NCBI RefSeq assembly: GCF_007971225.1 | Contig: NZ_CP042435.1 | Location: forward strand, 2,421,501-2,485,500 | DNA: 64,000 nt | From: Panacibacter ginsenosidivorans | Lineage (GTDB): Bacteria > Bacteroidota > Bacteroidia > Chitinophagales > Chitinophagaceae | Direction of reading: 5' to 3' | In this document: in pieces, positions 1 through 64,000 of the stretch | Numbering within the stretch: the stretch's first letter is position 1 | Layout of the letters: each line of letters starts with the position of its first letter | Position numbers and translations under genes: made by a program | Notes under the pieces: model-generated | The model's database searches: none | Told to the model about the DNA's origin: nothing | The model's input: the letters and a program-made list of their open reading frames with translations, nothing else

Positions 1-2
1 TA

Positions 3-641
3 AACATGAAAGATATTGGCAGCGCAAAACTGCCGTTGCTGTTAAAAGATTTTGACTCTGTAGCAAAAGCAACATTCGATACTTCAAAATATAAAATTAC
101 GTTCACCGGTACCAGCGTAACATTTCTTGAAGGCACCAGTTTTATCATCAATGGTTTAAAAGAAAGCATCATGTGGGCATTCCTGCTCATCGCATTATGT
201 ATGCTTTATCTCTTTCGTTCTGCAAGAATTTTATTGTGCTCGCTTATACCCAATCTAGTGCCGCTGGTCATCACTGCAGGCGTAATGGGCTGGACAGGCA
301 TTGCACTGAAACCTTCTACTGTACTCATTTTCAGCGTAGCACTTGGCATTGTGATAGACGTAACCATACGTTTTCTTGTCAACTACAAACAGGAACTCCC
401 GTTACGCAACGATGATGTGGAAGACACATTGATACAAACTATCCGCCACACCGGCATTAGCATCATTTACACATCGCTTGTGTTGATAGCAGGTTTTATA
501 ATTTTCTGTGTCAGTGATTTTGGCGGCACTAAAGCATTGGGCTGGCTCACTTCATTAACACTGTTAGTTGGTACTGTTACCAATCTTGTATTGCTGCCCG
601 TATTGATCAATACATTGGTTAAGAAAAAGAAAAGCAAGTAA
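3..641 (+). CDS. RND/MMPL-family exporter, C-terminal part (5' end outside window)
   Basis: The reading frame is open to the left edge, so only the last 212 or so residues are present. It ends in a membrane domain with about five hydrophobic helices. The helix reading VALGIVIDVTIRFL resembles the G-x-x-x-D segment of helix 4 in RND and sterol-sensing-type transporters, and a basic KKKKSK tail follows. Family knowledge suggests proton-driven export of lipids or hydrophobic compounds; the substrate cannot be told from this fragment. The ATG at 6 is an internal Met, not necessarily the start. A type 1 GTTG repeat follows the stop. Confidence 0.8.
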   Translation, partial: NMKDIGSAKLPLLLKDFDSVAKATFDTSKYKITFTGTSVTFLEGTSFIINGLKESIMWAFLLIALCMLYLFRSARILLCSLIPNLVPLVITAGVMGWTGIALKPSTVLIFSVALGIVIDVTIRFLVNYKQELPLRNDDVEDTLIQTIRHTGISIIYTSLVLIAGFIIFCVSDFGGTKALGWLTSLTLLVGTVTNLVLLPVLINTLVKKKKSK

Positions 642-678
642 TTTTTGAGCCAGGCTTTTGAATTGTTATGATGCTTTT

Positions 679-698
679 GTTGCGTCGCACTCTTGTAC
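679..698 (+). repeat. GTTG repeat copy 1 (type 1)
   Basis: Core GTTGCGTCGCACTCTTGTAC. It is preceded by the family's left flank TTTTTGAGCCAGGC directly after the RND gene stop, and followed by GTTCAGCA. It lies between two + genes. Confidence 0.92.
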
Positions 699-761
699 GT
701 TCAGCATATATTTCAACAAAAAACAGGAAGCTAAAAATATTTCTCTGCGTCTCTTCCCCGT

Positions 762-795
762 TTGTGGTAAATAACCGGTAAATAAAATACATTCG
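762..795 (+). promoter_or_regulatory. Bacteroidota-type promoter of the HemJ-like gene
   Basis: TTG at 762-764, 23 bases, then TACATTCG at 788-795. The -7 box ends four bases before the ATG at 800, which would make the transcript leaderless. Confidence 0.5.
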
Positions 796-799
796 TTGT

Positions 800-1348
800 A
801 TGTATAGTTATCTTAAAGCATTACATATCATTTTTGTAGTTACCTGGTTTGCCGGTATGTTTTATATGCCGCGCTTGTTTATTTACAGTACAGAAGCTGG
901 CGAAAAAACAGAAATAGAATGCAATATCCTGCGTAGCCAGTTTAAGATCATGATGAGGCGCTTATGGTATGGTATTACATGGCCTTCTGCAATCCTTACA
1001 TTGATCTTTGGGCCGCTGGTGATGTTTAATGCTGGCTGGAATAAACTCATACTGGAACCTGAAGGAAGATGGTTACTTATTAAACTGATCTTTGTTGTAT
1101 TACTCTACGTTTATCATTTTACGCTGCATAAGATTTTTAAACAGGAAATGAATGGCATATACAAATACACATCACAGCAATTGCGAATGTGGAATGAAGT
1201 ATCAACAGTTTTTCTTGTTGCCATCGTTACACTTGCCGTAGTAAAACAATCTGAAAGCTTCATCTGGTCACTTGCAGGATTGATAGGATTTATTATCGTA
1301 CTGATGAGCGCTATAAAAATTTATAAGATCATTCGAACTAAAAAATAA
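800..1348 (+). CDS. hemJ: HemJ/CopD-like membrane protein (probable protoporphyrinogen IX oxidase)
   Basis: A 182-residue membrane protein with about five helices (near 6-24, 55-76, 88-108, 130-147 and 154-176). The N-terminus YLKALHIIFVVTWFAGMFY matches the UPF0093/HemJ signature, including the conserved His at position 9 proposed to bind heme and the downstream PRLFIY. Family knowledge assigns oxidation of protoporphyrinogen IX in heme synthesis to HemJ; many Bacteroidota members are labelled only CopD family. It stands 15 bp before an amidohydrolase with no clear functional link. Family placement is firm; the enzymatic role is inferred. Confidence 0.75.
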   Translation: MYSYLKALHIIFVVTWFAGMFYMPRLFIYSTEAGEKTEIECNILRSQFKIMMRRLWYGITWPSAILTLIFGPLVMFNAGWNKLILEPEGRWLLIKLIFVVLLYVYHFTLHKIFKQEMNGIYKYTSQQLRMWNEVSTVFLVAIVTLAVVKQSESFIWSLAGLIGFIIVLMSAIKIYKIIRTKK

Positions 1349-1363
1349 TTTAACTCACGTTGT

Positions 1364-2998
1364 ATGAAAAATATATTGTTGCTTTTTGTAATTAGTTTTT
1401 TGCTTTTTTCCTGTTCGTCTAAAACTTCAGTTGACCTTATCGTTCATAATGGAATTGTTTATACTGTTGACAGCGGTTTCTCCACAGCGCAGGCATTTGC
1501 GGTGAAAGATGGCAAGATCGTAGAAGTAGGAAGCAATGAAGCAATACTCAATAACTATGAAGCAAAAGAAAAAGTTGATGCAGGTGGCAAAGCTGTTTAC
1601 CCAGGTTTTATAGATGCACATGCACATTTTATAAGTTATGGTCAATCACTTTTTTCTGTGGACCTGTATGATTCCAAAAGTTTTGATGAAGTATTAGAGC
1701 GGGTTAAAAAATTTGCTGCGGAACATCCCAGCGAAACATGGATTCGTGGCCGCGGCTGGGACCAGAATAAATTTCCCGGCAAATCTTTTCCAACCAATGA
1801 TTCACTAAATAAATACTTTCCTGATAAGCCCGTATTACTTGAACGTGTGGATGGGCATGCATATGTAGCCAATGCAAAAGCATTGGAGATTGCAAATGTG
1901 CATCCGGGTCAAACTATTAATGGCGGTTCTTTTGAAACATTTAATGGCAGGCTTACGGGTATTCTTGTAGATAATGCCGGAGATGTTATTGCTTCAAAAA
2001 TTCCTTATCCTTCCAAAGAAGAAATGGAACGCTGGCTAATGGCTGCACAAAAAAATTGTTTTGAGCAAGGCCTCACTACCATTACAGAATGTGGTATAAG
2101 TTATCGTGCTGTTGACCTGCTCGATACCTTACAAAAAGAAGGCAAACTGGATATGCGTTTGTACATTATGCTCAGTGATGATAAAGTAAATTACGATAAA
2201 TATCTTTCCAAAGGCCCATACAAAACAGACAAGCTTTTTGTAAAAGGTTTTAAAGTTTATGCGGATGGTGCATTGGGCAGCCGTGGTGCCTGTTTATTGC
2301 AGCCATATAGCGACAGGCCGAACTGGCACGGGTTTTTATTAAACACAAAATCACATTACGATTCTGTTGCAGCATTACTCGCCAATACAGATTTTCAAAT
2401 GTGCACGCATGCTATTGGCGATAGCGCTAATCGTGAGATACTAAATGTGTACAACAAATACCTGAAAGGAAAGAATGATAAACGCTGGCGCATTGAACAT
2501 GCACAGATCATTAATCAAAATGACTTTAATCTATTTGGCAATGCTTCTATCATTCCTTCTGTGCAGCCCACGCATGCAACGAGTGACATGTATTGGGCCG
2601 GCGAACGTCTTGGTACCGAAAGATTAAAAGGTGGTTATGCATTAAAACAATTGCTCCAACAGAATGGTTGGTTGCCACTTGGTACAGATTTTCCTGTAGA
2701 AGATATTAGTCCGTTCAAAACCTTTCTGGCTGCAGTTTTCAGGAAAGATGCAAAAAGCTATCCTGCAGGTGGTTTTCAAATGGAGAATGCGCTATCAAGA
2801 GAAGAAACGATTCGTGGCATGACCATCTGGGCTGCCAAAGCAGACTTTATGGAGAATGAAATCGGCAGTATTGAAACAGGCAAAAAAGCAGACTTTATTA
2901 TTCTTGATAATGACCTTATGAAGGTGAATGAAACAGATGTACTGAATACAAAAGTTATCTCCACATACAGTAATGGCAAAAAAGTTTTTGGTAAATAA
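1364..2998 (+). CDS. Lipoprotein amidohydrolase, YtcJ-like (amidohydrolase family 3)
   Basis: 544 residues starting with a lipoprotein signal (LLFSC, lipidated Cys17), so it should act at the envelope. The metal-dependent hydrolase motif GFIDAHAHF places the HxH metal ligands at residues 86 and 88. Later segments FKVYADGALGSRGA, THAIGD, WRIEHAQ and LGTDFPVE follow the order of YtcJ/NfdA-type amidohydrolases. These hydrolyse amide or N-formyl bonds; the substrate is unknown. Length is normal for the family. It may be co-transcribed with the HemJ-like gene 15 bp upstream. Confidence 0.85.
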   Translation: MKNILLLFVISFLLFSCSSKTSVDLIVHNGIVYTVDSGFSTAQAFAVKDGKIVEVGSNEAILNNYEAKEKVDAGGKAVYPGFIDAHAHFISYGQSLFSVDLYDSKSFDEVLERVKKFAAEHPSETWIRGRGWDQNKFPGKSFPTNDSLNKYFPDKPVLLERVDGHAYVANAKALEIANVHPGQTINGGSFETFNGRLTGILVDNAGDVIASKIPYPSKEEMERWLMAAQKNCFEQGLTTITECGISYRAVDLLDTLQKEGKLDMRLYIMLSDDKVNYDKYLSKGPYKTDKLFVKGFKVYADGALGSRGACLLQPYSDRPNWHGFLLNTKSHYDSVAALLANTDFQMCTHAIGDSANREILNVYNKYLKGKNDKRWRIEHAQIINQNDFNLFGNASIIPSVQPTHATSDMYWAGERLGTERLKGGYALKQLLQQNGWLPLGTDFPVEDISPFKTFLAAVFRKDAKSYPAGGFQMENALSREETIRGMTIWAAKADFMENEIGSIETGKKADFIILDNDLMKVNETDVLNTKVISTYSNGKKVFGK

Positions 2999-3025
2999 TT
3001 TTTTTTGCTGCGCCATTTACAGAAT

Positions 3026-3045
3026 GTAGAAGTGTGCGACGCAAC
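3026..3045 (-). repeat. GTTG repeat copy 2 (type 1)
   Basis: On the minus strand the core reads GTTGCGTCGCACACTTCTAC. It lies between the converging ends of the amidohydrolase and the M23 peptidase. The far flank GGCCGGGATC is the family's CCGGGTTC-like border. Confidence 0.9.
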
Positions 3046-3087
3046 AGCAGATGCTACAAGCTTTGCGGCCGGGATCTTAAAAATTTC

Positions 3088-4059
3088 CTAATCAAAACTT
3101 TGATTAGCAGCTTTTGCATATTTCAATACCTGGTCGTATTGTTCAGGTGTAAGATCGTTGTAGAAAAAATAAACGGGATCAACAGGCTGGCCACCTTTAT
3201 GCACTTCATAATGACAATGCGGTCCGGTACTCTTACCCGTGCTTCCCACCCAACCTATTACTTCGCCGCGTTTTATTTGCTCACCAATATGCACCTTAAT
3301 ACGCACCATGTGGCCATATAAAGTTTCATAACTGTAACCATGATTGATGACAACATGATTGCCATAACCACCTGCATCGTACGAGGCTTCTTTTACCACG
3401 CCATTGGCAGTGGCATAAATGGGCGTGCCCTGTGTTGCAGCAAAATCAAGACCTGCATGAAATTTCGTGATCTTATAAACAGGATCTACACGATAACCAA
3501 AACCCGATGCAATATGCCGCAGATCTTTATTACTTACAGGTTGTATCGCAGGGATAGCAGCCAGCAATTTTTCTTTGTCTTTTATCATTGCATCAATATC
3601 GCTATAGGATTTTTGCTGGTAAGCAACACGTAAACTCAATGTGTTCAGCTGCGTGGTTAAACTCTTCACCAGTTCTGTTTCGCCCATACTTTGCACCAAT
3701 TGCACTTCTTTACTTTTTTCCATTTCTTTTAGCCTTGCACTATCAGGTATTGGTGTAGCTTCAAAAATAGCGCGGTATACATTGTTGTCGCGGTTTTCCA
3801 GTTCCAGCATTTGTTTCTGCAAATCATCGGTACGTTGTTGTAAAATAGAATATTGATCACGAAGGTCATCATTCTGTTTGCGCAATAAAATTTCTTTGGG
3901 CGATTCAATATATTCGAAAGCAATGGCAACAATAATTGCGGCAGCAACAAGCGTTGCAGCAATAAAACCAAATAATCGTAAAAGTCTTACCCGCAGTGGG
4001 GTTTCCAGCTTTTCATACCGGAGTGTATGTGTATTGTAGTAGTACTTTACTTTCTTCAT
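3088..4059 (-). CDS. Membrane-anchored M23 family metallopeptidase
   Basis: 323 residues: a basic cytoplasmic start, one membrane helix at about 30-49, a coiled coil at about 55-90, and a C-terminal M23/LytM domain. Zinc ligands are visible as HAGLDFA (His201, Asp205) and HCHYE (His281, His283), so the domain should be catalytic rather than an EnvC-type pseudo-enzyme. The expected role is cleavage of peptidoglycan cross-bridges or stem peptides in the periplasm. It is divergent from alaS. It starts at the ATG directly before the basic segment. Confidence 0.9.
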   Translation of the reverse strand: MKKVKYYYNTHTLRYEKLETPLRVRLLRLFGFIAATLVAAAIIVAIAFEYIESPKEILLRKQNDDLRDQYSILQQRTDDLQKQMLELENRDNNVYRAIFEATPIPDSARLKEMEKSKEVQLVQSMGETELVKSLTTQLNTLSLRVAYQQKSYSDIDAMIKDKEKLLAAIPAIQPVSNKDLRHIASGFGYRVDPVYKITKFHAGLDFAATQGTPIYATANGVVKEASYDAGGYGNHVVINHGYSYETLYGHMVRIKVHIGEQIKRGEVIGWVGSTGKSTGPHCHYEVHKGGQPVDPVYFFYNDLTPEQYDQVLKYAKAANQSFD

Positions 4060-4110
4060 TGAGCAAGCAAATATTTATGGGCCCAACTTATGAATAACTA
4101 TTTAACTTTC

Positions 4111-4130
4111 GTTGCGTCGCACACTTGTGC
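4111..4130 (+). repeat. GTTG repeat copy 3 (type 1)
   Basis: Core GTTGCGTCGCACACTTGTGC, followed by TTATTCAGCAG, the usual right flank. It lies in the divergent gap between the M23 peptidase and alaS, upstream of the alaS -7 box. Confidence 0.9.
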
Positions 4131-4205
4131 ATTTTTATCATTATTCAGCAGTTTGATCCGCACAACTTTAAACACTAAACATAAAACTGTAAACTTTCTT
4201 AATCT

Positions 4206-4213
4206 TACCTTTG
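4206..4213 (+). promoter_or_regulatory. Candidate -7 box for alaS
   Basis: TACCTTTG fits TAnnTTTG. No TTG is found at the expected -33 spacing. If used, the leader would be about 60 bases. Confidence 0.35.
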
Positions 4214-4280
4214 CCACCCGTAAGCGAACAAAGATAAAGGCTTACAAACTTAATACTATTCTAAATTTTGATTGACGATT

Positions 4281-7037
4281 ATGCTTACAAGCGCTGAAAT
4301 AAGAAAACAGTTTTTAGATTTCTTTCAATCGAAAGGTCATCATATAGTTCCTTCTGCTCCTATTGTTGTAAAGAACGATCCCACTTTGCTTTTTACCAAT
4401 GCAGGTATGAACCAGTTCAAAGATTATTTCCTGGGTAACAAAAAAGCACCATATACACGTGTTGCCGATACACAAAAATGTTTGCGCGTAAGTGGTAAGC
4501 ACAACGATCTTGAAGAAGTAGGGGTTGATACGTATCACCACACTATGTTTGAGATGCTGGGCAACTGGAGCTTTGGTGATTATTTTAAAGCAGAGGCTAT
4601 TGCCTGGAGCTGGGAATTACTTACCGAAGTTTATAAACTGGATAAAGACCGTTTATACGTAACCATCTTTGAAGGTGATGTAAAAGAGAATTTACCCAAA
4701 GATGAAGAAGCATACAATGAATGGAAAAAAGTAATTGCAGAAGACCGCATATTATTAGGCAATAAGAAAGATAATTTCTGGGAAATGGGCGATACAGGGC
4801 CATGCGGACCATGTACAGAAATTCATGTTGATTGCAGAACGGATGAAGAAAGAAAAGCAGTTGATGGCAAAACTTTGGTGAATAATGATCATCCCCAGGT
4901 GATAGAAATATGGAACAATGTATTTATACAATTCAATCGTTTAAAAGACGGGAGCCTTGAACCATTACCCGCTAAACATGTAGATACCGGTATGGGTTTC
5001 GAGCGTTTGGTGCGTGTGATACAAAATAATACATCTAATTATGATACAGATGTTTTTACAGGAACGATTGCAGCAACAGAAAATATAGTTGGTAAAAAAT
5101 ATAATGCAACCGCAATTAACTCTCCCTCAACCGGAGGGAGTTGGAGGGAGGCCGTTGCTTTTCGTGTAATTGCAGATCATATCCGTGCAATATCATTTAC
5201 TATAGCGGATGGACAGTTGCCATCTAATACCGGTGCAGGCTATGTTATAAGAAGAATATTAAGAAGAGCAGTCCGCTATTACTATTCTTATTTGGATTAT
5301 AAGCAACCATTACTGCATCAGCTATTGCCTGTTATTGCAAAACAATTTGCAAATGTATTTCCTGAGTTAGAACAACAATTAGATTTTGTAAGCAAAGTGG
5401 TAAAAGAAGAAGAAGATGCTTTTTTAAAAACACTTGGAAAAGGTATTACTAAGTTCAATTCATATATTAATTTTCGTGAGCAATTCCCAGAAGCGACTCA
5501 TGCATATAATGAAGAACTCGGCGATGAATTTCCTTATGATATTCAAGAGGGGAAAAAGGTTATAGTTAATCCTCAATCGCTTGAAGTAACTCAAAAAACA
5601 ATTCCTGGCAAGTTTGCTTTCGAGTTAACCGATACTTACGGCTTTCCGATTGATTTGACAGAATTAATGGCAAAAGAAATAGGCTGGAAAGTTGATGTCA
5701 AAGAATTTGAAAAGGAATTGGCTAAACAAAAATCCCGCTCCCGTGCAGCCACAGCAATAGATACAGAAGACTGGATTGTTTTAGATGAATATGCATTGAA
5801 TGAATTTGTTGGTTATGATTCAATGGAGATACAAACAAAAGTTACCAAGTACAGAAAAGTAAAAGCAAAAGGCAAAGAAGCATTTCAAATTGTTCTGGAA
5901 GCAACGCCATTTTATGCAGAAAGCGGTGGACAGGTTGGTGATACAGGAAAGCTATTGCTCAACAATGAAGAAATAATCATTACCGATACAAAAAAAGAAA
6001 ACAACCTTATCATACATTTTGCAGACTCAATTCCTGCAGACTTGAATGGAGAAGTTTTTGCAAAAGTGGATGTTACAAAAAGAAAAGCAACAGAAGTTCA
6101 TCATAGCGCAACACATTTACTGCATGCAGCTTTACGCAAAGTATTGGGCACACATGTAGCGCAAAAAGGAAGCCTTGTGAATAATGAACATTTGCGTTTC
6201 GATTTCTCTCATTTCGCAAAAGTTACCGATGAAGAAATTGCGCAGATAGAAATACTCGTAAACGAAAAGATAAGAACCAATATTCCTGTCGTAATAAAAC
6301 AAATGCATAAAGACGAAGCCATTGCTATGGGTGCCATGGCATTGTTTGGTGAGAAGTATGGAGATACTGTGCGTGTAGTAATTATTGATCCGCATTACTC
6401 CATAGAATTATGTGGCGGCACACATGTTTGCAATACCGGTGAACTGGGTTTCTTTAAGATCAAACATGAAAGCGCTGTTGCAGCAGGCGTAAGAAGAATA
6501 GAAGCAGTTAGTGGTAAAGCTGCAGAAGAATTAATTGCAGAGCAATTCGAAACACTTGGTGTAATTCGTGAGACACTAAAAAATCCGAAGGAAATACAAA
6601 AGTCAGTGGAAAACCTTGTTACAGAAAATAATGAGCTAAAAAAGAAAGTAGAAAGCCTTGAAGCAAAACAATTAGCTGCTATAAAAAGTGAATTGGTTGA
6701 CAAAGCCCAAATCATTAACGGCTTCAACTTTATTGGGGAAGTATTGGAAGTAAGTAATGCCGATGCATTAAAGAAATTATCGTTCGATCTCAAAACATCT
6801 TTGAATAATTATATAGTTGTACTTGCAGCCAATATAGAAGGCAAAGCCTCCGTAGCTGTTTCTATGGATGATAATTTTATTGCAGCAAAAAATACTGACG
6901 CACCAAAGATCATTAAAGAACATATTGCACCATTAATAAAAGGTGGCGGTGGCGGACAAAAAACGTTGGCTACCGCAGGAGGCCAGGACACCAGTAATTT
7001 GCAACAGGTAATTGAGAAAGTAAAGGCATTATTATAA
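4281..7037 (+). CDS. alaS: Alanyl-tRNA synthetase
   Basis: 918 residues from the ATG at 4281 (a TTG nine bases upstream is in frame but less likely). Class II motifs are clear: HHTMFEMLGNWSFGDYF and CGPCTEIH, then the aminoacylation helix region RVIADHIRAISF, the editing/zinc motifs HHSATHLLHAALRK and CGGTHVCNTGELG, and the Gly-rich C-Ala end GGGGGQKTLATAGGQD. It charges tRNA-Ala and edits mischarged Ser/Gly. A G/C-rich palindromic repeat at 5122-5150 is translated in frame as SPSTGGSWRE just before the conserved AFRVIADH segment. A second longer stretch at about 395-440 also looks extended. Confidence 0.97.
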   Translation: MLTSAEIRKQFLDFFQSKGHHIVPSAPIVVKNDPTLLFTNAGMNQFKDYFLGNKKAPYTRVADTQKCLRVSGKHNDLEEVGVDTYHHTMFEMLGNWSFGDYFKAEAIAWSWELLTEVYKLDKDRLYVTIFEGDVKENLPKDEEAYNEWKKVIAEDRILLGNKKDNFWEMGDTGPCGPCTEIHVDCRTDEERKAVDGKTLVNNDHPQVIEIWNNVFIQFNRLKDGSLEPLPAKHVDTGMGFERLVRVIQNNTSNYDTDVFTGTIAATENIVGKKYNATAINSPSTGGSWREAVAFRVIADHIRAISFTIADGQLPSNTGAGYVIRRILRRAVRYYYSYLDYKQPLLHQLLPVIAKQFANVFPELEQQLDFVSKVVKEEEDAFLKTLGKGITKFNSYINFREQFPEATHAYNEELGDEFPYDIQEGKKVIVNPQSLEVTQKTIPGKFAFELTDTYGFPIDLTELMAKEIGWKVDVKEFEKELAKQKSRSRAATAIDTEDWIVLDEYALNEFVGYDSMEIQTKVTKYRKVKAKGKEAFQIVLEATPFYAESGGQVGDTGKLLLNNEEIIITDTKKENNLIIHFADSIPADLNGEVFAKVDVTKRKATEVHHSATHLLHAALRKVLGTHVAQKGSLVNNEHLRFDFSHFAKVTDEEIAQIEILVNEKIRTNIPVVIKQMHKDEAIAMGAMALFGEKYGDTVRVVIIDPHYSIELCGGTHVCNTGELGFFKIKHESAVAAGVRRIEAVSGKAAEELIAEQFETLGVIRETLKNPKEIQKSVENLVTENNELKKKVESLEAKQLAAIKSELVDKAQIINGFNFIGEVLEVSNADALKKLSFDLKTSLNNYIVVLAANIEGKASVAVSMDDNFIAAKNTDAPKIIKEHIAPLIKGGGGGQKTLATAGGQDTSNLQQVIEKVKALL
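5122..5150 (+). repeat. G/C-rich palindromic repeat inside alaS
   Basis: CTCCCTC (5122-5128), five-base loop, GAGGGAG (5134-5140), then TTGGAGGGAG. It resembles the intergenic palindromes at 20196 and 34302, but here it is in frame inside an essential gene. Confidence 0.65.
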
Positions 7038-7130
7038 CTTTTTTGTAAACCAATAAAAAGGAAGTAAACTTGTTATTATAAAATCCTGCTGTTGCCCGTT
7101 ATTTACTGAAAACTAAAATTTTATTTTCTC

Positions 7131-7841
7131 ATGTCTTCTGATCATTCTTTAAACGATCTGTCAAAAGACGGATCATCAACAGAGAACATTGTATATTTTG
7201 AAAAAACATACAACATGGGCTGGCTGTTGCCTTTGTTGCTGATCGTATTAGCCGCAGGCCTCGTATTGTATTTTATGAAAGGAGTCAATGATACATCTGT
7301 GCCGGGCATTGCATATGTTGAAGATACGGCTGCAGAAGCAATTGTTCCCGACAGCAGTCATATAACTCTCAGGAAGTCGCTCTCTATAAGACTTTCAGAC
7401 AGCACAGAAATAACAGCGTATAAAAATGGAATAGAGAACAAACTGATTTTATATATCATGTCTAAGAACCCCGTAGATAGTATCAGTAAAAACCGCTGGT
7501 TCGATTTTGATGATCTTAATTTTAAAACAGGCAGCGCAGAGTTAACCGATTCCAGCATGCACCAGGTACATAATATTGCCGTAATACTTAAAGTATATCC
7601 TAAGGTAAAAATAAAAATAGGTGGATATACAGATAAGACCGGTGATGAAAAACTAAACATGCAGTTATCGCAGGCAAGAGCGGATGCTGTTGTTAATGCT
7701 TTAAAGAAAGCGGGCGCAAATCCTGCACAATTAGTGGGCGCAGAAGGTTATGGCTCACAGTTTGCAAAAGCCGCTGCAAATGCACCCGATGAAGAAAAAC
7801 AAAAAGACAGGAGAATCTCTGTTAATGTGAGAGCAAAATAA
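7131..7841 (+). CDS. OmpA-family protein with N-terminal membrane anchor
   Basis: 236 residues. One hydrophobic helix at about 28-50 (WLLPLLLIVLAAGLVLYF) replaces a signal peptide, followed by a linker and a C-terminal OmpA/MotB-like domain from about 124. The domain carries the peptidoglycan-binding pattern GGYTDKTGDEKLNMQLSQAR, with Asp and Arg positions typical for diaminopimelate binding. The expected role is tethering the inner membrane or an envelope complex to peptidoglycan. It lies 93 bp after alaS and ends before a type 1 repeat and a bidirectional terminator. Confidence 0.85.
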   Translation: MSSDHSLNDLSKDGSSTENIVYFEKTYNMGWLLPLLLIVLAAGLVLYFMKGVNDTSVPGIAYVEDTAAEAIVPDSSHITLRKSLSIRLSDSTEITAYKNGIENKLILYIMSKNPVDSISKNRWFDFDDLNFKTGSAELTDSSMHQVHNIAVILKVYPKVKIKIGGYTDKTGDEKLNMQLSQARADAVVNALKKAGANPAQLVGAEGYGSQFAKAAANAPDEEKQKDRRISVNVRAK

Positions 7842-7891
7842 TTGAACATGATTTTTTATGAGCCCGGCTGCAGTTTTTCATAGCATCACCT

Positions 7892-7911
7892 GTTGCGTCG
7901 CACTCTTCAGC
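7892..7911 (+). repeat. GTTG repeat copy 4 (type 1)
   Basis: Core GTTGCGTCGCACTCTTCAGC with the full left flank TTTATGAGCCCGGC, then TAGCATCACCT. It sits between the OmpA stop and the terminator at 7943. Confidence 0.92.
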
Positions 7912-7942
7912 TGAAGAATTTAATTGAACAAATAATAATAAC

Positions 7943-7981
7943 AAGACCTGTTAGGTATTAAAAAAACCAACAGGTCTTTTA
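7943..7981. terminator. Bidirectional terminator between ompA-like and ABC genes
   Basis: Perfect 10-bp arms AAGACCTGTT (7943-7952) and AACAGGTCTT (7969-7978), with T-rich ends on both strands, between two convergent genes. Confidence 0.8.
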
Positions 7982-7985
7982 AATT

Positions 7986-9767
7986 TTACGCAACAGTTGC
8001 AGCTGCATATTTTCTTTCGCCGATCTGCTGGCGCCACATTGCATAGTACAAGCCCTTATCTGTTATCAGTTGCTGGTGTGTACCCGTTTCAACGATCTGG
8101 CCTTTCTCCAAAACAAATATCCGGTCTGCATGCATAATCGTACTTAACCTGTGGGCAATAAGTACCGTAATTTGTTCTTTCTCTTTCGAAATATTTTTGA
8201 TAGTAGAAGTTATCTCTTCTTCCGTAATAGAATCAAGTGATGATGTTGCTTCATCGAAGATCAATAAATGCGGATGACGCAACAATGAACGCGCAATACT
8301 TAATCGTTGCTTTTCACCGCCACTTAATTTTAAACCACCTTCGCCGATTACTGTTTCAATACCTTTTTCTGCCCGTGCCAATAAATTCTGGCAACTGGCT
8401 TTATACATTGCATCGAGCAGGTCATCATCTGTTGCAGATGGGTTTACAAATACCAGGTTTTCTTTAATTGTGCCTGCAAAAAGTTGTGTGTCCTGTGTTA
8501 CAAAACCGATCTGTGTACGCAGCTCGTCAAAGTTGATAAGGTTACCATCAATATTATTGTAGAGCACTTTCCCCTCATTGGTTCTGTATAAACCTACCAA
8601 TAATTTTACCAGTGTGCTTTTTCCCGATCCTGAAGGGCCAACAAATGCAATGGTTTCACCTTTCTTTACATCAAAGCTTATATTATCAAGTGCTTTGTAT
8701 TGTGCGGTTTTATGCTGGAAAGAAACATTGATGAATTCAAGTTCTTCAATGGCCCCAACAGATTTTGGAGAAGCCGGCTTTGGTTCTACGGCTCTTTTCA
8801 TTAACCCATCGAAATTATTTAAAGAGGCTTCTGCCTCACGATAAGAAATGATGATATTACCAATATCCTGCAATGGTCCAAAAATGAAGAAGCTATAAAA
8901 CTGCAAAGAGATCATTTCACCTGTAGTAATAATATCTCTGAATATGAGCCATAGAAAAGTAAAGGTCAATACCTGTCTTAAAAAATTGACCATGGTACCT
9001 TGTATAAAACTCAATGCACGAATGCTTTTTACTTTTCTTAATTCCAGCCCGAGAATTTTATATGTGTTTACATTCAACCGCTTTACTTCCTGCTCGGTGA
9101 GACCAAGACTTTTTACCAACTCTATATTGCGCAATGATTCTGTAGTGGAACCTGCCAGTGCGTTTGTTTCTTTTACAATATTTTTTTGAATGCTCTTTAT
9201 TCTTTTACTCAGCAGGTTTGTCACCACACCAATTATTACCGTACCTAAAAAATAAATGGGCATAATGCTCCAGTGCAGCCTGAAAGAATAAATACTTACA
9301 AACACAACACTTACTAAAATGCCAAATAAAATATTAATGAAATTGCTGATAAATTTTTCTGTATCGCTGCGAACTTTATTTAAAATAGATAATGTTTCGC
9401 CACTACGCTGGTCTTCAAAATCCTGGTAAGGCAGGCGCATGGAATGTTTTAATCCGTCCGTAAAAATTTTTGCGCCAAACTTCTGAATGATAACACTGGA
9501 GAAATAATCCTGAAATGCTTTGGCAATCCTGCTGACCATAGCTGTGCCAACAAGCATTCCCAGGAATAACAGCAACCCACTGATAAACTGGCTTTCATCT
9601 CTTGCTGTTCCATCATCAAATGTTTTAGGATGATTTGCAAAGTGATCAATTATTTTACCGAAAATCAAAGGATCGAACATGGAAAAGGTCTGGTTGATAG
9701 CTGCCAGCAGTAAGGCCAGTAATACCAGCCCTTTGTAAGGTTTCAAATATTGCATCAATATCTTCAT
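7986..9767 (-). CDS. ABC transporter, fused permease and ATPase (exporter type)
   Basis: 593 residues: an N-terminal exporter membrane domain with about six helices (10-320), then an ATPase domain. Walker A GPSGSGKS is at 377-384, signature LSGGEKQ at 481-487 and Walker B LLIFDE at 501-506, followed by the H-loop region LIAHRLST. The architecture is that of MsbA/LmrA half-transporters working as dimers. The substrate is unknown; lipids or drugs are likely. It starts at the ATG giving MKILMQYLKPYKGLVLL. A second, similar exporter lies at 31294-33117. Confidence 0.9.
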   Translation of the reverse strand: MKILMQYLKPYKGLVLLALLLAAINQTFSMFDPLIFGKIIDHFANHPKTFDDGTARDESQFISGLLLFLGMLVGTAMVSRIAKAFQDYFSSVIIQKFGAKIFTDGLKHSMRLPYQDFEDQRSGETLSILNKVRSDTEKFISNFINILFGILVSVVFVSIYSFRLHWSIMPIYFLGTVIIGVVTNLLSKRIKSIQKNIVKETNALAGSTTESLRNIELVKSLGLTEQEVKRLNVNTYKILGLELRKVKSIRALSFIQGTMVNFLRQVLTFTFLWLIFRDIITTGEMISLQFYSFFIFGPLQDIGNIIISYREAEASLNNFDGLMKRAVEPKPASPKSVGAIEELEFINVSFQHKTAQYKALDNISFDVKKGETIAFVGPSGSGKSTLVKLLVGLYRTNEGKVLYNNIDGNLINFDELRTQIGFVTQDTQLFAGTIKENLVFVNPSATDDDLLDAMYKASCQNLLARAEKGIETVIGEGGLKLSGGEKQRLSIARSLLRHPHLLIFDEATSSLDSITEEEITSTIKNISKEKEQITVLIAHRLSTIMHADRIFVLEKGQIVETGTHQQLITDKGLYYAMWRQQIGERKYAAATVA

Positions 9768-9926
9768 AATATGCCCGTTTAATATAGTTTTGATTAGTTC
9801 CTGAAATTAAAAGGAATTTACTCTATAATCAAATAATGCACCACACAAGATATATAAAACAGAACAAGACTTATTGGCAGTAACTGTTAAGCGGAGACCT
9901 CTTAAATGCTGCATAAAGGCAAGAAT

Positions 9927-9946
9927 GTACAAGTGAGTGACACAAC
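9927..9946 (-). repeat. GTTG repeat copy 5 (type 2)
   Basis: On the minus strand: GTTGTGTCACTCACTTGTAC, an exact type 2 core, in the divergent gap before the acyl-CoA synthetase gene. Confidence 0.92.
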
Positions 9947-10070
9947 AAAAGCTCAATAGCAGCAATGCAGTTAAGTACAAAAAAGTATGTTGCAAAACAC
10001 CTGTTGTTACTTTTTTTATTTGATCCATTTTATATACCTTACGTTTACGATATATGCAGACTCAAGTACA

Positions 10071-10078
10071 TATATTTG
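10071..10078 (+). promoter_or_regulatory. Candidate -7 box for acyl-CoA synthetase
   Basis: TATATTTG fits TAnnTTTG exactly, 28 bases before the ATG. No clear -33 TTG. Confidence 0.4.
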
Positions 10079-10106
10079 AAATAATAATTAACAACGATCG
10101 CCGGTC

Positions 10107-11912
10107 ATGGATAAACCAAAAAGATTATTTGATTGCGTAGCGCTGCAGTTGCACAAGCATCCTAAAACAGATATGCTTGCAGCAAAGGTTAATGGCAGTT
10201 GGAGAACATATAGCACCACTGAAGTAAAAGAAACAGTTGATAGTTTTACCGCCGGATTGCTTGAGCTTGGTGTTGGTGGCAATGATATGAGTGATGAAGG
10301 TGTTGATAAAATTGCGATCATCAGCAATAACAGGCCTGAGTGGCTTTTCACAGATATGGCCGTGCAGCAAACAGGCGCTGTGCTGGTGCCTATTTATCCT
10401 ACAACTAATGCACACGAGTTACAATTCATTTTAAATGATGCACAGGTTAAATATATTTTTGTTAGCAGCCAGGATCTTTATGAAAAAGTAAAAAGTATTT
10501 GCGCCTTTGTGCCTTCTATAAAAAATATTTATTCATTTGATCATATCAATAATGTAGACCACTGGACGATGGTGCTAAATATGTCGTCGGCAGAAACACT
10601 GCAAAAGGTAGAGACATTAAAACAATCTACACCTGAAGAGCATCTTGCAACCATCATTTACACATCAGGCACAACGGGCACACCAAAAGGCGTAATGCTT
10701 ACGCATAAAAATATTGTAAGCTGTGCACGCTTTGGTATTGAGAGTTTTCCTTTCCCCGAAAACCCTTCTTATAAAGTATTGAGCTTTTTGCCATTGAACC
10801 ATATATTCGAGAAATGCACGTCTTACATTTATATGTTCAATTGCATCAGTATTTATTTTGCAGAAAGCCTTGATACTATTGCAGATAACCTGCGTGAAAT
10901 AAAACCTGATGGGTTTGATACCGTACCAAGATTACTGGAAAAAGTTTATGAAAAAATAATGAGCAAGGGTAGTGAGCTTACCGGTGTAAAAAGAAAATTA
11001 TTTTTCTGGGCAGTGGCACTTGGAGAAAAATATGATAACAATATAAGTGGTGGCCCGTGGTATAACATGCAACTCGCACTTGCAAACAAACTTATTTTCA
11101 GTAAGTGGAGAGAAGCACTTGGTAACAATATTAAATTTATCATTACAGGTGGGGCCGCCTGCCAGGAGAAATTATTACGCATATTTAACGCTGCAAGAAT
11201 TCCGGTTTATGAAGGTTATGGCCCTACGGAGAATAGCCCTGTAATTGCTGTTAACAGGCAGGGGCCGGGGCTCACCAAATATGGTACTGTTGGGCCGGCA
11301 ATGAATGGCATTGAAGTTAAACTGGCCGAAGATGGCGAAATAATTGTGCGTGGTGATACGGTAATGAAAGGTTATTATAAACGCCCCGATCTTACAGCCG
11401 AAACTGTTATTGATGGATGGCTGCACACAGGTGATATTGGTACATGGGTAGAAAATACAAAGCATCCTGAATACAGGTTTTTAAAGATCACAGACAGAAA
11501 GAAAGAACTCTTTAAAACAAGTGGTGGAAAATATGTAGCACCACAACCCATAGAAAATTTATTAAAAAGCAGTCCTTATATTGAACAAATAATGATAGTT
11601 GGTGCAGAACGAAAATTTGTTGGCGCATTGATCGTACCTTCCTTTCTTATGCTTAAATCGTGGATGCTGCAACAAAGCATACCTTTTACTACAAATGAAG
11701 CAGCCATCAACAATCCTAAAGTGCTTGACCTGTATAAAAATATTGTGGAAGAAATGAACCCTAATTTTAATCATGTAGAACAGATCAAGAAATTTGAATT
11801 GCTACCACGTGAATGGAGCATTGAAACAGGTGAAATGACACCGAAAATGAGTTTAAAAAGAAAGATCGTAATGGAAAAATATAAAGATGTCATTGAAAGA
11901 ATTTATGCGTAA
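10107..11912 (+). CDS. Long-chain acyl-CoA synthetase (AMP-forming)
   Basis: 601 residues of the ANL superfamily. The AMP-binding signature YTSGTTGTPKGVMLTHKN, the adenine site EGYGPTENSP, the hinge motif ITDRKKELFKTSGGKYVAPQPIE and the C-terminal subdomain are all present. It activates fatty acids with ATP and CoA; at about 600 residues it matches the bacterial FAA1/FadD15-like group. It is monocistronic. A type 2 repeat follows the stop. Confidence 0.9.
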   Translation: MDKPKRLFDCVALQLHKHPKTDMLAAKVNGSWRTYSTTEVKETVDSFTAGLLELGVGGNDMSDEGVDKIAIISNNRPEWLFTDMAVQQTGAVLVPIYPTTNAHELQFILNDAQVKYIFVSSQDLYEKVKSICAFVPSIKNIYSFDHINNVDHWTMVLNMSSAETLQKVETLKQSTPEEHLATIIYTSGTTGTPKGVMLTHKNIVSCARFGIESFPFPENPSYKVLSFLPLNHIFEKCTSYIYMFNCISIYFAESLDTIADNLREIKPDGFDTVPRLLEKVYEKIMSKGSELTGVKRKLFFWAVALGEKYDNNISGGPWYNMQLALANKLIFSKWREALGNNIKFIITGGAACQEKLLRIFNAARIPVYEGYGPTENSPVIAVNRQGPGLTKYGTVGPAMNGIEVKLAEDGEIIVRGDTVMKGYYKRPDLTAETVIDGWLHTGDIGTWVENTKHPEYRFLKITDRKKELFKTSGGKYVAPQPIENLLKSSPYIEQIMIVGAERKFVGALIVPSFLMLKSWMLQQSIPFTTNEAAINNPKVLDLYKNIVEEMNPNFNHVEQIKKFELLPREWSIETGEMTPKMSLKRKIVMEKYKDVIERIYA

Positions 11913-11952
11913 TAATGTTAGGGGACAAGCAGTAGAATAAATGGCATCGCCT

Positions 11953-11972
11953 GTTGTGTCACTCACTTAAGG
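11953..11972 (+). repeat. GTTG repeat copy 6 (type 2)
   Basis: GTTGTGTCACTCACTTAAGG, preceded by GGCATCGCCT and followed by GTTCTGAATAATAATGAGCA, a good example of the right flank. Confidence 0.9.
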
Positions 11973-12062
11973 GTTCTGAATAATAATGAGCAAAATGATG
12001 GTTATGATTTACCATTCGTAACTTTACAGACAATTCTTACATAACTAACCAAACAAATAATT

Positions 12063-12251
12063 ATGGCAAAATCAAATTCAAAAAGATCAAAAGCAAAGCC
12101 GCCAAAAAAAGCAGCAGCTTCCGGAATGGTTACAAAAAGCAGCGGTGGTGGTTCACATGCAAAAGGCTCGTCCTTTATGGTGAATAAAAATATTTCATCG
12201 GCCAAAAAAGGCAACAGCGTTTCTGCACCAAGAAAAGCAGGGGGTTCATAA
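12063..12251 (+). CDS. Small Lys/Ser-rich basic protein of unknown function
   Basis: 62 residues, strongly basic and low in complexity (K, S, A, G and P rich), with no membrane segment. The composition recalls short histone-like or nucleic-acid-binding tails, but no named family is recognised. It is followed at once by a very strong terminator, and an AT-rich region precedes it, which supports a real, well-expressed single gene. A nucleic-acid-binding role is only inferred from charge. Confidence 0.6.
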   Translation: MAKSNSKRSKAKPPKKAAASGMVTKSSGGGSHAKGSSFMVNKNISSAKKGNSVSAPRKAGGS

Positions 12252-12287
12252 AACAGAAACGCGCCGCTTGCGGCGCGTTTCTGTTTT
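12250..12287 (+). terminator. Strong intrinsic terminator
   Basis: Perfect 17-bp arms (12250-12266 and 12271-12287) rich in G/C at the loop, tetraloop CTTG, ending in TTTT. It serves the small basic gene and perhaps also the convergent lipoprotein gene. Confidence 0.9.
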
Positions 12288-12306
12288 AATAATTTGCATA
12301 AGACAA

Positions 12307-12774
12307 TTATTTCGGTTGCATAATACCTGTTGTAAGACTGTAAGGGCCATTCCAAACAAATTTCGTAGCCGAAAGTTTTAGAATATCAGAATAAAATGTG
12401 CCATAGGAATTATTAACCACCATTGAAGTTTTCCCATCATTTGTAAAACTCCATGTACCTGGAATGTAATTTCCATCATTATCAAATTCATCAACTGTAC
12501 CATCGATGTTGAATTTTACAGTGTTGTTGTCTAACGCAATAATATTATTCACACGACCTCTTTTGTAAGCAAGTGTTCCCGAACCGATGCTGTCTGAGGA
12601 TGTGTAATACCTGACGTAAATCCATGTATTTGCTGTAAGCAGGGCTAAAGTATTTTTTGCTGTTACAGCATTGGAATTATCTGTAGTAGAAACGGTTGAT
12701 GGTTTTACTACATCAGATTTTGTACAGGATACAATTAAAGCTGAAGCTAAGAGTAAGGACATTAATTTTTTCAT
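12307..12774 (-). CDS. Lipocalin-like lipoprotein, function unknown
   Basis: 155 residues from the ATG at 12774, chosen because it gives a lipoprotein signal peptide (ALIVSC). Longer upstream reading runs into a GTTG repeat and is false. The mature part has alternating beta-type sequence with LLTANTWIYVRYY at the start and NIDGTVDEFDNDGNYIPGTWSF in the middle, the pattern of short lipocalin-like proteins of Bacteroidota. It is presumably outer-membrane anchored. Ligand unknown. Confidence 0.7.
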   Translation of the reverse strand: MKKLMSLLLASALIVSCTKSDVVKPSTVSTTDNSNAVTAKNTLALLTANTWIYVRYYTSSDSIGSGTLAYKRGRVNNIIALDNNTVKFNIDGTVDEFDNDGNYIPGTWSFTNDGKTSMVVNNSYGTFYSDILKLSATKFVWNGPYSLTTGIMQPK

Positions 12775-12842
12775 GGGTTTAATTTTTATAAAAATAAAGA
12801 ACAATATACAATCACAAAAAACAATTTCAGGAAGGATATAAT

Positions 12843-12862
12843 GTTGAAGTGTGCGACGCAAC
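12843..12862 (-). repeat. GTTG repeat copy 7 (type 1)
   Basis: On the minus strand: GTTGCGTCGCACACTTCAAC. It lies upstream of the lipoprotein gene, in the divergent gap before the lipid kinase gene. Confidence 0.9.
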
Positions 12863-12988
12863 GAAAGCTCAATTCTTATTTACGCGCTGGAATCATAAAA
12901 TATTGATTCATTATTAAAAACAAGTTATAACAACGCTTCAAAAGATTAATTTTTTGATAAAGCCTTATCACCAGATGCGGGAATCCAG

Positions 12989-13016
12989 TTGTTCAATATT
13001 AATGTTTATACATTTG
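12989..13016 (+). promoter_or_regulatory. Promoter of the lipid kinase gene
   Basis: TTG at 12989-12991, 17 bases, TACATTTG at 13009-13016. Both parts match the Bacteroidota consensus; the leader would be about 35 bases. Confidence 0.6.
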
Positions 13017-13055
13017 TGTATTGTTAATACTCTGCGACGCTAATGACAATGCCTT

Positions 13056-13964
13056 ATGAAAAGAAAAATTATTTTTCTTGCGAACCCTATCTCCGGCGGA
13101 ACAAAGAAAGATTCAGCATTCAAGCATATAGATGCAACTTTTAAAAAACAGCAAATTCCATTTGAAATATTACCCACCGTTGCTTCGGGTGATTACGATT
13201 TCCTAAAAGCAAAGATCAGGGAAGAAAATATTACAGATATTGTGATCATTGGCGGCGATGCTTCTGTAAACCAGGTAGTACAATCATTGCGTACGGAAAA
13301 AGTTCGTTTTGGTATTATACCTTTTGGCAGTGGTAATGGTTTTGCATTTGCAGCAGGTATTCCTAAGAATGTGTCAAAGGCTACCAAAATTATTCTGGAA
13401 GGGAAATCGTCTGTTGTAGATGCTTTTAAAGTGAATGAGGAATTCTCCTGTATGCTTAGCGGTATTGGCTTTGATGCAAAGGTGGCGCATGATTTTGCAG
13501 CAAAATCAAGCAGAGGGTTAATTACTTATACACAGCAAAGCATCATTAATTTTTTTAAAGCACATCCTTACCAGTTTGAAGTTTCCGTAGATGGATTTTC
13601 CCTTTTTACAGAAGCATTTTTTATAAGTGTGGCTAATGCAAATCAATTTGGCAATAATTTTACTATTGCACCAAAAGCAAGCTTGAATGATGGTATGCTG
13701 GATGTGGTAATTGTGCAGAAGATGAATAAGGCAAAACTGCCTTTTGCTATTTTAAAACAGTTACGTGGTAACAATAAAATGCAGCAGTTGGTAGAAGCAA
13801 TGAGCAAAAAGAATGTATTGTATTTTCAAACGGATACAATAACAATTAATAATATTAAGCAGGCTCCTTTACATATTGATGGCGAGCCAAAGGAAACTGC
13901 CGCGCAGATAAAGTTTGAAATTATCAAAGACTGTTTTGATCTGTTGCAGCCTTCAAAAAACTAG
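13056..13964 (+). CDS. Diacylglycerol-kinase-family lipid kinase (YegS/DgkB-like)
   Basis: 302 residues with the NAD/diacylglycerol kinase fold: LANPISGG at the start, the nucleotide motif IIGGDASVNQV at 64-74 and the FGSGNGFA loop at 90-97. The usual GGDGT is replaced by GGDAS, an uncommon change in the phosphate-binding loop. The expected reaction is ATP-dependent phosphorylation of diacylglycerol, sphingoid base or a related lipid. The C-terminal beta-sandwich with the IDGEP motif is present, so the protein is full length. Confidence 0.85.
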   Translation: MKRKIIFLANPISGGTKKDSAFKHIDATFKKQQIPFEILPTVASGDYDFLKAKIREENITDIVIIGGDASVNQVVQSLRTEKVRFGIIPFGSGNGFAFAAGIPKNVSKATKIILEGKSSVVDAFKVNEEFSCMLSGIGFDAKVAHDFAAKSSRGLITYTQQSIINFFKAHPYQFEVSVDGFSLFTEAFFISVANANQFGNNFTIAPKASLNDGMLDVVIVQKMNKAKLPFAILKQLRGNNKMQQLVEAMSKKNVLYFQTDTITINNIKQAPLHIDGEPKETAAQIKFEIIKDCFDLLQPSKN

Positions 13965-13966
13965 GG

Positions 13967-15046
13967 TTACTTAATATCAAAATCAATTACTACCTTCTCT
14001 GTAACGGGGTGCGATTGACAGGTAAGAATAAATCCTTCTTCCACTTCTTCAGGCTCCAGTCCCCAATGTACATCCATTGTCACCTCGCCTTCGAGTAATT
14101 TAGCTTTGCAGGTACAACATACACCACCTTTGCAACTGTATGGCAAGTCAGCGCCCTTTTTTGTTGCAGCATCCAATACAGAATCATCACTGTTAAACGG
14201 CATATCAAAATCAAATGCAATACCATCAAGCTTTACTGTAACATGGCTTTTCGCGGTATTATCAATTTCTTCTTTTTGACTTTTTACTTTTGACTTTTTA
14301 CTTTCTAAAGTTGTAAACAATTCAAAATGAATTTTCTTTTTATCAACGTTATGTGCTTCCAGATAATCTTTTACAGAAAAGATCATTTCTTCGGGACCGC
14401 AGAGAAAAAATTCATCGGCTTTTATATCAACTGCCTTTACAAATAAAGCTTCGCATTTTGCAATATCAATTCGGCCATGATTTATAGCTGCGTCTGTTTT
14501 TTCACGGCTCAGCGTATGAATAATACTAAACCTGTTGATATATTTATTCTTCAACGCTTCCAGTTCTTCCTTAAAAATAATAGAAGCCCTGTTGCGGTTG
14601 CCATATACTAATGTGAAATTGCTATGAGGTTCGGTTGAAAGCACTGTTTTAATGATTGATAAAACCGGCGTAATACCACTACCCGCTGCAAATGCTACAT
14701 AAGATTTTTTATTTGCAGCATCCAGTTCACAAAAAAAATGCCCCATTGGAGGCATCAGTTCAATTTCATCGCCTGGTTTCAGTACACTGTTTGCAAAAGA
14801 GGAGAATACACCACCGTCTACTTTTTTTACCGCAACTTTCCATTCATTATCTAATGGAGAACTGCATAAAGAATATGAGCGTCTTACTTCTTCCCCATTT
14901 AAAAATGTACGCATATTCAAATGCTGACCATGCTTGTATGCAAACCGCTCTGCAAGTGTCTCAGGAATATCGAACGTGATAGAAACACACTCAGGGGTTT
15001 CCCTGTTAATTTTTTTTACACGAATTTTCTCAAAATGAACAGACAT
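13967..15046 (-). CDS. paaE: PaaE-like ferredoxin-NADP reductase with C-terminal 2Fe-2S domain
   Basis: 359 residues from the ATG at 15046; earlier frame extends into an inverted repeat. Order: FAD-binding (RRSYSLCSSP), NAD-binding (AFAAGSGITPVLSIIK, LCGPEEMI), then a plant-type ferredoxin domain with YSCKGGVCCTCKAKLLEG and a later LTCQSHP, giving the four cluster cysteines. This is the phenylacetyl-CoA epoxidase reductase architecture. A Lys/Ser-rich linker (ESKKSKVKSQK) is encoded by near-repeated DNA. TetR lies upstream; the other paa oxygenase genes are not in the window, so substrate is inferred. Confidence 0.85.
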   Translation of the reverse strand: MSVHFEKIRVKKINRETPECVSITFDIPETLAERFAYKHGQHLNMRTFLNGEEVRRSYSLCSSPLDNEWKVAVKKVDGGVFSSFANSVLKPGDEIELMPPMGHFFCELDAANKKSYVAFAAGSGITPVLSIIKTVLSTEPHSNFTLVYGNRNRASIIFKEELEALKNKYINRFSIIHTLSREKTDAAINHGRIDIAKCEALFVKAVDIKADEFFLCGPEEMIFSVKDYLEAHNVDKKKIHFELFTTLESKKSKVKSQKEEIDNTAKSHVTVKLDGIAFDFDMPFNSDDSVLDAATKKGADLPYSCKGGVCCTCKAKLLEGEVTMDVHWGLEPEEVEEGFILTCQSHPVTEKVVIDFDIK

Positions 15047-15064
15047 TGTAATCTTATTTATGCA

Positions 15065-15128
15065 CCGCAGAGACGCTAAGACGCAGAGATGTTTAATTAT
15101 TTTTCTTTGCGTCTTTCTATCTCTGGGG
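15065..15128. repeat. Imperfect inverted repeat of the CGCAGAGACGC type
   Basis: 25-base arms (15065-15089 and 15104-15128) match in roughly 20 positions around an AT-rich loop. It sits between tetR and the reductase gene. A fragment with TCTCTGCGTCTCTTC also occurs near 742. Confidence 0.6.
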
Positions 15129-15155
15129 TTTTCTTTGCTCAATAAAGGACAAAGT

Positions 15156-15175
15156 GTACAAGCGTGCGACGCAAC
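15156..15175 (-). repeat. GTTG repeat copy 8 (type 1)
   Basis: On the minus strand: GTTGCGTCGCACGCTTGTAC. Position 13 is G here. It lies between the tetR stop and the reductase gene. Confidence 0.9.
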
Positions 15176-15211
15176 GAAAGCTTAATGTTAGCTATAAAGC
15201 CTGGTTAAAAA

Positions 15212-15802
15212 TTATTTCTTTAACCCATCGATCAAAATGGTAACCATATTTTCTTCCAGTTCTTCACCACTTATTTTGTGCGTGCTGCGGTGCCAGGATT
15301 CAATGCCACCAATTGCATGCAAAATAATAAGTACTGCAGTTGATGCATCGATCTTGTTGATCTGGCCCTGCTCAATACCTTGCTGAATAATTGCAGCAAA
15401 ACGTTTGCGGTAGCTGCGGCGCTGGTTCTGATAGTTGGAAAAGTAAGGCTCAGAGAGATAACGCCATTCCCGGTCGTTCACATAAACCTCTTCAAAATTT
15501 TCGATCATCTGTTTGATGTGAAAGCGGATAAGCGATTCCAGCTTGCTAATTGCAGGTTCGTCAGATGTTTCAACAACCAGGATATGGTCGAAGAAAATGT
15601 TGGCCACATTAAAACAAATGTCGTGTAGCAGTTCAGCTTTTGAGCGAATGTGGTTGTAAAGGCTTGCCGCTTCCACACCCACTTTTACGGCCAGGTCACG
15701 CATACTCGCGGCTTTATAACCTTTTTCGCGAAATAGCTTCGCCGATGCTTTGAGTATAACTTCTTTTCTGGAGACGTCTTTTTCAGTTTGTATTCTTGCC
15801 AT
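15212..15802 (-). CDS. TetR/AcrR-family transcriptional regulator
   Basis: 196 residues. The N-terminal HTH is typical: KASAKLFREKGYKAASMRDLAVKVGVEAASLYNHIRSKAELL at about 18-60. The C-terminal ligand domain resembles acyl-CoA-responsive TetR members. It is followed on the same strand by the PaaE-like reductase, so control of aromatic or fatty-acid degradation is plausible (inference). A TATTTTTG box ends four bases before the ATG. Confidence 0.9.
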   Translation of the reverse strand: MARIQTEKDVSRKEVILKASAKLFREKGYKAASMRDLAVKVGVEAASLYNHIRSKAELLHDICFNVANIFFDHILVVETSDEPAISKLESLIRFHIKQMIENFEEVYVNDREWRYLSEPYFSNYQNQRRSYRKRFAAIIQQGIEQGQINKIDASTAVLIILHAIGGIESWHRSTHKISGEELEENMVTILIDGLKK

Positions 15803-15806
15803 AGCG

Positions 15807-15814
15807 CAAAAATA
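15807..15814 (-). promoter_or_regulatory. -7 box of tetR, leaderless spacing
   Basis: On the minus strand TATTTTTG, four bases, ATG at 15802. No -33 TTG at the usual distance. Confidence 0.4.
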
Positions 15815-15885
15815 ACACTCATTAGTAGAATTTCTTGCCTTTTCTTTTATTTTGATTCAGGCTGATGGCTAATAATTTGGCTGAT

Positions 15886-15905
15886 GTTGTGTCACTCACT
15901 TGTAC
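15886..15905 (+). repeat. GTTG repeat copy 9 (type 2)
   Basis: Exact GTTGTGTCACTCACTTGTAC in the gap between the cytochrome gene end and tetR start, opposite to the direction of both genes. Confidence 0.92.
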
Positions 15906-15957
15906 GTTCGGTTCGTTGAGCGGCACATCCTGATCTCTATAACTTATTGGTAATAAT

Positions 15958-16302
15958 TTATTTCTTCCCTTTAATAGCCACAAGGTATTGAACAATTTCT
16001 TTTGCTGAAGAGTCGGCTACCGGTGCACCAAAATTTTTCTGCATTTTGGCAACAACCACTGTCCATGTTTGTTCCGGGAAATCAGGCTGCATTTTAATAT
16101 AGCGGGCAGAATGACAACTGGTACAATTTGTTTTAAAAGTTTCATAACCTGGTCCATCCGGTAATTCTGTATTAACGGTATTCAGGCTAGCAGGTTCATT
16201 TGATGAAGCAGTTACCGGCCGCTTTTCCTGTTCATTGCAGGCGGCAAGAACCAATGCGGAAACAAAGAATAAAACAGATACGTGTGAAGTGATGTTCTTC
16301 AT
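15958..16302 (-). CDS. Lipoprotein cytochrome c, partner of the sulfite oxidase-like protein
   Basis: 114 residues. A lipoprotein signal ends at ALVLAAC (Cys22). One heme site, CTSCH at 60-64, and a downstream Met71 that could be the axial ligand. It begins two bases after the stop of the molybdopterin protein, so the two are translated as a unit. By analogy with SorAB sulfite dehydrogenase, it should accept electrons from the Moco subunit in the periplasm. The pairing is strong; the substrate is inferred. Confidence 0.85.
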   Translation of the reverse strand: MKNITSHVSVLFFVSALVLAACNEQEKRPVTASSNEPASLNTVNTELPDGPGYETFKTNCTSCHSARYIKMQPDFPEQTWTVVVAKMQKNFGAPVADSSAKEIVQYLVAIKGKK

Positions 16303-16304
16303 TA

Positions 16305-17492
16305 TTACTCAGCTTTGATCATTAAAGTTTCAATTTCATTACGCATATAACCGCTTCGGTTCCATTGATGTTCCGGTTGAGTTTCCCCTTTGGCATTGGT
16401 GGCTTTTATCTGTAAATAATAAATGTCTTTTTTTGCAGGCGTAAAATTGTAATGCCATCGGCGCCACGAATATTTACCTAAGTCTGCATCAAGCTTTGCA
16501 GGCATCCATGTTTTGCCGCTGTCTGCAGAAAGCTCCACTTTTGTAATACCATCGCCGCCATCAAAAGCAAGACCTTGTATATCGGTAACCCTGCCAACTG
16601 TTATGGCGCTGCCTGGTTCCGGTGAAACAAATAAAGAACGCACATCTATTTTATTGATCGGTTGCATTTTGGTAGCAAGAGAATCAGGATGTTCATTGCC
16701 ATTTTTTGATTCTTTTGGAATCAAATAAGCTTTCTGCATCCAGAAACCCCTGAATGTATCCGTTAAGACATCTATTTTACTTAACATACCCACCCAGTAA
16801 GTTGCATACCAGCCGGGAACAACCAGCTTCAAAGGGTATCCATTTAATAAAGGCAGCTGTTCGCCATTCATTTCATAAGCGATCATTACTTCGCCATCTG
16901 TTGCATGATTATATTTCAATGATTTTACAAAGTCAGGTGTCGCAGCCATTGGTGGCGCATCGAGACCGTTAAAGCTTACTTCTTTTGAATCGTTTTTTGC
17001 ACCTGCCATAGCAAGAATATCCTTCAATTTAACACCGGTCCATTTGGCATTGCCCATTGCCCCGTTCTTCCATTGTCCACCGGGCACACGGGGGTCAAAA
17101 AAGCTTCTTGAATTGCCTGCACATTGACATACAGCTGTAATAGTGTAAGGAGTGAATTTTGTTTTAAGATCATTCATTGAAAGTGATAATTCCTTTTGCA
17201 CATTACCGCTAACACGCAAACGAAAAGTATCTATATTAATTTTTGTGGGTAGACCTGCCAAATGCCAGCGTACAAAAAATACATTATTAGGCGTATAATC
17301 CTGAAGAAAATATTTCAGCGGTGTTTCCAGGTTAGGAGGCCTGTCTGTAAGCAATAGCATAGAATCTTTTCCTTCGGGTTTTATAAGTTCATCTTTTGCT
17401 GTAGCGCCTGCTACGGTTGAAGTTGATTCTGTTTTTGTGTTGCAGGAGAATATGGTCAGAAGTAAAGCTATTATGAAGAAAATATTTTTCAA
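16305..17492 (-). CDS. Sulfite oxidase-like molybdopterin oxidoreductase, lipoprotein
   Basis: 395 residues if started at the TTG at 17492, chosen because it yields MKNIFFIIALLLTIFSC, a standard lipoprotein signal with Cys17. A longer frame from another TTG at 17537 is possible; no ATG is available. The Moco-ligand region TAVCQCAGNSRS places the likely ligand at Cys124, followed by VPGGQWKNGAMGNAKWTGV and a C-terminal Mo-co dimerisation domain (VTDIQGLAFDGGDGITKVELSADSG). The expected reaction is oxidation of sulfite to sulfate. The lack of a twin-arginine signal is odd for a Moco enzyme. Confidence 0.82.
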   Translation of the reverse strand: MKNIFFIIALLLTIFSCNTKTESTSTVAGATAKDELIKPEGKDSMLLLTDRPPNLETPLKYFLQDYTPNNVFFVRWHLAGLPTKINIDTFRLRVSGNVQKELSLSMNDLKTKFTPYTITAVCQCAGNSRSFFDPRVPGGQWKNGAMGNAKWTGVKLKDILAMAGAKNDSKEVSFNGLDAPPMAATPDFVKSLKYNHATDGEVMIAYEMNGEQLPLLNGYPLKLVVPGWYATYWVGMLSKIDVLTDTFRGFWMQKAYLIPKESKNGNEHPDSLATKMQPINKIDVRSLFVSPEPGSAITVGRVTDIQGLAFDGGDGITKVELSADSGKTWMPAKLDADLGKYSWRRWHYNFTPAKKDIYYLQIKATNAKGETQPEHQWNRSGYMRNEIETLMIKAE

Positions 17493-17594
17493 ATAATGAA
17501 TATTTATGTTGACATTAATGATATAAAGATAAGTCAATAAGCTTGCCTTTTCTTGCTAACAGTCCGTCTTTGAAAGCTGCATATTGTTTTGAGT

Positions 17595-17614
17595 GTACAA
17601 GTGAGTGACACAAC
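17595..17614 (-). repeat. GTTG repeat copy 10 (type 2)
   Basis: On the minus strand an exact GTTGTGTCACTCACTTGTAC in the divergent gap between the sulfite oxidase-like gene and the TonB receptor. Confidence 0.92.
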
Positions 17615-17697
17615 AGGCATTGCAATTACTTTCTGCTGCCGGTCACCACACAAAACATCCTCTCATCATTTAACGGGTATTAAATTTGAAAAATAAT

Positions 17698-17728
17698 TTG
17701 GTTTATTTTATAAACTACTTTACGTTTG
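17698..17728 (+). promoter_or_regulatory. Promoter of the TonB-dependent receptor
   Basis: TTG at 17698-17700, 20 bases, TACGTTTG at 17721-17728: a full match to the -33/-7 pattern, with a leader of about 14 bases. Confidence 0.7.
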
Positions 17729-17746
17729 TGTTATCAAAATGAAATT

Positions 17747-20002
17747 ATGAGAAAGTTTATAATGTTTATGGTATTGCTAACCACCGGTGCACAATTATTT
17801 GCACAGGTAACCATAAGCGGCAAAGTAAAAGATAACCGGGGCCGACCAGTAACTGCGGCTACCATTACACTGAAAGATACTTATGATGGTGCCATTGCAG
17901 ATTCTATGGGCAATTACCGATTTACCACTACGGAAAAAGGAAGTTTTCTTTTGCAGTTTACCAGTACAGGATATAAATCTTTTGAACAACAGATCACGAT
18001 CGGCAACACTGCCATGGTTATAGATGCCGTTTTAAAAGAAGAACTCAACGAATTAAAAGCTGTAACTGTTACTGCAGGTTCATTTGCTGCAGGTGATAAT
18101 AAAAGAGCGGCTACCGTACTTACTTCTTTGGATGTGCTTACCGTTGGCGGCGGTAACGCTGACATCACTTCTGCTGTTAAAACATTACCCGGCGCTCAGC
18201 AGATTGGTGAACAGGAAGGCTTGTTTGTTCGTGGTGGTACCGGTGCAGAGACAAAACAATTCATAGATGGTACGCTTGTAAATAATCCTTACTACTCCAG
18301 TGTTCCGGATATTGCGAGCAGGGGTCGTTTCTTACCTATGTTATTTAAAGGAACTGTTTTTAGTACAGGTGGTTATTCGGCTTTATATGGGCAAGCCTTA
18401 TCGTCTGCATTGATCCTTGAATCTATCGACCTTCCTGAAAAATCTACTGCAAGTCTCGGCATATCTCCAATCGTTGTGAATGGTGGATTTCAGCAACTGG
18501 CAAAGAATAAAAAGTCATCATGGGGAGTGAATTATAACTATGTGAATTTGATAGCCTATTTCAGTGTTGTAAAACAAACACCGGATTATTTTAAAATGCC
18601 TGTATTTCATAATGCAGATGCAAACTTTCGCTTTAAAACAAAAAGCGGGGGCATGATAAAATACTATACCACTTTTGCAAAGGGAAATGTGGGTTTGAGA
18701 AGAGCTGATATAGACAGTCTTGAATTGAAAGATGCCTTTGGTTTAAAGAATATTAACTGGTACAATAATCTTAGCTGGAGAGAGAATCTTGGTCATGGTT
18801 GGAAAATGAACCTGGGTGCAGGCTATAGTACCAATACAGATGATCTTACACAGGAAATACAGGATCAGCAAAACAAGCCTGCTTATATTGTTGATCAACC
18901 ATGGAGTTTTGGTAAAAATTTTGTCATCAAAAACAAACAGGAACTCTCACAGATCAGAGCAGTATTTGAAAAGAAAATGTTTGGTATAAGTACAGTGCGG
19001 TTTGGAGGTGAGTATATGTATAGTGTAAATAATACCAACTTCAACGACACTTTTATAAGTAATCTCCAGGATCATTATGAAGCACTGTTTGCAGAAACAG
19101 ACATTTATATTACCAATGATCTTGCAGCAAAAATTGGCGGACGTTTTGAGCACTCTTCCATCATCAATAAAGCAAACATAGCGCCGCGTATATCTCTTGC
19201 TTATAAAGTTGGCAAAGGCGGGCAAATATCTGCGGCCTATGGTATCTTCTATCAGAAGCCTGAGTACACGGAGCTTGCGTACACAACAGCATTGGGTTAT
19301 ACAAAAGCAACACATTATATACTCAACTACCAGAAAAATACTAATGACAGGATCTTTCGCATTGAAGGTTTTTATAAGCAGTATGATGCACTTGTAAAAT
19401 CATATCCCATCAACTTTTATTATAGCAGGTTTGATAATGGCGGTTCTGGTTATGCAAAAGGTATCGAATTGTTTTTTCGCGATAAGAAAACCATCAAAAA
19501 TCTTGATTACTGGGTCAGCTATTCTTACCTCGATACCAAGAGAGATTTCATGAATTATCCGGAACAATTGCAACCGGATTTTGCAGCCAATCACACAGCG
19601 TCTTTAGTAGTAAAAAGATTTGTGATAAACTGGAAAACAGGTTTCAATTTCACTTATAGTTATGCAACAGGAAGGCCTTATTATAATTTCATGTACAATA
19701 ATGACAATGGCACAAGTAAATTCAGCATCGCAGACCAGGGCAAAACAAAAGATTATCACAACCTTGGTTTTAGTATGAACTATGTGCCCAGCGTTGGCAA
19801 AACAAATTCAAAAGTTTTCTGGGTGATTGTGGCAAGTGTAACAAATGTGCTTGGTTATGATGCAGTGTATGGTTACAATTATTCGCAGGATGGCACCAAC
19901 AAAGTGCCCGTAACACCACCCGCAAAAAGATTTTTCTTTATTGGTGCATTCTTTAGCTGGGGGGTTGACAGAACACAGGATGCAATCAATGGTAATTTGT
20001 AA
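17747..20002 (+). CDS. TonB-dependent outer-membrane receptor with carboxypeptidase-like N-terminal domain
   Basis: 751 residues from the ATG at 17747; the in-frame TTG upstream lies inside the -7 box. Order: signal peptide to about residue 20 (QLFAQ), CarboxypepD_reg-like domain about 22-100 (ISGKVKDNRGRPVTAATITL), plug about 110-220 (PGAQQIGEQEGLFVRGGTGAETKQFIDG) and a 22-strand-type barrel ending RFFFIGAFFSWGVD. No SusD partner follows, so it may be a siderophore, metal or other nutrient receptor rather than a polysaccharide SusC. Substrate unknown. Confidence 0.9.
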   Translation: MRKFIMFMVLLTTGAQLFAQVTISGKVKDNRGRPVTAATITLKDTYDGAIADSMGNYRFTTTEKGSFLLQFTSTGYKSFEQQITIGNTAMVIDAVLKEELNELKAVTVTAGSFAAGDNKRAATVLTSLDVLTVGGGNADITSAVKTLPGAQQIGEQEGLFVRGGTGAETKQFIDGTLVNNPYYSSVPDIASRGRFLPMLFKGTVFSTGGYSALYGQALSSALILESIDLPEKSTASLGISPIVVNGGFQQLAKNKKSSWGVNYNYVNLIAYFSVVKQTPDYFKMPVFHNADANFRFKTKSGGMIKYYTTFAKGNVGLRRADIDSLELKDAFGLKNINWYNNLSWRENLGHGWKMNLGAGYSTNTDDLTQEIQDQQNKPAYIVDQPWSFGKNFVIKNKQELSQIRAVFEKKMFGISTVRFGGEYMYSVNNTNFNDTFISNLQDHYEALFAETDIYITNDLAAKIGGRFEHSSIINKANIAPRISLAYKVGKGGQISAAYGIFYQKPEYTELAYTTALGYTKATHYILNYQKNTNDRIFRIEGFYKQYDALVKSYPINFYYSRFDNGGSGYAKGIELFFRDKKTIKNLDYWVSYSYLDTKRDFMNYPEQLQPDFAANHTASLVVKRFVINWKTGFNFTYSYATGRPYYNFMYNNDNGTSKFSIADQGKTKDYHNLGFSMNYVPSVGKTNSKVFWVIVASVTNVLGYDAVYGYNYSQDGTNKVPVTPPAKRFFFIGAFFSWGVDRTQDAINGNL

Positions 20003-20045
20003 GAATAATTTTTTGAGCCATGCATTTGAATAAGTATTAAGCATC

Positions 20046-20065
20046 GTTGCGTCGCACGCTTGTAC
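20046..20065 (+). repeat. GTTG repeat copy 11 (type 1), left half of a head-to-head pair
   Basis: GTTGCGTCGCACGCTTGTAC, preceded by TTTTTTGAGCC and AAGCATC. It faces copy 12 across GTTCAATAATGATCTGAAC. Confidence 0.92.
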
Positions 20066-20089
20066 GCTTTGTTCAATAATGATCTGAAC

Positions 20090-20109
20090 GCACAAGTGAG
20101 TGACACAAC
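20090..20109 (-). repeat. GTTG repeat copy 12 (type 2), right half of a head-to-head pair
   Basis: On the minus strand GTTGTGTCACTCACTTGTGC. The pair mixes a type 1 and a type 2 core, so the two halves are not simple copies of each other. Confidence 0.92.
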
Positions 20110-20195
20110 AGGCGATGACCAAAGAGCAAAAGTTGATAAACAAAAAGTGAATAAATTTTTTAACACACATAATCATCATTAACGCGTTTCCAAAG

Positions 20196-20210
20196 TCCCC
20201 CACCGGGGGA
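20196..20210. repeat. G/C-rich palindrome, intergenic
   Basis: TCCCCC-ACC-GGGGGA followed by TTTAGGGAG, 27 bp before the TPR-like gene. It is related in form to the element inside alaS. Confidence 0.6.
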
Positions 20211-20236
20211 TTTAGGGAGCTTTTAATTATCACACC

Positions 20237-20863
20237 ATGAAAAAAATGATCTTCTCTCTTATGCTGTTTGTATCTGTAACAGCAATGGCACAAAGCGATA
20301 AATATGAAGCTGCCATGAAGAAAGGTTTTGCAGCAATGGACAGCGCCAAAACAGTTATGGACTGGCAAAATGCTGCGGCCATGTTTGAACGTATTGGCGA
20401 TGCAGAAAAAACACAATGGCTTCCATATTATTATGCGGGTCTTGCCTATTCAACAATCGGCTGGATGAACCCTAAAGGTGATGCAGATGCCAATGCAGAT
20501 AAAATAAAAGCATTGTGCGATAAAGCAGAAGCCATTGAAAAAAATGCAGAGATCTATTCATTGCGCAACATGGCTGCCACACAGCAAATGATCGTCGATC
20601 CGCAGAGCCGGTGGGCTAGCTATGGGCAAGAAGCTGCTGCTGCATTACAAAAGGGAATGGAGCTTGATCCTAATAATCCAAGATTGTATTACCTGCAGGG
20701 CATGAGTGTTTTTGGTACACCGGAACAATTTGGTGGCGGTAAAGAAAAAGCAAAACCAATATTGCAGAAAGCAGTTGATCTGTTTAAAGCAGAACAGCCC
20801 AAACCAATGTACCCGCATTGGGGTCAAAAGCAGGCGGAAGACGCATTGGCACAATGCCAGTGA
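20237..20863 (+). CDS. Exported TPR-like protein of unknown function
   Basis: 208 residues with a cleavable signal peptide (MKKMIFSLMLFVSVTAMAQ, about 19). The rest is helical with loosely TPR-like units: WQNAAAMFERIGDAEKTQWLPYYYAGLAYS and ALQKGMELDPNNPRLYYLQGMSVFG. Probably a periplasmic protein-protein contact module; no partner is evident. It is closed by a strong hairpin terminator, so it is monocistronic. Confidence 0.75.
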   Translation: MKKMIFSLMLFVSVTAMAQSDKYEAAMKKGFAAMDSAKTVMDWQNAAAMFERIGDAEKTQWLPYYYAGLAYSTIGWMNPKGDADANADKIKALCDKAEAIEKNAEIYSLRNMAATQQMIVDPQSRWASYGQEAAAALQKGMELDPNNPRLYYLQGMSVFGTPEQFGGGKEKAKPILQKAVDLFKAEQPKPMYPHWGQKQAEDALAQCQ

Positions 20864-20872
20864 AAATAAAAT

Positions 20873-20918
20873 AACACAACAACGATATTTCAAAAATGAA
20901 ATATCGTTGTTGTGTTTT
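20873..20918 (+). terminator. Long hairpin terminator after the TPR-like gene
   Basis: Perfect 20-bp arms (20873-20892 and 20897-20916), loop AAAA, then TT. The stem contains ACAACAACGATATTTCA, so it is AT-rich but very long. Confidence 0.8.
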
Positions 20919-20994
20919 CATAAAGTGCAAAGCCTGTGCAAAACAATAAAATACGGTTTGTTGATTTGTATTCATTCAACCTCATTTTTGTAAC

Positions 20995-21594
20995 ATGGAT
21001 AATAATAATCCTGATTTTGATCCGCAGCAAAGCCTGCAGTTAATTGAAAGCATGATAAACCGTGCTAAAGATAAATTTGCAGAAGGCGGTTTTATGTACC
21101 TGCTTTGGGGATGGGCAGTTTTCTTTTTAAGTCTTACTCAGTTTGTGCTGCTTCATTTTTTTCAATACACCTACCATTATATAGTATGGATGTTTTGCTG
21201 GGTAATTGTAATTTACCAGCTTGTTCACATGCGCAAAAAATACAGAAAACAAAAAGTGCGCACTTATACTGATTATATAATCGGGTATATATGGTTAACC
21301 TTTGTTGTGCTTATTTTTTTGTTAGGCTTTTTAATTGGCAGGTTAACATCCGGTGAATATTACACTCACATTGTTCCAATTGTACTTGCATTATATGGAA
21401 TGCCCATTTTCTTAACGGGAATTATTATGCGTTTCAAACCGCTTATTATTGGTGGTATTGGGTGCTGGCTCCTTTGTGTTATTACAACTTTCATTATCAA
21501 TTATGATTACCAGTTTTTAATGATACCGCTTGCCATGCTTATTGCCTGGATCATTCCCGGTTATTTATTAAGAGCGAAATACAAATCCCAATAA
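20995..21594 (+). CDS. Membrane protein of unknown function, first of two paralogues
   Basis: 199 residues with an acidic N-terminal stretch (DPQQSLQLIESMINRAKDKFAEGGF) and about five hydrophobic helices, ending WIIPGYLLRAKY. The same plan, with SLQLI-MI-AK near the start, a basic loop before a Thr-rich segment (RTYTDYIIGYIW), and WIIPG near the end, recurs in the next gene. The two form an operon with a winged-helix regulator. No enzymatic motif is seen; a regulator-coupled membrane sensor is possible but unproven. Confidence 0.75.
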   Translation: MDNNNPDFDPQQSLQLIESMINRAKDKFAEGGFMYLLWGWAVFFLSLTQFVLLHFFQYTYHYIVWMFCWVIVIYQLVHMRKKYRKQKVRTYTDYIIGYIWLTFVVLIFLLGFLIGRLTSGEYYTHIVPIVLALYGMPIFLTGIIMRFKPLIIGGIGCWLLCVITTFIINYDYQFLMIPLAMLIAWIIPGYLLRAKYKSQ

Positions 21595-21596
21595 TT

Positions 21597-22184
21597 ATGG
21601 AACAGGAAAATCAACTTAGCGAAAAGGAAAGTCTGCAGCTTATCAGCCGCATGATCCATGAAGCAAAAGGATATTTTTATGAAAGTGGTATAGCTGCATT
21701 GGTGTATGGTTTTAGTATTTTGATCTGCAGCATACTAACATGGCTCAGAGATAAGCAAATACTTTCATTGCCGTTTCATCCTTTCTGGTTTATTGTGCCG
21801 ATATTTTTTGTGCAGTCATTTATACAAATAAGGGAAGAAAAGAAAAAGAAAGCAAAGACCTTTACAGACGAAGCCATTAATTACATTTGGATGGGTTATT
21901 TCCTTTCTGTGTTTGCAGCTTTCACTGCAAGCTTTGCAGGCTTTACTTATATCATCATATCAGTGATCTTGCTGCTCACAGGTCTCGCAGTTTTCCTGAC
22001 AGGCATGATCTCAAAATTCAGGTATCATATCATTGCAGCTTTTGCTACATGGCTACTTGCAGCTATTTCATTCTTTATACAAAATGAGAACATATATATA
22101 CTGCTAGCAGCCACAGCTATCCTGGTATGGATCATTCCGGGTTTTATACTGAATGCAGTTTTCAAAAAACAACATCGTGGTTAA
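21597..22184 (+). CDS. Membrane protein of unknown function, second paralogue
   Basis: 195 residues starting two bases after the previous stop. It shares ESLQLISRMIHEAKGYFYESG, KTFTDEAINYIWMGYF, GLAVFLTGMISKF and VWIIPGFIL with its neighbour, so tandem duplication with strong divergence is likely. About five or six membrane helices. Function unknown. Confidence 0.75.
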   Translation: MEQENQLSEKESLQLISRMIHEAKGYFYESGIAALVYGFSILICSILTWLRDKQILSLPFHPFWFIVPIFFVQSFIQIREEKKKKAKTFTDEAINYIWMGYFLSVFAAFTASFAGFTYIIISVILLLTGLAVFLTGMISKFRYHIIAAFATWLLAAISFFIQNENIYILLAATAILVWIIPGFILNAVFKKQHRG

Positions 22185-22199
22185 AGAAAAATGAAGTGA

Positions 22200-22493
22200 A
22201 TGTTTCAAGAACTGGATCCCATATTACACTCTCAATTAAGGCTTGCAATAATGAGTTTGCTTATTAGTGTAAAAGAAGCAGAGTTTACTTTTATAAAAGA
22301 GAAAACAAATGCTACTGCGGGTAATCTTAGTGTGCAGGTGCAAAAACTTAAAGAAGTTGGCTATATAGAAGTTATAAAAGAATTCAAAGACAATTATCCA
22401 AATACTACCTGTAAAATAACCAAACAGGGAATTGCTGCATTTGAAGATTATGTAAAAGCGCTACAGCAGTATTTACAAATGGGTCAGAAATAG
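22200..22493 (+). CDS. Winged-helix transcriptional regulator
   Basis: 97 residues of the short MarR/ArsR-like wHTH class (winged-helix DNA-binding domain type): DPILHSQLRLAIMSLLISVKEAEFTFIKEKTNATAGNLSVQVQKLKEVGYIEV, then a wing with KITKQG and a C-terminal helix. No metal or ligand cysteines. It is the third gene of the operon with the two membrane proteins and probably represses it. A tiny ATG-AAG-TGA frame lies just before its start. Confidence 0.85.
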   Translation: MFQELDPILHSQLRLAIMSLLISVKEAEFTFIKEKTNATAGNLSVQVQKLKEVGYIEVIKEFKDNYPNTTCKITKQGIAAFEDYVKALQQYLQMGQK

Positions 22494-22534
22494 TCATTTT
22501 TATTGAGCAGGCTTTTTAACTATTATTAAGCTTC

Positions 22535-22554
22535 GTTGTGTCACTCACTTATAC
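22535..22554 (+). repeat. GTTG repeat copy 13 (type 2)
   Basis: GTTGTGTCACTCACTTATAC, preceded by TTTTTATTGAGCAGGC, 41 bp after the regulator stop. Confidence 0.9.
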
Positions 22555-22609
22555 TTCCTTTTCTTTACGCAGCATTTTACTGCATTACTCCATGCGTTTT
22601 TTCAAATTA

Positions 22610-22735
22610 TCAATCAAGAAGTTTAGCTGCACCAAAGAATACGGCAAGCCATATCAATCCTTTTATCAAAAAGAAAAGAAACCCTGCAATACCAATCTTC
22701 TTAAGCGCTGCTTTTATTTTTTCTTTATTGACCAA
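22610..22735 (-). CDS. Small single-helix membrane protein, 41 residues
   Basis: Read on the minus strand from a TTG at 22735: a basic start (VNKEKIKAALKK) followed by one hydrophobic helix (GIAGFLFFLIKGLIWLAVFF) and the end GAAKLLD. The charge pattern is that of a real inner-membrane miniprotein. A TAACTTTG box lies 20 bases upstream on the same strand. No ATG is available, and no function is known. It could also be a remnant, but the frame is intact. Confidence 0.55.
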   Translation of the reverse strand: MVNKEKIKAALKKIGIAGFLFFLIKGLIWLAVFFGAAKLLD

Positions 22736-22754
22736 ACAAATTCTTTTAAAACAG

Positions 22755-22762
22755 CAAAGTTA
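22755..22762 (-). promoter_or_regulatory. -7 box for the 41-residue membrane protein
   Basis: TAACTTTG on the minus strand. No -33 TTG found at standard spacing. Confidence 0.4.
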
Positions 22763-22855
22763 AATGAATGCACTATCCTGTTTCATTGTAACCCTTCAAT
22801 TTGTATTTCAATTCATTCTTAATAACAGGTAATTAATGTTGCCTTGTGCAATACA

Positions 22856-22875
22856 GTACAAGAGTGCGACGCAAC
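22856..22875 (-). repeat. GTTG repeat copy 14 (type 1)
   Basis: On the minus strand an exact GTTGCGTCGCACTCTTGTAC, 77 bp before the SUMF1-like gene. Confidence 0.92.
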
Positions 22876-22939
22876 AAAAGTTCAATAGCATTACAGGTGC
22901 TTGTCACCAAAATAAAATGCAGCAATGCCAATTTATTTG

Positions 22940-22947
22940 TATGTTCG
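22940..22947 (+). promoter_or_regulatory. -7 box of the SUMF1-like gene, leaderless spacing
   Basis: TATGTTCG, four bases, ATG at 22952. Confidence 0.4.
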
Positions 22948-22951
22948 AAAT

Positions 22952-23893
22952 ATGAAACGAATCTGCCTATTTTTTGCCATACTGCACTTAGTTGTGCAAT
23001 CGAATGCACAGGAAGATTTTATTGCTTACACCACCACTATCCCCAATTCGACTGTAGGTTTTAAAATGGTTCCCATACCTGCAGGTAGTTTTTTAATGGG
23101 TAGTAGCGATAAAGAAAAACACCACAAAGCAAATGAAGGCCCTCAGCAAAAAGTTTCTGTTGGGGCTTTCTGGATGGGCGAGCATGAAGTTACTTACGAT
23201 GAATTTCTGCTTTTCTTCCAGGATGCAAATACAAGCGTAAACTCAACCGTGGATGCTGTTACAAGACCAACACCTCAATATATAGATCTTAGCTGGGGCA
23301 TGGGTAAAACAGGTGGCTATCCTGTAAACAGTATGCAACAAAAAACCGCTATGATGTACTGCAAATGGTTGTATAAATTAACAGGGCAATTTTATCGTTT
23401 ACCCACAGAAGCTGAATGGGAATATGCATGCCGGGCTGGAACAACAACAGAATTTTATTGGGGTAATGACAGTTCTAAAATAGATGATTATGCCTGGTAT
23501 GAAGGCAATAGTCCTTACAAGTACCAACCGGTAATGCAGAAGAAACCAAATGCATGGGGTTTGTACGACATGTTAGGAAATGTAAGCGAATGGGTACTTG
23601 ACCAATATGATGAAAATTATTTTACAACGATTGCATCAAAACCAAATGATCCAATGATTCCACCGGCAACAACATATCCAAAAACGGTTCGTGGTGGAGG
23701 TTATAATGAAGGAATTCAAATGGTTCGTTGTGCAGCAAGAAATAAATCAGATGTCTTATGGAATCGAAAAGATCCGCAGGTGCCAAAAAGTAAGTGGTGG
23801 CTAACAGATGCAAAATCTGTAGGCTTCCGTTTGGTACGCCCGGTAAAACAACCAACACCTGAAGAAGCAGAAGCATTTTATAAACAATATTAA
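22952..23893 (+). CDS. Exported SUMF1/FGE-family protein
   Basis: 313 residues from the ATG at 22952, which gives a signal peptide ending at about SNAQ. The formylglycine-generating-enzyme fold is clear: MVPIPAGSFLMGS, EHEVTYDEF, YRLPTEAEWEYACRAG, GLYDMLGNVSEWVLD, VRGGGY and SVGFRLVRP. No sulfatase substrate is nearby, and many Bacteroidota members of this fold are not true FGEs, so formylglycine formation is not claimed. It is followed by a Gfo/Idh/MocA oxidoreductase 31 bp downstream, probably one operon. Confidence 0.85.
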   Translation: MKRICLFFAILHLVVQSNAQEDFIAYTTTIPNSTVGFKMVPIPAGSFLMGSSDKEKHHKANEGPQQKVSVGAFWMGEHEVTYDEFLLFFQDANTSVNSTVDAVTRPTPQYIDLSWGMGKTGGYPVNSMQQKTAMMYCKWLYKLTGQFYRLPTEAEWEYACRAGTTTEFYWGNDSSKIDDYAWYEGNSPYKYQPVMQKKPNAWGLYDMLGNVSEWVLDQYDENYFTTIASKPNDPMIPPATTYPKTVRGGGYNEGIQMVRCAARNKSDVLWNRKDPQVPKSKWWLTDAKSVGFRLVRPVKQPTPEEAEAFYKQY

Positions 23894-23924
23894 CTCCATT
23901 CACCTACACAAAAAATCTAACGAT

Positions 23925-25262
23925 ATGAGTAACGACAACAAATCAAGCCGCCGCAATTTTGTAAAGCAAACATCTATGCTTGCAGGCGGACTAATGGCAG
24001 CTCCATTATTATCAAGAGCCAACTTTTTCTCTGGCTCATCTGATGTTATTAAAGTTGCATTGATAGGCTGCGGCGGCCGCGGCACAGGTGCAGCCATGCA
24101 GGCAATGCTTAGCAAGCAAAATGTAAAATTGGTTGCAATGGCAGATGCATTTCGCGACAGGCTGGATGATGCTTATAAAACATTAACCGCAGATGATATA
24201 TCTGACTGGAGTGGCGGTTCAGGAAATATAAAAGATAAAATAGATGTTCCTGAAGAAAGAAAATTTGTTGGCTTTGATGCTTACCAGAAAGCCATCGCAT
24301 TGGCAGATGTGGTAATACTTACAACGCCCCCCGGTTTTCGCCCTATTCATTTTGCAGAAGCAGTAAAACAAAACAAACACATCTTCATGGAAAAGCCCGT
24401 GGCGACTACACCTGAGGGCATAAGAAGTGTTTTGGAAAATGCACAAATTGCAAAACAAAAGAAACTGAATGTGGTGGTTGGTTTGCAACGCCATTATCAG
24501 AATTCTTATCGCGAATTATTTAGCAGAAAAGATATGATTGGCGACATAACTTCTGCACAGGCATGGTGGAACAATGATGGTGTGTGGGTTAAAATGCGTC
24601 AGCCCGGGCAAACAGAAATGGAATACCAGATGCGCAACTGGTACTATTTTGTGTGGCTTTGCGGAGATCACATCAATGAGCAACACATTCACAACATTGA
24701 TGTTATTAACTGGTTCAAAGGCGGGCATCCTGTAAAAGCACAAGGCATGGGTGGAAGGCAGGTAAGAAAAGGAAAAGAGTATGGGGAGATCTTCGATCAC
24801 CATTATGTAGAATTTCATTACGCAGACGGTTCTATTTTGAATAGCCAATGCCGCCACATCCCTGGCACGATGAGTAAAGTAGATGAGTTGCTCGTTGGTA
24901 CAAAAGGAAAGATACAATGCGGCGCTGCAAACATTGTAGATGCAAAAGGAAAAGTGCTGTACCAATACGATACTGAAAAAGAAAACAATCCATACCAAAC
25001 AGAACATGATGAATTGTTTGCAGCCATTGCAAAAGGCGAGTACAAATTTGCCAATGCAGATTATGGCGCAGAAAGTACTATGACTGCCATTCTCGGTCGC
25101 ATGGCAACTTACAGTGGGCAAATTGTTGAATGGGATAAAGCCATCAACGTAAATATGAACCTGCATCCCGATACATACACATGGGATACGGTACCCAAAA
25201 CATTACCAAAAGAAGATGGCTACTATGCAATAGCCACGCCGGGTATTACAAAATATGTATAA
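23925..25262 (+). CDS. Gfo/Idh/MocA-family oxidoreductase with Tat signal
   Basis: 445 residues. A twin-arginine signal (SSRRNFVKQTSMLAGGLMAAP, Arg9-Arg10) sends it folded to the periplasm. The NAD(P)-binding start VALIGCGGRGTGAAM and EKPVATTPEG are typical, and the C-terminal domain matches glycosidase-like family 109 and related sugar oxidoreductases. Substrate unknown, probably a sugar or cyclitol. It is in an operon with the SUMF1-like protein and ends at a clear terminator. Confidence 0.88.
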   Translation: MSNDNKSSRRNFVKQTSMLAGGLMAAPLLSRANFFSGSSDVIKVALIGCGGRGTGAAMQAMLSKQNVKLVAMADAFRDRLDDAYKTLTADDISDWSGGSGNIKDKIDVPEERKFVGFDAYQKAIALADVVILTTPPGFRPIHFAEAVKQNKHIFMEKPVATTPEGIRSVLENAQIAKQKKLNVVVGLQRHYQNSYRELFSRKDMIGDITSAQAWWNNDGVWVKMRQPGQTEMEYQMRNWYYFVWLCGDHINEQHIHNIDVINWFKGGHPVKAQGMGGRQVRKGKEYGEIFDHHYVEFHYADGSILNSQCRHIPGTMSKVDELLVGTKGKIQCGAANIVDAKGKVLYQYDTEKENNPYQTEHDELFAAIAKGEYKFANADYGAESTMTAILGRMATYSGQIVEWDKAINVNMNLHPDTYTWDTVPKTLPKEDGYYAIATPGITKYV

Positions 25263-25282
25263 GCGCCCCCTATTTTTTGTAT

Positions 25283-25308
25283 AACCCGCACTTATTTGCG
25301 GGTTTTTT
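25283..25308 (+). terminator. Intrinsic terminator after the oxidoreductase
   Basis: AACCCGCA (25283-25290), six-base loop, TGCGGGTT (25297-25304), then TTTT. A textbook rho-independent terminator. Confidence 0.9.
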
Positions 25309-25347
25309 CTTTTATGAGCCCCGGCATAGTTTCTCTGGTCATCGTCC

Positions 25348-25367
25348 CTTGCGTCGCACACTTTTAC
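25348..25367 (+). repeat. GTTG repeat copy 15 (type 1, first base changed)
   Basis: CTTGCGTCGCACACTTTTAC, with left flank TTTTATGAGCCCCGGC and right flank CAGCAGCTCATTATG. It sits just after the terminator. Confidence 0.88.
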
Positions 25368-25499
25368 AGCAGCTCATTATGCGGCAATTAACAGCAATTT
25401 TCTGTATCATTAAGCAGCACCAAAAAGACTTTTAATATCTCTTTGCAACCAGCTACTTAATTTTCCTTTATTTTGCATCCTCGATTTTAAAATCTATAT

Positions 25500-26069
25500 A
25501 TGGAATACAGTAAATTAATCAGCGTTACAGGTCTTGGAGGTTTGTTTGAATTGGTGGCCAGCAAAACAGACGGCGCTATAGTAAAGTCACTGGACGATAA
25601 AAGCACAAAGTTTGTATCATCCCGTCAGCATAGCTTTTCTCACCTGGAAAGCATAGAAGTATATACACAAAGGGATAATGTAAATCTCGTAGACGTATTT
25701 AATGCCATGAGTGCAAGCAAAGAAGCGTTGCCTTCCGAAAAAGATGTGGCTGCTATCAAAGCATATTTTACCAAAGTTTATCCTGAACTTGATTTTGACA
25801 GGGTGTATCCCAGCGATATGAAAAAAATGGTGCGCTGGTTCGATATATTGCAGAAGAATGGCGTTGAAATAAAACTAAGAGAAGAAGCTGAAGAAGAAGT
25901 GGAAGAAACCGAAACCGTACCTGTTGCAGAAGAACCTGCAAAAGAAGAAAAAACTACAGCGAAAAAATCTGCAAAGAAAAAAGAAGCAGTAGCCGAAGAA
26001 ACAACAGCAACAGAAGATGCTGCTCCAAAGAAAAAAGCAGCGCCAAAGAAAAAGAAGGCTGAAGAATAA
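25500..26069 (+). CDS. DUF5606-family protein with charged Lys/Glu/Ala tail
   Basis: 189 residues. The first 120 or so form the conserved domain MEYSKLISVTGLGGLFELVASKTDGAIVKSLDD and VYPELDFDRVYPSDMKKMVRWFDIL. The tail from about 125 is low complexity and strongly charged (EEAEEEVEE, then KKSAKKKEAVAEE and PKKKAAPKKKKAEE). The family is restricted to Bacteroidota and its function is unknown. The tail could bind nucleic acid or acidic partners (inference). Confidence 0.85.
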   Translation: MEYSKLISVTGLGGLFELVASKTDGAIVKSLDDKSTKFVSSRQHSFSHLESIEVYTQRDNVNLVDVFNAMSASKEALPSEKDVAAIKAYFTKVYPELDFDRVYPSDMKKMVRWFDILQKNGVEIKLREEAEEEVEETETVPVAEEPAKEEKTTAKKSAKKKEAVAEETTATEDAAPKKKAAPKKKKAEE

Positions 26070-26097
26070 TGTGTGATTGATCATCGAGGATTCAACA

Positions 26098-26117
26098 GTA
26101 CAAGAGTGCGACGCAAC
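26098..26117 (-). repeat. GTTG repeat copy 16 (type 1)
   Basis: On the minus strand GTTGCGTCGCACTCTTGTAC, between DUF5606 and the peptidase. The far flank GTTTGGTTCAAAAAAT is the CCGGGTTCA-like border. Confidence 0.92.
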
Positions 26118-26166
26118 AGGCGTTGAATAAAGATCTACAGTTTGGTTCAAAAAATATTGTGTGTTT

Positions 26167-27888
26167 ATGCAACTGAGTGCTACTATCAAAAAAACCGAAA
26201 GACACTTTCTTCCTGCAGATTTTACCGTAAAAACATGGGATGCACTGGAACCTTTTTTTAAAGCATTGCTTGAAAGAGAGATCAATAGTGTGTCATCCCT
26301 TGAACAATGGTTAAAAGATATCAGTGAAGTTGAGGCAGCAGTAAGCGAAGATGCATGCTGGCGACAGATACGCATGACATGTGATACAACTGATAAAAAA
26401 CTGGAAGAAGCCTTTACGTATTTCTGCATGGAGATACAGCCAAAGCTGCAACCTTATGCAGATCAGTTGAATCGCAAATTGATTGACAGCCCTTTTACAA
26501 AAGAACTGGACCAGGAAAAATATTTTACTTACCTGCGCAGTGTAAAAAAGAACATTGATCTTTTTCGCGAAGAGAATATCCCGCTGCAGGCAGAGTTGAG
26601 TGTAATGCAGCAACAGTTTGGTGTTATTGCCGGCAAGATGACTGTGGAAGTAAACGGCCAGGAATATACTTTACAGCAGGCTGCAAAGTTTTTAGAAAAT
26701 CATGATCGCGGTTTGCGTGAAGAAGTTTATTTCAAAATTCAGAACAGGCGTTTGCAGGATAAAGAGGCCATGCATAATTTATTCTCGCAGCTAATTGAGC
26801 GTAGAAATAAAGTAGCAAAGAATGCTGGTTTTGAAAATTATCGTGATTACAAATTTATAGAGCTAGGCAGATTTGATTATACAAAAGAGGATTGTTATCG
26901 CTTTCATGAAGCAGTAAAACTACACGTACTGCCGCTCGTTGAAAAGATCTACCAGAAGAAAAAAGCAAAACTCGCTTTAGATACATTACGTCCCTGGGAT
27001 ATTGAAGCACAACCTGAAGGATTGGAACCATTACATCCATTTAAAACAGGAGCCGAATTGCTGGAAAAAACAGAAGCATGTTTTACACAGATGCATCCAT
27101 TCTTTGCAGATTGCCTGCGCACTATGGACAACATGAAACATTTTGACCTGGAAAGCAGGAAAGGTAAGGCTCCCGGCGGTTATAACTGTCCATTGGCAGA
27201 AAGTGGTGCACCATTTATTTTTATGAATGCTGCGGGCCAGATGGATGATGTAACAACTATGGTACACGAAGGCGGACATGCTATTCATTCTTTTCTTTCT
27301 CACCCTTTAGAGCTTAGTGCTTTTAAAGAATATCCTATGGAAATTGCAGAAGTAGCCAGTATGGCTATGGAGCTTTTCAGCATGAATCACTGGAACACAT
27401 TCTTTGATAATGAAGAGGACCTTTTGCGTGCGAAAGAGCACCAGCTGGAAAGAGTGATCACTATTTTTCCCTGGATCGCTACCATTGATAAATTCCAGCA
27501 CTGGTTATACGAAAACCCAAATCATACTATAGAAGAAAGAACAACAAAATGGGTAGAAATACTTAATGAATTTTCTACGAAAACAGTTGACACAAGCGGG
27601 CTGGAGGAATTCAGAAAAATTGGATGGCAGCGTCAACTGCATTTATTTGAAGTGCCTTTCTATTATATTGAATATGGCATTGCACAATTAGGCGCCATTG
27701 GTTTATGGATGCAGTATAAAAAAGATCCGCAACAGGCATTGCAAAATTATATCAATGCACTAAGCCTTGGTGGAACTAAAACATTACCACAATTGTATGC
27801 GGCAGCTGGTTTAAAATTTGATCTGTCGCCTGATCATATCAAATCACTCATGGAATTTGTAAACAGCGAGATAGAGGCACTCGGCTAA
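26167..27888 (+). CDS. M3-family oligoendopeptidase (PepF-like)
   Basis: 573 residues from the ATG at 26167 (a GTG six bases earlier is also in frame). The zinc site HEGGH is at 367-371, with the third ligand Glu expected in YPMEIAEVASMAMELF about 25 residues later. No signal peptide, so it is cytoplasmic. It should cleave oligopeptides of moderate length during peptide recycling. Length matches the PepF/M3B group. Confidence 0.92.
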   Translation: MQLSATIKKTERHFLPADFTVKTWDALEPFFKALLEREINSVSSLEQWLKDISEVEAAVSEDACWRQIRMTCDTTDKKLEEAFTYFCMEIQPKLQPYADQLNRKLIDSPFTKELDQEKYFTYLRSVKKNIDLFREENIPLQAELSVMQQQFGVIAGKMTVEVNGQEYTLQQAAKFLENHDRGLREEVYFKIQNRRLQDKEAMHNLFSQLIERRNKVAKNAGFENYRDYKFIELGRFDYTKEDCYRFHEAVKLHVLPLVEKIYQKKKAKLALDTLRPWDIEAQPEGLEPLHPFKTGAELLEKTEACFTQMHPFFADCLRTMDNMKHFDLESRKGKAPGGYNCPLAESGAPFIFMNAAGQMDDVTTMVHEGGHAIHSFLSHPLELSAFKEYPMEIAEVASMAMELFSMNHWNTFFDNEEDLLRAKEHQLERVITIFPWIATIDKFQHWLYENPNHTIEERTTKWVEILNEFSTKTVDTSGLEEFRKIGWQRQLHLFEVPFYYIEYGIAQLGAIGLWMQYKKDPQQALQNYINALSLGGTKTLPQLYAAAGLKFDLSPDHIKSLMEFVNSEIEALG

Positions 27889-28094
27889 CATGGTCATGCG
27901 GGTGAGGTGATCTTAAATATTGCTGCAGGAATTGTTTGCTTTTATGCCACTTTTTTCAACCCATTTTTGAAAAGAATGTCTGTACGTTATCCATCGTATC
28001 CTCACAAAGACTTATCCGTTATATTTAATAATACATTATTTTTTATATTTAATTTACAACACCGGAATCTGCATTAATCTATATTTATTTGTTT

Positions 28095-28547
28095 ATGAGA
28101 ATAGAGGAAGCTATCCAGCAAAAACGGCCATTCAGGAACCAATATCACAGGGTAATGGTAAATTTATTATACACCAATAACTGGCTTGAAGAAAAATCAA
28201 GAGACTTCCTTAAGCAGCAAAATATAAGCCTGCAACAGTATAATATCCTGCGTATTTTAAAAGGCAGCGGGAGACCATTAAGCACCATGCAAATAAGAGA
28301 AAGAATGCTCGACCGCATGAGCGATACAAGCCGTATTATAGACCGTATGGTTGTCAAAGGCATCGTTGAAAAAAAACCTAACGATAACGACAAAAGACTT
28401 GTTGATATAACCCTTACGGCAAAAGGGTTACACATCCTGGAAGTGCTGGATAAACAAAACCACGAACTTGAATCAATTGTATCGAACCTTCTACCTAATG
28501 AAGCCAAAATGTTAAATGATTTACTCGATAAGATGCGCGGCGATTAA
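28095..28547 (+). CDS. MarR-family transcriptional regulator
   Basis: 150 residues from the ATG at 28095. Winged HTH: LQQYNILRILKGSGRPLSTMQIRERMLDRMSDTSRIIDRMVVKGIVEK followed by the DKRLVDITLTAKG wing with the MarR-typical DxR pattern. No cysteine sensor is seen. It is not clearly linked to a target; the GHL10 gene starts 28 bp after its stop and has its own -7 box inside this gene's end. Confidence 0.9.
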   Translation: MRIEEAIQQKRPFRNQYHRVMVNLLYTNNWLEEKSRDFLKQQNISLQQYNILRILKGSGRPLSTMQIRERMLDRMSDTSRIIDRMVVKGIVEKKPNDNDKRLVDITLTAKGLHILEVLDKQNHELESIVSNLLPNEAKMLNDLLDKMRGD

Positions 28548-28563
28548 TGCCTGCACATTCTTT

Positions 28564-28571
28564 TATCTTCG
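28564..28571 (+). promoter_or_regulatory. -7 box of the GHL10 gene, leaderless spacing
   Basis: TATCTTCG, four bases, ATG at 28576. Confidence 0.4.
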
Positions 28572-28575
28572 CTGC

Positions 28576-30132
28576 ATGAAGAACCTTTTATCAGGTATAT
28601 TTTTTATATTTTTTATTGTCTGCAACATCACCAATATTCATGCACAACCTAAATATGAATTCAGAGCCGCATGGATAGCAACCGTGAATAATATTGACTG
28701 GCCCTCTAAAAAAGGCCTCCCTGTATTAATACAAAAGCTTGAATTTTTACAACTGCTCGATGGACTGCAGCGTTTAGGTATCAACGCAGTCATAGTGCAG
28801 ATACGTCCTGCCACAGACGCTTTTTATCCTTCCAGTTTTGAACCCTGGAGCGAATTTCTAAGTGGCGTACAGGGCCTTGCCCCTTCTCCTTTTTATGATC
28901 CGCTGGAGTTCATGATAGATGAAGCCCATAAACGCAATATGGAATTCCATGCATGGTTAAATCCTTATCGTGCGGTATTCGACATTAATAGTTCTTCCAT
29001 TTCATCCAAACATGTAACACGTATACATAAAGACTGGTTTATTACTTATGGCAATAAGAAATATTTTAATCCCGGCCTGCCTGATGTGATGAAATATGTA
29101 AACAATATCGTAAAAGATATTCTTACACGTTACGATGTTGATGCCATACACATGGATGATTATTTCTATCCCTATCGCATTAATGGTAAAGAATTTCCAG
29201 ATGAGCAGGCTTATCGGAAATATGGAAATGACTTATCAAAAGATGACTGGCGCAGAAGCAACTGCGACAGCATTATAAAACTGATCCACGAAACCATACT
29301 CGATACCAAACCAATGGTTAAGTTTGGTATCAGTCCTTTTGGAGTATGGCGTAACAATGATAAAGATGTTGAAGGCAGTGCCACACAGGCAGGCCAAACA
29401 AACTATGATGACCTTTACGCAGATATTTTATTATGGTTAAAAGAAGGCTGGATAGACTATGTTGCCCCGCAATTGTATTGGGAGATCGGTCATCCACTCT
29501 GCGACTACAATGTGTTGCTCAACTGGTGGGCAAATCACAGTTATGGCAAACATGTTTATATTGGGCATGGCATATATCGGGTTTTTGAAAAACCAACACC
29601 GCCCTGGCGTAATTCCAATGAGCTTCCCAATCAAATAAAAGCCTTGCGTGGTTATGAAACTATACAGGGCAGCATATATTTCAGCACTAAGAATTTGCTG
29701 GCAAATCCAAATGGCTGGGCAGATACTCTGCGCAATAATTATTACAATACGCCTGCGCTTATACCACCTATGCCATGGATTGATAACATTGCTCCGGAAC
29801 CACCAGTAATTGCAAATTATACAGAAGATAAAAAAAACGGCAGCAATTTTATCATAAATGCAAAGGCCGGCGATACTAACGAATCAGAGAAAGTAAAGGA
29901 ATACGTGTTTTATATTTCCGATGAATTTGCTACACTGGGCAATACACCTTTCATGCTCATCAACGCTGTTTCAAAAGAACCTGTATTCAATCTTGATGCT
30001 GCACAAATTCCAATGCAATGGAAAAACTGTTACATTGCAATAAGCAGTGTAGATAAGGAAAACAATGAAAGCAAACTCAGTAATCCGGTGCAGTTAATAA
30101 AAACAAACAAAGGCTGGGCTATTCCAAAATAA
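28576..30132 (+). CDS. Exported family-10-like glycosyl hydrolase (GHL10, YngK-like)
   Basis: 518 residues from the ATG at 28576, which creates a signal peptide (FFIFFIVCNITNIHAQ). The GHL10 core is clear: EFRAAWIATVNNIDWPSKKG, NAVIVQIRPATDAFYPS, FHAWLNPYRA, DAIHMDDYFYPY, KFGISPFGVWRN and YVAPQLYWEIG. A C-terminal Fn3-like region follows from about 415. Family members act on cell-wall or other glycans (for example de-N-acetylated peptidoglycan). Precise substrate not visible. Confidence 0.88.
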   Translation: MKNLLSGIFFIFFIVCNITNIHAQPKYEFRAAWIATVNNIDWPSKKGLPVLIQKLEFLQLLDGLQRLGINAVIVQIRPATDAFYPSSFEPWSEFLSGVQGLAPSPFYDPLEFMIDEAHKRNMEFHAWLNPYRAVFDINSSSISSKHVTRIHKDWFITYGNKKYFNPGLPDVMKYVNNIVKDILTRYDVDAIHMDDYFYPYRINGKEFPDEQAYRKYGNDLSKDDWRRSNCDSIIKLIHETILDTKPMVKFGISPFGVWRNNDKDVEGSATQAGQTNYDDLYADILLWLKEGWIDYVAPQLYWEIGHPLCDYNVLLNWWANHSYGKHVYIGHGIYRVFEKPTPPWRNSNELPNQIKALRGYETIQGSIYFSTKNLLANPNGWADTLRNNYYNTPALIPPMPWIDNIAPEPPVIANYTEDKKNGSNFIINAKAGDTNESEKVKEYVFYISDEFATLGNTPFMLINAVSKEPVFNLDAAQIPMQWKNCYIAISSVDKENNESKLSNPVQLIKTNKGWAIPK

Positions 30133-30185
30133 AAAATACAAAGAAGTTTTTTTGTACTTAGCTGCTACGCAATAATGAAGCTTTT

Positions 30186-30205
30186 GTTGCGTCGCACTCT
30201 TCAGC
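30186..30205 (+). repeat. GTTG repeat copy 17 (type 1)
   Basis: GTTGCGTCGCACTCTTCAGC, followed by TTGTGAAACATAACTGAGCAGC. Between GHL10 and the FkbM gene. Confidence 0.9.
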
Positions 30206-30322
30206 TTGTGAAACATAACTGAGCAGCTAAAAAACTGTATCTCAAATAGAAAATACCCTATTAAAATTTCTTGCTCATTGTTTGTTGCTTTGTTACATCT
30301 TTGATGAAAATAAGTGGTGACT

Positions 30323-31111
30323 ATGACGGACAAACTAAAAGCATGGTTATACAAGACAGTTGGCTTAACACGTTACCTACAGCTATTGCAAACTTTTTTT
30401 ATCAATGCTTACAAAAGCGGCGCACTAAAATGGAATGAAAAATATAAGTGGCACTATTTTGTAAAACAGCTCGTAACACCAACAGATACAATTATAGACA
30501 TTGGCGCTAACCTTGGATACTTCAGTTATGTTTTCAGTAAGATCATTAATGAAAATGGCAGCCTCTACAGTATAGAGCCTGTAAAACCTTACCGCGAATT
30601 ACTGGAAAAGTTATTGCCCCAAAAACCAAATATTACTATCTATCCTTTTGCATTAGGCAACAGTAACGAAGGTCCGGTAAAATTGGGAATGCCTCCCTTT
30701 TTGCAAAAGCTGCAGTATTTAAGACATGGCACAGTTACTATTCTTAAAGACGAAAATATTAGTGTAAACCAGTTAATTTTTGAAAGTGATATCCGCAAAG
30801 GCAGCGAAGTATTTGCAGGTCTTCAAAAACTCGATTACATAAAATGTGATATTGAAGGGTATGAAACAGTTGTCTTTCCGGAGTTAAAACCAATACTGGA
30901 AAAACATACACCGCTGGTGCAATTAGAAACCTGGGGCGAACAGCTACCTGTAATGCTTAACTTTTTTAAAGCGCTTGGTTATACTGCATTCAATCTTCAA
31001 AAGAATAAGCTGATTCATTGCGATAAACTTTCGATGGAACAAATTGCTTCCTCAGACATTTTATTTGTGCCAGCTGAAAAAATGAAAAAGATAGAAAGAT
31101 TTATTAGCTGA
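30323..31111 (+). CDS. FkbM-family SAM-dependent methyltransferase
   Basis: 262 residues from the ATG at 30323 (GTG codons just upstream are possible). The SAM motif TIIDIGANLGYFSYVFSK is at about 55-72, YSIEPVKPYRELLEKLL follows, and the FkbM motif LDYIKCDIEGYE is near 172-183. It probably O-methylates a sugar or a secondary metabolite; no biosynthetic neighbours are present. N-terminal 45 residues are helical and basic. Confidence 0.88.
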   Translation: MTDKLKAWLYKTVGLTRYLQLLQTFFINAYKSGALKWNEKYKWHYFVKQLVTPTDTIIDIGANLGYFSYVFSKIINENGSLYSIEPVKPYRELLEKLLPQKPNITIYPFALGNSNEGPVKLGMPPFLQKLQYLRHGTVTILKDENISVNQLIFESDIRKGSEVFAGLQKLDYIKCDIEGYETVVFPELKPILEKHTPLVQLETWGEQLPVMLNFFKALGYTAFNLQKNKLIHCDKLSMEQIASSDILFVPAEKMKKIERFIS

Positions 31112-31146
31112 TGATAAATCTATGTAAGCCGCCTCAGCAACAGGAA

Positions 31147-31166
31147 GTACAAGAGTGCGACGCAAC
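31147..31166 (-). repeat. GTTG repeat copy 18 (type 1)
   Basis: On the minus strand an exact GTTGCGTCGCACTCTTGTAC, first of two tandem copies in this convergent gap. Confidence 0.92.
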
Positions 31167-31235
31167 AAAAGACCCATAAAAGTTTATAAAGATGGGTTCC
31201 AATAAATATCAGGTTAATTTTTATATCAATTAATA

Positions 31236-31255
31236 TAAAGTGCTTGCGACGCAAC
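31236..31255 (-). repeat. GTTG repeat copy 19 (type 1, decayed right end)
   Basis: On the minus strand GTTGCGTCGCAAGCACTTTA, then AGGCGATGCC on the other side. The first eleven bases are intact, the rest is diverged. Same orientation as copy 18, 89 bp away. Confidence 0.8.
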
Positions 31256-31293
31256 AGGCGATGCCATAAAAACTGCAGTTGGTATTATTAAAT

Positions 31294-33117
31294 TTATTTC
31301 ACTTCCTGCATATCTACCAAACGCTTGTAGATACCGTTTTTTGCCAGCAATTCATCGTGTGTGCCGCGTTCTGCAATCTCACCCTTTTGCAAAACAATTA
31401 TTTCATTTGCATGACGAACCGTGCTTAAGCGGTGCGCAATAACAATTGAAGTTCTATCCTGCATCAGATTATTGATCGCATCCTGCACCAGCCTTTCACT
31501 TTCTGTATCAAGTGAGGAAGTTGCTTCATCAAGAATGAGTATGGGAGGGTTTTTTAGTACGGCTCTTGCAATGGTTAAACGTTGTCTTTCTCCGCCACTA
31601 AGCTTGGAGCCACGATCGCCGATATTGGTTTGGTAACTGTCTTCTTTATTTTCAATAAAACTATGTGCATTGGCAATCTTTGCGGCTTTGATGATCTCAT
31701 GCTCTGATGCATCTTCTTTACCAAGTGCAATATTGTTGGCAATAGTATCATTGAAGAGAATAGGTTCCTGAGTTACGATGCCCATCAATTGCCGGACAGC
31801 TTTTAGTGAGTAGTCTTTTATGTTTACACCATCAATCAATAATTCGCCTGCTGTTACGTCATGAAAGCGGGGAACAAGATCTGCGAGTGTTGATTTGCCT
31901 GCACCACTACTGCCAACCAATGCTACGGTTTGCCCTTTCTTTATCGTTAGATTGATATTCTTCAAGATGCTAAAATCTTCATAAGAGAAACAAACATTCC
32001 TGAATTCAATCGATTCATTAAATGCAGTTATTTTTTTGCCGTTTGTATTATCATCAACTGTAACGGGTGCATTCAATACTTCATCTATCCGCTTCATTGC
32101 TGAACTTCCTTTCTGCACATTAGAAAAAGAAGTTGATAAAGATTTAGCCGGGTTAATGATATTATAAAACATAGCCAGGTAAGTGAGAAAAGCGGATGGT
32201 GCAAGATTAATATCCTGTCCCAAAACAAGCCTGCCACCGAAATACAAAATGCCGCAAAACATGGTTACACCAAGAAATTCAGACATGGGTGAAGCCATAT
32301 CTCTCCTGTAGCTGATATGATTTCTTGCAGCCAGCAGATCATTGTTAACTGCAAAAAATTTACCTCTTAAAATATTTTCAACATTGAAAGCTTTTATTAC
32401 ACGCAAGCCACCCAATGTTTCATCCAGTATAGAAACAGATTCACCGGATTTTTCTGCCACCTGTAATGATTGTTTTTTTAAAGAACGCGTAATTCTGCCG
32501 ATAATAAAACCCATCACAGGAATAAAGATCAAAACAAATATGGTTAGCTGCGGACTAAGTACAAGCAATACACCCAGGTAGGCAAGTATCTGTAACGGGT
32601 AAGTGATCCATCCTTCCAACACACCTACTACAGAAGATTCTACTTCTGCAAGATCATTGGTGGTTCTGCTCATCAAGTCGCCCTTTCTTTTTTCTGTAAA
32701 ATATCCAATCGGTAATCTTAATATCTTATCATAGATCTCCTGCCGCAATGCATTAACGATCGTGTTCTTGATAGGATTGAGAATATAAAAAGAGAGATAA
32801 ATAAAAAGGTTCTTAAAAAAAGTAGCAGCAAATATTATAATGCAGATAATAAGCAATGCATTTATTTTTCCCTGTACACCACCAGACTGAATGATATTTA
32901 CCATTCCGTCATTGATCCATTGCACGATGGGGCTTTGTGAAGATTTTGCAAGTGCAGCTACGCCCTGGTCGCCCAAAAAGATCAGGTTCATAAAAGGCAT
33001 GAGCATTGCAAAAGAGATCACTGAAAAAACTATTGAAAGTAAAATGCAGATAAAATAAAGTAAGATGTTCGGTTTATATGCTTTGAGATAATCTAATATC
33101 CTTCCGTATTTCTTCAT
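31294..33117 (-). CDS. Lipid-exporter-type ABC transporter (MsbA-like)
   Basis: 607 residues: membrane domain with about six helices (20-330), then ATPase with Walker A GSSGAGKS at 402-409, LSGGERQ, Walker B ILILDEATSSLD and IAHRLST. The N-terminal domain KAYKPNILLYFICILLSIVFSV and the ESSVVGVLEGWITYP segment resemble MsbA flippases for lipid A core. Together with lpxH at 53469 it fits an outer membrane carrying LPS or LOS. It is divergent from rbfA. Confidence 0.9.
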   Translation of the reverse strand: MKKYGRILDYLKAYKPNILLYFICILLSIVFSVISFAMLMPFMNLIFLGDQGVAALAKSSQSPIVQWINDGMVNIIQSGGVQGKINALLIICIIIFAATFFKNLFIYLSFYILNPIKNTIVNALRQEIYDKILRLPIGYFTEKRKGDLMSRTTNDLAEVESSVVGVLEGWITYPLQILAYLGVLLVLSPQLTIFVLIFIPVMGFIIGRITRSLKKQSLQVAEKSGESVSILDETLGGLRVIKAFNVENILRGKFFAVNNDLLAARNHISYRRDMASPMSEFLGVTMFCGILYFGGRLVLGQDINLAPSAFLTYLAMFYNIINPAKSLSTSFSNVQKGSSAMKRIDEVLNAPVTVDDNTNGKKITAFNESIEFRNVCFSYEDFSILKNINLTIKKGQTVALVGSSGAGKSTLADLVPRFHDVTAGELLIDGVNIKDYSLKAVRQLMGIVTQEPILFNDTIANNIALGKEDASEHEIIKAAKIANAHSFIENKEDSYQTNIGDRGSKLSGGERQRLTIARAVLKNPPILILDEATSSLDTESERLVQDAINNLMQDRTSIVIAHRLSTVRHANEIIVLQKGEIAERGTHDELLAKNGIYKRLVDMQEVK

Positions 33118-33151
33118 TGTTAATATAATCGCTTAAAAGCCGCAAAGTAAC

Positions 33152-33159
33152 TAATTTTG
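33152..33159 (+). promoter_or_regulatory. Candidate -7 box for rbfA
   Basis: TAATTTTG, 22 bases before the rbfA ATG; no -33 TTG at proper spacing. Confidence 0.35.
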
Positions 33160-33181
33160 CCACGATTAATACGTTAATACA

Positions 33182-33559
33182 ATGACAGAAGGAAAACGAC
33201 AGCGCCAGGTAGCTGGTGTAATACAGGAAGAGATGAATGATATTTTCAGACGGCTGGGATTGAATATGATCAACGGTGGAATGGTTTCCATATCCAGTGT
33301 AAAAGTTACACCAGACCTGCTGGAAGCACGTATCTATTTAAGCCTTTTCAAAATCGAAGACCAGGAAGCCGCGATGAAAAAAATTGAAGCAAAGGCATGG
33401 GAAATAAAAAAGGAACTTTCAGAAAGAGTAAAACATCAGTTGCGCCGCATACCTGTTTTGCATTATTTTAAAGACGATACACTTGACCAGGTTTTTAAAA
33501 TGGAAGAGATCTTTAAACAGATCAACGAAGAAAAAAACACACAAGATTCAACCGAATAA
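33182..33559 (+). CDS. rbfA: Ribosome-binding factor A
   Basis: 125 residues with the KH-like fold of RbfA: RQRQVAGVIQEEMNDIFRR at the start, VSISSVKVTPDLLEARIYLSLF and LRRIPVLHYFKDDTLDQVFKMEEIFKQI. It helps late maturation of the 16S rRNA 5' end in the 30S subunit. It is followed by mtgA 40 bp downstream, probably co-transcribed although mtgA also has a candidate -7 box. Confidence 0.93.
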   Translation: MTEGKRQRQVAGVIQEEMNDIFRRLGLNMINGGMVSISSVKVTPDLLEARIYLSLFKIEDQEAAMKKIEAKAWEIKKELSERVKHQLRRIPVLHYFKDDTLDQVFKMEEIFKQINEEKNTQDSTE

Positions 33560-33599
33560 TTTTCAACATCCTCTATCTTAGGCCGGTAATTTTTATGGC

Positions 33600-34298
33600 A
33601 TGCTAAAAACCATTTGGCGCTGGACGAAACGCATTTTTATTATAGGCTTTATTTCATCATTTATTTATCTGCTTATCTGCAAATGGGCAATGCCACCAAT
33701 TACACTAACACAATTGGGAGCTCTGTTTGAAGGCGATGGTTTAAAACGTGATTATGTTAGCTGGGAAGAAATTTCTCCCAACGTAAAACTTGCAGCCATG
33801 GCAAGTGAAGACCAGTTGTTTCCTGATCACAATGGTTTTGACTGGAACGCATTGAAGAAAAGTTTTGCAACAGATCCGCGGAAAAAAAATAAAATAGCAG
33901 GTACCGGTGCAAGCACCATCAGCCAGCAAACAGCTAAAAATGTTTTTTTGTGGCAAGGCGAAGGCTTTATGAAATATGTGCGCAAAGCACCCGAGTTTTA
34001 TTTTACACAACTCACCGAATGGATCTGGGGTAAGCAACGTATTCTTGAAGTTTATCTCAACACTATTGAAATGGGCAAAGGCATCTTTGGCATAGAAGCC
34101 GCTTCACAGGCCTATTTCAAAAAGCCCGCTAAAAATCTTACCCGCAGCGAAGCCGCACAGATCATTGCCTGTTTGCCCAATCCAAAAGTTTATACCGTAA
34201 AACCACAAAGTCGTTTTGTTTCGTGGAAATACAAATGGATCTTGAGGCAGATGAATAATATCCAGGACGATCCGGATATACAGGCATTGATGAAGTAG
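33600..34298 (+). CDS. mtgA: Monofunctional biosynthetic peptidoglycan transglycosylase
   Basis: 232 residues: one membrane anchor (about 13-30) and a GT51 domain with EDQLFPDHNGFDW (catalytic Glu in EDQ), GASTISQQTAKNVFLW, KQRILEVYLNTIEMGKGIFGIEAAS and RSEAAQIIACLPNP. It polymerises lipid II glycan chains on the periplasmic face. Length is typical. A G/C-rich palindrome begins directly after the stop. Confidence 0.95.
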   Translation: MLKTIWRWTKRIFIIGFISSFIYLLICKWAMPPITLTQLGALFEGDGLKRDYVSWEEISPNVKLAAMASEDQLFPDHNGFDWNALKKSFATDPRKKNKIAGTGASTISQQTAKNVFLWQGEGFMKYVRKAPEFYFTQLTEWIWGKQRILEVYLNTIEMGKGIFGIEAASQAYFKKPAKNLTRSEAAQIIACLPNPKVYTVKPQSRFVSWKYKWILRQMNNIQDDPDIQALMK

Positions 34299-34301
34299 AT
34301 G

Positions 34302-34320
34302 CCCCCAACCCCTGAAGGGG
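34302..34320. repeat. G/C-rich palindrome after mtgA
   Basis: CCCCCAA then CCCCT-GA-AGGGG, three bases after the mtgA stop. A weaker relative (CCCCTC, seven or so bases, GAGAGG) lies near 37315. It may act as a weak terminator. Confidence 0.55.
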
Positions 34321-34370
34321 AATAAGAAAAATATTTTTGTGCCAAACTGCTGTACTGCTATTAAACTTCT

Positions 34371-34390
34371 GTTGCGTCGCACTCTTGTAC
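34371..34390 (+). repeat. GTTG repeat copy 20 (type 1)
   Basis: Exact GTTGCGTCGCACTCTTGTAC, with left flank TTTTTGTGCC and right flank ATTATTCAGC. Only 35 bp from the inverted repeat at 34426. Confidence 0.92.
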
Positions 34391-34425
34391 AGCATCAAGA
34401 TTATTCAGCTTTCATTGTAGCGGAG

Positions 34426-34453
34426 TTGCGGTGCGTGACACACGCACCACGGC
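34426..34453 (+). repeat. 28-bp inverted repeat, left copy, bracketing a small gene
   Basis: Starts TTGCGGTGCGTG and ends CGCACCACGGC. It matches the right copy at 34987-35014 (opposite strand) in 25 of 28 positions. Each copy is also itself a near-palindrome (GGTGCGTG / CACGCACC). Confidence 0.85.
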
Positions 34454-34469
34454 TGAGGAGAACTTTGTG

Positions 34470-34889
34470 TCATTTAATAAAAATTTCTTTTTCTTTTTTT
34501 GTTTTCCAACTATCCCCATAATTTAAGTTTTTATCTTTTGTCAACTTATATGGATAATAGAATGTGTAAGCGTCCTCTTCATCTTTGCTTTCAACAATTA
34601 CTGCAATTGCATCAGTTTTTTGATTTGTGTCAGGGTCAATTACTTTAACGTCATAGAAAATTGCAATTGCTTTGTAATCGCCTCTTTCTACGCCTTGCTT
34701 TAGTCCTGCTTTTAAATCTTTAATAACTGTATTTGATTCTGGATTTTCATCTCCGTCATAAGTTCCCACAAAAGCAACGCTGTCTTTATTATCTACCGCT
34801 GACGATAACGGATAAAATTCTCCAGGCTTTGTTAATAGATCTTCAACAAAAGGAAAGGTTGCGTCAAGAATTTCCATTATATAGTTCAT
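34470..34889 (-). CDS. Hypothetical protein in an inverted-repeat-bounded segment
   Basis: 139 residues from the ATG at 34889. The open frame runs further upstream and encodes a short hydrophobic stretch followed by Cys (YNIIISFLFSPCKKSNEK) that looks like a lipoprotein signal, but no start codon in frame precedes it before the right inverted repeat, so the N-terminus may be damaged or use a rare start. The body contains EFYPLSSAVDNKDSVAFVGTYDGDENPES and AIAIFYDVKVIDPDTNQKTDAIAVIVESKDEE. No known family is recognised. Confidence 0.55.
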   Translation of the reverse strand: MNYIMEILDATFPFVEDLLTKPGEFYPLSSAVDNKDSVAFVGTYDGDENPESNTVIKDLKAGLKQGVERGDYKAIAIFYDVKVIDPDTNQKTDAIAVIVESKDEEDAYTFYYPYKLTKDKNLNYGDSWKTKKEKEIFIK

Positions 34890-34986
34890 CGTATAATCTT
34901 TTGATAGCGTTTTTTCGTTTGATTTTTTGCATGGAGAGAACAAAAAAGAAATGATGATATTGTAAAGTTTTCGTGAATTTCCTTTC

Positions 34987-35014
34987 GCCGTGGTGTGTGT
35001 GACACGCACCACAA
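34987..35014 (-). repeat. 28-bp inverted repeat, right copy
   Basis: On the minus strand starts TTGTGGTGCGTG and ends CACACCACGGC. With the left copy it encloses 589 bp and the hypothetical gene. No convincing target duplication is visible outside the two copies. Confidence 0.85.
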
Positions 35015-35049
35015 TTGTGCTTAGATAAAAGCCGCTTCTTCTTCCAAAC

Positions 35050-35069
35050 GTACAAGTGAGTGACACAAC
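35050..35069 (-). repeat. GTTG repeat copy 21 (type 2)
   Basis: On the minus strand GTTGTGTCACTCACTTGTAC, then AGGCGATGCC. 36 bp outside the right inverted repeat. Confidence 0.92.
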
Positions 35070-35108
35070 AGGCGATGCCATGAAGAACAAAAGCTGATAA
35101 GCAAAATC

Positions 35109-35636
35109 CTACTTCATATCAAAAAACTTTTCTGCATCAAGCCAGGTATTCATTCGTTCATATTTTGTCTCATGCATATTGTGTGTAGCCGTAAACATGA
35201 TGGCTCTTCCATTAAATACAGACAAATTAAAATCATGATCATCTATCAGTACATCGCCTTTCAATACACTTTTATCTCCGCATAGAATTCTTCTTTTCCA
35301 GTGTATGAAAGGGAAATGTTTATCAAGCCATTCATATTTATCCTGCAATGAGTATTCAAACTCCATAGCAGCGGAAGCGACATACACATCAAAGCGGTCA
35401 TTCAGTTCTTTAATCATTTCCTGGCTGTGCGGTATCAATGGCAGGTCTTTGAAGAATCCTTTTTGGTGCGGGTATTGCTTTACAACCTGCCTGTGCTCTT
35501 CGGGAACAATTGCATGCAACTTTGTGCCATAAAGATCTTCTTTAGTGTAACGGATACCAAAATCACGTTCGTACCATTCTAAAAAGCGTTCAATGGCGTC
35601 GGCCATTACTTCATCCATATCTATCAGTATTCTCAT
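35109..35636 (-). CDS. 5'(3')-deoxyribonucleotidase (HAD family)
   Basis: 175 residues from the ATG at 35636, which puts the HAD motif I ILIDMDEV at the very start. Later VYVASAAMEF (motif II region) and VLIDDHDFNL (motif III/IV) complete a NT5C-type active site. It dephosphorylates deoxynucleoside monophosphates, adjusting dNTP pools. Upstream sequence includes TACTTTCG as a possible -7 box at 35653-35660. Confidence 0.88.
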   Translation of the reverse strand: MRILIDMDEVMADAIERFLEWYERDFGIRYTKEDLYGTKLHAIVPEEHRQVVKQYPHQKGFFKDLPLIPHSQEMIKELNDRFDVYVASAAMEFEYSLQDKYEWLDKHFPFIHWKRRILCGDKSVLKGDVLIDDHDFNLSVFNGRAIMFTATHNMHETKYERMNTWLDAEKFFDMK

Positions 35637-35652
35637 AATATTAATTAAGCAG

Positions 35653-35660
35653 CGAAAGTA
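35653..35660 (-). promoter_or_regulatory. Candidate -7 box for the nucleotidase gene
   Basis: TACTTTCG on the minus strand, 16 bases before the ATG. Confidence 0.35.
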
Positions 35661-35711
35661 AAAAATATGGTGCACTTAATCATGCAGTATGCATATGATC
35701 ATTGGTGTGTG

Positions 35712-35723
35712 TGACAAATGTCA
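35712..35723. promoter_or_regulatory. Crp/Fnr-like operator upstream of DUF2892 gene
   Basis: TGACA-AA-TGTCA. With the -7 box TACTTTTA at 35747-35754 and the start of transcription four bases later (35759), the centre lies at -41.5, the classic position for an activator touching RNA polymerase. Confidence 0.5.
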
Positions 35724-35776
35724 TATTCCAGCTTACACAGACTTGCTACTTTTATGTTTCAAATAAATTCATTGTT

Positions 35777-35989
35777 ATGAAAAGGAATGTTGGCAATAGC
35801 GACAGACTAATAAGATTTATACTGGCAGCATTATTTGCAGTACTTTGTTTTACCGGTACTGTAACAGGCGTAGCAGGTGTTGCACTACTTGTACTTGGAG
35901 GCATTTTCCTGCTTACCTCTCTTATAGGTTTTTGTCCTTTATATACACTGGCGGGTATCAATACCTGCAAGGCTAAGAAGGTTAATTAA
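35777..35989 (+). CDS. DUF2892 (YgaP-like) small membrane protein
   Basis: 70 residues from the ATG at 35777. RNVGNSDRLIRFILAALFAVLCF and LLVLGGIFLLTSLIGFCPLYTLAGINTC show the two-helix DUF2892 fold with the conserved Cys-Pro before the end. The exact role is unknown; related domains occur fused to rhodanese and are often redox- or nitrogen-oxide-linked. A TGACA-AA-TGTCA palindrome upstream suggests control by a Crp/Fnr-type activator. Confidence 0.88.
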   Translation: MKRNVGNSDRLIRFILAALFAVLCFTGTVTGVAGVALLVLGGIFLLTSLIGFCPLYTLAGINTCKAKKVN

Positions 35990-35994
35990 TGGTG

Positions 35995-37260
35995 TTATTT
36001 CAAACTGGAATATACAAGGTTTTGAAATTTAGACGCAAGATCGCCATGAGTGTTAGGTGTATGTTGTGTCATTATAAGGCAAACAAGTTTTGCTTTTGGG
36101 TCTGCCCAATAAGTAGTGCCATAATAACCGCCCCATGCAAAGGATCCCTCATTGCGCGAACCTTTTGCAGCGCCTTTTGCTGTAACGAGCTCGAAGCCGA
36201 GGCCAAAGTTACTATCGCCGAATAACCCTGGTTCCAGTTGGTCGCTCAGCATCAATTCAACAGTGCGTGGCGCTAACAATTGGCTGCCATTATATTTTCC
36301 TTTGTTAAGCAACATTTGCAAAAAGATGGCATAGTCATATGCTGTAGAAGAAAGACCCGCACCACCACTAAAATAATGTTTATTCATAATTGGGTAGTCA
36401 GGATCTATATTACGAAAAGTGTGGCTCCATTTGATGATCTGGTGATTGTCATCTTCTGTATATACTGTAGCAAGCCTGCCTGCTTTTGAAGCAGGCAAAT
36501 TGAAATAAGTATCGTTCATGCCAAGCGGCTCAAAAATTCTTTTACGAAAATAATCTTCGAGGTTCATGTCGCTGATCACTTCAGTTAAACAACCCAGCAA
36601 ATCAGTATTTAAACCATATTGCCATTTTTCGCCAGGTTGAAATTTTAACGGCTGTTTGCCAAGTATTTTCATTTTATCCAGCAGGCTCGCATCAAAATAT
36701 CCAAGTCCGGAAGGAACACCTGCTTTTGCATAAATGGCTTTCATGTCATCGCTGCCAATATCGCCATAATCAATACCTGATGTATGTGTGAGCAGGTCAC
36801 GAAAAGTGATCTCTCTTTTTGCAGGAACAGTTGTATAAGTTGTATCTGCAGCATTATACTTATCTAATACAACAGGATGTTTGAATTCGGGAATAAAATC
36901 CGAAATAGGTTCGTCCAGCAAAAACTTCCCTTCTTCATACAGCATCATAATACCAACACTGGTGATGGCTTTTGTCTGGCTCATAATGCGGAATATGGCA
37001 TCGTTTGGCATTGGCTTTTTTGTATCTGCATCAAGGTATCCGTAGCCTTTATATTGCACCAGTTGATTGTCTTTTACGATAATTGTAACCACACCTTTTA
37101 CCCAATCATTTTTTACATAACTATTTACCAGGCTGTCAATACGTGCTAATCTGGTATAATCTACTGTGACATTTTGTTTACCGCTTTTATCAATAACCTG
37201 TGCAAAGCCAGCAACAGAGAAAGTAAAAAATAATGCAATGAGTAAAAGATATTTTTTCAT
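35995..37260 (-). CDS. Exported serine hydrolase of the beta-lactamase class C/esterase fold
   Basis: 421 residues with a signal peptide (about 20, ending VAGFA). The catalytic S-x-x-K is SQTK at 94-97, and YGLNTDLLG supplies the YxN motif near 217. The domain covers most of the chain with a long beta-lactamase-type region FRDLLTHTSGIDYG. Members are D-aminopeptidases, esterases or penicillin-binding-like proteins; resistance to beta-lactams cannot be concluded. It converges on the DUF2892 gene with a five-base gap. Confidence 0.88.
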   Translation of the reverse strand: MKKYLLLIALFFTFSVAGFAQVIDKSGKQNVTVDYTRLARIDSLVNSYVKNDWVKGVVTIIVKDNQLVQYKGYGYLDADTKKPMPNDAIFRIMSQTKAITSVGIMMLYEEGKFLLDEPISDFIPEFKHPVVLDKYNAADTTYTTVPAKREITFRDLLTHTSGIDYGDIGSDDMKAIYAKAGVPSGLGYFDASLLDKMKILGKQPLKFQPGEKWQYGLNTDLLGCLTEVISDMNLEDYFRKRIFEPLGMNDTYFNLPASKAGRLATVYTEDDNHQIIKWSHTFRNIDPDYPIMNKHYFSGGAGLSSTAYDYAIFLQMLLNKGKYNGSQLLAPRTVELMLSDQLEPGLFGDSNFGLGFELVTAKGAAKGSRNEGSFAWGGYYGTTYWADPKAKLVCLIMTQHTPNTHGDLASKFQNLVYSSLK

Positions 37261-37453
37261 ACAACAATTTTATTGGTGAAAGATAATACAAAAACTCATT
37301 GACCTCATCCCAAACCCCTCGTCAAAAAGAGAGGCTTTAAAATCCATTGCAGGATAAGATTTGTGCTGGCTGTTTAAAATACTGCGTCTTGCTGCGAATA
37401 AAAATCCACTACATTTACGCCCACTTTTATTTTACAAACATCACTATTATTTT

Positions 37454-38461
37454 ATGCGATTAGTTTCTTATCTCAAAGATGGCCACGACCAGCTTGCTTT
37501 CCTGGTAAACAATAAAGTATACGATGCAGACATGGTACATCCTGAGCTGCCTTCGTCTATGAGTATGTTGCTGAATTACTGGGACGATAGTTTTGCCACA
37601 GCACAGGCTGTTGACAAAGCTATACATGACGGCCGGTTTTCACAACATGCCATTCCTGTTGATGAAGTTGAATTGCTGTCACCTGTTCCGTTTCCTTCCA
37701 GTTGCAGGGATGGGTATGCATTTCGCCAGCATGTGGAATCTGCAAGACGAAACCGTGGCGCACAAATGATTCCGGAGTTCGATCAGTACCCCATTTTTTA
37801 TTTTACCAATCATCATAGTGTGCAGGGGCCCGGCGAAGTAAAATGTATGCCCGATCATTTTGAGAAACTTGATTTTGAATTAGAAGTTGCTATTGTTATC
37901 AGCAAGATGGGCAGGAATATAAAAGCTGCAGAAGCCGACGAATATATTGCAGGTTTGATGATCATGAATGACATAAGTGCAAGACGGTTACAAATGGAAG
38001 AAATGTTGCTGAATCTCGGCCCTGCGAAAGGAAAAGATTTTGCAACGGCGGTTGGTCCATGTCTTGTAACGCTTGATGAGCTTGAACCATTTGAAACTGC
38101 TCCAAAAGAAAATCATACCGGCAAAAACTGGAATCTTATCATGAAATGTTTTGTAAATGGTGTGCAGGTTAGTGAAGGTAATGTTGCTGATATGGATTGG
38201 ACCTTTGCAGAGATCATTGAACGTTGCTCATATGGTGTTACGTTATATCCGGGCGATATTATTGGCAGCGGCACTGTTGGTACTGGTTGCTTTTTGGAAT
38301 TGAATGGCACCGGCAAACGCAACGATCCTAATTACGAGGAACAATGGCTGCAGGAAGGCGATGTAGTGGAAATGGAAATTGATGGTTTGGGAAAACTGAG
38401 TAACACGATTGTAAAGGAAGACGATGATTTTTCTATACTGGCGTTGAAGAAAAATATTTAG
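37454..38461 (+). CDS. Fumarylacetoacetate hydrolase family protein
   Basis: 335 residues from the ATG at 37454; the longer frame upstream is untypical. FAH-family signs: KLDFELEVAIVISKMGRNI (metal-binding Glu region), GLMIMNDISARRLQ, GKDFATAVGPCLVT and PGDIIGSGTVGTGCF. Such enzymes cleave carbon-carbon bonds in beta-diketo acids from aromatic breakdown. The flavin reductase downstream supports a catabolic setting, but no tyrosine or homogentisate gene is visible here. Confidence 0.9.
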   Translation: MRLVSYLKDGHDQLAFLVNNKVYDADMVHPELPSSMSMLLNYWDDSFATAQAVDKAIHDGRFSQHAIPVDEVELLSPVPFPSSCRDGYAFRQHVESARRNRGAQMIPEFDQYPIFYFTNHHSVQGPGEVKCMPDHFEKLDFELEVAIVISKMGRNIKAAEADEYIAGLMIMNDISARRLQMEEMLLNLGPAKGKDFATAVGPCLVTLDELEPFETAPKENHTGKNWNLIMKCFVNGVQVSEGNVADMDWTFAEIIERCSYGVTLYPGDIIGSGTVGTGCFLELNGTGKRNDPNYEEQWLQEGDVVEMEIDGLGKLSNTIVKEDDDFSILALKKNI

Positions 38462-38492
38462 TTACCAACTTTTGTAATACTCATCAACGCCT

Positions 38493-38512
38493 GTTGTGTC
38501 ACTCACTTGTAC
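38493..38512 (+). repeat. GTTG repeat copy 22 (type 2)
   Basis: Exact GTTGTGTCACTCACTTGTAC between CATCAACGCCT and GTTCTGAATTTTACTGAGCA. It ends close to the start of the flavin reductase gene, so it may lie in its leader. Confidence 0.92.
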
Positions 38513-38531
38513 GTTCTGAATTTTACTGAGC

Positions 38532-39425
38532 ATGCTTACACTCGAATTAAATAATTTAAAAACAGTAGAAAAACAAAACTGGCTGCAGCATGCCATTGCA
38601 CCAAGACCTATTGCATTTGCAAGTACTATTGATAAAGCAGGTAATGTAAACCTTAGCCCGTTTAGTTTCTTCAATATGTTTTCTTCTAGTCCACCAATAA
38701 TTATTTTTTCACCTGCAAGAAGAGTAAGAGATAATACCACCAAACACACCTTACAAAACATAGAAGAAGTACCTGAAGTTGTCATCAATATTTGTGATTA
38801 TGATATGGTGCAGCAAATAAGTCTTGCCAGTTGCGAATTTCCAAAAGGCGTTGATGAATTTATAAAAACCGGCTTTACAAAACAAGCTGCGTTGCATGTA
38901 AAACCACCTATGGTAAAAGAAGCCAAAGTAAAACTTGAATGTAAAGTGCTTGAAATAAAACCGCTGGGAAATGAAGGCGGTGCAGGTAACCTTGTAATTG
39001 CAGAAGTTATCTGCATGCATGTAGAAGAAAGCATACTTAACGAAGATCATTCAATGATTGATCAGCTTAAGTTTCACCAGGTAGCAAGATTAGGCGGTAA
39101 CTGGTACAGTGTGGTGAATGAACATAATTTATTCCAGGTACCAAAACCAAATGTGCAGTTAGGCATTGGTGTAGATGCATTACCTGAAAGCATTCGTAAC
39201 AGCAACATTCTTACCGGCAATAATATCGGCATGCTGGCCAATGTACATGAACTGCCTCTAATTGATGCTGCGTTTGAAGACGATAAGCTCAAAAATATTT
39301 TTCAATACTATTCTCTTATGCCTGATGAAATGGAAAAGGAACTGCATATGTATGCTAAAGAATTATTAGATGCCGGCAGAGTTCGGGAAGCATGGCAAGT
39401 GTTGCTTTCGGGAACAATTTTGTAG
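38532..39425 (+). CDS. Flavin reductase-like domain protein (DIM6/NTAB family)
   Basis: 297 residues. The FMN-binding split-barrel is clear: WLQHAIAPRPIAFASTIDKAGNVNLSPFSFFNMFSSSPPIIIFSP, and VVINICDYDMVQQISLASCEFPKGVDEF. It should bind FMN and reduce flavin or a substrate with NAD(P)H. A C-terminal 90-residue helical extension is present (DALPESIRNSNILTGNNIGML onwards). Linked to the FAH-family gene. Confidence 0.88.
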   Translation: MLTLELNNLKTVEKQNWLQHAIAPRPIAFASTIDKAGNVNLSPFSFFNMFSSSPPIIIFSPARRVRDNTTKHTLQNIEEVPEVVINICDYDMVQQISLASCEFPKGVDEFIKTGFTKQAALHVKPPMVKEAKVKLECKVLEIKPLGNEGGAGNLVIAEVICMHVEESILNEDHSMIDQLKFHQVARLGGNWYSVVNEHNLFQVPKPNVQLGIGVDALPESIRNSNILTGNNIGMLANVHELPLIDAAFEDDKLKNIFQYYSLMPDEMEKELHMYAKELLDAGRVREAWQVLLSGTIL

Positions 39426-39452
39426 AGCATTAATGATGCATTAAGTTATGCA

Positions 39453-39472
39453 GTATAAGAGTGCGACGCAAC
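39453..39472 (-). repeat. GTTG repeat copy 23 (type 1)
   Basis: On the minus strand GTTGCGTCGCACTCTTATAC with AGGCGATGC and GGCCGGGTAC further on. Convergent gap. Confidence 0.92.
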
Positions 39473-39514
39473 AGGCGATGCTATAAAAAAATTATGGCCG
39501 GGTACAAAAAATAT

Positions 39515-40507
39515 TTACCGCTTATTTTTATGTGCAATAAGTTTTTGTTTTACTTCATTAAAAAATTTATACCGCTGGCTTTCATTTTGTGAACTGATAA
39601 GTGTAGAACGGCGGATGAGATTCTGCATCATTTCATAAGTATCATTGCAAAATAGCTCATTACTCGTTTGCATATAATTCAACACATCATAGTTTAGGTA
39701 CACGACCGGCCTGTTATCGACCTTTACAAAAATTGTATTGTCTGCAAGTATTACCCTGTTATAATATAACTGGAAATTATTTTTTTTAAGCTCCGGGTTT
39801 TCATGTGGCAAAAATTTTGATCCGGCCTCGGCCTGCCTGCATAAATGATCCAGCGTTTCAATTACCGACTCATATAATACATCAATATCTTCAGCGGAGC
39901 GAAAGAACCCTACCTCTCTATAATATTCTATTTGAAAAAGAATACTGTTGATACATTCTGTATTCCATAGTTCAATAGATGAATAGCGGTTGTAAAGTCT
40001 TGTAATGTTATGCCCCATTTTTTCTATATGCTTTGGAAGGCAATCAAAAGAGAATTGTTTGTTCCTGTAATCAGGATGCTGAATGATAGATTTCATCCAG
40101 AAGAAATAACGGAATGCGAAGAATGGCTGAAAATAAAAAGTCTGAAAAAGATGGATGTCTTTGGTAAGATAGATGATCTCGTGATTGTCAAAATGCTGGA
40201 TAGCCGTCAATTGTTCTTCAAGGCCTTTGAGAAAATTTTCAAAAGTATTTTCTCCGGTAATGCGGCTGTTCTGAAATAAGACAGAGTTATTATTAAAATG
40301 CAGTAACTGGTCTATGGAAAGATTAAAATGCTCTGCCAGTATTTTGGTTTCATCAAGCGTTAGAGCTGTTTCGCAACGAATGCGCCTGTAAGCGCTATCG
40401 TTACTTACAGAAAGCAAAGAGGCTATGCTGTCTGCCAATGATGCATTTGCAGGTAATATTTCACGGACATGGGCAAAAAGGTATTGCTGGGCAGGAAGAC
40501 TTTGCAT
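39515..40507 (-). CDS. Helix-turn-helix regulator with large unknown C-terminal domain
   Basis: 330 residues. The N-terminal segment SLADSIASLLSVSNDSAYRRIRCETALTLDETKILAEHFNLSIDQLL (about 22-68) is an XRE-like HTH of the type common in Bacteroidota. The remaining 260 residues are mostly helical and not assignable; they could be a sensor. It is divergent from the unknown lipoprotein at 40749, and a 20-bp palindrome lies in the shared region, so it may control that gene or itself. Confidence 0.75.
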   Translation of the reverse strand: MQSLPAQQYLFAHVREILPANASLADSIASLLSVSNDSAYRRIRCETALTLDETKILAEHFNLSIDQLLHFNNNSVLFQNSRITGENTFENFLKGLEEQLTAIQHFDNHEIIYLTKDIHLFQTFYFQPFFAFRYFFWMKSIIQHPDYRNKQFSFDCLPKHIEKMGHNITRLYNRYSSIELWNTECINSILFQIEYYREVGFFRSAEDIDVLYESVIETLDHLCRQAEAGSKFLPHENPELKKNNFQLYYNRVILADNTIFVKVDNRPVVYLNYDVLNYMQTSNELFCNDTYEMMQNLIRRSTLISSQNESQRYKFFNEVKQKLIAHKNKR

Positions 40508-40560
40508 AAGCGGGGTTTCTAGATATCTTTAAAAGGAACGGTTTAAATATTAAAACATGC

Positions 40561-40580
40561 TTTTACAATTTATTGTAAAA
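40561..40580. promoter_or_regulatory. 20-bp palindrome, candidate operator
   Basis: TTTTACAATTTATTGTAAAA: perfect 8-bp arms around TTTA, 54 bp from the regulator start in the divergent region. Confidence 0.5.
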
Positions 40581-40748
40581 AATCGTAATAAACAAATGCC
40601 TGCTTAGAAAAGATGCTGTTTTATAATTCTGAATCTGTTGTGGATTATTTTATTTGTACAAAACGCGTATCAGCTCATTGCTATAAGCGATATTCAATTA
40701 TGCTCTCATGAAATAGTAGCATAGTTTTAAGGACAAAATAATTCCCTT

Positions 40749-42416
40749 ATGAGAAAAACATACCTGTTGCGGGTAGCATACTTCTGCTTCTTTGCAGCCA
40801 CACTTACTTTTATCACTTCCTGCCAGAGTTTTTACAAAGTTTCCAAAACACCTGTTGCCACAGCCCATACAGATAGTTTAGTTACTGCAAATCCGCAGCG
40901 TTATTTTGTTTTGCGCTCAGGCACTTCTCCCGGCAAAGCATACCATATGAGCAATATGGTAGTAAGCCCGGATAAAAGGTCAATTACATGTATGCTGGAC
41001 AGCCTTGAGCCGGAACATCAGTTACACCTCAAAAATGGCAGAGGTGGCAATATGCGTTACAAAATAAATAAGCCGGAAAAGGCAGTATTAGATGAGATAC
41101 ACCTGTATATAGCAAATGACGATGCTATTGTTGCAGGCAGCAACTACACACTTGCATTAGATAAAGTGCAAAAAATTGAAGTGCTCGAAAAGAATAAAGG
41201 TAAAACTACTACAAGCTGGGTCTTGGGTAGTATTGGATATACTGTAGGCGCAATAGTAGTAGTAGCGGTTATTATTGCGGCCACTAAAAGCTCATGCCCG
41301 TTTGTAAGTGCATACGATGGTAATGAAATGTCATTACAGGGAGAGATATATGGAGGAGCCATTTACCCCCAACTGTGCAGGAATGATTTTATAAAACTAA
41401 AGATGGCGCCTGCAAAAACTAATACACTTCAATTGCAAATAAGCAATGAATTAAAAGAAAAACAATTCACAGACCTGGCAGAACTAATGGTTGTTACACA
41501 CGATAAAGATGTTACTGTTATGACTGATGAACAAGGAAACCTCTACAGCATTTCAAACCCTCAAATACCGGTTGCAGCAACAGCTTCAGGGCGTGATGTA
41601 CTTCCTTTATTGCTCTATCAAAAGGATGATCAAACTTATAATTTTAATGATACGGCATTGAATAATGGCAGCAATAACTTACAGCTTACGTTTACCAAAC
41701 CATCATCAGCAGCAAATGCAAAATTGGTGCTGAGGCTAAAAAATTCTTACTGGCTTGATCTTGCATATGGAAAAATGACGGAAGGTTTTGGTTCTTATTA
41801 TCCCAGTTTTATAAAGCAGCAATACAAGAAACCTGTAGAAGATCTTAAACGGTGGACAAATGCACAACAGATACCACTTTCCATTTCAGTGCAAACGCCA
41901 CAAGGCTGGCAAAAACAGCAACAGCTTACAACATTTGGCCCCGTAGCTACAAGGGAAATAGTTGTCCCCATCGATCTTACCGGTATAAACAGTAAAACTG
42001 TAACACTTGAATTAAGTAGCGGTTTTATGTTTTGGGAAATTGACTATGCTGCCGTTGATTTTTCAGCAGAGACACCTTTACTGGTTACCAGATTATTGCC
42101 CATAAAAGCAACAGATGAAACCGGCAGTAATGTAATGCCTGCGCTTGAAAAAGAAGACAATGCTTTTCTTGAACAACCCGTGCCGGGTAACGCAGCTATC
42201 ATTGAATATGCTTACACGCCGTTAAAAGATACTGCTAAAACACAAACATTTATTCTACATGCAAAAGGTTATTACGAGCATGTGCGTGATTATAAGAACA
42301 AACCGGATATAGCTTTCCTGGAGCAATTCAAAAAACCAGGTGCGCTTTCAACATATAGTTTAAACCTGTACAAAGAAGCAATGCAGGCTGATCTGCAGGC
42401 AATGGCAAATAAATAA
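40749..42416 (+). CDS. Large lipoprotein of unknown function with CPFV motif
   Basis: 555 residues. Lipoprotein signal ending at TFITSC (Cys25). A hydrophobic segment at about 155-178 (WVLGSIGYTVGAIVVVAVIIA) is followed immediately by SSCPFVSAYDGNEMSLQGEIYGGAIYPQL, a motif seen in other Bacteroidota envelope proteins of unknown role. Beta-rich domains follow (LQLTFTKPSSAANAKLVLRLKNSYW). It may be an envelope sensor or assembly factor. No enzyme motif is seen. The downstream radical SAM gene is separated by a repeat. Confidence 0.7.
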   Translation: MRKTYLLRVAYFCFFAATLTFITSCQSFYKVSKTPVATAHTDSLVTANPQRYFVLRSGTSPGKAYHMSNMVVSPDKRSITCMLDSLEPEHQLHLKNGRGGNMRYKINKPEKAVLDEIHLYIANDDAIVAGSNYTLALDKVQKIEVLEKNKGKTTTSWVLGSIGYTVGAIVVVAVIIAATKSSCPFVSAYDGNEMSLQGEIYGGAIYPQLCRNDFIKLKMAPAKTNTLQLQISNELKEKQFTDLAELMVVTHDKDVTVMTDEQGNLYSISNPQIPVAATASGRDVLPLLLYQKDDQTYNFNDTALNNGSNNLQLTFTKPSSAANAKLVLRLKNSYWLDLAYGKMTEGFGSYYPSFIKQQYKKPVEDLKRWTNAQQIPLSISVQTPQGWQKQQQLTTFGPVATREIVVPIDLTGINSKTVTLELSSGFMFWEIDYAAVDFSAETPLLVTRLLPIKATDETGSNVMPALEKEDNAFLEQPVPGNAAIIEYAYTPLKDTAKTQTFILHAKGYYEHVRDYKNKPDIAFLEQFKKPGALSTYSLNLYKEAMQADLQAMANK

Positions 42417-42457
42417 TATGATTATGAGTCCGGCAGCATTGCTACTATAAAGCTTTG

Positions 42458-42477
42458 GTTGCGTCGCACTCTTCAGC
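42458..42477 (+). repeat. GTTG repeat copy 24 (type 1)
   Basis: GTTGCGTCGCACTCTTCAGC with left flank ATTATGAGTCCGGC, 41 bp after the lipoprotein stop. Confidence 0.92.
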
Positions 42478-42526
42478 GCCTCGTTTATTTATTGTACACA
42501 TGGTATCAAAAATATTTTCACCAGAG

Positions 42527-42534
42527 TAATTTTT
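42527..42534 (+). promoter_or_regulatory. -7-like box of the radical SAM gene, leaderless spacing
   Basis: TAATTTTT (last base differs from G), four bases, ATG at 42539. Confidence 0.3.
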
Positions 42535-42538
42535 ATTT

Positions 42539-43765
42539 ATGCAAACATTCTCATTAACTGCAGTGCATCATGAATACAAAAAAGCGCCTATTGTTATAAA
42601 AAAAGATGTTGATGCGTCAAATAATGCAAAAGTTAAAGGTATGGAAAGAAGCATTATATGGCTCGCGATAAAACTGCGTATCTTTTTTATTGCCTGCATT
42701 ACACTAAAAAAACCAGTATTAATATGGAGAACCTACAAAGCTATGCTTGAGCTGAGAAGGAAAACATGGGGCATAGCTATAAACAAAATATACCGTGTGC
42801 ATGGAAGATATTATTTCAACCTGTACACACCGGGCTGGCCATCTGCAGCATACGATTCATTAATAAAAAATGAATTACTAAGGCATGCAAAACCATTATC
42901 AGCAACTGACAAACTCACTTTTATTTTCCTGGCCGTTACAAGAAAATGCCCCATGCGTTGCGAGCATTGTTTCGAATGGGATAACCTGAATAAAAAAGAA
43001 ACATTTACGCAGCATGAATTAAAAGAGATCGTAGATATTTATCAACAACAAGGTGTGCTGCAGATACACTTCAGTGGTGGTGAACCATTGGTGCGGGTGC
43101 ATGATCTTATTGAAGTGATAAAGCATGCAAAAAACAAAAGCGAATGCTATGTGGTAACATCCGGTTTTAATCTTACTGCAACCAATGCAGCGCTTTTAAA
43201 AGAAGCGGGCTGCAAAGGAATTATCGTAAGCATTGATCATTATATACCTGAATTACACAATGGCTTCCGTAACCATGCTGATATATTTTTCAAAGCTGTA
43301 GAAGGTGTGCAGGCATCACTAAAGGCGGGCATGGTAACTGCGCTTAGTGTTTGCGTAACCAAAGCCTTTATCAACGGCGGGCACCTGATCCCATATTTTG
43401 AATTTGCTAAAACGCTGGGCGTGCATTTTGTGCAACTACTAGAACCTAAGAATGTTGGCCATTATGCAGATAAAGATGTACTGCTGGAAGAAGAACATGT
43501 TCAGCAACTGGAAACATTTTTCAAAATTGTAAATCATGATGCCACTTATAAGGATTATCCTACGGTAATGTATCATGGTTATCATCAGCGCAGGATTGGC
43601 TGTTACAGTGGCAGCCGCAGTGTTTATATAGACAGTGCTGGTGATGTACATGCGTGCCCTTTTTGTCATACAGCATCGTACAATATTGCCACCGTACTTA
43701 AATCAGCAAAGAAAGAAATACCTGTAAAAGAAAATCTATGCCCCAGGTATGGAAACATTGTGTGA
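42539..43765 (+). CDS. Radical SAM protein with Cys-rich C-terminal (SPASM-like) region
   Basis: 408 residues. The cluster motif CPMRCEHC places Cys137, Cys141 and Cys144 in the CxxxCxxC pattern, followed by the IHFSGGEPLVR motif that binds the SAM amine. A C-terminal region with GCYSGSRSVYIDSAGDVHACPFCH and NLCPRYG adds about four cysteines able to bind auxiliary iron-sulfur clusters. The N-terminal 120 residues are basic and partly hydrophobic, unusual for the family. No small precursor peptide is visible beside it. Substrate unknown. Confidence 0.85.
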   Translation: MQTFSLTAVHHEYKKAPIVIKKDVDASNNAKVKGMERSIIWLAIKLRIFFIACITLKKPVLIWRTYKAMLELRRKTWGIAINKIYRVHGRYYFNLYTPGWPSAAYDSLIKNELLRHAKPLSATDKLTFIFLAVTRKCPMRCEHCFEWDNLNKKETFTQHELKEIVDIYQQQGVLQIHFSGGEPLVRVHDLIEVIKHAKNKSECYVVTSGFNLTATNAALLKEAGCKGIIVSIDHYIPELHNGFRNHADIFFKAVEGVQASLKAGMVTALSVCVTKAFINGGHLIPYFEFAKTLGVHFVQLLEPKNVGHYADKDVLLEEEHVQQLETFFKIVNHDATYKDYPTVMYHGYHQRRIGCYSGSRSVYIDSAGDVHACPFCHTASYNIATVLKSAKKEIPVKENLCPRYGNIV

Positions 43766-43857
43766 TGATATTCAAACAACCGATCACTGATTACTTATGT
43801 ATTGAAAGAAAAACCAAATTGCCATCTTTTTTAGCATTGCTGAGTAATATTGAAATT

Positions 43858-43877
43858 GTACAAGTGTGCGACGCAAG
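43858..43877 (-). repeat. GTTG repeat copy 25 (type 1, first base changed)
   Basis: On the minus strand CTTGCGTCGCACACTTGTAC, with GAACGATGC and TCCGGTTCAT further along. Confidence 0.9.
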
Positions 43878-43942
43878 GAACGATGCACATAGTTATTAAG
43901 TCCGGTTCATAAATATTCTTCTGAACATTGAAATGTGCTTAA

Positions 43943-43950
43943 TAACTTCG
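43943..43950 (+). promoter_or_regulatory. -7 box of the 303-residue protein gene, leaderless spacing
   Basis: TAACTTCG, four bases, ATG at 43955. Confidence 0.4.
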
Positions 43951-43954
43951 GTAC

Positions 43955-44866
43955 ATGAAAAGGTTACTATCGCCGTTATTTATTATATGCTCTCTATTTA
44001 CAAAAGCGCAAACCATAATACCCCGTGTAGTTGATGCAGTAAACAATAAGCCACTTGCTTACGCCATAGTTATTTATGATAACAGGTTGCGGGTAACTTA
44101 TACAGATATAAATGGCTATTTTACATTAACCACAGATTCACTTAAAAAGAATGATTCTGTTGTTATACAATACCTCGGTTATGTAAACCAGCTTTTACCA
44201 GTGGGTGCTTTATCATCTGGTTTTATTGTAAAAATGATAAGGGAAGAGCAATCCTTGCAGCCGGTTTTTGTTTCCAACTGCCCGCGGTACGAATCATTTA
44301 CGCTCAACAAGAAAAAAGGCCGCATAAAACAATATGTAGGGCCAGGACCTGAGACAAGATTGGTCATCATGTCACGCTACTACAACACTACGGGCCGTAA
44401 CAGCTATTTAAAAAAACTTAGTCTCTTACTCGATGAAAAATCTCCTAATCTTCAAATACCCATTCGCCTGCATTGGTATGAGTGGAATAATGATCTGCAT
44501 ATGCCGGGTAAAGAACTTACTGATACCAGCATAATTGTTTACCCATATAAATCCGGCTGGAATGATTTTGAATTGCCCGACAAAACAATTGAGTTTCCCA
44601 AAGACTGGATCGTGTTTGGGTTTGAATTTATTTACCCGCCCGAATATGCTGAACAATATAAAACTATGCACAGCACTGATGAAAAGCTTAAATGGCTAAA
44701 TGATCTAAGCCACAGATGGTCGCTGAGCATGCAGTATGTAAACAATGAAGACGAAGGAGCTTTCTATATTTTAAACAATGCAGATATAGCGCAGTACAGT
44801 AAAAAATATGAAAGATATTTTATGCGGCCCGCTGCAAAGTTTACTATACTGTTTTGCAAAGAGTAA
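43955..44866 (+). CDS. Exported protein with carboxypeptidase-like regulatory domain
   Basis: 303 residues. Signal peptide to about residue 18 (FTKAQ). A CarboxypepD_reg-like domain at about 20-95 (PRVVDAVNNKPLAYAIVIYDNRLRVTYTDINGYFTL). The rest is a beta-rich domain with LRKLSLLL-type and FGFEFIYPPEYA segments, like proteins that accompany TonB systems in Bacteroidota. No TonB barrel is fused. Function unknown. Confidence 0.72.
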   Translation: MKRLLSPLFIICSLFTKAQTIIPRVVDAVNNKPLAYAIVIYDNRLRVTYTDINGYFTLTTDSLKKNDSVVIQYLGYVNQLLPVGALSSGFIVKMIREEQSLQPVFVSNCPRYESFTLNKKKGRIKQYVGPGPETRLVIMSRYYNTTGRNSYLKKLSLLLDEKSPNLQIPIRLHWYEWNNDLHMPGKELTDTSIIVYPYKSGWNDFELPDKTIEFPKDWIVFGFEFIYPPEYAEQYKTMHSTDEKLKWLNDLSHRWSLSMQYVNNEDEGAFYILNNADIAQYSKKYERYFMRPAAKFTILFCKE

Positions 44867-44904
44867 TTTTTTGGCACAGGCTGCAACGCTCCAATAAAAC
44901 TTTT

Positions 44905-44924
44905 CTTGCGTCGCACACTTCAAC
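44905..44924 (+). repeat. GTTG repeat copy 26 (type 1, first base changed)
   Basis: CTTGCGTCGCACACTTCAAC. Left flank TTTTTTGGCACAGGC begins a few bases after the stop; right flank TTAATAATTGAGCAG. A full-length element of about 80 bp. Confidence 0.9.
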
Positions 44925-44969
44925 GCATTGTTAATAATTGAGCAGTTTAATACAATTCCAATCTTTAAT

Positions 44970-44977
44970 TAAGTTTG
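44970..44977 (+). promoter_or_regulatory. -7 box of the acetyltransferase gene, leaderless spacing
   Basis: TAAGTTTG, four bases, ATG at 44982. Confidence 0.45.
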
Positions 44978-44981
44978 CGTT

Positions 44982-45524
44982 ATGCCAATAACAAAAGCTA
45001 ATATAGAAGATATATCAGCATTGCTTAAGCTTGTTAACAGTGCCTATCGCGGAGAAGCATCCACCAAGGGCTGGACCACTGAAGCACATCTTTTAAAAGG
45101 AGATTTACGAACAGATGAACCAACCCTTTTAAAACAATTCCAAAACAAAAATGCTGTTATTCTGAAATTCACAAATGAGCGGGATGAAATAACCGGTTGT
45201 GTTTACCTGGAGCAGAAAGATCATAAAATTTATCTTGGCATGCTTAGTGTTTCGCCGGCCGCACAGTCGCAGGGTATTGGTAAAAAGTTATTACAAGCCG
45301 CAGAAGCATTTGCAAATGAGCGACAATGCGAAGCTGTTTATATGACCGTAATTTCTGTGCGTCAAGAATTAATAGCATGGTATAAAAGACATGGCTATGT
45401 TAATACCGGTGAAACAAAACCATTCCCTGTTGAAGAACGTTTTGGTGTACCCACACAAGCGCTTGAATTTATAGTACTCGAAAAGATAATTGCCCAGAGG
45501 CTAATATTGAACAAGCAATTGTAA
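44982..45524 (+). CDS. GNAT-family N-acetyltransferase
   Basis: 180 residues. The acetyl-CoA loop is LGMLSVSPAAQSQGIGKKLLQAAEAFA at about 87-110 (Q/R-x-x-G-x-G/A pattern as QSQGIGKKL), and YKRHGYVNTGETKPFPVEERFG closes the domain. Substrate not visible. It precedes a DUF1080 gene by about 50 bp. Confidence 0.88.
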   Translation: MPITKANIEDISALLKLVNSAYRGEASTKGWTTEAHLLKGDLRTDEPTLLKQFQNKNAVILKFTNERDEITGCVYLEQKDHKIYLGMLSVSPAAQSQGIGKKLLQAAEAFANERQCEAVYMTVISVRQELIAWYKRHGYVNTGETKPFPVEERFGVPTQALEFIVLEKIIAQRLILNKQL

Positions 45525-45577
45525 AAAATTGCTTTGCTTATCACCTTACCTTTATTGCTAACTATAATCTCACCATT

Positions 45578-46270
45578 ATGATAAAGAACAGGTCTCTTCT
45601 AATTGCATTGTTTTGTTTTTCTGCCGGTATGCTTTTTGCCCAGGATGATCATTCTAAACATCCGGACACTTCAGGCCCGGGTTGGGTTGATATGTTTAAT
45701 ACGGATCTTTCGAATGCACTCTTTCCAAAAGGAATATGGACCGTTGCTGATGGTGTTTTTACAGCCAGCGCTGATGAAGCATTGTGGAGCGAAAAAACGT
45801 ATAACAACTTTATACTCGACCTTGAATTTAAAACAGCAGACGGTACCAATAGTGGCGTAATTGTTCATGCAAGTAATATGGAAGAATGGATACCACATTC
45901 AGTTGAAATACAAATTGCTGATGATTACTCTGCAGAGTGGAGTAAAGCTGTACCTACCTGGCAATGCGCAGCAGTGTTTGGCCACCAGGCGGCCAGTAAA
46001 CGCACTGTAAAACATCCGGGAGAATGGAATCATTATACTATTACCTGTATCGATAGAAAAATATGGATCGTATTAAACGGTGAACTGGTAAATACTTTTG
46101 ATATGAGCTTATACACTTCTGCAAAGAAAAACCCAGATGGCAGTGATATACCATCCTGGTTAAGTAACCCGCTGGCAGAAATTCCCTTAACCGGGCATAT
46201 TGGTTTCCAGGGAAAACATGCCGGCGCGCCTATTTATTTCAGAAATATTAAGATCAAAGAATTGAAATAA
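45578..46270 (+). CDS. DUF1080 (3-keto-disaccharide hydrolase type) exported protein
   Basis: 230 residues with a signal peptide (about 21, ending GMLFAQ). The jelly-roll DUF1080 fold is seen in FNTDLSNALFPKGIWTVADGVFTASADEALWSEKTYNNFILDLEFKTADGTNSGVIVHA and LTGHIGFQGKHAGAPIYFRNIKIKEL at the end. Related domains act on 3-keto sugars in Gfo/Idh-linked pathways; no such partner adjoins it here, though one exists at 23925. Confidence 0.87.
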   Translation: MIKNRSLLIALFCFSAGMLFAQDDHSKHPDTSGPGWVDMFNTDLSNALFPKGIWTVADGVFTASADEALWSEKTYNNFILDLEFKTADGTNSGVIVHASNMEEWIPHSVEIQIADDYSAEWSKAVPTWQCAAVFGHQAASKRTVKHPGEWNHYTITCIDRKIWIVLNGELVNTFDMSLYTSAKKNPDGSDIPSWLSNPLAEIPLTGHIGFQGKHAGAPIYFRNIKIKELK

Positions 46271-46279
46271 GATATTCTC

Positions 46280-46287
46280 TATTTTTA
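46280..46287 (+). promoter_or_regulatory. -7-like box of the alpha/beta hydrolase gene, leaderless spacing
   Basis: TATTTTTA (last base differs from G), four bases, ATG at 46292. Confidence 0.3.
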
Positions 46288-46291
46288 TTTC

Positions 46292-46981
46292 ATGCAACAT
46301 CTATTACTACTGCACGGTGCGTTTGGTGCAAAGGATCAGTTTGAACCACTGACTGAAAAATTAAAGGATGATTTTATTATTCATACGTTGAATTTTAGTG
46401 CGCATGGTGGAACACCAATACCAGGAACATCATTATCAATTGAGTTGTATGCTAAAGATGTATTGCATTATATGCTTACGCAAAATATTGAGCAGGCAAA
46501 TATTTTCGGGTACAGTATGGGCGGCTATGTAGCGATGTATATTGCAAAGCATGCTGCTGATAAAGTAAAGAAGAATGTTACCCTTGCGTCTAAATTTCAT
46601 TGGGATGAAACTATTGCTGCTAAAGAAGTAAAGATGCTTGACGCTGCTGCAATTGAATTAAAAGTTCCTGCCTTTGCACAGCAACTTGCTGCAAGACATG
46701 CACCTTCGGACTGGAAATTATTATTACAAAAAACTGCTGAAATGATGATGAATCTTGGCCGCAACAATACCCTAAGTATTAATGATTATAATTCAATTGC
46801 TACTTCATCTTTATTAATGCTTGGAGACAGAGACAAGATGGTTACACTGGAAGAAACGATTGCAGTTTATAAAAATTTACCCAATGCACAATTGAGTGTG
46901 TTGCCCAACACATCTCACCCTATTGAACAGGTAGATACTGATATGCTTTCTTATATTATCAGAAATTTTTTGTTGCACTAA
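46292..46981 (+). CDS. Alpha/beta-fold hydrolase
   Basis: 229 residues. LLLHGAFGAKDQFEPL (oxyanion loop), the nucleophile elbow FGYSMGGYVAMY with Ser near 74, and a C-terminal SHPIEQVD supplying the catalytic His. No signal peptide, so cytoplasmic. It could act as an esterase, lipase or MhpC-type hydrolase; the substrate cannot be told. Confidence 0.9.
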   Translation: MQHLLLLHGAFGAKDQFEPLTEKLKDDFIIHTLNFSAHGGTPIPGTSLSIELYAKDVLHYMLTQNIEQANIFGYSMGGYVAMYIAKHAADKVKKNVTLASKFHWDETIAAKEVKMLDAAAIELKVPAFAQQLAARHAPSDWKLLLQKTAEMMMNLGRNNTLSINDYNSIATSSLLMLGDRDKMVTLEETIAVYKNLPNAQLSVLPNTSHPIEQVDTDMLSYIIRNFLLH

Positions 46982-47008
46982 TTGCATTTGCTGAATACAG
47001 ATCAAACT

Positions 47009-47028
47009 GTACAAGTGAGTGACACAAC
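47009..47028 (-). repeat. GTTG repeat copy 27 (type 2)
   Basis: On the minus strand an exact GTTGTGTCACTCACTTGTAC, 40 bp before the terminator, convergent gap. Confidence 0.92.
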
Positions 47029-47067
47029 CAAAGTTTAATAGCAGTACAAAAGCTAAGTGTATAAAAC

Positions 47068-47104
47068 AAAAAACCATCACCTTTTAAATGGTGATGGTTT
47101 TTTG
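47068..47104. terminator. Bidirectional terminator
   Basis: Twelve-base arms AAAACCATCACC (47070-47081) and GGTGATGGTTTT (47090-47101), runs of A and T on both sides, between converging genes. Confidence 0.88.
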
Positions 47105-47124
47105 TTAAGTATTATAAACCTGTT

Positions 47125-48003
47125 CTATTGCCTGCCACCATTAGGTTCCAGTAATTTAAAGAACTGGTCTAACTGAGGTAAAATAACAATTCTTGTTCTG
47201 CGGTTTGCCGCTTTGCCTTCCGGTGTATCGTTGCTGGTAACAGGTAAGTATTCGCTTCTTCCTGCAGCGGCCATACGTGCAGGCGGAATACCATAATCAT
47301 TCTGCAATACACGTACAACAGATGTTGCTCTCTTTACGCTAAGATCCCAGTTGTCCAGCAGGTAAGCATTCTTTTTATAAGGCACATTATCAGTATGGCC
47401 TTCTACCATAAATTCTATATTTGGTTGGTTAAGCAACACCTTGGCTACTTTGCCCAATACAACTTTTGCCTGGTCTGTAAGATCAAAGCTTCCGCTCTTG
47501 AAAAGAAGTTTATCAGAGATGTCTATGAATACGACACCTTTGTCAACTTTAATATTAATATCCTGATCATTCAAATCACCAACTGCACCCTTGAGATTCA
47601 TTACCAGCGCCATGTTCAAAGAATCTTTGCGGGCCATCTCACTTTGAAGATCTTTTATATACATATCTTTTGCGCCAATATTGTCCAGTGATTTTTTGAT
47701 GCTTTCTGCCTGTGCACCGGATATTACAGAAAGGTCCTGCAATTGTTTAAGCGCTGCATTATTATTTTGTTTCAACAGATCGATCTGTGTGTTCAAAGCA
47801 TCAATTTCGCCTTTCTTTTTACTGATGTCATTGTTTGCATTATTCAGGTTGCTTTCACAATCACGAAGCTTGCCCTGCATTTCTGCATAAGCGCCATTTA
47901 ATTGTGTGTATTTTGCTTCAGCTTCTTTAAATTTCTTTGAGCTGACGCAGGAAAACAAAACAACCGGTAACAAGCCAAGCATAATTCCATTTTTAATTCT
48001 CAT
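47125..48003 (-). CDS. OmpA-family lipoprotein with coiled coil
   Basis: 292 residues from the ATG at 48003, giving a lipoprotein signal (VVLFSC, Cys19); an ATG nine bases upstream also fits. A long coiled coil with LRDCESNLNNANNDISKKKGEIDALNTQIDLLKQ (about 25-105) leads to a C-terminal OmpA domain with FMVEGHTDNVPYKK and NDYGIPPARMAAAGRSEYLPV, then NRRTRIVILP. It should anchor the outer membrane to peptidoglycan at a distance set by the coil. Full length. Confidence 0.9.
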   Translation of the reverse strand: MRIKNGIMLGLLPVVLFSCVSSKKFKEAEAKYTQLNGAYAEMQGKLRDCESNLNNANNDISKKKGEIDALNTQIDLLKQNNNAALKQLQDLSVISGAQAESIKKSLDNIGAKDMYIKDLQSEMARKDSLNMALVMNLKGAVGDLNDQDINIKVDKGVVFIDISDKLLFKSGSFDLTDQAKVVLGKVAKVLLNQPNIEFMVEGHTDNVPYKKNAYLLDNWDLSVKRATSVVRVLQNDYGIPPARMAAAGRSEYLPVTSNDTPEGKAANRRTRIVILPQLDQFFKLLEPNGGRQ

Positions 48004-48063
48004 GAGATTCATGTTTTGAAGGTGAACAATTATTGAGTTAATATGCTGTAGGAATTTTGGCAA

Positions 48064-48071
48064 CAAATGTA
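48064..48071 (-). promoter_or_regulatory. -7 box of the OmpA lipoprotein gene
   Basis: TACATTTG on the minus strand, exact fit to TAnnTTTG. Confidence 0.45.
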
Positions 48072-48265
48072 ATTACTAAACTATATAGATTTTTGTAACT
48101 TTTGTTAATACATGGCTGTTGTAAACAGTTTGAAAAAATTATGTCATTCAGCTTACTAAAATAAAATTGCTACATTGTAATGCATTAATGACTATGATTC
48201 AGCAGTTTGCCGTTTTGTGATCAAGAAAATCAGGTACATAGCTTCAAAAGCATATGGCATCTGTT

Positions 48266-48285
48266 GTTGCGTCGCACACTTGTAC
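48266..48285 (+). repeat. GTTG repeat copy 28 (type 1)
   Basis: Exact GTTGCGTCGCACACTTGTAC preceded by GGCATCTGTT. The nearest ATG (48254) belongs to the repeat flank, not to a gene. Confidence 0.92.
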
Positions 48286-48367
48286 AGTTAAATTTTATGG
48301 CAACAATGCAAAATATTTTATAGTATGGTACAAAATATGTTTAAGTGTAGCTCTAAATTTAAGTGAA

Positions 48368-48685
48368 TTGAAAATTTCCATCAAAGAGCGGTCATTGATC
48401 GCCTGGATTGCCACCTTGTTTTTAAAACAAAAGAAAGTAGCGATTGTAACCTGCAACATTATTCATCTGTGGAATACAGGCAAAGAAGAATTTCTGGAAA
48501 ACAAAAAGTGGCTTCAGCATGAACTGGTGCATGTATTGCAATACCGCGAACATGGATGTTTTAAATTTATGGCACTGTATTTATGGGAGTCTTTAAAAAA
48601 AGGCTACCATAGAAATAAGTTTGAAGAAGAAGCAAGATTGTACGAAAATGAATCTGCACTTTCTTCTTTGGTGCAGGTCAAATAA
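48368..48685 (+). CDS. Zincin-like protein with HExxH motif (DUF4157-like)
   Basis: About 105 residues if started at the TTG at 48368. Earlier residues in this frame come from a GTTG repeat and unrelated DNA. WLQHELVHVLQYREHG contains HELVH, the HExxH zinc motif of DUF4157-type proteins, followed by FMALYLWESLKKGYHRNKFEEEARLYE, matching a common Bacteroidota family. A cytoplasmic or membrane-associated peptidase-like role is possible. The start is uncertain. It overlaps birA by eight bases at its end. Confidence 0.65.
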   Translation: MKISIKERSLIAWIATLFLKQKKVAIVTCNIIHLWNTGKEEFLENKKWLQHELVHVLQYREHGCFKFMALYLWESLKKGYHRNKFEEEARLYENESALSSLVQVK

Positions 48686-49436
48686 CCCATTGCACTTCGC
48701 CAACATTGAATAGCTGTTCTGTTGCAGATTCGGTAATTAATTGTCCAAAAGCATTTACGCCTTTTACCGTGCAATTAAACACTGCACTGTTTTTTTTTAG
48801 GGTAACCACTTGTCCTTTTTTATAAAGCACATCGTTATACGCTGTTATTATTGATTTGCTGCTTTCGTTTAGAAGCCGTTGGTATTGTGTGTGCAGGAAA
48901 TTACAAACCTCTTTTGCAAGTTCTATGGGTTTGTAATGTTTACCAGTTATTTGTTTTAAAGAAACTGCATTTGTAACATCTTCATTGAACATTACCTGGT
49001 TAACATTAATTCCTATTCCGACTACTGCCCACTGCCATTCCTTACCGGTAACAATACTTTCGATAAGTATGCCTCCTGCCTTTCTGTCACGCCAATACAA
49101 ATCATTAGGCCATTTAACAGCAGTTTCATCTATTACATAACTATTGAAAAAATCATACACTGCAAGTGCTGTCGCCATACTTAATAAAAACTGACTGGAA
49201 ACCTGCAACTCACTGGTATTGAGTATTACAGACAAAATTATATTTTCTCCTGCCTGTGAATGCCATTGCCTGCCACGCTGCCCTTTTCCGGCCGTTTGTT
49301 CATGCGCAAAAATAGCTGCACCATGTTGTGCCAAGCCCTTGTGAACCAGTTGCATGGCATAGTTGTTGGTACTTGCAACTGAATTGAATTCTATCAGCGG
49401 ATTTCCGATTATATTATTTGTGGATGAGACAGGCAA
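48678..49436 (-). CDS. birA: Biotin--[acetyl-CoA-carboxylase] ligase, monofunctional
   Basis: 252 residues from a TTG at 49436; no ATG is available. FAHEQTAGKGQRGRQWHS is the GRGR-type biotinyl-AMP loop, KWPNDLYWRDRKAGGILIE carries the catalytic Lys, and GIGINVNQ follows. There is no N-terminal DNA-binding domain, so it cannot repress transcription as in E. coli. It attaches biotin to acyl-CoA carboxylase carriers. It is divergent from rsfS. Confidence 0.9.
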   Translation of the reverse strand: MPVSSTNNIIGNPLIEFNSVASTNNYAMQLVHKGLAQHGAAIFAHEQTAGKGQRGRQWHSQAGENIILSVILNTSELQVSSQFLLSMATALAVYDFFNSYVIDETAVKWPNDLYWRDRKAGGILIESIVTGKEWQWAVVGIGINVNQVMFNEDVTNAVSLKQITGKHYKPIELAKEVCNFLHTQYQRLLNESSKSIITAYNDVLYKKGQVVTLKKNSAVFNCTVKGVNAFGQLITESATEQLFNVGEVQWVI

Positions 49437-49562
49437 AAGAATTACTATTTTTGCCCAAATTTAGGTGAGGAGTTTGTAATAAAAGTGTGGGTTATTGTAC
49501 TTACTACATAAGAAATAACAAATAACATCATACAACCTCTTTTTGCTGATTGAAAACAGAAC

Positions 49563-49582
49563 CATGAAGTGTGCGACGCAAC
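49563..49582 (-). repeat. GTTG repeat copy 29 (type 1)
   Basis: On the minus strand GTTGCGTCGCACACTTCATG, then AGAAGTTAGG and GTCTGGTTCAAAA. Divergent gap between birA and rsfS. Confidence 0.88.
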
Positions 49583-49649
49583 AGAAGTTAGGAATAGCAC
49601 AAAAGTCTGGTTCAAAAAGCATATAATTATTTATCAAACTTATTGATTA

Positions 49650-50057
49650 TTGGAAACTTTATCTCTTTTGGCCAACCGTAAAAAACCAGGTTTAACGAGG
49701 CTTACCAGGAACTCAAAAATTTTCAAATCCATTATCACTGCTATCCAACAGAAGAAGGGAGAACAGATTGTATCGCTCGATCTGAGAAAAATACCGGAAG
49801 CGGTGGCAGATTTTTTTGTCATTTGCCAGGCTACCAGCAACACACAGGTAAAAGCAATAGCAGATAATATTGAAGATGTGGTAAAGAAGAATTGTGGTGA
49901 AAACCCTTACAAGCATGAAGGCCAGCAAGCTTCTCAATGGATACTGATCGACTACGTAAACATTGTGGTGCACGTAATGCAACCCGAAACAAGAAAATTC
50001 TACAAGCTGGAAGAAATGTGGAGCGATGCAGCTTTAACAGAGCATAATGACGGATAA
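49650..50057 (+). CDS. rsfS: Ribosome silencing factor
   Basis: 135 residues from a TTG at 49650 (no ATG upstream in frame). Iojap-family core: IQQKKGEQIVSLDLRKIPEAVADFFVICQATSNTQVKAIADNI and WILIDYVNIVVHVMQPETRKFYKLEEMWSDA. It binds L14 and blocks subunit joining when nutrients are low. The order rsfS-ftsH-lutC here is one I know from other Bacteroidota. Confidence 0.93.
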   Translation: METLSLLANRKKPGLTRLTRNSKIFKSIITAIQQKKGEQIVSLDLRKIPEAVADFFVICQATSNTQVKAIADNIEDVVKKNCGENPYKHEGQQASQWILIDYVNIVVHVMQPETRKFYKLEEMWSDAALTEHNDG

Positions 50058-50127
50058 TATTTACTTTGCTCCATACAACTTTTCTTCAAAAAAAACATTT
50101 ATACATTCAGAGAAGCAACAATAAAAC

Positions 50128-52209
50128 ATGGCACAGGAAGATAATAAACAAAAGCCCGGGTTTCCAATCAGGGGTAACGATGACAGGGGATCAAAAAAAC
50201 CCCCGCGTTTCAGTATATATTGGGTTTATGCATTAATAGCTGTTATATTACTGGGATACCAGTTCTTTAATCCTTTCAATACAGTAGACTCCGGAAGCGT
50301 TTCACCACTTGCCTTTAAAGATACCATGCTTGCAAAAGGTGATGTTGAAAAGATAGATCTTGTTAAAAACAAAGAGATTGTAAGAATATATATTTACAGT
50401 GATAGTCTCAAAAAACCTTATTACCAGGATAAACTTAAAAAAGCTGTTCCTGCAAGTAATACAAGCCCGTTATTCGAGTTTCAGGTTACAGATTGGGAAA
50501 GTTTCAACAGCGATCTAAATAATTTTTACAAAGAAAATCCAACCGTAAAGCAGGTTCCAACAAAAACGATTAATGAAGGTGAATGGCTGGGTCCGGTAGC
50601 ACAAACTATCCTGACCGTATTATTTTTTATCGGCCTTTGGGTATTGCTGATGCGTAAAGTTGGTGGCCCTGCTGGTGGCGGTGGTGCCGGCGGTATATTC
50701 AGTATCGGTAAATCAAAAGCGCAGCTGTTTGATAAAGGCACTAAAGTAAACATTACGTTTGCAGATGTTGCCGGTTTGGATGAAGCCAAAGTTGAGGTGA
50801 TGGAGATCGTTGATTTCCTCAAGAGCCCAAAAAAATATACTGCACTCGGTGGTAAAATTCCAAAAGGCGCATTACTTATTGGTCCTCCGGGTACTGGTAA
50901 AACATTGCTTGCAAAGGCTATGGCTGGTGAAGCACAAGTTCCTTTCTTCAGCCTCAGTGGTAGCGATTTCGTAGAGATGTTTGTAGGTGTGGGCGCAAGC
51001 CGTGTTCGCGACCTGTTTAAACAGGCGAGAGAAAAAGCACCTTGTATCATATTCATAGATGAGATTGATGCTATTGGCCGTGCACGTGGCCGTAATGCCA
51101 TCATGAGCAATGACGAACGTGAAAATACATTGAACCAGTTACTGGTAGAAATGGATGGCTTTGCTGGTGATGCAGGCATCATCATTCTTGCGGCTACCAA
51201 CAGGCCGGATGTATTGGATAGTGCGCTGCTTAGACCGGGGCGTTTTGACAGGCAAATTTCTATCGACAAACCTGATGTAAAAGGCCGTGAAGCGATCTTT
51301 AAAGTGCATTTGAAACCAATCAAAATTTCTCAAACACTCGATATTCATAAACTGGCAGAACAAACACCTGGTTTTGCTGGTGCGGACATTGCCAACGTTT
51401 GTAATGAAGCTGCATTAATAGCAGCGCGAAAAGGAAAAGATGCTGTTGATATGAGCGATTTCCAGGATGCTATTGACCGTGTGATCGGTGGACTTGAAAA
51501 GAAAAATAAGATCATTCTTCCTGAAGAAAAGGAGATCATTGCATACCACGAAGCAGGCCATGCAATATGTGGCTGGTTCCTGGAACATGCTTATCCTTTA
51601 CTGAAAGTAACTATTGTTCCAAGAGGTACGGCGGCCTTAGGTTATGCGCAGTACACACCAAAAGAGCAATATTTATATAACACAGATCAGCTTATCGATC
51701 AGATTTGCATGACGCTCGGTGGCCGTGCAAGCGAAGAGATATTCTTCCATAAGATCTCTACAGGTGCATCGAACGATCTGCAGCAGATAACACGTATGGC
51801 ATATTCCATGATCACTGTATATGGCATGAACGAGAAAGTAGGTAATGTTAGTTTCTACGATCCTACACAGGAAAATACTTTTACCAAACCATACAGTGAA
51901 GAAACGGGTAAACTGATCGATGAAGAAGTAAGAAAATTAATTGACTCGGCATACGAAAGAACAAAAGCATTATTAACTGAACGCAGGGTTGAAGTAGAAA
52001 AACTGGCGCAGGAATTATTGAAGAAGGAAGTATTGTTTCAAAGTGACGTAGAAGCATTGATTGGCAAGCGCCCGTTTGAAGAGAAGAAACTACTTGATGT
52101 GGACAAGAACGGAACTGAAGAACATCATTCCGGCAAAGGCGCCGTTAGTGAAGGAGTACCGCCTTACGATAGCGGTGTTTCCGTTCCGCCAATGAAAGCA
52201 GAAGGGTAA
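50128..52209 (+). CDS. ftsH: ATP-dependent zinc metalloprotease FtsH
   Basis: 693 residues: membrane helices at about 30-48 and 153-174 around a periplasmic domain, AAA module with Walker A GPPGTGKT at 252-259, Walker [12 protein letters not shown] and [21 protein letters not shown], then the protease domain with [12 protein letters not shown] holding the zinc HExxH near residue 475. It degrades membrane and short-lived regulatory proteins. The C-terminal 40 residues are poorly conserved. Follows rsfS by 70 bp. Confidence 0.96.
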
Positions 52210-52247
52210 ATATTTGTTGGCAAACTGCAGTTCTTTGGACATCGCCG

Positions 52248-52267
52248 GTTGTGTCACTCACTTGTAC
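52248..52267 (+). repeat. GTTG repeat copy 30 (type 2), left half of a head-to-head pair
   Basis: Exact GTTGTGTCACTCACTTGTAC preceded by GACATCGCCG. It faces copy 31 across GTTCAAATAATGATCTGAAC. Confidence 0.92.
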
Positions 52268-52292
52268 TTTATGTTCAAATAATGATCTGAAC

Positions 52293-52312
52293 GCTGAAGG
52301 GTGCGACGCAAC
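52293..52312 (-). repeat. GTTG repeat copy 31 (type 1), right half of a head-to-head pair
   Basis: On the minus strand GTTGCGTCGCACCCTTCAGC; position 13 is C. Again the pair mixes type 2 and type 1, reversed relative to the 20 kb pair. Confidence 0.9.
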
Positions 52313-52375
52313 GAAAGTTTAATAGAATACCTAAAGTTGGGTTCATAAAATAAAATATCTTTTAAGCAGAGCATT

Positions 52376-53014
52376 ATGAAAGTATCCGCTTCAAAAGAAA
52401 AAATATTAAAAAAAATAAGACAGGCATTGGCAACACCAGTGCCTGTTCCGTTTCCGCAAAGTGAAGGCAACGACAGCGTATTTCAACCTGCGACAGAAGA
52501 CCCGGAAATAACATTTGCAGAAAATTTTACCAATCTGCAGGGAAGATTTTCTTATTGCCTGAATGAGTTGGAATTAGTAAAGCAGTTAAAAGAGTTATGT
52601 GCAACACGCAAATGGGACAATATTTTTTGTAACGATTCAGCACTGCGTGAAATACTTTCAAAAAACGGTTTTATTGTCAACTACAGCAATGACCTTCCTA
52701 ATTGTGATGCTTCTATAACGGATTGCGAATTCCTGGTTGCAAGAACCGGCAGCATTATGCTAAGCAGTACACAGCAAAGTGGCCGAACAGTAAGTGTATA
52801 TGCACCCGTGCATATTTGTATTGCTTATACAGATCAACTGGTATACGATATAAAAGATGCATTGCTTAAAGTAAAAGAAAAATATTCTGAACAACTACCT
52901 TCTCTCATAACTTTGGCTACAGGCCCCAGCAGAACCGCTGATATAGAAAAAACGTTGGTTGTTGGTGTGCATGGCCCCAAAGAAGTTTTTTGCTTTTTGA
53001 TTGAACACTCATAA
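52376..53014 (+). CDS. LUD-domain protein (LutC/YkgG-like)
   Basis: 212 residues. The LUD fold is shown by FCNDSALREILSKNGF, ITDCEFLVARTGSIMLSSTQQSGRTVSVYAPVHICI and ITLATGPSRTADIEKTLVVGVHGPKEV. In lactate-using operons LutC works with LutA and LutB; those are absent here, and in Bacteroidota a lone copy is known beside ftsH. Role unproven. It begins an operon-like run of five + genes. Confidence 0.88.
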   Translation: MKVSASKEKILKKIRQALATPVPVPFPQSEGNDSVFQPATEDPEITFAENFTNLQGRFSYCLNELELVKQLKELCATRKWDNIFCNDSALREILSKNGFIVNYSNDLPNCDASITDCEFLVARTGSIMLSSTQQSGRTVSVYAPVHICIAYTDQLVYDIKDALLKVKEKYSEQLPSLITLATGPSRTADIEKTLVVGVHGPKEVFCFLIEHS

Positions 53015-53028
53015 TTATAAGTGCTTTT

Positions 53029-53472
53029 ATGAAACAGGATCAACACCATTTATTTGTGTATGGCTCTCTGCGCAAAGGATTTCATCATGCTGTGCACCAA
53101 TATATCAGCAAGTACTTTTCTTTTGTGTGCAATGGAAAAATTAAAGGTACCCTGAGTGATATGGGAGAATACCCGGCAGCTACTCCATGTGAAGAAGAGC
53201 ATTATATTATCGGTGAGTTATATGTCATCAATAATGAAGATGAATTTAACTGGGCTATAGAGCAGCTTGACGAATATGAAGGTTTGTTCCCGGAAGAAGA
53301 TGAAGGGGAAAAGGTGTTATTCCAAAGAGAGATGACAACAGTTTTTGCCGACACCGGAGATATAAAGCATGCATGGGTTTATTGGTATAACGGAGATATT
53401 AGTGGCAGGCCAGTTATAGCTTCAGGAGATGTTATGCAATATATACGGGAGAAATACAAACAATCAACATGA
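53029..53472 (+). CDS. Gamma-glutamylcyclotransferase-like protein (AIG2 type)
   Basis: 147 residues with FVYGSLRKGFHHAVHQYI (the YGSL substrate loop), the conserved acidic residue in QLDEYEGLFPEE, and HAWVYWYNG near the end. Small GGCT/AIG2 proteins split gamma-glutamyl-amines or gamma-glutamyl amino acids. The stop overlaps lpxH by four bases, so translation is coupled. Confidence 0.88.
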   Translation: MKQDQHHLFVYGSLRKGFHHAVHQYISKYFSFVCNGKIKGTLSDMGEYPAATPCEEEHYIIGELYVINNEDEFNWAIEQLDEYEGLFPEEDEGEKVLFQREMTTVFADTGDIKHAWVYWYNGDISGRPVIASGDVMQYIREKYKQST

Positions 53473-54227
53473 ATATTCCTGAAGGTAAAAAAATATATTT
53501 CATTTCTGATTTTCACCTGGGAATACCTGATTATGCAAGCAGTCTTGTTCGTGAAAAAAAAATTGTTGCTTTCCTTGAAGCAGCAAGAAAAGATGCTGCT
53601 GAAATATTTTTGCTTGGAGATATGTTTGATTTCTGGTATGAATATAAAACTGTTATTCCCAAAGGTTATGTACGCATTCTTGGAAAGCTTGCAGAAATAA
53701 CTGACAGCGGTATACCGGTTCATTTCTTTGTGGGCAATCATGATATGTGGATGGCAGGCTATTTTGAAAAGGAACTCAATATTCCCGTTTATTATGAACC
53801 TAATATATTTGAATGGAACGACAAACGTTTTTATATAGGTCACGGCGATGGTCTTGGGCCAGGTGATCATAAATATAAAATGCTGAAGAAAATTTTTCGA
53901 AGCAGGTTTTGCCAGTGGCTCTTTGGCCAGTTACATCCCACATGGGGCATTGGACTGGCAAATTATTTTAGTGGTAAGAGTCGCATCAAGACCATGCAGA
54001 GCGATAAAATATTTTTGGGCGAAGAAAAGGAATGGCTGATCGTTTTTTGCAGGGAAGTATTGGCAAAAGAACATTTTGATTTTTTCATTTTCGGCCATCG
54101 CCACTTTCCATTAGACTTTCAATTAAGCAGCCATAGCCGTTATATAAATCTTGGCGATTGGATACGTGATTTTACTTACGCATATTTTGATGGCAGTGAA
54201 TTATACCTGAAAAAATGGGAAGAGTAA
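53469..54227 (+). CDS. lpxH: UDP-2,3-diacylglucosamine hydrolase-type phosphoesterase
   Basis: 252 residues. Calcineurin-like motifs in order: FISDFHLG (Asp14, His16), LLGDMFDFWYEY, FVGNHDMWM, GHGDGLGPGD and FGHRHFPLDF. This set, including FDFWYE, is typical for LpxH, which makes lipid X in lipid A synthesis. It starts inside the previous stop (ATGA) and overlaps the next gene by 13 bases, a tightly coupled operon. Confidence 0.92.
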   Translation: MNIPEGKKIYFISDFHLGIPDYASSLVREKKIVAFLEAARKDAAEIFLLGDMFDFWYEYKTVIPKGYVRILGKLAEITDSGIPVHFFVGNHDMWMAGYFEKELNIPVYYEPNIFEWNDKRFYIGHGDGLGPGDHKYKMLKKIFRSRFCQWLFGQLHPTWGIGLANYFSGKSRIKTMQSDKIFLGEEKEWLIVFCREVLAKEHFDFFIFGHRHFPLDFQLSSHSRYINLGDWIRDFTYAYFDGSELYLKKWEE

Positions 54228-55027
54228 TAAGCCTATATTTTTTAGTTCTGATCTTGCAACCTGTATTTACTTCGGGCCAGGACACTGCATTTCATCTTAT
54301 AAAGCAAAAGACTATTAGCGGTAGCTTCAAAGATTTTTATACGGATAATTTTGGTAATATATTTCTTATTTCAGCAAATAATCAAATAAAAAAACTTGAC
54401 CAGCATTTTGATTCTGTTGGCATATTTAATGATGTACGCCGCTACGGAGATGTTTATATGGTTGATGTAAATAACCCTTTAAAGATGGTTATATATTACC
54501 GCGACTTTACTACTATTCTTGTACTCGACCGGTTTCTTAATATCCGTAATACAATAGACCTTCGTAGTGCCGGTATATTGCAGGCCAGGGCTGTTGCGCA
54601 GAGTTACGATAACAATTATTGGGTGTTTGATGAGCTTAACAGCAAAATAAAAAAGATCGACGATAATGGTAATGTGTTACTTGAATCAGCAGATTTCAGG
54701 GTATTATTTTCCTACGCTTACAATCCACAGCAGATCATTGATGCAGACGGCACTTTATACCTTTATGACGTAAAGAAAGGCTGGCTTATTTTTGATTATT
54801 ATGGTGCTTATAAAAAGCATATTGACGTTCCGGGATGGAATGATGTGAAAGCCTCCGGGAATACATTGTCAGGTTTTGTGAACAATTATTTCTATACTAT
54901 AAATCCAGAAACCTTCAGCGAACGAAAAGCAAACCTGGGTATTTCAAATGCTACAAAAATTCAACAGGTATCTGATAAACTTTATGTGTTGACAAAAAAT
55001 GAATTAAGTCAATACCGCATTCAATAG
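54215..55027 (+). CDS. Exported protein of unknown function, beta-propeller-like
   Basis: 270 residues with a signal peptide (about 21, ending TSGQ). Repeated short strands such as DNFGNIFLISANNQIKKLDQHFDSVGIF, DDNGNVLLES and DADGTLYLYDVKKGWLIFDYYGAYKKH suggest a six- or seven-bladed propeller. No enzymatic motif. Its overlap with lpxH suggests an envelope role, but that is inference. Confidence 0.7.
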   Translation: MGRVISLYFLVLILQPVFTSGQDTAFHLIKQKTISGSFKDFYTDNFGNIFLISANNQIKKLDQHFDSVGIFNDVRRYGDVYMVDVNNPLKMVIYYRDFTTILVLDRFLNIRNTIDLRSAGILQARAVAQSYDNNYWVFDELNSKIKKIDDNGNVLLESADFRVLFSYAYNPQQIIDADGTLYLYDVKKGWLIFDYYGAYKKHIDVPGWNDVKASGNTLSGFVNNYFYTINPETFSERKANLGISNATKIQQVSDKLYVLTKNELSQYRIQ

Positions 55028-55034
55028 AAAAAGC

Positions 55035-56126
55035 ATGAACGATATTCTTCAGTTAAAGATCTTAAACAATACCGTACAACTCTATATTGAGGTATTTGGG
55101 TTTATATTAGTTGTGCTGATCATTAAAAGAATCATATCCAAATATCTCGCAGGTTTATTGTTTAGGCTTTTCACCAAAAAGGAAAAGCAATTCCGGAGAC
55201 AGGCATTTATTGATCTGATCGTTTCCCCGCTGGATGCATTTTTCATTACGTTCATAATTGTAATTACACTCGACAAACTGGCAATGCCGGAAATTCTTCA
55301 AGTCAAGATATATAAAGCAACGACAAAAGACCTGCTGGATGGAATTGCAAGCATAGCGCTGATCATTACATTTATAAGGTTGTGCATAAGATTTGTGAAA
55401 TATGCTGCTATGATATTTGAAGAAAAGGCAAACCTTACTGCCGACCAGAGCGATAATCAATTGGTTATTTTTTTCCGGGACTTTTTCAAAGTGCTGCTCT
55501 ATATACTTGGTATCATGTTACTGTTGCGCTTTACTTTTCATTACGACATTAGCAAACTGGTTACAGGTTTAAGTATTGTAGGGGCGGCAATAGCACTTGC
55601 CACAAAGGAAAGTCTTGAAAATCTTATCGCTTCTTTTATAATATTTTTCGATAAACCTTTTACTACCGGCGACCTTGTTAAAGTGCAGGGTTTTACAGGT
55701 AACGTGGAAAAGATCGGTTTACGCAGTACACGCATACGTACAGACCATAAGACTTTTATCACTGTTCCCAACAAGCAAATGGTTGATACTATTCTTGACA
55801 ACATAACATTGCGCACACAAAGAAGAGCAGAAGTAAAACTGGAAATAGACCTATCCGCAGGTATTGAGCAATTAAGAAAAATAATTCCGGCGATAAAAAC
55901 GTTGCTGCAAAAAGATACAATAGAGAACAGTACCGTATTTCTAAGCGATACAGGAAAAAATGCACACATTATTTCTATTGAATATTTCACTACTATGCAA
56001 CAAAACATAAGCGAGTTTAATGCCCTACGGGAAGAGATCAATTTTGCCGTAATAGAATTGCTGAATAAAAATGGGGTAGAACTTGCAGCTGCAAACACCG
56101 ACGTTGTAGTAAAGCAAAAAGAGTAA
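55035..56126 (+). CDS. Mechanosensitive ion channel, MscS type
   Basis: 363 residues. Several N-terminal helices, then the pore-lining helix with the Gly/Ala pattern GLSIVGAAIALATKESLENLIASFIIFFDKPFTTGDLVKVQGFTGNVEKIGLRSTRIRT, and the beta-domain TVPNKQMVDTILDNITLRTQRRAEV. It opens on membrane tension to release solutes. No extra domain at the C-terminus. Last gene of the five-gene run. Confidence 0.92.
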   Translation: MNDILQLKILNNTVQLYIEVFGFILVVLIIKRIISKYLAGLLFRLFTKKEKQFRRQAFIDLIVSPLDAFFITFIIVITLDKLAMPEILQVKIYKATTKDLLDGIASIALIITFIRLCIRFVKYAAMIFEEKANLTADQSDNQLVIFFRDFFKVLLYILGIMLLLRFTFHYDISKLVTGLSIVGAAIALATKESLENLIASFIIFFDKPFTTGDLVKVQGFTGNVEKIGLRSTRIRTDHKTFITVPNKQMVDTILDNITLRTQRRAEVKLEIDLSAGIEQLRKIIPAIKTLLQKDTIENSTVFLSDTGKNAHIISIEYFTTMQQNISEFNALREEINFAVIELLNKNGVELAAANTDVVVKQKE

Positions 56127-56135
56127 TACCGGTAA

Positions 56136-56669
56136 TTATTGTATAGAAGCAACAATCTCTCCAAGTTCTTTATCTATCTGGCCATATTTTCCATATTCCT
56201 CAACACGGCCAACTTCTTTACCATCTTTTAAAACAATAAACGTAGGTGCCTTTGTTACATTAAAAGCTTTGTGCAGATTATAAAGTGTTGTTTTAGGCCG
56301 GTCAACGCCAATAAGAGTAATACTGCTGTCAGGGAAATTGCTTTTATCAATCAGCCTGTAAAATACCGGCAACAGATTTTGTGTGTCTTCACACCAGGTA
56401 CCACCAAATACAACCAACTGTATACCCTGTTGATGCTTTTTAAAAGCATCAACAGCGGCTGCGTTTACCTGGCCTAGTTTCATATTATCATTGAACCATT
56501 TGAATGCAGTATCATTTTGTATATCAGCCCTCGTTAACAGGCCTTTTAAAACCTTAGAGCCATTTTCTGCATCCGTACTTATTTCATAGCTGCGTAGTTG
56601 TGCAGTAACTATTGTCGTGGTTAATAGAAAAGAAAGTGTACTAAAAATGAAGGCTGCCATTTTTCTCAT
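56136..56669 (-). CDS. Exported thioredoxin-fold protein with a single active Cys
   Basis: 177 residues with a signal peptide (about 23). Thioredoxin fold with VVFGGTWCEDTQNLLPVFYRLID and APTFIVLKDGKEVGRVEEYGK, but the usual CxxC is replaced by CEDT, so it is not a normal disulfide reductase. It starts inside the stop of the MerR-like gene (ATGA overlap), so the two are co-expressed. Role unclear. Confidence 0.85.
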   Translation of the reverse strand: MRKMAAFIFSTLSFLLTTTIVTAQLRSYEISTDAENGSKVLKGLLTRADIQNDTAFKWFNDNMKLGQVNAAAVDAFKKHQQGIQLVVFGGTWCEDTQNLLPVFYRLIDKSNFPDSSITLIGVDRPKTTLYNLHKAFNVTKAPTFIVLKDGKEVGRVEEYGKYGQIDKELGEIVASIQ

Positions 56670-57274
56670 ACCCCTAAATTAGCCTTCCATTCTAAAAGAA
56701 ATGCCCTGAATTTTGTTAAAGATTGTATGAGCTGCATCTGTGTGTCTGCCTTCTTTTTATTGTCCTTTAAATATTGTCTTGCACCTTCAATAGAAAATTT
56801 TCTTTGGCGCAGCAGGTAATAGATCAATTGTAAATTTTTTACATCTTCAGGCCTGAAAAGCCTGTCTCCCTTTCTTGTTTTGCGTGGTTTTAAAACAGAA
56901 AACTCATTTTCCCAATAACGCAGTAAAGATTGATTTACATGAAACCATTTTGCCACCTCGCTTATAGCATAATACTGTTTTTGAAAAAGAATATCATCAT
57001 CCGGCACTTCAACCATTACAATTTCTGCATCCATTTCTTTGAAAGATTTCCTGCCACGTTTACTTCCGTTTGGTATTGATGGAACATTCTCCACCACAGC
57101 AACTTTTTCAACAGGAATAAATTCAGGAACAACAGCTACCTCTTCCTTTTCAGGTAAAGATTCAATTTCCTGCAGCACTTTTATTTCTTCAACAGCAGTA
57201 TCAATAGCTTTTTTCTCTGCTTGTTTTGGCGATGGTGGCTCCTGTATACCTGCAAATAGATCTAACTGTTGCAT
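56666..57274 (-). CDS. MerR-family regulator with long acidic N-terminal extension
   Basis: 202 residues from the ATG at 57274. About 95 N-terminal residues are acidic and low in complexity (VEEIKVLQEIESLPEKEEVAVV). The MerR HTH follows: YYAISEVAKWFHVNQSLLRYWENEFSVLKPRKTRKGDRLFRPEDVKNLQLIYYLL. No cysteine metal site or effector domain is present after the HTH. TATTTTTA ends four bases before the ATG. The target is unknown; the linked thioredoxin-fold gene is likely one. Confidence 0.88.
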   Translation of the reverse strand: MQQLDLFAGIQEPPSPKQAEKKAIDTAVEEIKVLQEIESLPEKEEVAVVPEFIPVEKVAVVENVPSIPNGSKRGRKSFKEMDAEIVMVEVPDDDILFQKQYYAISEVAKWFHVNQSLLRYWENEFSVLKPRKTRKGDRLFRPEDVKNLQLIYYLLRQRKFSIEGARQYLKDNKKKADTQMQLIQSLTKFRAFLLEWKANLGV

Positions 57275-57278
57275 ACTG

Positions 57279-57286
57279 TAAAAATA
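57279..57286 (-). promoter_or_regulatory. -7-like box of the MerR gene, leaderless spacing
   Basis: On the minus strand TATTTTTA, four bases, ATG at 57274. Confidence 0.35.
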
Positions 57287-57390
57287 CTGATGATTATAGC
57301 AGTGATGCATAACCCTCGCAAACATTGTGCAAAACTTGTGCAGTCATTAGATTATTATGTACCCGACGTTCTGCCGGCTATTGTACTCCT

Positions 57391-57410
57391 GTTGCGTCGC
57401 ACACTTGTAC
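57391..57410 (+). repeat. GTTG repeat copy 32 (type 1)
   Basis: Exact GTTGCGTCGCACACTTGTAC in the divergent gap between the MerR gene and the dehydrogenase, after TACTCCT. Confidence 0.92.
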
Positions 57411-57546
57411 TATAGCAATTATTGCAGCAGTCAATACATTAGTGTATATATTTCACTTTTACAACAGGAACATATTACTTTGCAGCAACAGAAATTGCTA
57501 AACGATTTTAAAACATCCGCCATCACGGATAAAATATTCTCAGCAT

Positions 57547-58434
57547 ATGAAAAACGTTTCAGTCGTAGGTGCAGGTACCATGGGCAATGGCATTGCACAT
57601 GTATTTGCACAAAGTGGTTTTACCGTTACACTTATTGATGTGAATGCAGCACAATTAGAAAAAGCTATACAAATCATTACAAAAAATTTAGACAGGCAAA
57701 TTGCCAAAGGGACACTAACAGAAACACAAAAGCAATCTGCATTAGCAAACATAAACACGCAAACAGATATTGCTGCGGGTGTACAAAATGCAGAGCTTGT
57801 GATAGAAGCCGCGACAGAAAATGTTGATTTGAAACTAAAAATTTTTAAACAGGTTGATGAAGCTGCACCTGCATCAACAATACTTGCATCAAATACATCT
57901 TCAATATCCATAACAAAAATTGCTGCGGTAACAAAAAGGCCGCAATTGGTTATAGGCATGCATTTCATGAACCCTGTGCCGGTAATGAAACTGGTAGAGA
58001 TCATTAATGGTTATGCAACTGCAAAAGAAGTAACAGCTGCAATTGTTGATTTAAGTAAACAGTTAGGTAAAGTACCTTGTGTGGTTAATGATTTTCCCGG
58101 ATTTATCGCCAATAAGATATTGATGCCGATGATCAACGAAGCAATCTACAGTTTATACGAAGGCATTGCTGGTGTTGAAGCGATTGATACAATTATGAAA
58201 TTGGGCATGGCTCACCCGATGGGTCCTTTGCAGCTTGCAGATTTTATAGGCCTTGATGTTTGCCACAGTATTCTGAATGTTTTATATGAAGGTTTTGGCA
58301 ATCCTAAATATGCGCCATGTCCGTTACTGGTAAATATGGTAGTTGCGGGTAAATTTGGTGTAAAAAGCGGCGAAGGCTTTTATACTTACACGGCAGGTAG
58401 CAAAGACCTTCTGGTAAGTGAAAGGTTCAGGTAA
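57547..58434 (+). CDS. 3-hydroxybutyryl-CoA/3-hydroxyacyl-CoA dehydrogenase
   Basis: 295 residues. NAD-binding VVGAGTMGNGIAHVFAQSGF at 6-25, ASNTSSISI with the catalytic Ser, GMHFMNPVPVMKLVEII with the catalytic His, NDFPGFIANKIL and DTIMKLGMAHPMGPLQLADFIGLD. It oxidises 3-hydroxyacyl-CoA to 3-ketoacyl-CoA (PaaH/Hbd type). Together with the PaaE-like reductase elsewhere it could serve phenylacetate or butyrate metabolism, but they are 42 kb apart. Confidence 0.92.
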   Translation: MKNVSVVGAGTMGNGIAHVFAQSGFTVTLIDVNAAQLEKAIQIITKNLDRQIAKGTLTETQKQSALANINTQTDIAAGVQNAELVIEAATENVDLKLKIFKQVDEAAPASTILASNTSSISITKIAAVTKRPQLVIGMHFMNPVPVMKLVEIINGYATAKEVTAAIVDLSKQLGKVPCVVNDFPGFIANKILMPMINEAIYSLYEGIAGVEAIDTIMKLGMAHPMGPLQLADFIGLDVCHSILNVLYEGFGNPKYAPCPLLVNMVVAGKFGVKSGEGFYTYTAGSKDLLVSERFR

Positions 58435-58464
58435 ATAATAATTACTGTTGCATTACTTACTGTA

Positions 58465-58484
58465 GTACAAGTGTGCGACGCAAG
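58465..58484 (-). repeat. GTTG repeat copy 33 (type 1, first base changed)
   Basis: On the minus strand CTTGCGTCGCACACTTGTAC; beyond it GAACGATATA and AAACCGGGCTCATAAAAT, a clear copy of the CCGGG(T/C)TCA border. Confidence 0.9.
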
Positions 58485-58531
58485 GAACGATATACAAAGT
58501 ATCAGAAACCGGGCTCATAAAATAAAAGCAC

Positions 58532-58566
58532 AAAAAAGCAGGTTCGTAAAAACCTGCTTTTACTTT
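58532..58566. terminator. Bidirectional terminator
   Basis: Eleven-base arms AAAAGCAGGTT (58534-58544) and AACCTGCTTTT (58551-58561), six-base loop, A/T runs outside, convergent genes on both sides. Confidence 0.88.
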
Positions 58567-58580
58567 TATTAAAAATATTT

Positions 58581-59480
58581 TTATGTAACCCTGGCTTTAA
58601 ATGAACCGTTATTGATTATCACAGGACCACCTGAACTATTAACAGCCGTGCCGCTGAAAGTGCCCTGCACTACGCCTGTACTGCTGTCGTATGAAGTAAT
58701 AGTTATAGTAACAGAGCCTGAAGATGCTGTGGTAGCATCTGCCTGGTAAATAGTAACAGGTGTAGTACCATTAAGTGTTGTTAAATAAACACCCGCTACA
58801 GAAGCAGTTGAATAAGTGCCCGGCGTGATGTTTCCTGTTAAAAGAAGTATGCCTGTTAAAAATGCAGTATCACCAGACGGCGTGTTTCCTACGAGCGTAA
58901 GATATTTTAATCCCAACGTATCTATTACAAAGGCTGTATCAATTGATCCATGATATGCGTTGAGGCCTTCACTGAATTTCCATGCTGTGTCTGAAAGATT
59001 AGTAGAATCTACCGGCGGCACACTCGTAGTGTCTGTTCCACCCAGACCTAATCCTGTACTATCCTGAACATTAACAATGAAGTTGCAAATTGTTGAATCA
59101 AAAGAAACAATAAATACAGTAGGCTTAATAAGCACAGGTGTTCCAATAGGTTTTAATTGAACAGTATTGGTGCCTGCGGTAGCAAAATATCCTGAATCGG
59201 AAAACATGAAACCATTCTGAAGATCTGACGAGATCTTATAAACACCTGCCACTGCAACATCTACTGTTATTTCAACATACGCAGTATCACCACCCGGTTG
59301 TACACCATTATAAAAAGTACCGTGTACACTGTCAGGCAAACAATTGCCTGCTGTATCCCATAAACTGCCTTCTGCAACAATAGTAGATACACTGTTTTCC
59401 AGGCTTAGTTCTTTACTACAACTAAAAACAAAAAAAACCGTGCAAAGCAGGGCAAAAATTACCAGCGTGTTTCTTTTCAT
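58581..59480 (-). CDS. Ser/Thr-rich lipoprotein of unknown function
   Basis: 299 residues from the ATG at 59480, giving a lipoprotein signal (FFVFSC, Cys21). It contains two or more beta-sandwich-like parts rich in Thr, Ser, Gly and Val, such as GNCLPDSVHGTFYNGVQPGGDTAYVEITVDV and GTYSTASVAGVYLTTLNGTTPVT. Probably surface or outer-membrane exposed. No catalytic motif is recognised. Confidence 0.72.
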   Translation of the reverse strand: MKRNTLVIFALLCTVFFVFSCSKELSLENSVSTIVAEGSLWDTAGNCLPDSVHGTFYNGVQPGGDTAYVEITVDVAVAGVYKISSDLQNGFMFSDSGYFATAGTNTVQLKPIGTPVLIKPTVFIVSFDSTICNFIVNVQDSTGLGLGGTDTTSVPPVDSTNLSDTAWKFSEGLNAYHGSIDTAFVIDTLGLKYLTLVGNTPSGDTAFLTGILLLTGNITPGTYSTASVAGVYLTTLNGTTPVTIYQADATTASSGSVTITITSYDSSTGVVQGTFSGTAVNSSGGPVIINNGSFKARVT

Positions 59481-59520
59481 AAGTGTGAAATATGAGAAGC
59501 ATTTTTTGCAAAAATCATTC

Positions 59521-60519
59521 CTACACCAATAACGCAGATCTGGCGGATAAATTGTTTGTTTTGAGCAGCTCATCCACATTGCGCAGCGTAGTTAAAGTAA
59601 TTTGCGTAAGTGCTTCTTTTGTAAAGAATGCCTGGTGTGCTGTAACCAATACATTGGAAAAGCTCATGAGCCTTTGTATAGTGTCATCTTCAATAACTGT
59701 GGCAGAAAGATCGCGAAAGAAAATATGCTCTTCCTGTTCATAAACATCAATTCCCAGATACGCGATCTGACCTGACTTTAACGCAGTTATAACAGCAGTG
59801 GTATCTATCAATGCCCCTCTGCTGGTATTGATAAGCATTACACCAGGTTTCATCATTTGTATCGTATCGCTGCTGATGATATGTTTTGTTTGCTCATTCA
59901 GCGGGCAATGCAAAGAAACAATATCTGATTGCTGAAGCAATTCTATCAGCGGCACAAACTGCACCCCAGACGCTTCCAGTTCTTTATTGGCAATAATATC
60001 AAATGCCAAAACTTTACAACCAAATCCCTGCATAATACGGCAAAAAGCCTTACCAATGTTACCGGTACCAATCACGCCTACTGTTTTACCATAAAGATCA
60101 AAACCCAGCAGCCCATTTAAAGAAAAATTCTGTTCACGTACGCGATTATATGCTTTGTGTGTTTTACGGTTGAGTGTAAGTATCAATGCCACAGCATGCT
60201 CTGCCACTGCCTGCGGAGAATAAGCAGGAACCCGGCAAATATTTATATTGTGTTGTTTTGCTGCCGCAAGATCAACATTATTAAACCCAGCACATCTCAG
60301 TGCAATAACCTTTACATTTTTTATAGACAGTTGCGCAATTACAGTTTCGCTCACAATATCATTAACAAAAACACAAACAGCATCTGATTTATCTACCAGG
60401 TGAACGGTCTGTGCGTTTAACTCTATTTCAAAAAAATCAAGTTGAAAACCAAAACTGTCATTATACCGGTTAAAGAATTCTTTATCGTATGGTTGTGTAG
60501 AAAAGAAAGTGATCTTCAT
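59521..60519 (-). CDS. D-lactate dehydrogenase-like 2-hydroxyacid dehydrogenase
   Basis: 332 residues. ALRCAGFNNVDL with the substrate Arg, NAD motif VGVIGTGNIGKAFCRIMQGFG, LHCPLNEQTKHII and INTSRGALIDTTAV, and a terminal TAHQAFFTKEAL with the catalytic His. This is the LdhA-type signature, so NADH-linked reduction of pyruvate to D-lactate is the best guess. TAAATTTG ends four bases before its ATG. Confidence 0.9.
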   Translation of the reverse strand: MKITFFSTQPYDKEFFNRYNDSFGFQLDFFEIELNAQTVHLVDKSDAVCVFVNDIVSETVIAQLSIKNVKVIALRCAGFNNVDLAAAKQHNINICRVPAYSPQAVAEHAVALILTLNRKTHKAYNRVREQNFSLNGLLGFDLYGKTVGVIGTGNIGKAFCRIMQGFGCKVLAFDIIANKELEASGVQFVPLIELLQQSDIVSLHCPLNEQTKHIISSDTIQMMKPGVMLINTSRGALIDTTAVITALKSGQIAYLGIDVYEQEEHIFFRDLSATVIEDDTIQRLMSFSNVLVTAHQAFFTKEALTQITLTTLRNVDELLKTNNLSARSALLV

Positions 60520-60523
60520 AACG

Positions 60524-60531
60524 CAAATTTA
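60524..60531 (-). promoter_or_regulatory. -7 box of the LdhA-like gene, leaderless spacing
   Basis: On the minus strand TAAATTTG, four bases, ATG at 60519. Confidence 0.45.
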
Positions 60532-60607
60532 TTGCGTAAGCAGCAGTAATATTTTGCATTATTACATAAACTTTTGGTACAGGGAGTAATACTACTATGA
60601 AGCTTTG

Positions 60608-60627
60608 GTTGTGTCACTCACTTTTAC
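60608..60627 (+). repeat. GTTG repeat copy 34 (type 2)
   Basis: GTTGTGTCACTCACTTTTAC followed by CTCATTATTCAGCA. In the gap between the LdhA-like gene start and arsC end. Confidence 0.9.
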
Positions 60628-60652
60628 GCTTTGCTCATTATTCAGCAAATGC

Positions 60653-61072
60653 TTATGTAGTTATTGTTTGCACAGGTATGTTCAATATTGCCAGCAGATC
60701 TTTAACCTTACCTGCAATAAAATCTCTCACTATATTAAATTCAGCAGGCTCCATGTGTTTGGGGTCTGGTATCTGCCAGTCAATAAATTGTTTTGCAGGC
60801 ATCCAGGGGCATGCATCGCCACAACCCATTGTTACAACTACATCAAATGGCGCATACTTTTCTACTTCCTTTAAAGATTTTGAATCATGTTTATTAAGAT
60901 CATAACCCAGTTCTTTCATTGCTGCAATAGCTTTTGAATTTACAACACCAGATGGTTTTGATCCTGCACTGTAAGCTTCTACAGCATTGCCTCCATAGAT
61001 TGTTGCAAATGCCTGGCTCATTTGAGAACGGTTGCTGTTCTCTATACAAACAAAAAGTAATTTCTTTTTCAT
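60653..61072 (-). CDS. arsC: Arsenate reductase, thioredoxin/LMW-phosphatase type
   Basis: 139 residues. The P-loop FVCIENSNRSQM fits C-x5-R; later VVTMGCGDACPW supplies the two relay cysteines and DWQIPDPK the Asp loop. It reduces arsenate to arsenite. Position 15-type Cys of S. aureus ArsC is Asn here. It is the last gene of the cluster arsR-arsM-arsN-arsC, separated from the acetyltransferase by 110 bp with a GTTG repeat, so it may also be expressed separately. Confidence 0.9.
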   Translation of the reverse strand: MKKKLLFVCIENSNRSQMSQAFATIYGGNAVEAYSAGSKPSGVVNSKAIAAMKELGYDLNKHDSKSLKEVEKYAPFDVVVTMGCGDACPWMPAKQFIDWQIPDPKHMEPAEFNIVRDFIAGKVKDLLAILNIPVQTITT

Positions 61073-61126
61073 GATGCCTAAACTGTTCTAATATGTTGAA
61101 TTTTATTTGCTCAACTAATTTTAAAA

Positions 61127-61146
61127 GTACAAGTGTGCGACGCAAC
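61127..61146 (-). repeat. GTTG repeat copy 35 (type 1)
   Basis: On the minus strand an exact GTTGCGTCGCACACTTGTAC, followed by AGTTGATGCTAC and AGCCGGGTTCAAAAAT, a complete copy of the element's left flank. It interrupts the ars cluster. Confidence 0.95.
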
Positions 61147-61182
61147 AGTTGATGCTACATGCAATATAGCCGGGTTCAAAAA

Positions 61183-61674
61183 TCAATTGTTACCAACCAT
61201 CTTACTTCTTCTTTCAAGTAAGACTGTATCTCTCCACAGCCCATGCATTTTACCAATCTTTTCTCTTGTACCGATAATACGAAATCCATTACTTTCATGA
61301 AGTTTGATACTGGCAATATTCTCTGGAAAAATGCCGGCCTGTAATGTCCACAAACCATTTTCTTCGGCTGCCTTTATCAATGCCTGCAATAAAATTTTTC
61401 CAACACCTTTACCACGTGCAGCAGCAGCTACATATACGCTTACTTCTGCAACACCTGCGTATACGCACCGGCCTGAGACCGGGGTAAGCGCAGCCCATCC
61501 AGTTATTTCATGGTTATCAAGGGCGAGGAATCTTGCAGTGGTTAAATGATCTTTGTCCCATTCTTCCCAGGAAGGCGGAGTAGTTTGAAAAGTGGCATTG
61601 CCGGTAGCAATGCCCTCTTCATAAATTTTTTTTACGACACTCCAATGTTCAGGAAGCATTGGTATTATCTGCAT
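61183..61674 (-). CDS. arsN1: ArsN1/PAT-like GNAT acetyltransferase
   Basis: 163 residues. The start MLPEHWSVVKKIYEEGIATGNATFQTTPPSWEEWD matches the phosphinothricin/arsinothricin acetyltransferase group (PAT-like), and VYVAAAARGKGVGKILLQALIKAAEENGLWTLQAGIFPENIASIKLHESNGFRIIGTREKIGKM completes the GNAT fold. In ars operons such proteins (ArsN1) detoxify the glutamate analogue arsinothricin. Context is arsM directly upstream, nine bases away. Function inferred from family and place. Confidence 0.82.
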   Translation of the reverse strand: MQIIPMLPEHWSVVKKIYEEGIATGNATFQTTPPSWEEWDKDHLTTARFLALDNHEITGWAALTPVSGRCVYAGVAEVSVYVAAAARGKGVGKILLQALIKAAEENGLWTLQAGIFPENIASIKLHESNGFRIIGTREKIGKMHGLWRDTVLLERRSKMVGNN

Positions 61675-61683
61675 AACAAAATT

Positions 61684-62529
61684 TTAGTTACAACAATCGG
61701 GACCGCAACATGATTTGGTTTCAGTAGGCTTTTCTGCATAAACAGTGATACTGTATATACCTACACTGCTATTTTTAAAAGAGGCTATTTCTTCTTTGGA
61801 AAAATAGTTTGCAAGAATATCATCGGGCAACAGAATAGATTTTTCCTTTTGTACAGTAATATTTTTAAAGCCTGCAAGCGTTATAAGTTCGAGATACGTA
61901 TTTTTTTGAATAGCGCCGGATACGCAGCCTGCATACATTTCGGCGGCCTTTTTTAATTTATCAGGTAATTGACCTTCGAGTACAATATCCGAAATACTGA
62001 AGTGAGCGCCAGGTTTTAGCACACGATAAATTTCTTTGAATACATTGCTTTTGTTAGGAACAAGATTGAGCACGCAATTGCTTACAATAACATCTGCAAC
62101 ATTTGCAGACACAGGCATTTGTTCAATATCTCCCTGGCGGAATTCAATATTATTGTAGCCGAGTTTCTCAGCATTAGCCCTGGCTTTTTCAATCATTTTT
62201 TCAGTAAAATCAATACCGATCACTTTTCCGTTTTCGCCGACCACCGCTCTTGCTATAAACGCATCATTGCCTGCGCCGCTGCCAAGGTCAATTACCGTAT
62301 CGCCTTCTTTCATCTTTGCAAAAGCTGTCGGCAAACCACAGCCAAGACCGAGATCTGCATCAGGATTATACCCTTTAAGATTTGTATAATCATCATTCAT
62401 GATGTTATACATCTCATCACTGCAGCACCCTGATCCACAGCAGGAGCCTTCATTCTGTGTTTTTGATTGCTCAGCAATCTCACCATATTTTTCTTTTACG
62501 AGTGCTTTAAGTTCTTTTTCGTTAGACAT
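61684..62529 (-). CDS. arsM: Arsenite S-adenosylmethionine methyltransferase
   Basis: 281 residues. The SAM motif VIDLGSGAGNDAFIA is at about 79-93, and LNLVP and FSISDIVLEGQLP follow. Arsenic-binding cysteines typical of ArsM are visible at 152 (SNC) and 202 (AGC), plus an N-terminal CCGSGCC group (30-36), GLGCG (64) and C-terminal CCGPDCC. It methylates As(III) to volatile or less toxic forms. It lies 18 bp after arsR. Confidence 0.93.
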   Translation of the reverse strand: MSNEKELKALVKEKYGEIAEQSKTQNEGSCCGSGCCSDEMYNIMNDDYTNLKGYNPDADLGLGCGLPTAFAKMKEGDTVIDLGSGAGNDAFIARAVVGENGKVIGIDFTEKMIEKARANAEKLGYNNIEFRQGDIEQMPVSANVADVIVSNCVLNLVPNKSNVFKEIYRVLKPGAHFSISDIVLEGQLPDKLKKAAEMYAGCVSGAIQKNTYLELITLAGFKNITVQKEKSILLPDDILANYFSKEEIASFKNSSVGIYSITVYAEKPTETKSCCGPDCCN

Positions 62530-62547
62530 AAAATTTATTTTTAAATA

Positions 62548-62928
62548 TTAGCAACATTTGTTCTTTGGATCTTTACATGCACTATCGGGATAACCTTTGT
62601 AGGTATCTTTTCTTAGTTCAATTAATTTGGAGAATGAGTTGGTGAACTGATCGCAGAATTTAGAGAATACTTTCCAGTTTATACAATAACAACTGCGGGG
62701 GCCATCAACTGTGCCATCTATAAGACCTGCTTGCAGCAATGCTTTCAGATGCTGTGATACTGTTGATTGGGCAAGCGGAAGCACTTCAACGATCTCGCCG
62801 CAGATACATTCATTTTTTTGGGCAAGCACTTTCAAAATGGCGATGCGTGCAGGATGGGCTATTGCTTTTGCAAAGTTGGCCAGGTCCTGTTCCTTTTTTC
62901 CGAATTCTTCTTTTTTGTGAACTGCCAT
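62548..62928 (-). CDS. arsR: ArsR-family metalloregulator
   Basis: 126 residues. Winged HTH with [34 protein letters not shown]. The pair ECICGEIV (Cys41, Cys43) lies at the start of the recognition region, where As(III)-sensing ArsR proteins carry their CxC; extra cysteines (Cys80, Cys82, KNKCC) may help. It should repress the cluster until arsenite binds. Two matching palindromes lie upstream. Confidence 0.92.
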
Positions 62929-62935
62929 ATTAGTG

Positions 62936-62951
62936 ATCGTATTTATACGAT
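62936..62951. promoter_or_regulatory. ArsR operator O2 in the arsR leader
   Basis: ATCGTA-TTTA-TACGAT, perfect 6-bp arms, eight bases before the arsR ATG. Confidence 0.7.
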
Positions 62952-62998
62952 GAGTAAACTCAATAAAAAAAGCTGACTGCCTTATTTATAAATCTTAT

Positions 62999-63014
62999 AT
63001 CGCAAATATACGAT
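62999..63014. promoter_or_regulatory. ArsR operator O1 over the -7 box
   Basis: ATCGCAAATATACGAT, a variant of O2, enclosing the minus-strand TATATTTG. A third half-site TACGATC is at 63023-63029. Confidence 0.65.
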
Positions 63015-63031
63015 TAAAGCAATACGATCAA
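63003..63031 (-). promoter_or_regulatory. Promoter of the ars cluster
   Basis: On the minus strand TTG (63031-63029), 18 bases, TATATTTG (63010-63003). Both elements fit the Bacteroidota consensus; the leader would be about 70 bases and contain O2. Confidence 0.7.
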
Positions 63032-63112
63032 AATAATTTTTATAGATAATTGTAAAACACTTTACATACAGTGATTGAATTATTATATCAAACTTTATGT
63101 AACCTTTGCAGT

Positions 63113-63694
63113 ATGTTTGAAAAACTTTTTCATACCATCAATCAAAAAATACAACTTACTAAAGAAGATCTGGAGGTTATAAAACCTTTCTTTATTGCCA
63201 GGAAAATTCGTAGAAAACAATACCTGTTACAGGAAGGTGATGTATGCAAATACACCGCCTTTGTAGAAAAAGGTGCATTGCATTCTTACACTATTGATGA
63301 AAAAGGAAATGAACATGTGGTACAGTTTGCGCTGGAAGCAGGGTGGATAAGTGATCAATACAGTTTACTTACAGGAGAACCTTCACTATATAATATAGAT
63401 GCAATTGAAGACTCGGAATTGTTAGTTATTACACATACTTCTTTTGAAGAAATGCTAAGCAAAGTGCCACCTATGGAAAAATATTTTCGCCTGCTGTTAC
63501 AAAATAATATGATTGCCCTGCATCGCAGGCTGTCGGCTTCTCTCAGTCTTTCTGCCGAGGAGAAATACACAAAAATGGTAAATGCTTACCCCACTATTAT
63601 ACAACGCGTGCCGCAACATATGATCGCTTCGTATCTTGGCATCACTCCCGAAACTTTGAGCCGTATCCGTAAACAAATAAGTACGGCAAAGTAA
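63113..63694 (+). CDS. Crp/Fnr-family regulator
   Basis: 193 residues from the ATG at 63113 (upstream frame is unlike the family). Cyclic-nucleotide-like beta-barrel with YLLQEGDVCKYTAFVEKGALHSYTIDEKGNEHVVQF, a dimer helix, and an HTH MIASYLGITPETLSRIRKQ. The ETLSR run gives the E-x-x-S-R contacts known in FNR for TTGAT half-sites. No cysteine cluster for iron-sulfur, so oxygen sensing as in E. coli FNR is unlikely. A perfect TTGAT-N4-ATCAA box follows the stop. Confidence 0.9.
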   Translation: MFEKLFHTINQKIQLTKEDLEVIKPFFIARKIRRKQYLLQEGDVCKYTAFVEKGALHSYTIDEKGNEHVVQFALEAGWISDQYSLLTGEPSLYNIDAIEDSELLVITHTSFEEMLSKVPPMEKYFRLLLQNNMIALHRRLSASLSLSAEEKYTKMVNAYPTIIQRVPQHMIASYLGITPETLSRIRKQISTAK

Positions 63695-63700
63695 ATTCTC

Positions 63701-63714
63701 TTGATCTACATCAA
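63701..63714. promoter_or_regulatory. FNR-type box TTGATCTACATCAA
   Basis: Perfect TTGAT-N4-ATCAA palindrome between the Crp/Fnr gene and the YceI gene. Its centre lies at about -65.5 from the start predicted by the TAGCTTTG box. Confidence 0.75.
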
Positions 63715-63760
63715 TGCCATTTCTTATTATACCTCAATGGAGGCTGGCTGGATGCAAGTG

Positions 63761-63768
63761 TAGCTTTG
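63761..63768 (+). promoter_or_regulatory. -7 box of the YceI gene
   Basis: TAGCTTTG, exact TAnnTTTG, 17 bases before the ATG. No TTG at -33, as expected for an activator-dependent promoter. Confidence 0.55.
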
Positions 63769-63785
63769 CGTTACAAAATTTAATC

Positions 63786-64000
63786 ATGAAAAAGTCATTA
63801 TTAGCGGCATCAATTACTTTTCTTAGTACAGCTTTATTTGCACAAACAAGATGGAATGTAGACAATGTGCACTCGAGTGTAAAATTTAATGTTACACACC
63901 TTGTGATCTCAGAAGTGGAAGGGACATTTAAAAAATTCAATGGCTCTATATCTACACCAAATACAGATTTTACAGATGCTGCAGTAGATTTTGCTGTTGA
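63786..64000 (+). CDS. YceI-family protein (3' end outside window)
   Basis: 71 residues are visible. Signal peptide to about residue 20 (SLLAASITFLSTALFAQ), then TRWNVDNVHSSVKFNVTHLVISEVEGTFKKFNG, the standard start of the YceI lipocalin-like fold that binds polyprenoid or amide lipids. The gene runs past the right edge. Located under an FNR-like box beside a Crp/Fnr gene. Confidence 0.9.
   Translation, partial: MKKSLLAASITFLSTALFAQTRWNVDNVHSSVKFNVTHLVISEVEGTFKKFNGSISTPNTDFTDAAVDFAV

Follow-up and report, generated by a model that had tools for sequence, protein, structure and literature searches.

An orphan gene framed by paired palindromes inside an ancestral GTTG inverted-repeat element of Panacibacter ginsenosidivorans

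In a 64,000-nt stretch of the Panacibacter ginsenosidivorans genome (the window), we found that a small orphan gene lies inside an inverted-repeat element of a high-copy family, the GTTG elements, whose arms are ancestral at this locus. The reading that we favor, and that we hold to be moderately likely, is that foreign DNA with palindromic edges was acquired at the tip of the pre-existing element: the interior of one GTTG element would have been replaced or enlarged by a hairpin that we call P, an AT-rich lipoprotein-like orphan gene, and a second P. The evidence for such a cargo is an orthologous element without it and the symmetrical placement of the two P hairpins, not the bracketing of a gene by repeats as such.

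The first-pass annotation had described two near-palindromic 28-bp inverted repeats around the gene, and both are exactly in place (Table 1), matching as reverse complements in 25 of 28 bases. A 21-nt core pattern matches three times in the window, once at the left copy and twice at the right, where the palindrome also matches in its other reading; 100 dinucleotide-preserving shuffles gave an expectation of 0.00. Each 28-mer holds hairpin P in near-perfect form (GGTGCGTG-loop-CACGCACC, then ACGGC), with folding energies under RNA parameters of -14.6 and -13.1 kcal/mol (z -2.1 and -1.5). The inverted match extends outward, ungapped, to 85 nt (34369-34453 and 34987-35071; 60/85 identical); each 28-mer is the inner end of an inverted arm of 85 bp and not the outer end of a cassette. 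Each arm carries a GTTG core, and the hairpin begins exactly 39 nt from it on either side, which accounts for the slight GTTG likeness that had been remarked on. The two cores, type B on the left and type A on the right, enclose an interior of 659 nt composed of hairpin, gene and hairpin, with a single ORF, on the minus strand, between the 28-mers.

Table 1. Features of the locus between the mtgA-like and NT5C-type genes, and GTTG family examples, in window coordinates
Feature	Position	Strand	Remarks
Monofunctional transglycosylase (mtgA-like), flanking, conserved	33600..34298	+	PF00912, E=3e-46
Left outer arm, type B end	34327..34425	+	T-rich lead, CTTCT, core, then 35 nt to the 28-mer
GTTG core type B, GTTGCGTCGCACTCTTGTAC	34371..34390	+	exact member of the 1,234-copy 20-mer family
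Left 28-mer, hairpin P (GGTGCGTG-ACA-CACGCACC)	34426..34453	+	tail ACGGC points inwards
Orphan gene, 139 aa from first clear ATG, stop codon included	34470..34889	-	
Signal-peptide-like stretch KLYNIIISFLFSPC, without its own ATG	34929..34970	-	aligned with the L068/L099 homologue
Right 28-mer, hairpin P (GGTGCGTGTCACACACACC)	34987..35014	-	tail ACGGC points inwards; holds GTG codons in frame with the ORF
Right outer arm, type A end	35015..35105	-	GGCATCGCCT before core, T-rich lead; conserved in G059
GTTG core type A, GTTGTGTCACTCACTTGTAC	35050..35069	-	exact family member
NT5C-type 5'-nucleotidase, flanking, conserved	35109..35675	-	PF06941, E=6.7e-47
GTTG family, window examples	679, 9927, 15886, 22856, 26098, 31147, 34371, 38493, 47009, 48266, 52248, 57391, 60608		

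The GTTG core is a degenerate 20-mer with at least 1,234 exact copies in the 5.5-Mb genome of P. ginsenosidivorans (Chitinophagaceae) and 1,033 in a same-genus relative (G059); it is present in 62 of 103 Chitinophagaceae genera, and its reversed control has zero matches among the genomes listed. The core occurs in three near-invariant forms (A and B, as in Table 1, and C, GTTGCGTCGCACACTTGTAC), with strictly linked variant letters (TGTGTCACT or GCGTCGCA). A blast search with either outer side of the locus against the genome returned dozens of strong matches, and the window by itself holds about 30. Placement and pairing were quantified in a sample of about 1.67 Mb (30% of the genome). This sample holds 527 cores, 12 of them within ORFs, and core density is about one per 3.2 kb. 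Among 487 intergenic elements, 274 lie downstream of a stop and 213 upstream of a start; the idea that the elements trail gene 3' ends, so that convergent genes yield inverted pairs, is unsupported as a general rule. Rfam gave zero matches over window positions 33500-36000, and we found no description of the family in the open-licence literature. The family appears to be undescribed, and it is more interesting than the gene that it brackets here.

Quantification of neighboring cores revealed that all 80 pairs less than 260 bp apart are convergent and that 67 of the 80 join an A core to a B or C core (46% expected; p = 4e-12), so the cores behave as two-ended elements. A compact element reads T-rich lead, arm, core, interior (mostly 24-118 nt), core, arm and A-rich end; the inverted arms are about 60-85 bp long with one 20-nt core each (A or B/C), and conservation of the ends resides mainly in this internal core. 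The elements are short, non-coding, intergenic and high in copy number, with two inverted ends and a variable interior, in which nested inverted repeats are enriched (mean best score 6.2 vs 4.6 in shuffles). Inverted pairs 260-1300 bp apart are also common (n = 33 in 1.67 Mb). Because these wider pairs show no excess of A with B/C (18/33) and often enclose ordinary genes, such as recO, bracketing alone proves no mobility, and we rejected them as further carriers of cargo.

The orthologous site was compared in one same-genus genome, G059, at about 74% DNA identity, so that exact junctions are unreadable. Both genomes have rbfA, mtgA, the element, NT5C and a serine hydrolase in this order, with a 77% identical orthologue of the mtgA-like gene and an NT5C orthologue at the matching place; the left outer arm, itself part of a genome-wide repeat family, is present at the orthologous position as well. 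In G059, a B core and an A core enclose 147 nt, and this interior has neither P nor a gene. Since the arms stand between the same two genes in G059, they are ancestral at this locus, and the G059 interior is a different one that lacks both hairpins and the gene. The first-pass annotation had proposed looking for a relative without the segment, with an exact insertion and a target duplication; the gene-less site is there as predicted, and no target duplication was identified. A second orthologous element (genome ~2441530) likewise keeps its cores, and the interior between them is 24 nt long here against 87 nt in G059. These two comparisons indicate that arms persist and interiors change, and the same element with a different loop in G059 makes the loops look like changeable sites able to take up DNA. 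The sparse distribution of the gene and its low GC suggest the direction, gain here rather than loss in G059. The second element lies at window positions 20030-20250, aligned with G059 contig 1 at ~1547345-1547565, and its 87-nt interior in G059 has a nested hairpin.

The gene had been said to lack a clear start and to have its signal peptide cut off near the right repeat, and this holds, because a homologue in another genus (L068/L099) has a proper ATG and signal peptide (MRAILLTISFIVLTVLSC) at the aligned place. Here the clear ATG is at 34889, and the lipoprotein-signal-like stretch lies upstream of it in frame and has no own ATG; near that stretch, only GTG codons inside the right 28-mer and one TTG offer starts in this frame. 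Its lipobox is poor (FSPC), and that of the closest full-length relative is normal. The gene is probably missing its start, and it is probably decaying. Within arm A (35049-35081, minus strand), an in-frame ATG (ATGGCATCGCCTGTTGTGTCACTCACTTGTACG, MASPVVSLTCT...) opens a frame that runs through the right 28-mer into the gene; GTTG arms could supply starts to captured genes.

The orphan gene has 32% GC, against 38%. We found relatives of its protein in 7 of 196 other sampled genomes of the family (24-57% identity); the nearest relatives belong to other genera (45-58% identity). When named genomes were scanned separately, relatives appeared in Chitinophagaceae bacterium DXS, four species of Taibaiella, and a Williamsia-labelled MAG. 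This Actinomycetota-labelled MAG (L242; JADCRZ010000006.1) has the closest relative, and the genome collection places it with this family; its label is probably wrong. The protein has no Pfam, NCBIfam or PADLOC family, no relative in the plasmids or phages searched, and no sequence match in the PDB. Its AlphaFold2 model is confident (pLDDT 87), and gave no Foldseek match below E 0.001; a second look at the Foldseek matches revealed no VIA-align Z above 4.5, and the protein may nonetheless have a known fold.

Outside the locus, P is rare. Under the strict pattern the genome holds only the two window sites, and looser copies at 619585, 4049160 and 5354210 bring the total to about five, the looser ones with unrelated genes; the genes on the tail side of these three have no Pfam, NCBIfam or PADLOC family. 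The search for further copies that the first-pass annotation had proposed thus does find similar palindromes, and it extends across the family: among 296 family genomes, the strict pattern gives 35 tailed P hairpins, which come from 18 genomes and 14 genera, and a reversed control pattern gives none. A variable stem position keeps its pairing (26 C-G, 5 T-A, 3 other; Fisher p = 4e-4). P lies 38-41 nt after a GTTG core at three copies in this genome and at four in another genus (G003), where it is next to the core on one side only and brackets no gene. Despite only about five copies in the genome, P follows the core far beyond chance (p ~1e-6). P is a rare palindrome that occurs independently elsewhere in the family and stands repeatedly about 38-41 nt from a GTTG core. 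The two-sided arrangement in the window is a single example, because the other P-bearing elements found have P on one side.

Elsewhere P takes other forms. In other genera it is paired with a second hairpin, tails outward (inward at the window locus), or repeated in tandem. At five loci (L192, L197, L180, L174, L181), P and a second hairpin of different stem (GGTTCGTG...CACGAACC) lie 6-20 nt apart with GCC/GGC tails outward, REPIN-like; two others (L202 in G075, and L235) have short tandem arrays of P-like hairpins with a period of about 34 nt (...GGTGGTGTGTGGGGACACACACCACGGC...). Following the P at 619585 (L115:9541-12199, genome ~619541-622199) are a gene fragment, a 153-aa orphan ORF and a 484-aa ORF with the look, judged by eye, of an IS110-type transposase, a patch that we read as further foreign DNA beginning at the P hairpin. 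The permease upstream of the P at 5354210 is found in the genomes of three relatives, and the region downstream fails to align.

From the two orthologous comparisons and the placement of P, we infer how such an acquisition may have come about. A GTTG element could fold into a cruciform or into a single-stranded hairpin at the replication fork. The tip of the element would then be a preferred place for the insertion of other palindromes together with their cargo, by illegitimate or single-strand recombination. The orphan gene would have entered in this way and lost its start codon at the right junction.

Among the alternatives, we regard it as unlikely that the locus is a mobile cassette or small transposon that moved as a unit with the gene, with the arms or the 28-mers as terminal inverted repeats. 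The arms are symmetrical and face inwards around a sporadic AT-rich gene, and they are of types A and B, like the two ends of a compact element, all of which such a unit would explain. However, the arms alone are already at the G059 site, the gene is single-copy (no second copy was found in the genome), strict P is confined to this locus apart from about three looser sites with unrelated genes, and the interior holds no recombinase. The stand-alone cassette of the first-pass annotation is not supported by these observations, and we rejected its simplest form, with 28-bp terminal repeats, since the repeat runs further out into GTTG arms, and G059 has these arms but not the gene.

We find it improbable that the gene lies by coincidence between two copies of a REP-like palindrome, P, which a TnpA-REP (RAYT) protein may once have moved. 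P does have the character of a short, dispersed, intergenic hairpin with a conserved one-sided tail (NNGGC), other genera have it in pairs or tandem, relatives commonly carry RAYT genes, and one homologue of the gene sits among RAYT-associated palindromes (in G056). Against this, the genome has no Y1_Tnp match above the cut-off, only a 21-bit remnant, and P is within 1.5 kb of Y1_Tnp at none of the 30 loci sampled. Moreover, with about five P in the genome, two at identical distances from their cores are unlikely by chance. The earlier suggestion of a REP-type pair around a decaying gene comes nearer than the cassette, but no link to a tyrosine transposase was found. In Chitinophagaceae bacterium DXS, a Y1_Tnp-like (RAYT) gene (L099:13819-14364) is flanked by its own 41-bp palindrome (TCTGGCGCGAGTGTTCCGCAGGATC...), with copies at 13539, 14476, 14694 and 14868, which also flanks a homologue of the bracketed gene; this is possibly an atypical Bacteroidota REP system. 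We rejected the G056 homologue, flanked by 41-bp palindromes, as a second cassette: the palindromes form a dense RAYT-associated repeat in that genome, so it offers no independent evidence for a cassette.

Inverted repeats can promote deletions, and the gene is open over 139 codons; we nonetheless hold it very unlikely that the gene originally stood between mtgA and NT5C and that G059 lost it through recombination between the arms or the P hairpins, given its sparse distribution, its nearest relatives in other genera and its low GC.

Acquisition at the tip of a GTTG element also admits a broader version, which we put forward tentatively and with some doubt: the loop of the two-ended Chitinophagaceae GTTG hairpin family might be a dedicated or highly preferred acquisition site, with arms kept and interiors swapped between species. 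At one extreme the interiors would be 24-nt stubs and at the other whole genes between secondary hairpins, with nested palindromes in the middle of the range, in a family with more than 1000 cores per genome in some genera. If true, a family of more than 1000 copies with fixed ends and exchangeable loops would be a direct system for DNA capture by hairpins at the fork, and would bear on the route by which orphan genes enter the intergenic regions between core genes. Read more modestly, the locus explains an apparent cassette with terminal repeats, and cautions against equating inverted bracketing with mobility in such genomes.

Compared with known systems, the locus resembles integron attC sites in that a small single gene lies near palindromic sites with conserved GTT/AAC motifs. 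The attC boxes RYYYAAC...GTTRRRY differ from the GTTG cores, where GTTGYGT stands 5' and ACRCAAC stands 3'; the polarity of a core pair is opposite (GTTG outside-in), and there is no cassette array of the integron kind here. P is like REP, BIME and REPIN sequences in being a 20-28-nt hairpin whose one-sided tail is unpaired and conserved, in forming pairs and tandem arrays in relatives, and in belonging with the short (20-40 nt) intergenic palindromes of dispersed copies that characterize REP/RAYT systems. The consensus REP foot next to the stem is GT[AG]G or CGTC (PMC3733652, PMC6006769), and atypical REPs without it occur in Bacteroidetes; P lacks this foot and has an NNGGC tail (reverse complement GCCNN), and, unlike REP, its copy number is low and no RAYT was found beside it at the 30 Y1_Tnp loci sampled. 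The GTTG elements themselves are most like MITEs, with inverted arms at both ends that enclose a short non-coding interior; no related transposase was identified, nor a target-site duplication at their outer ends, the window and G059 sites compared being too diverged for junctions. They further depart from that type in ends conserved mainly within the 20-nt core and in interiors that change at orthologous sites, and their copy number is very high against that of the closest known element type.
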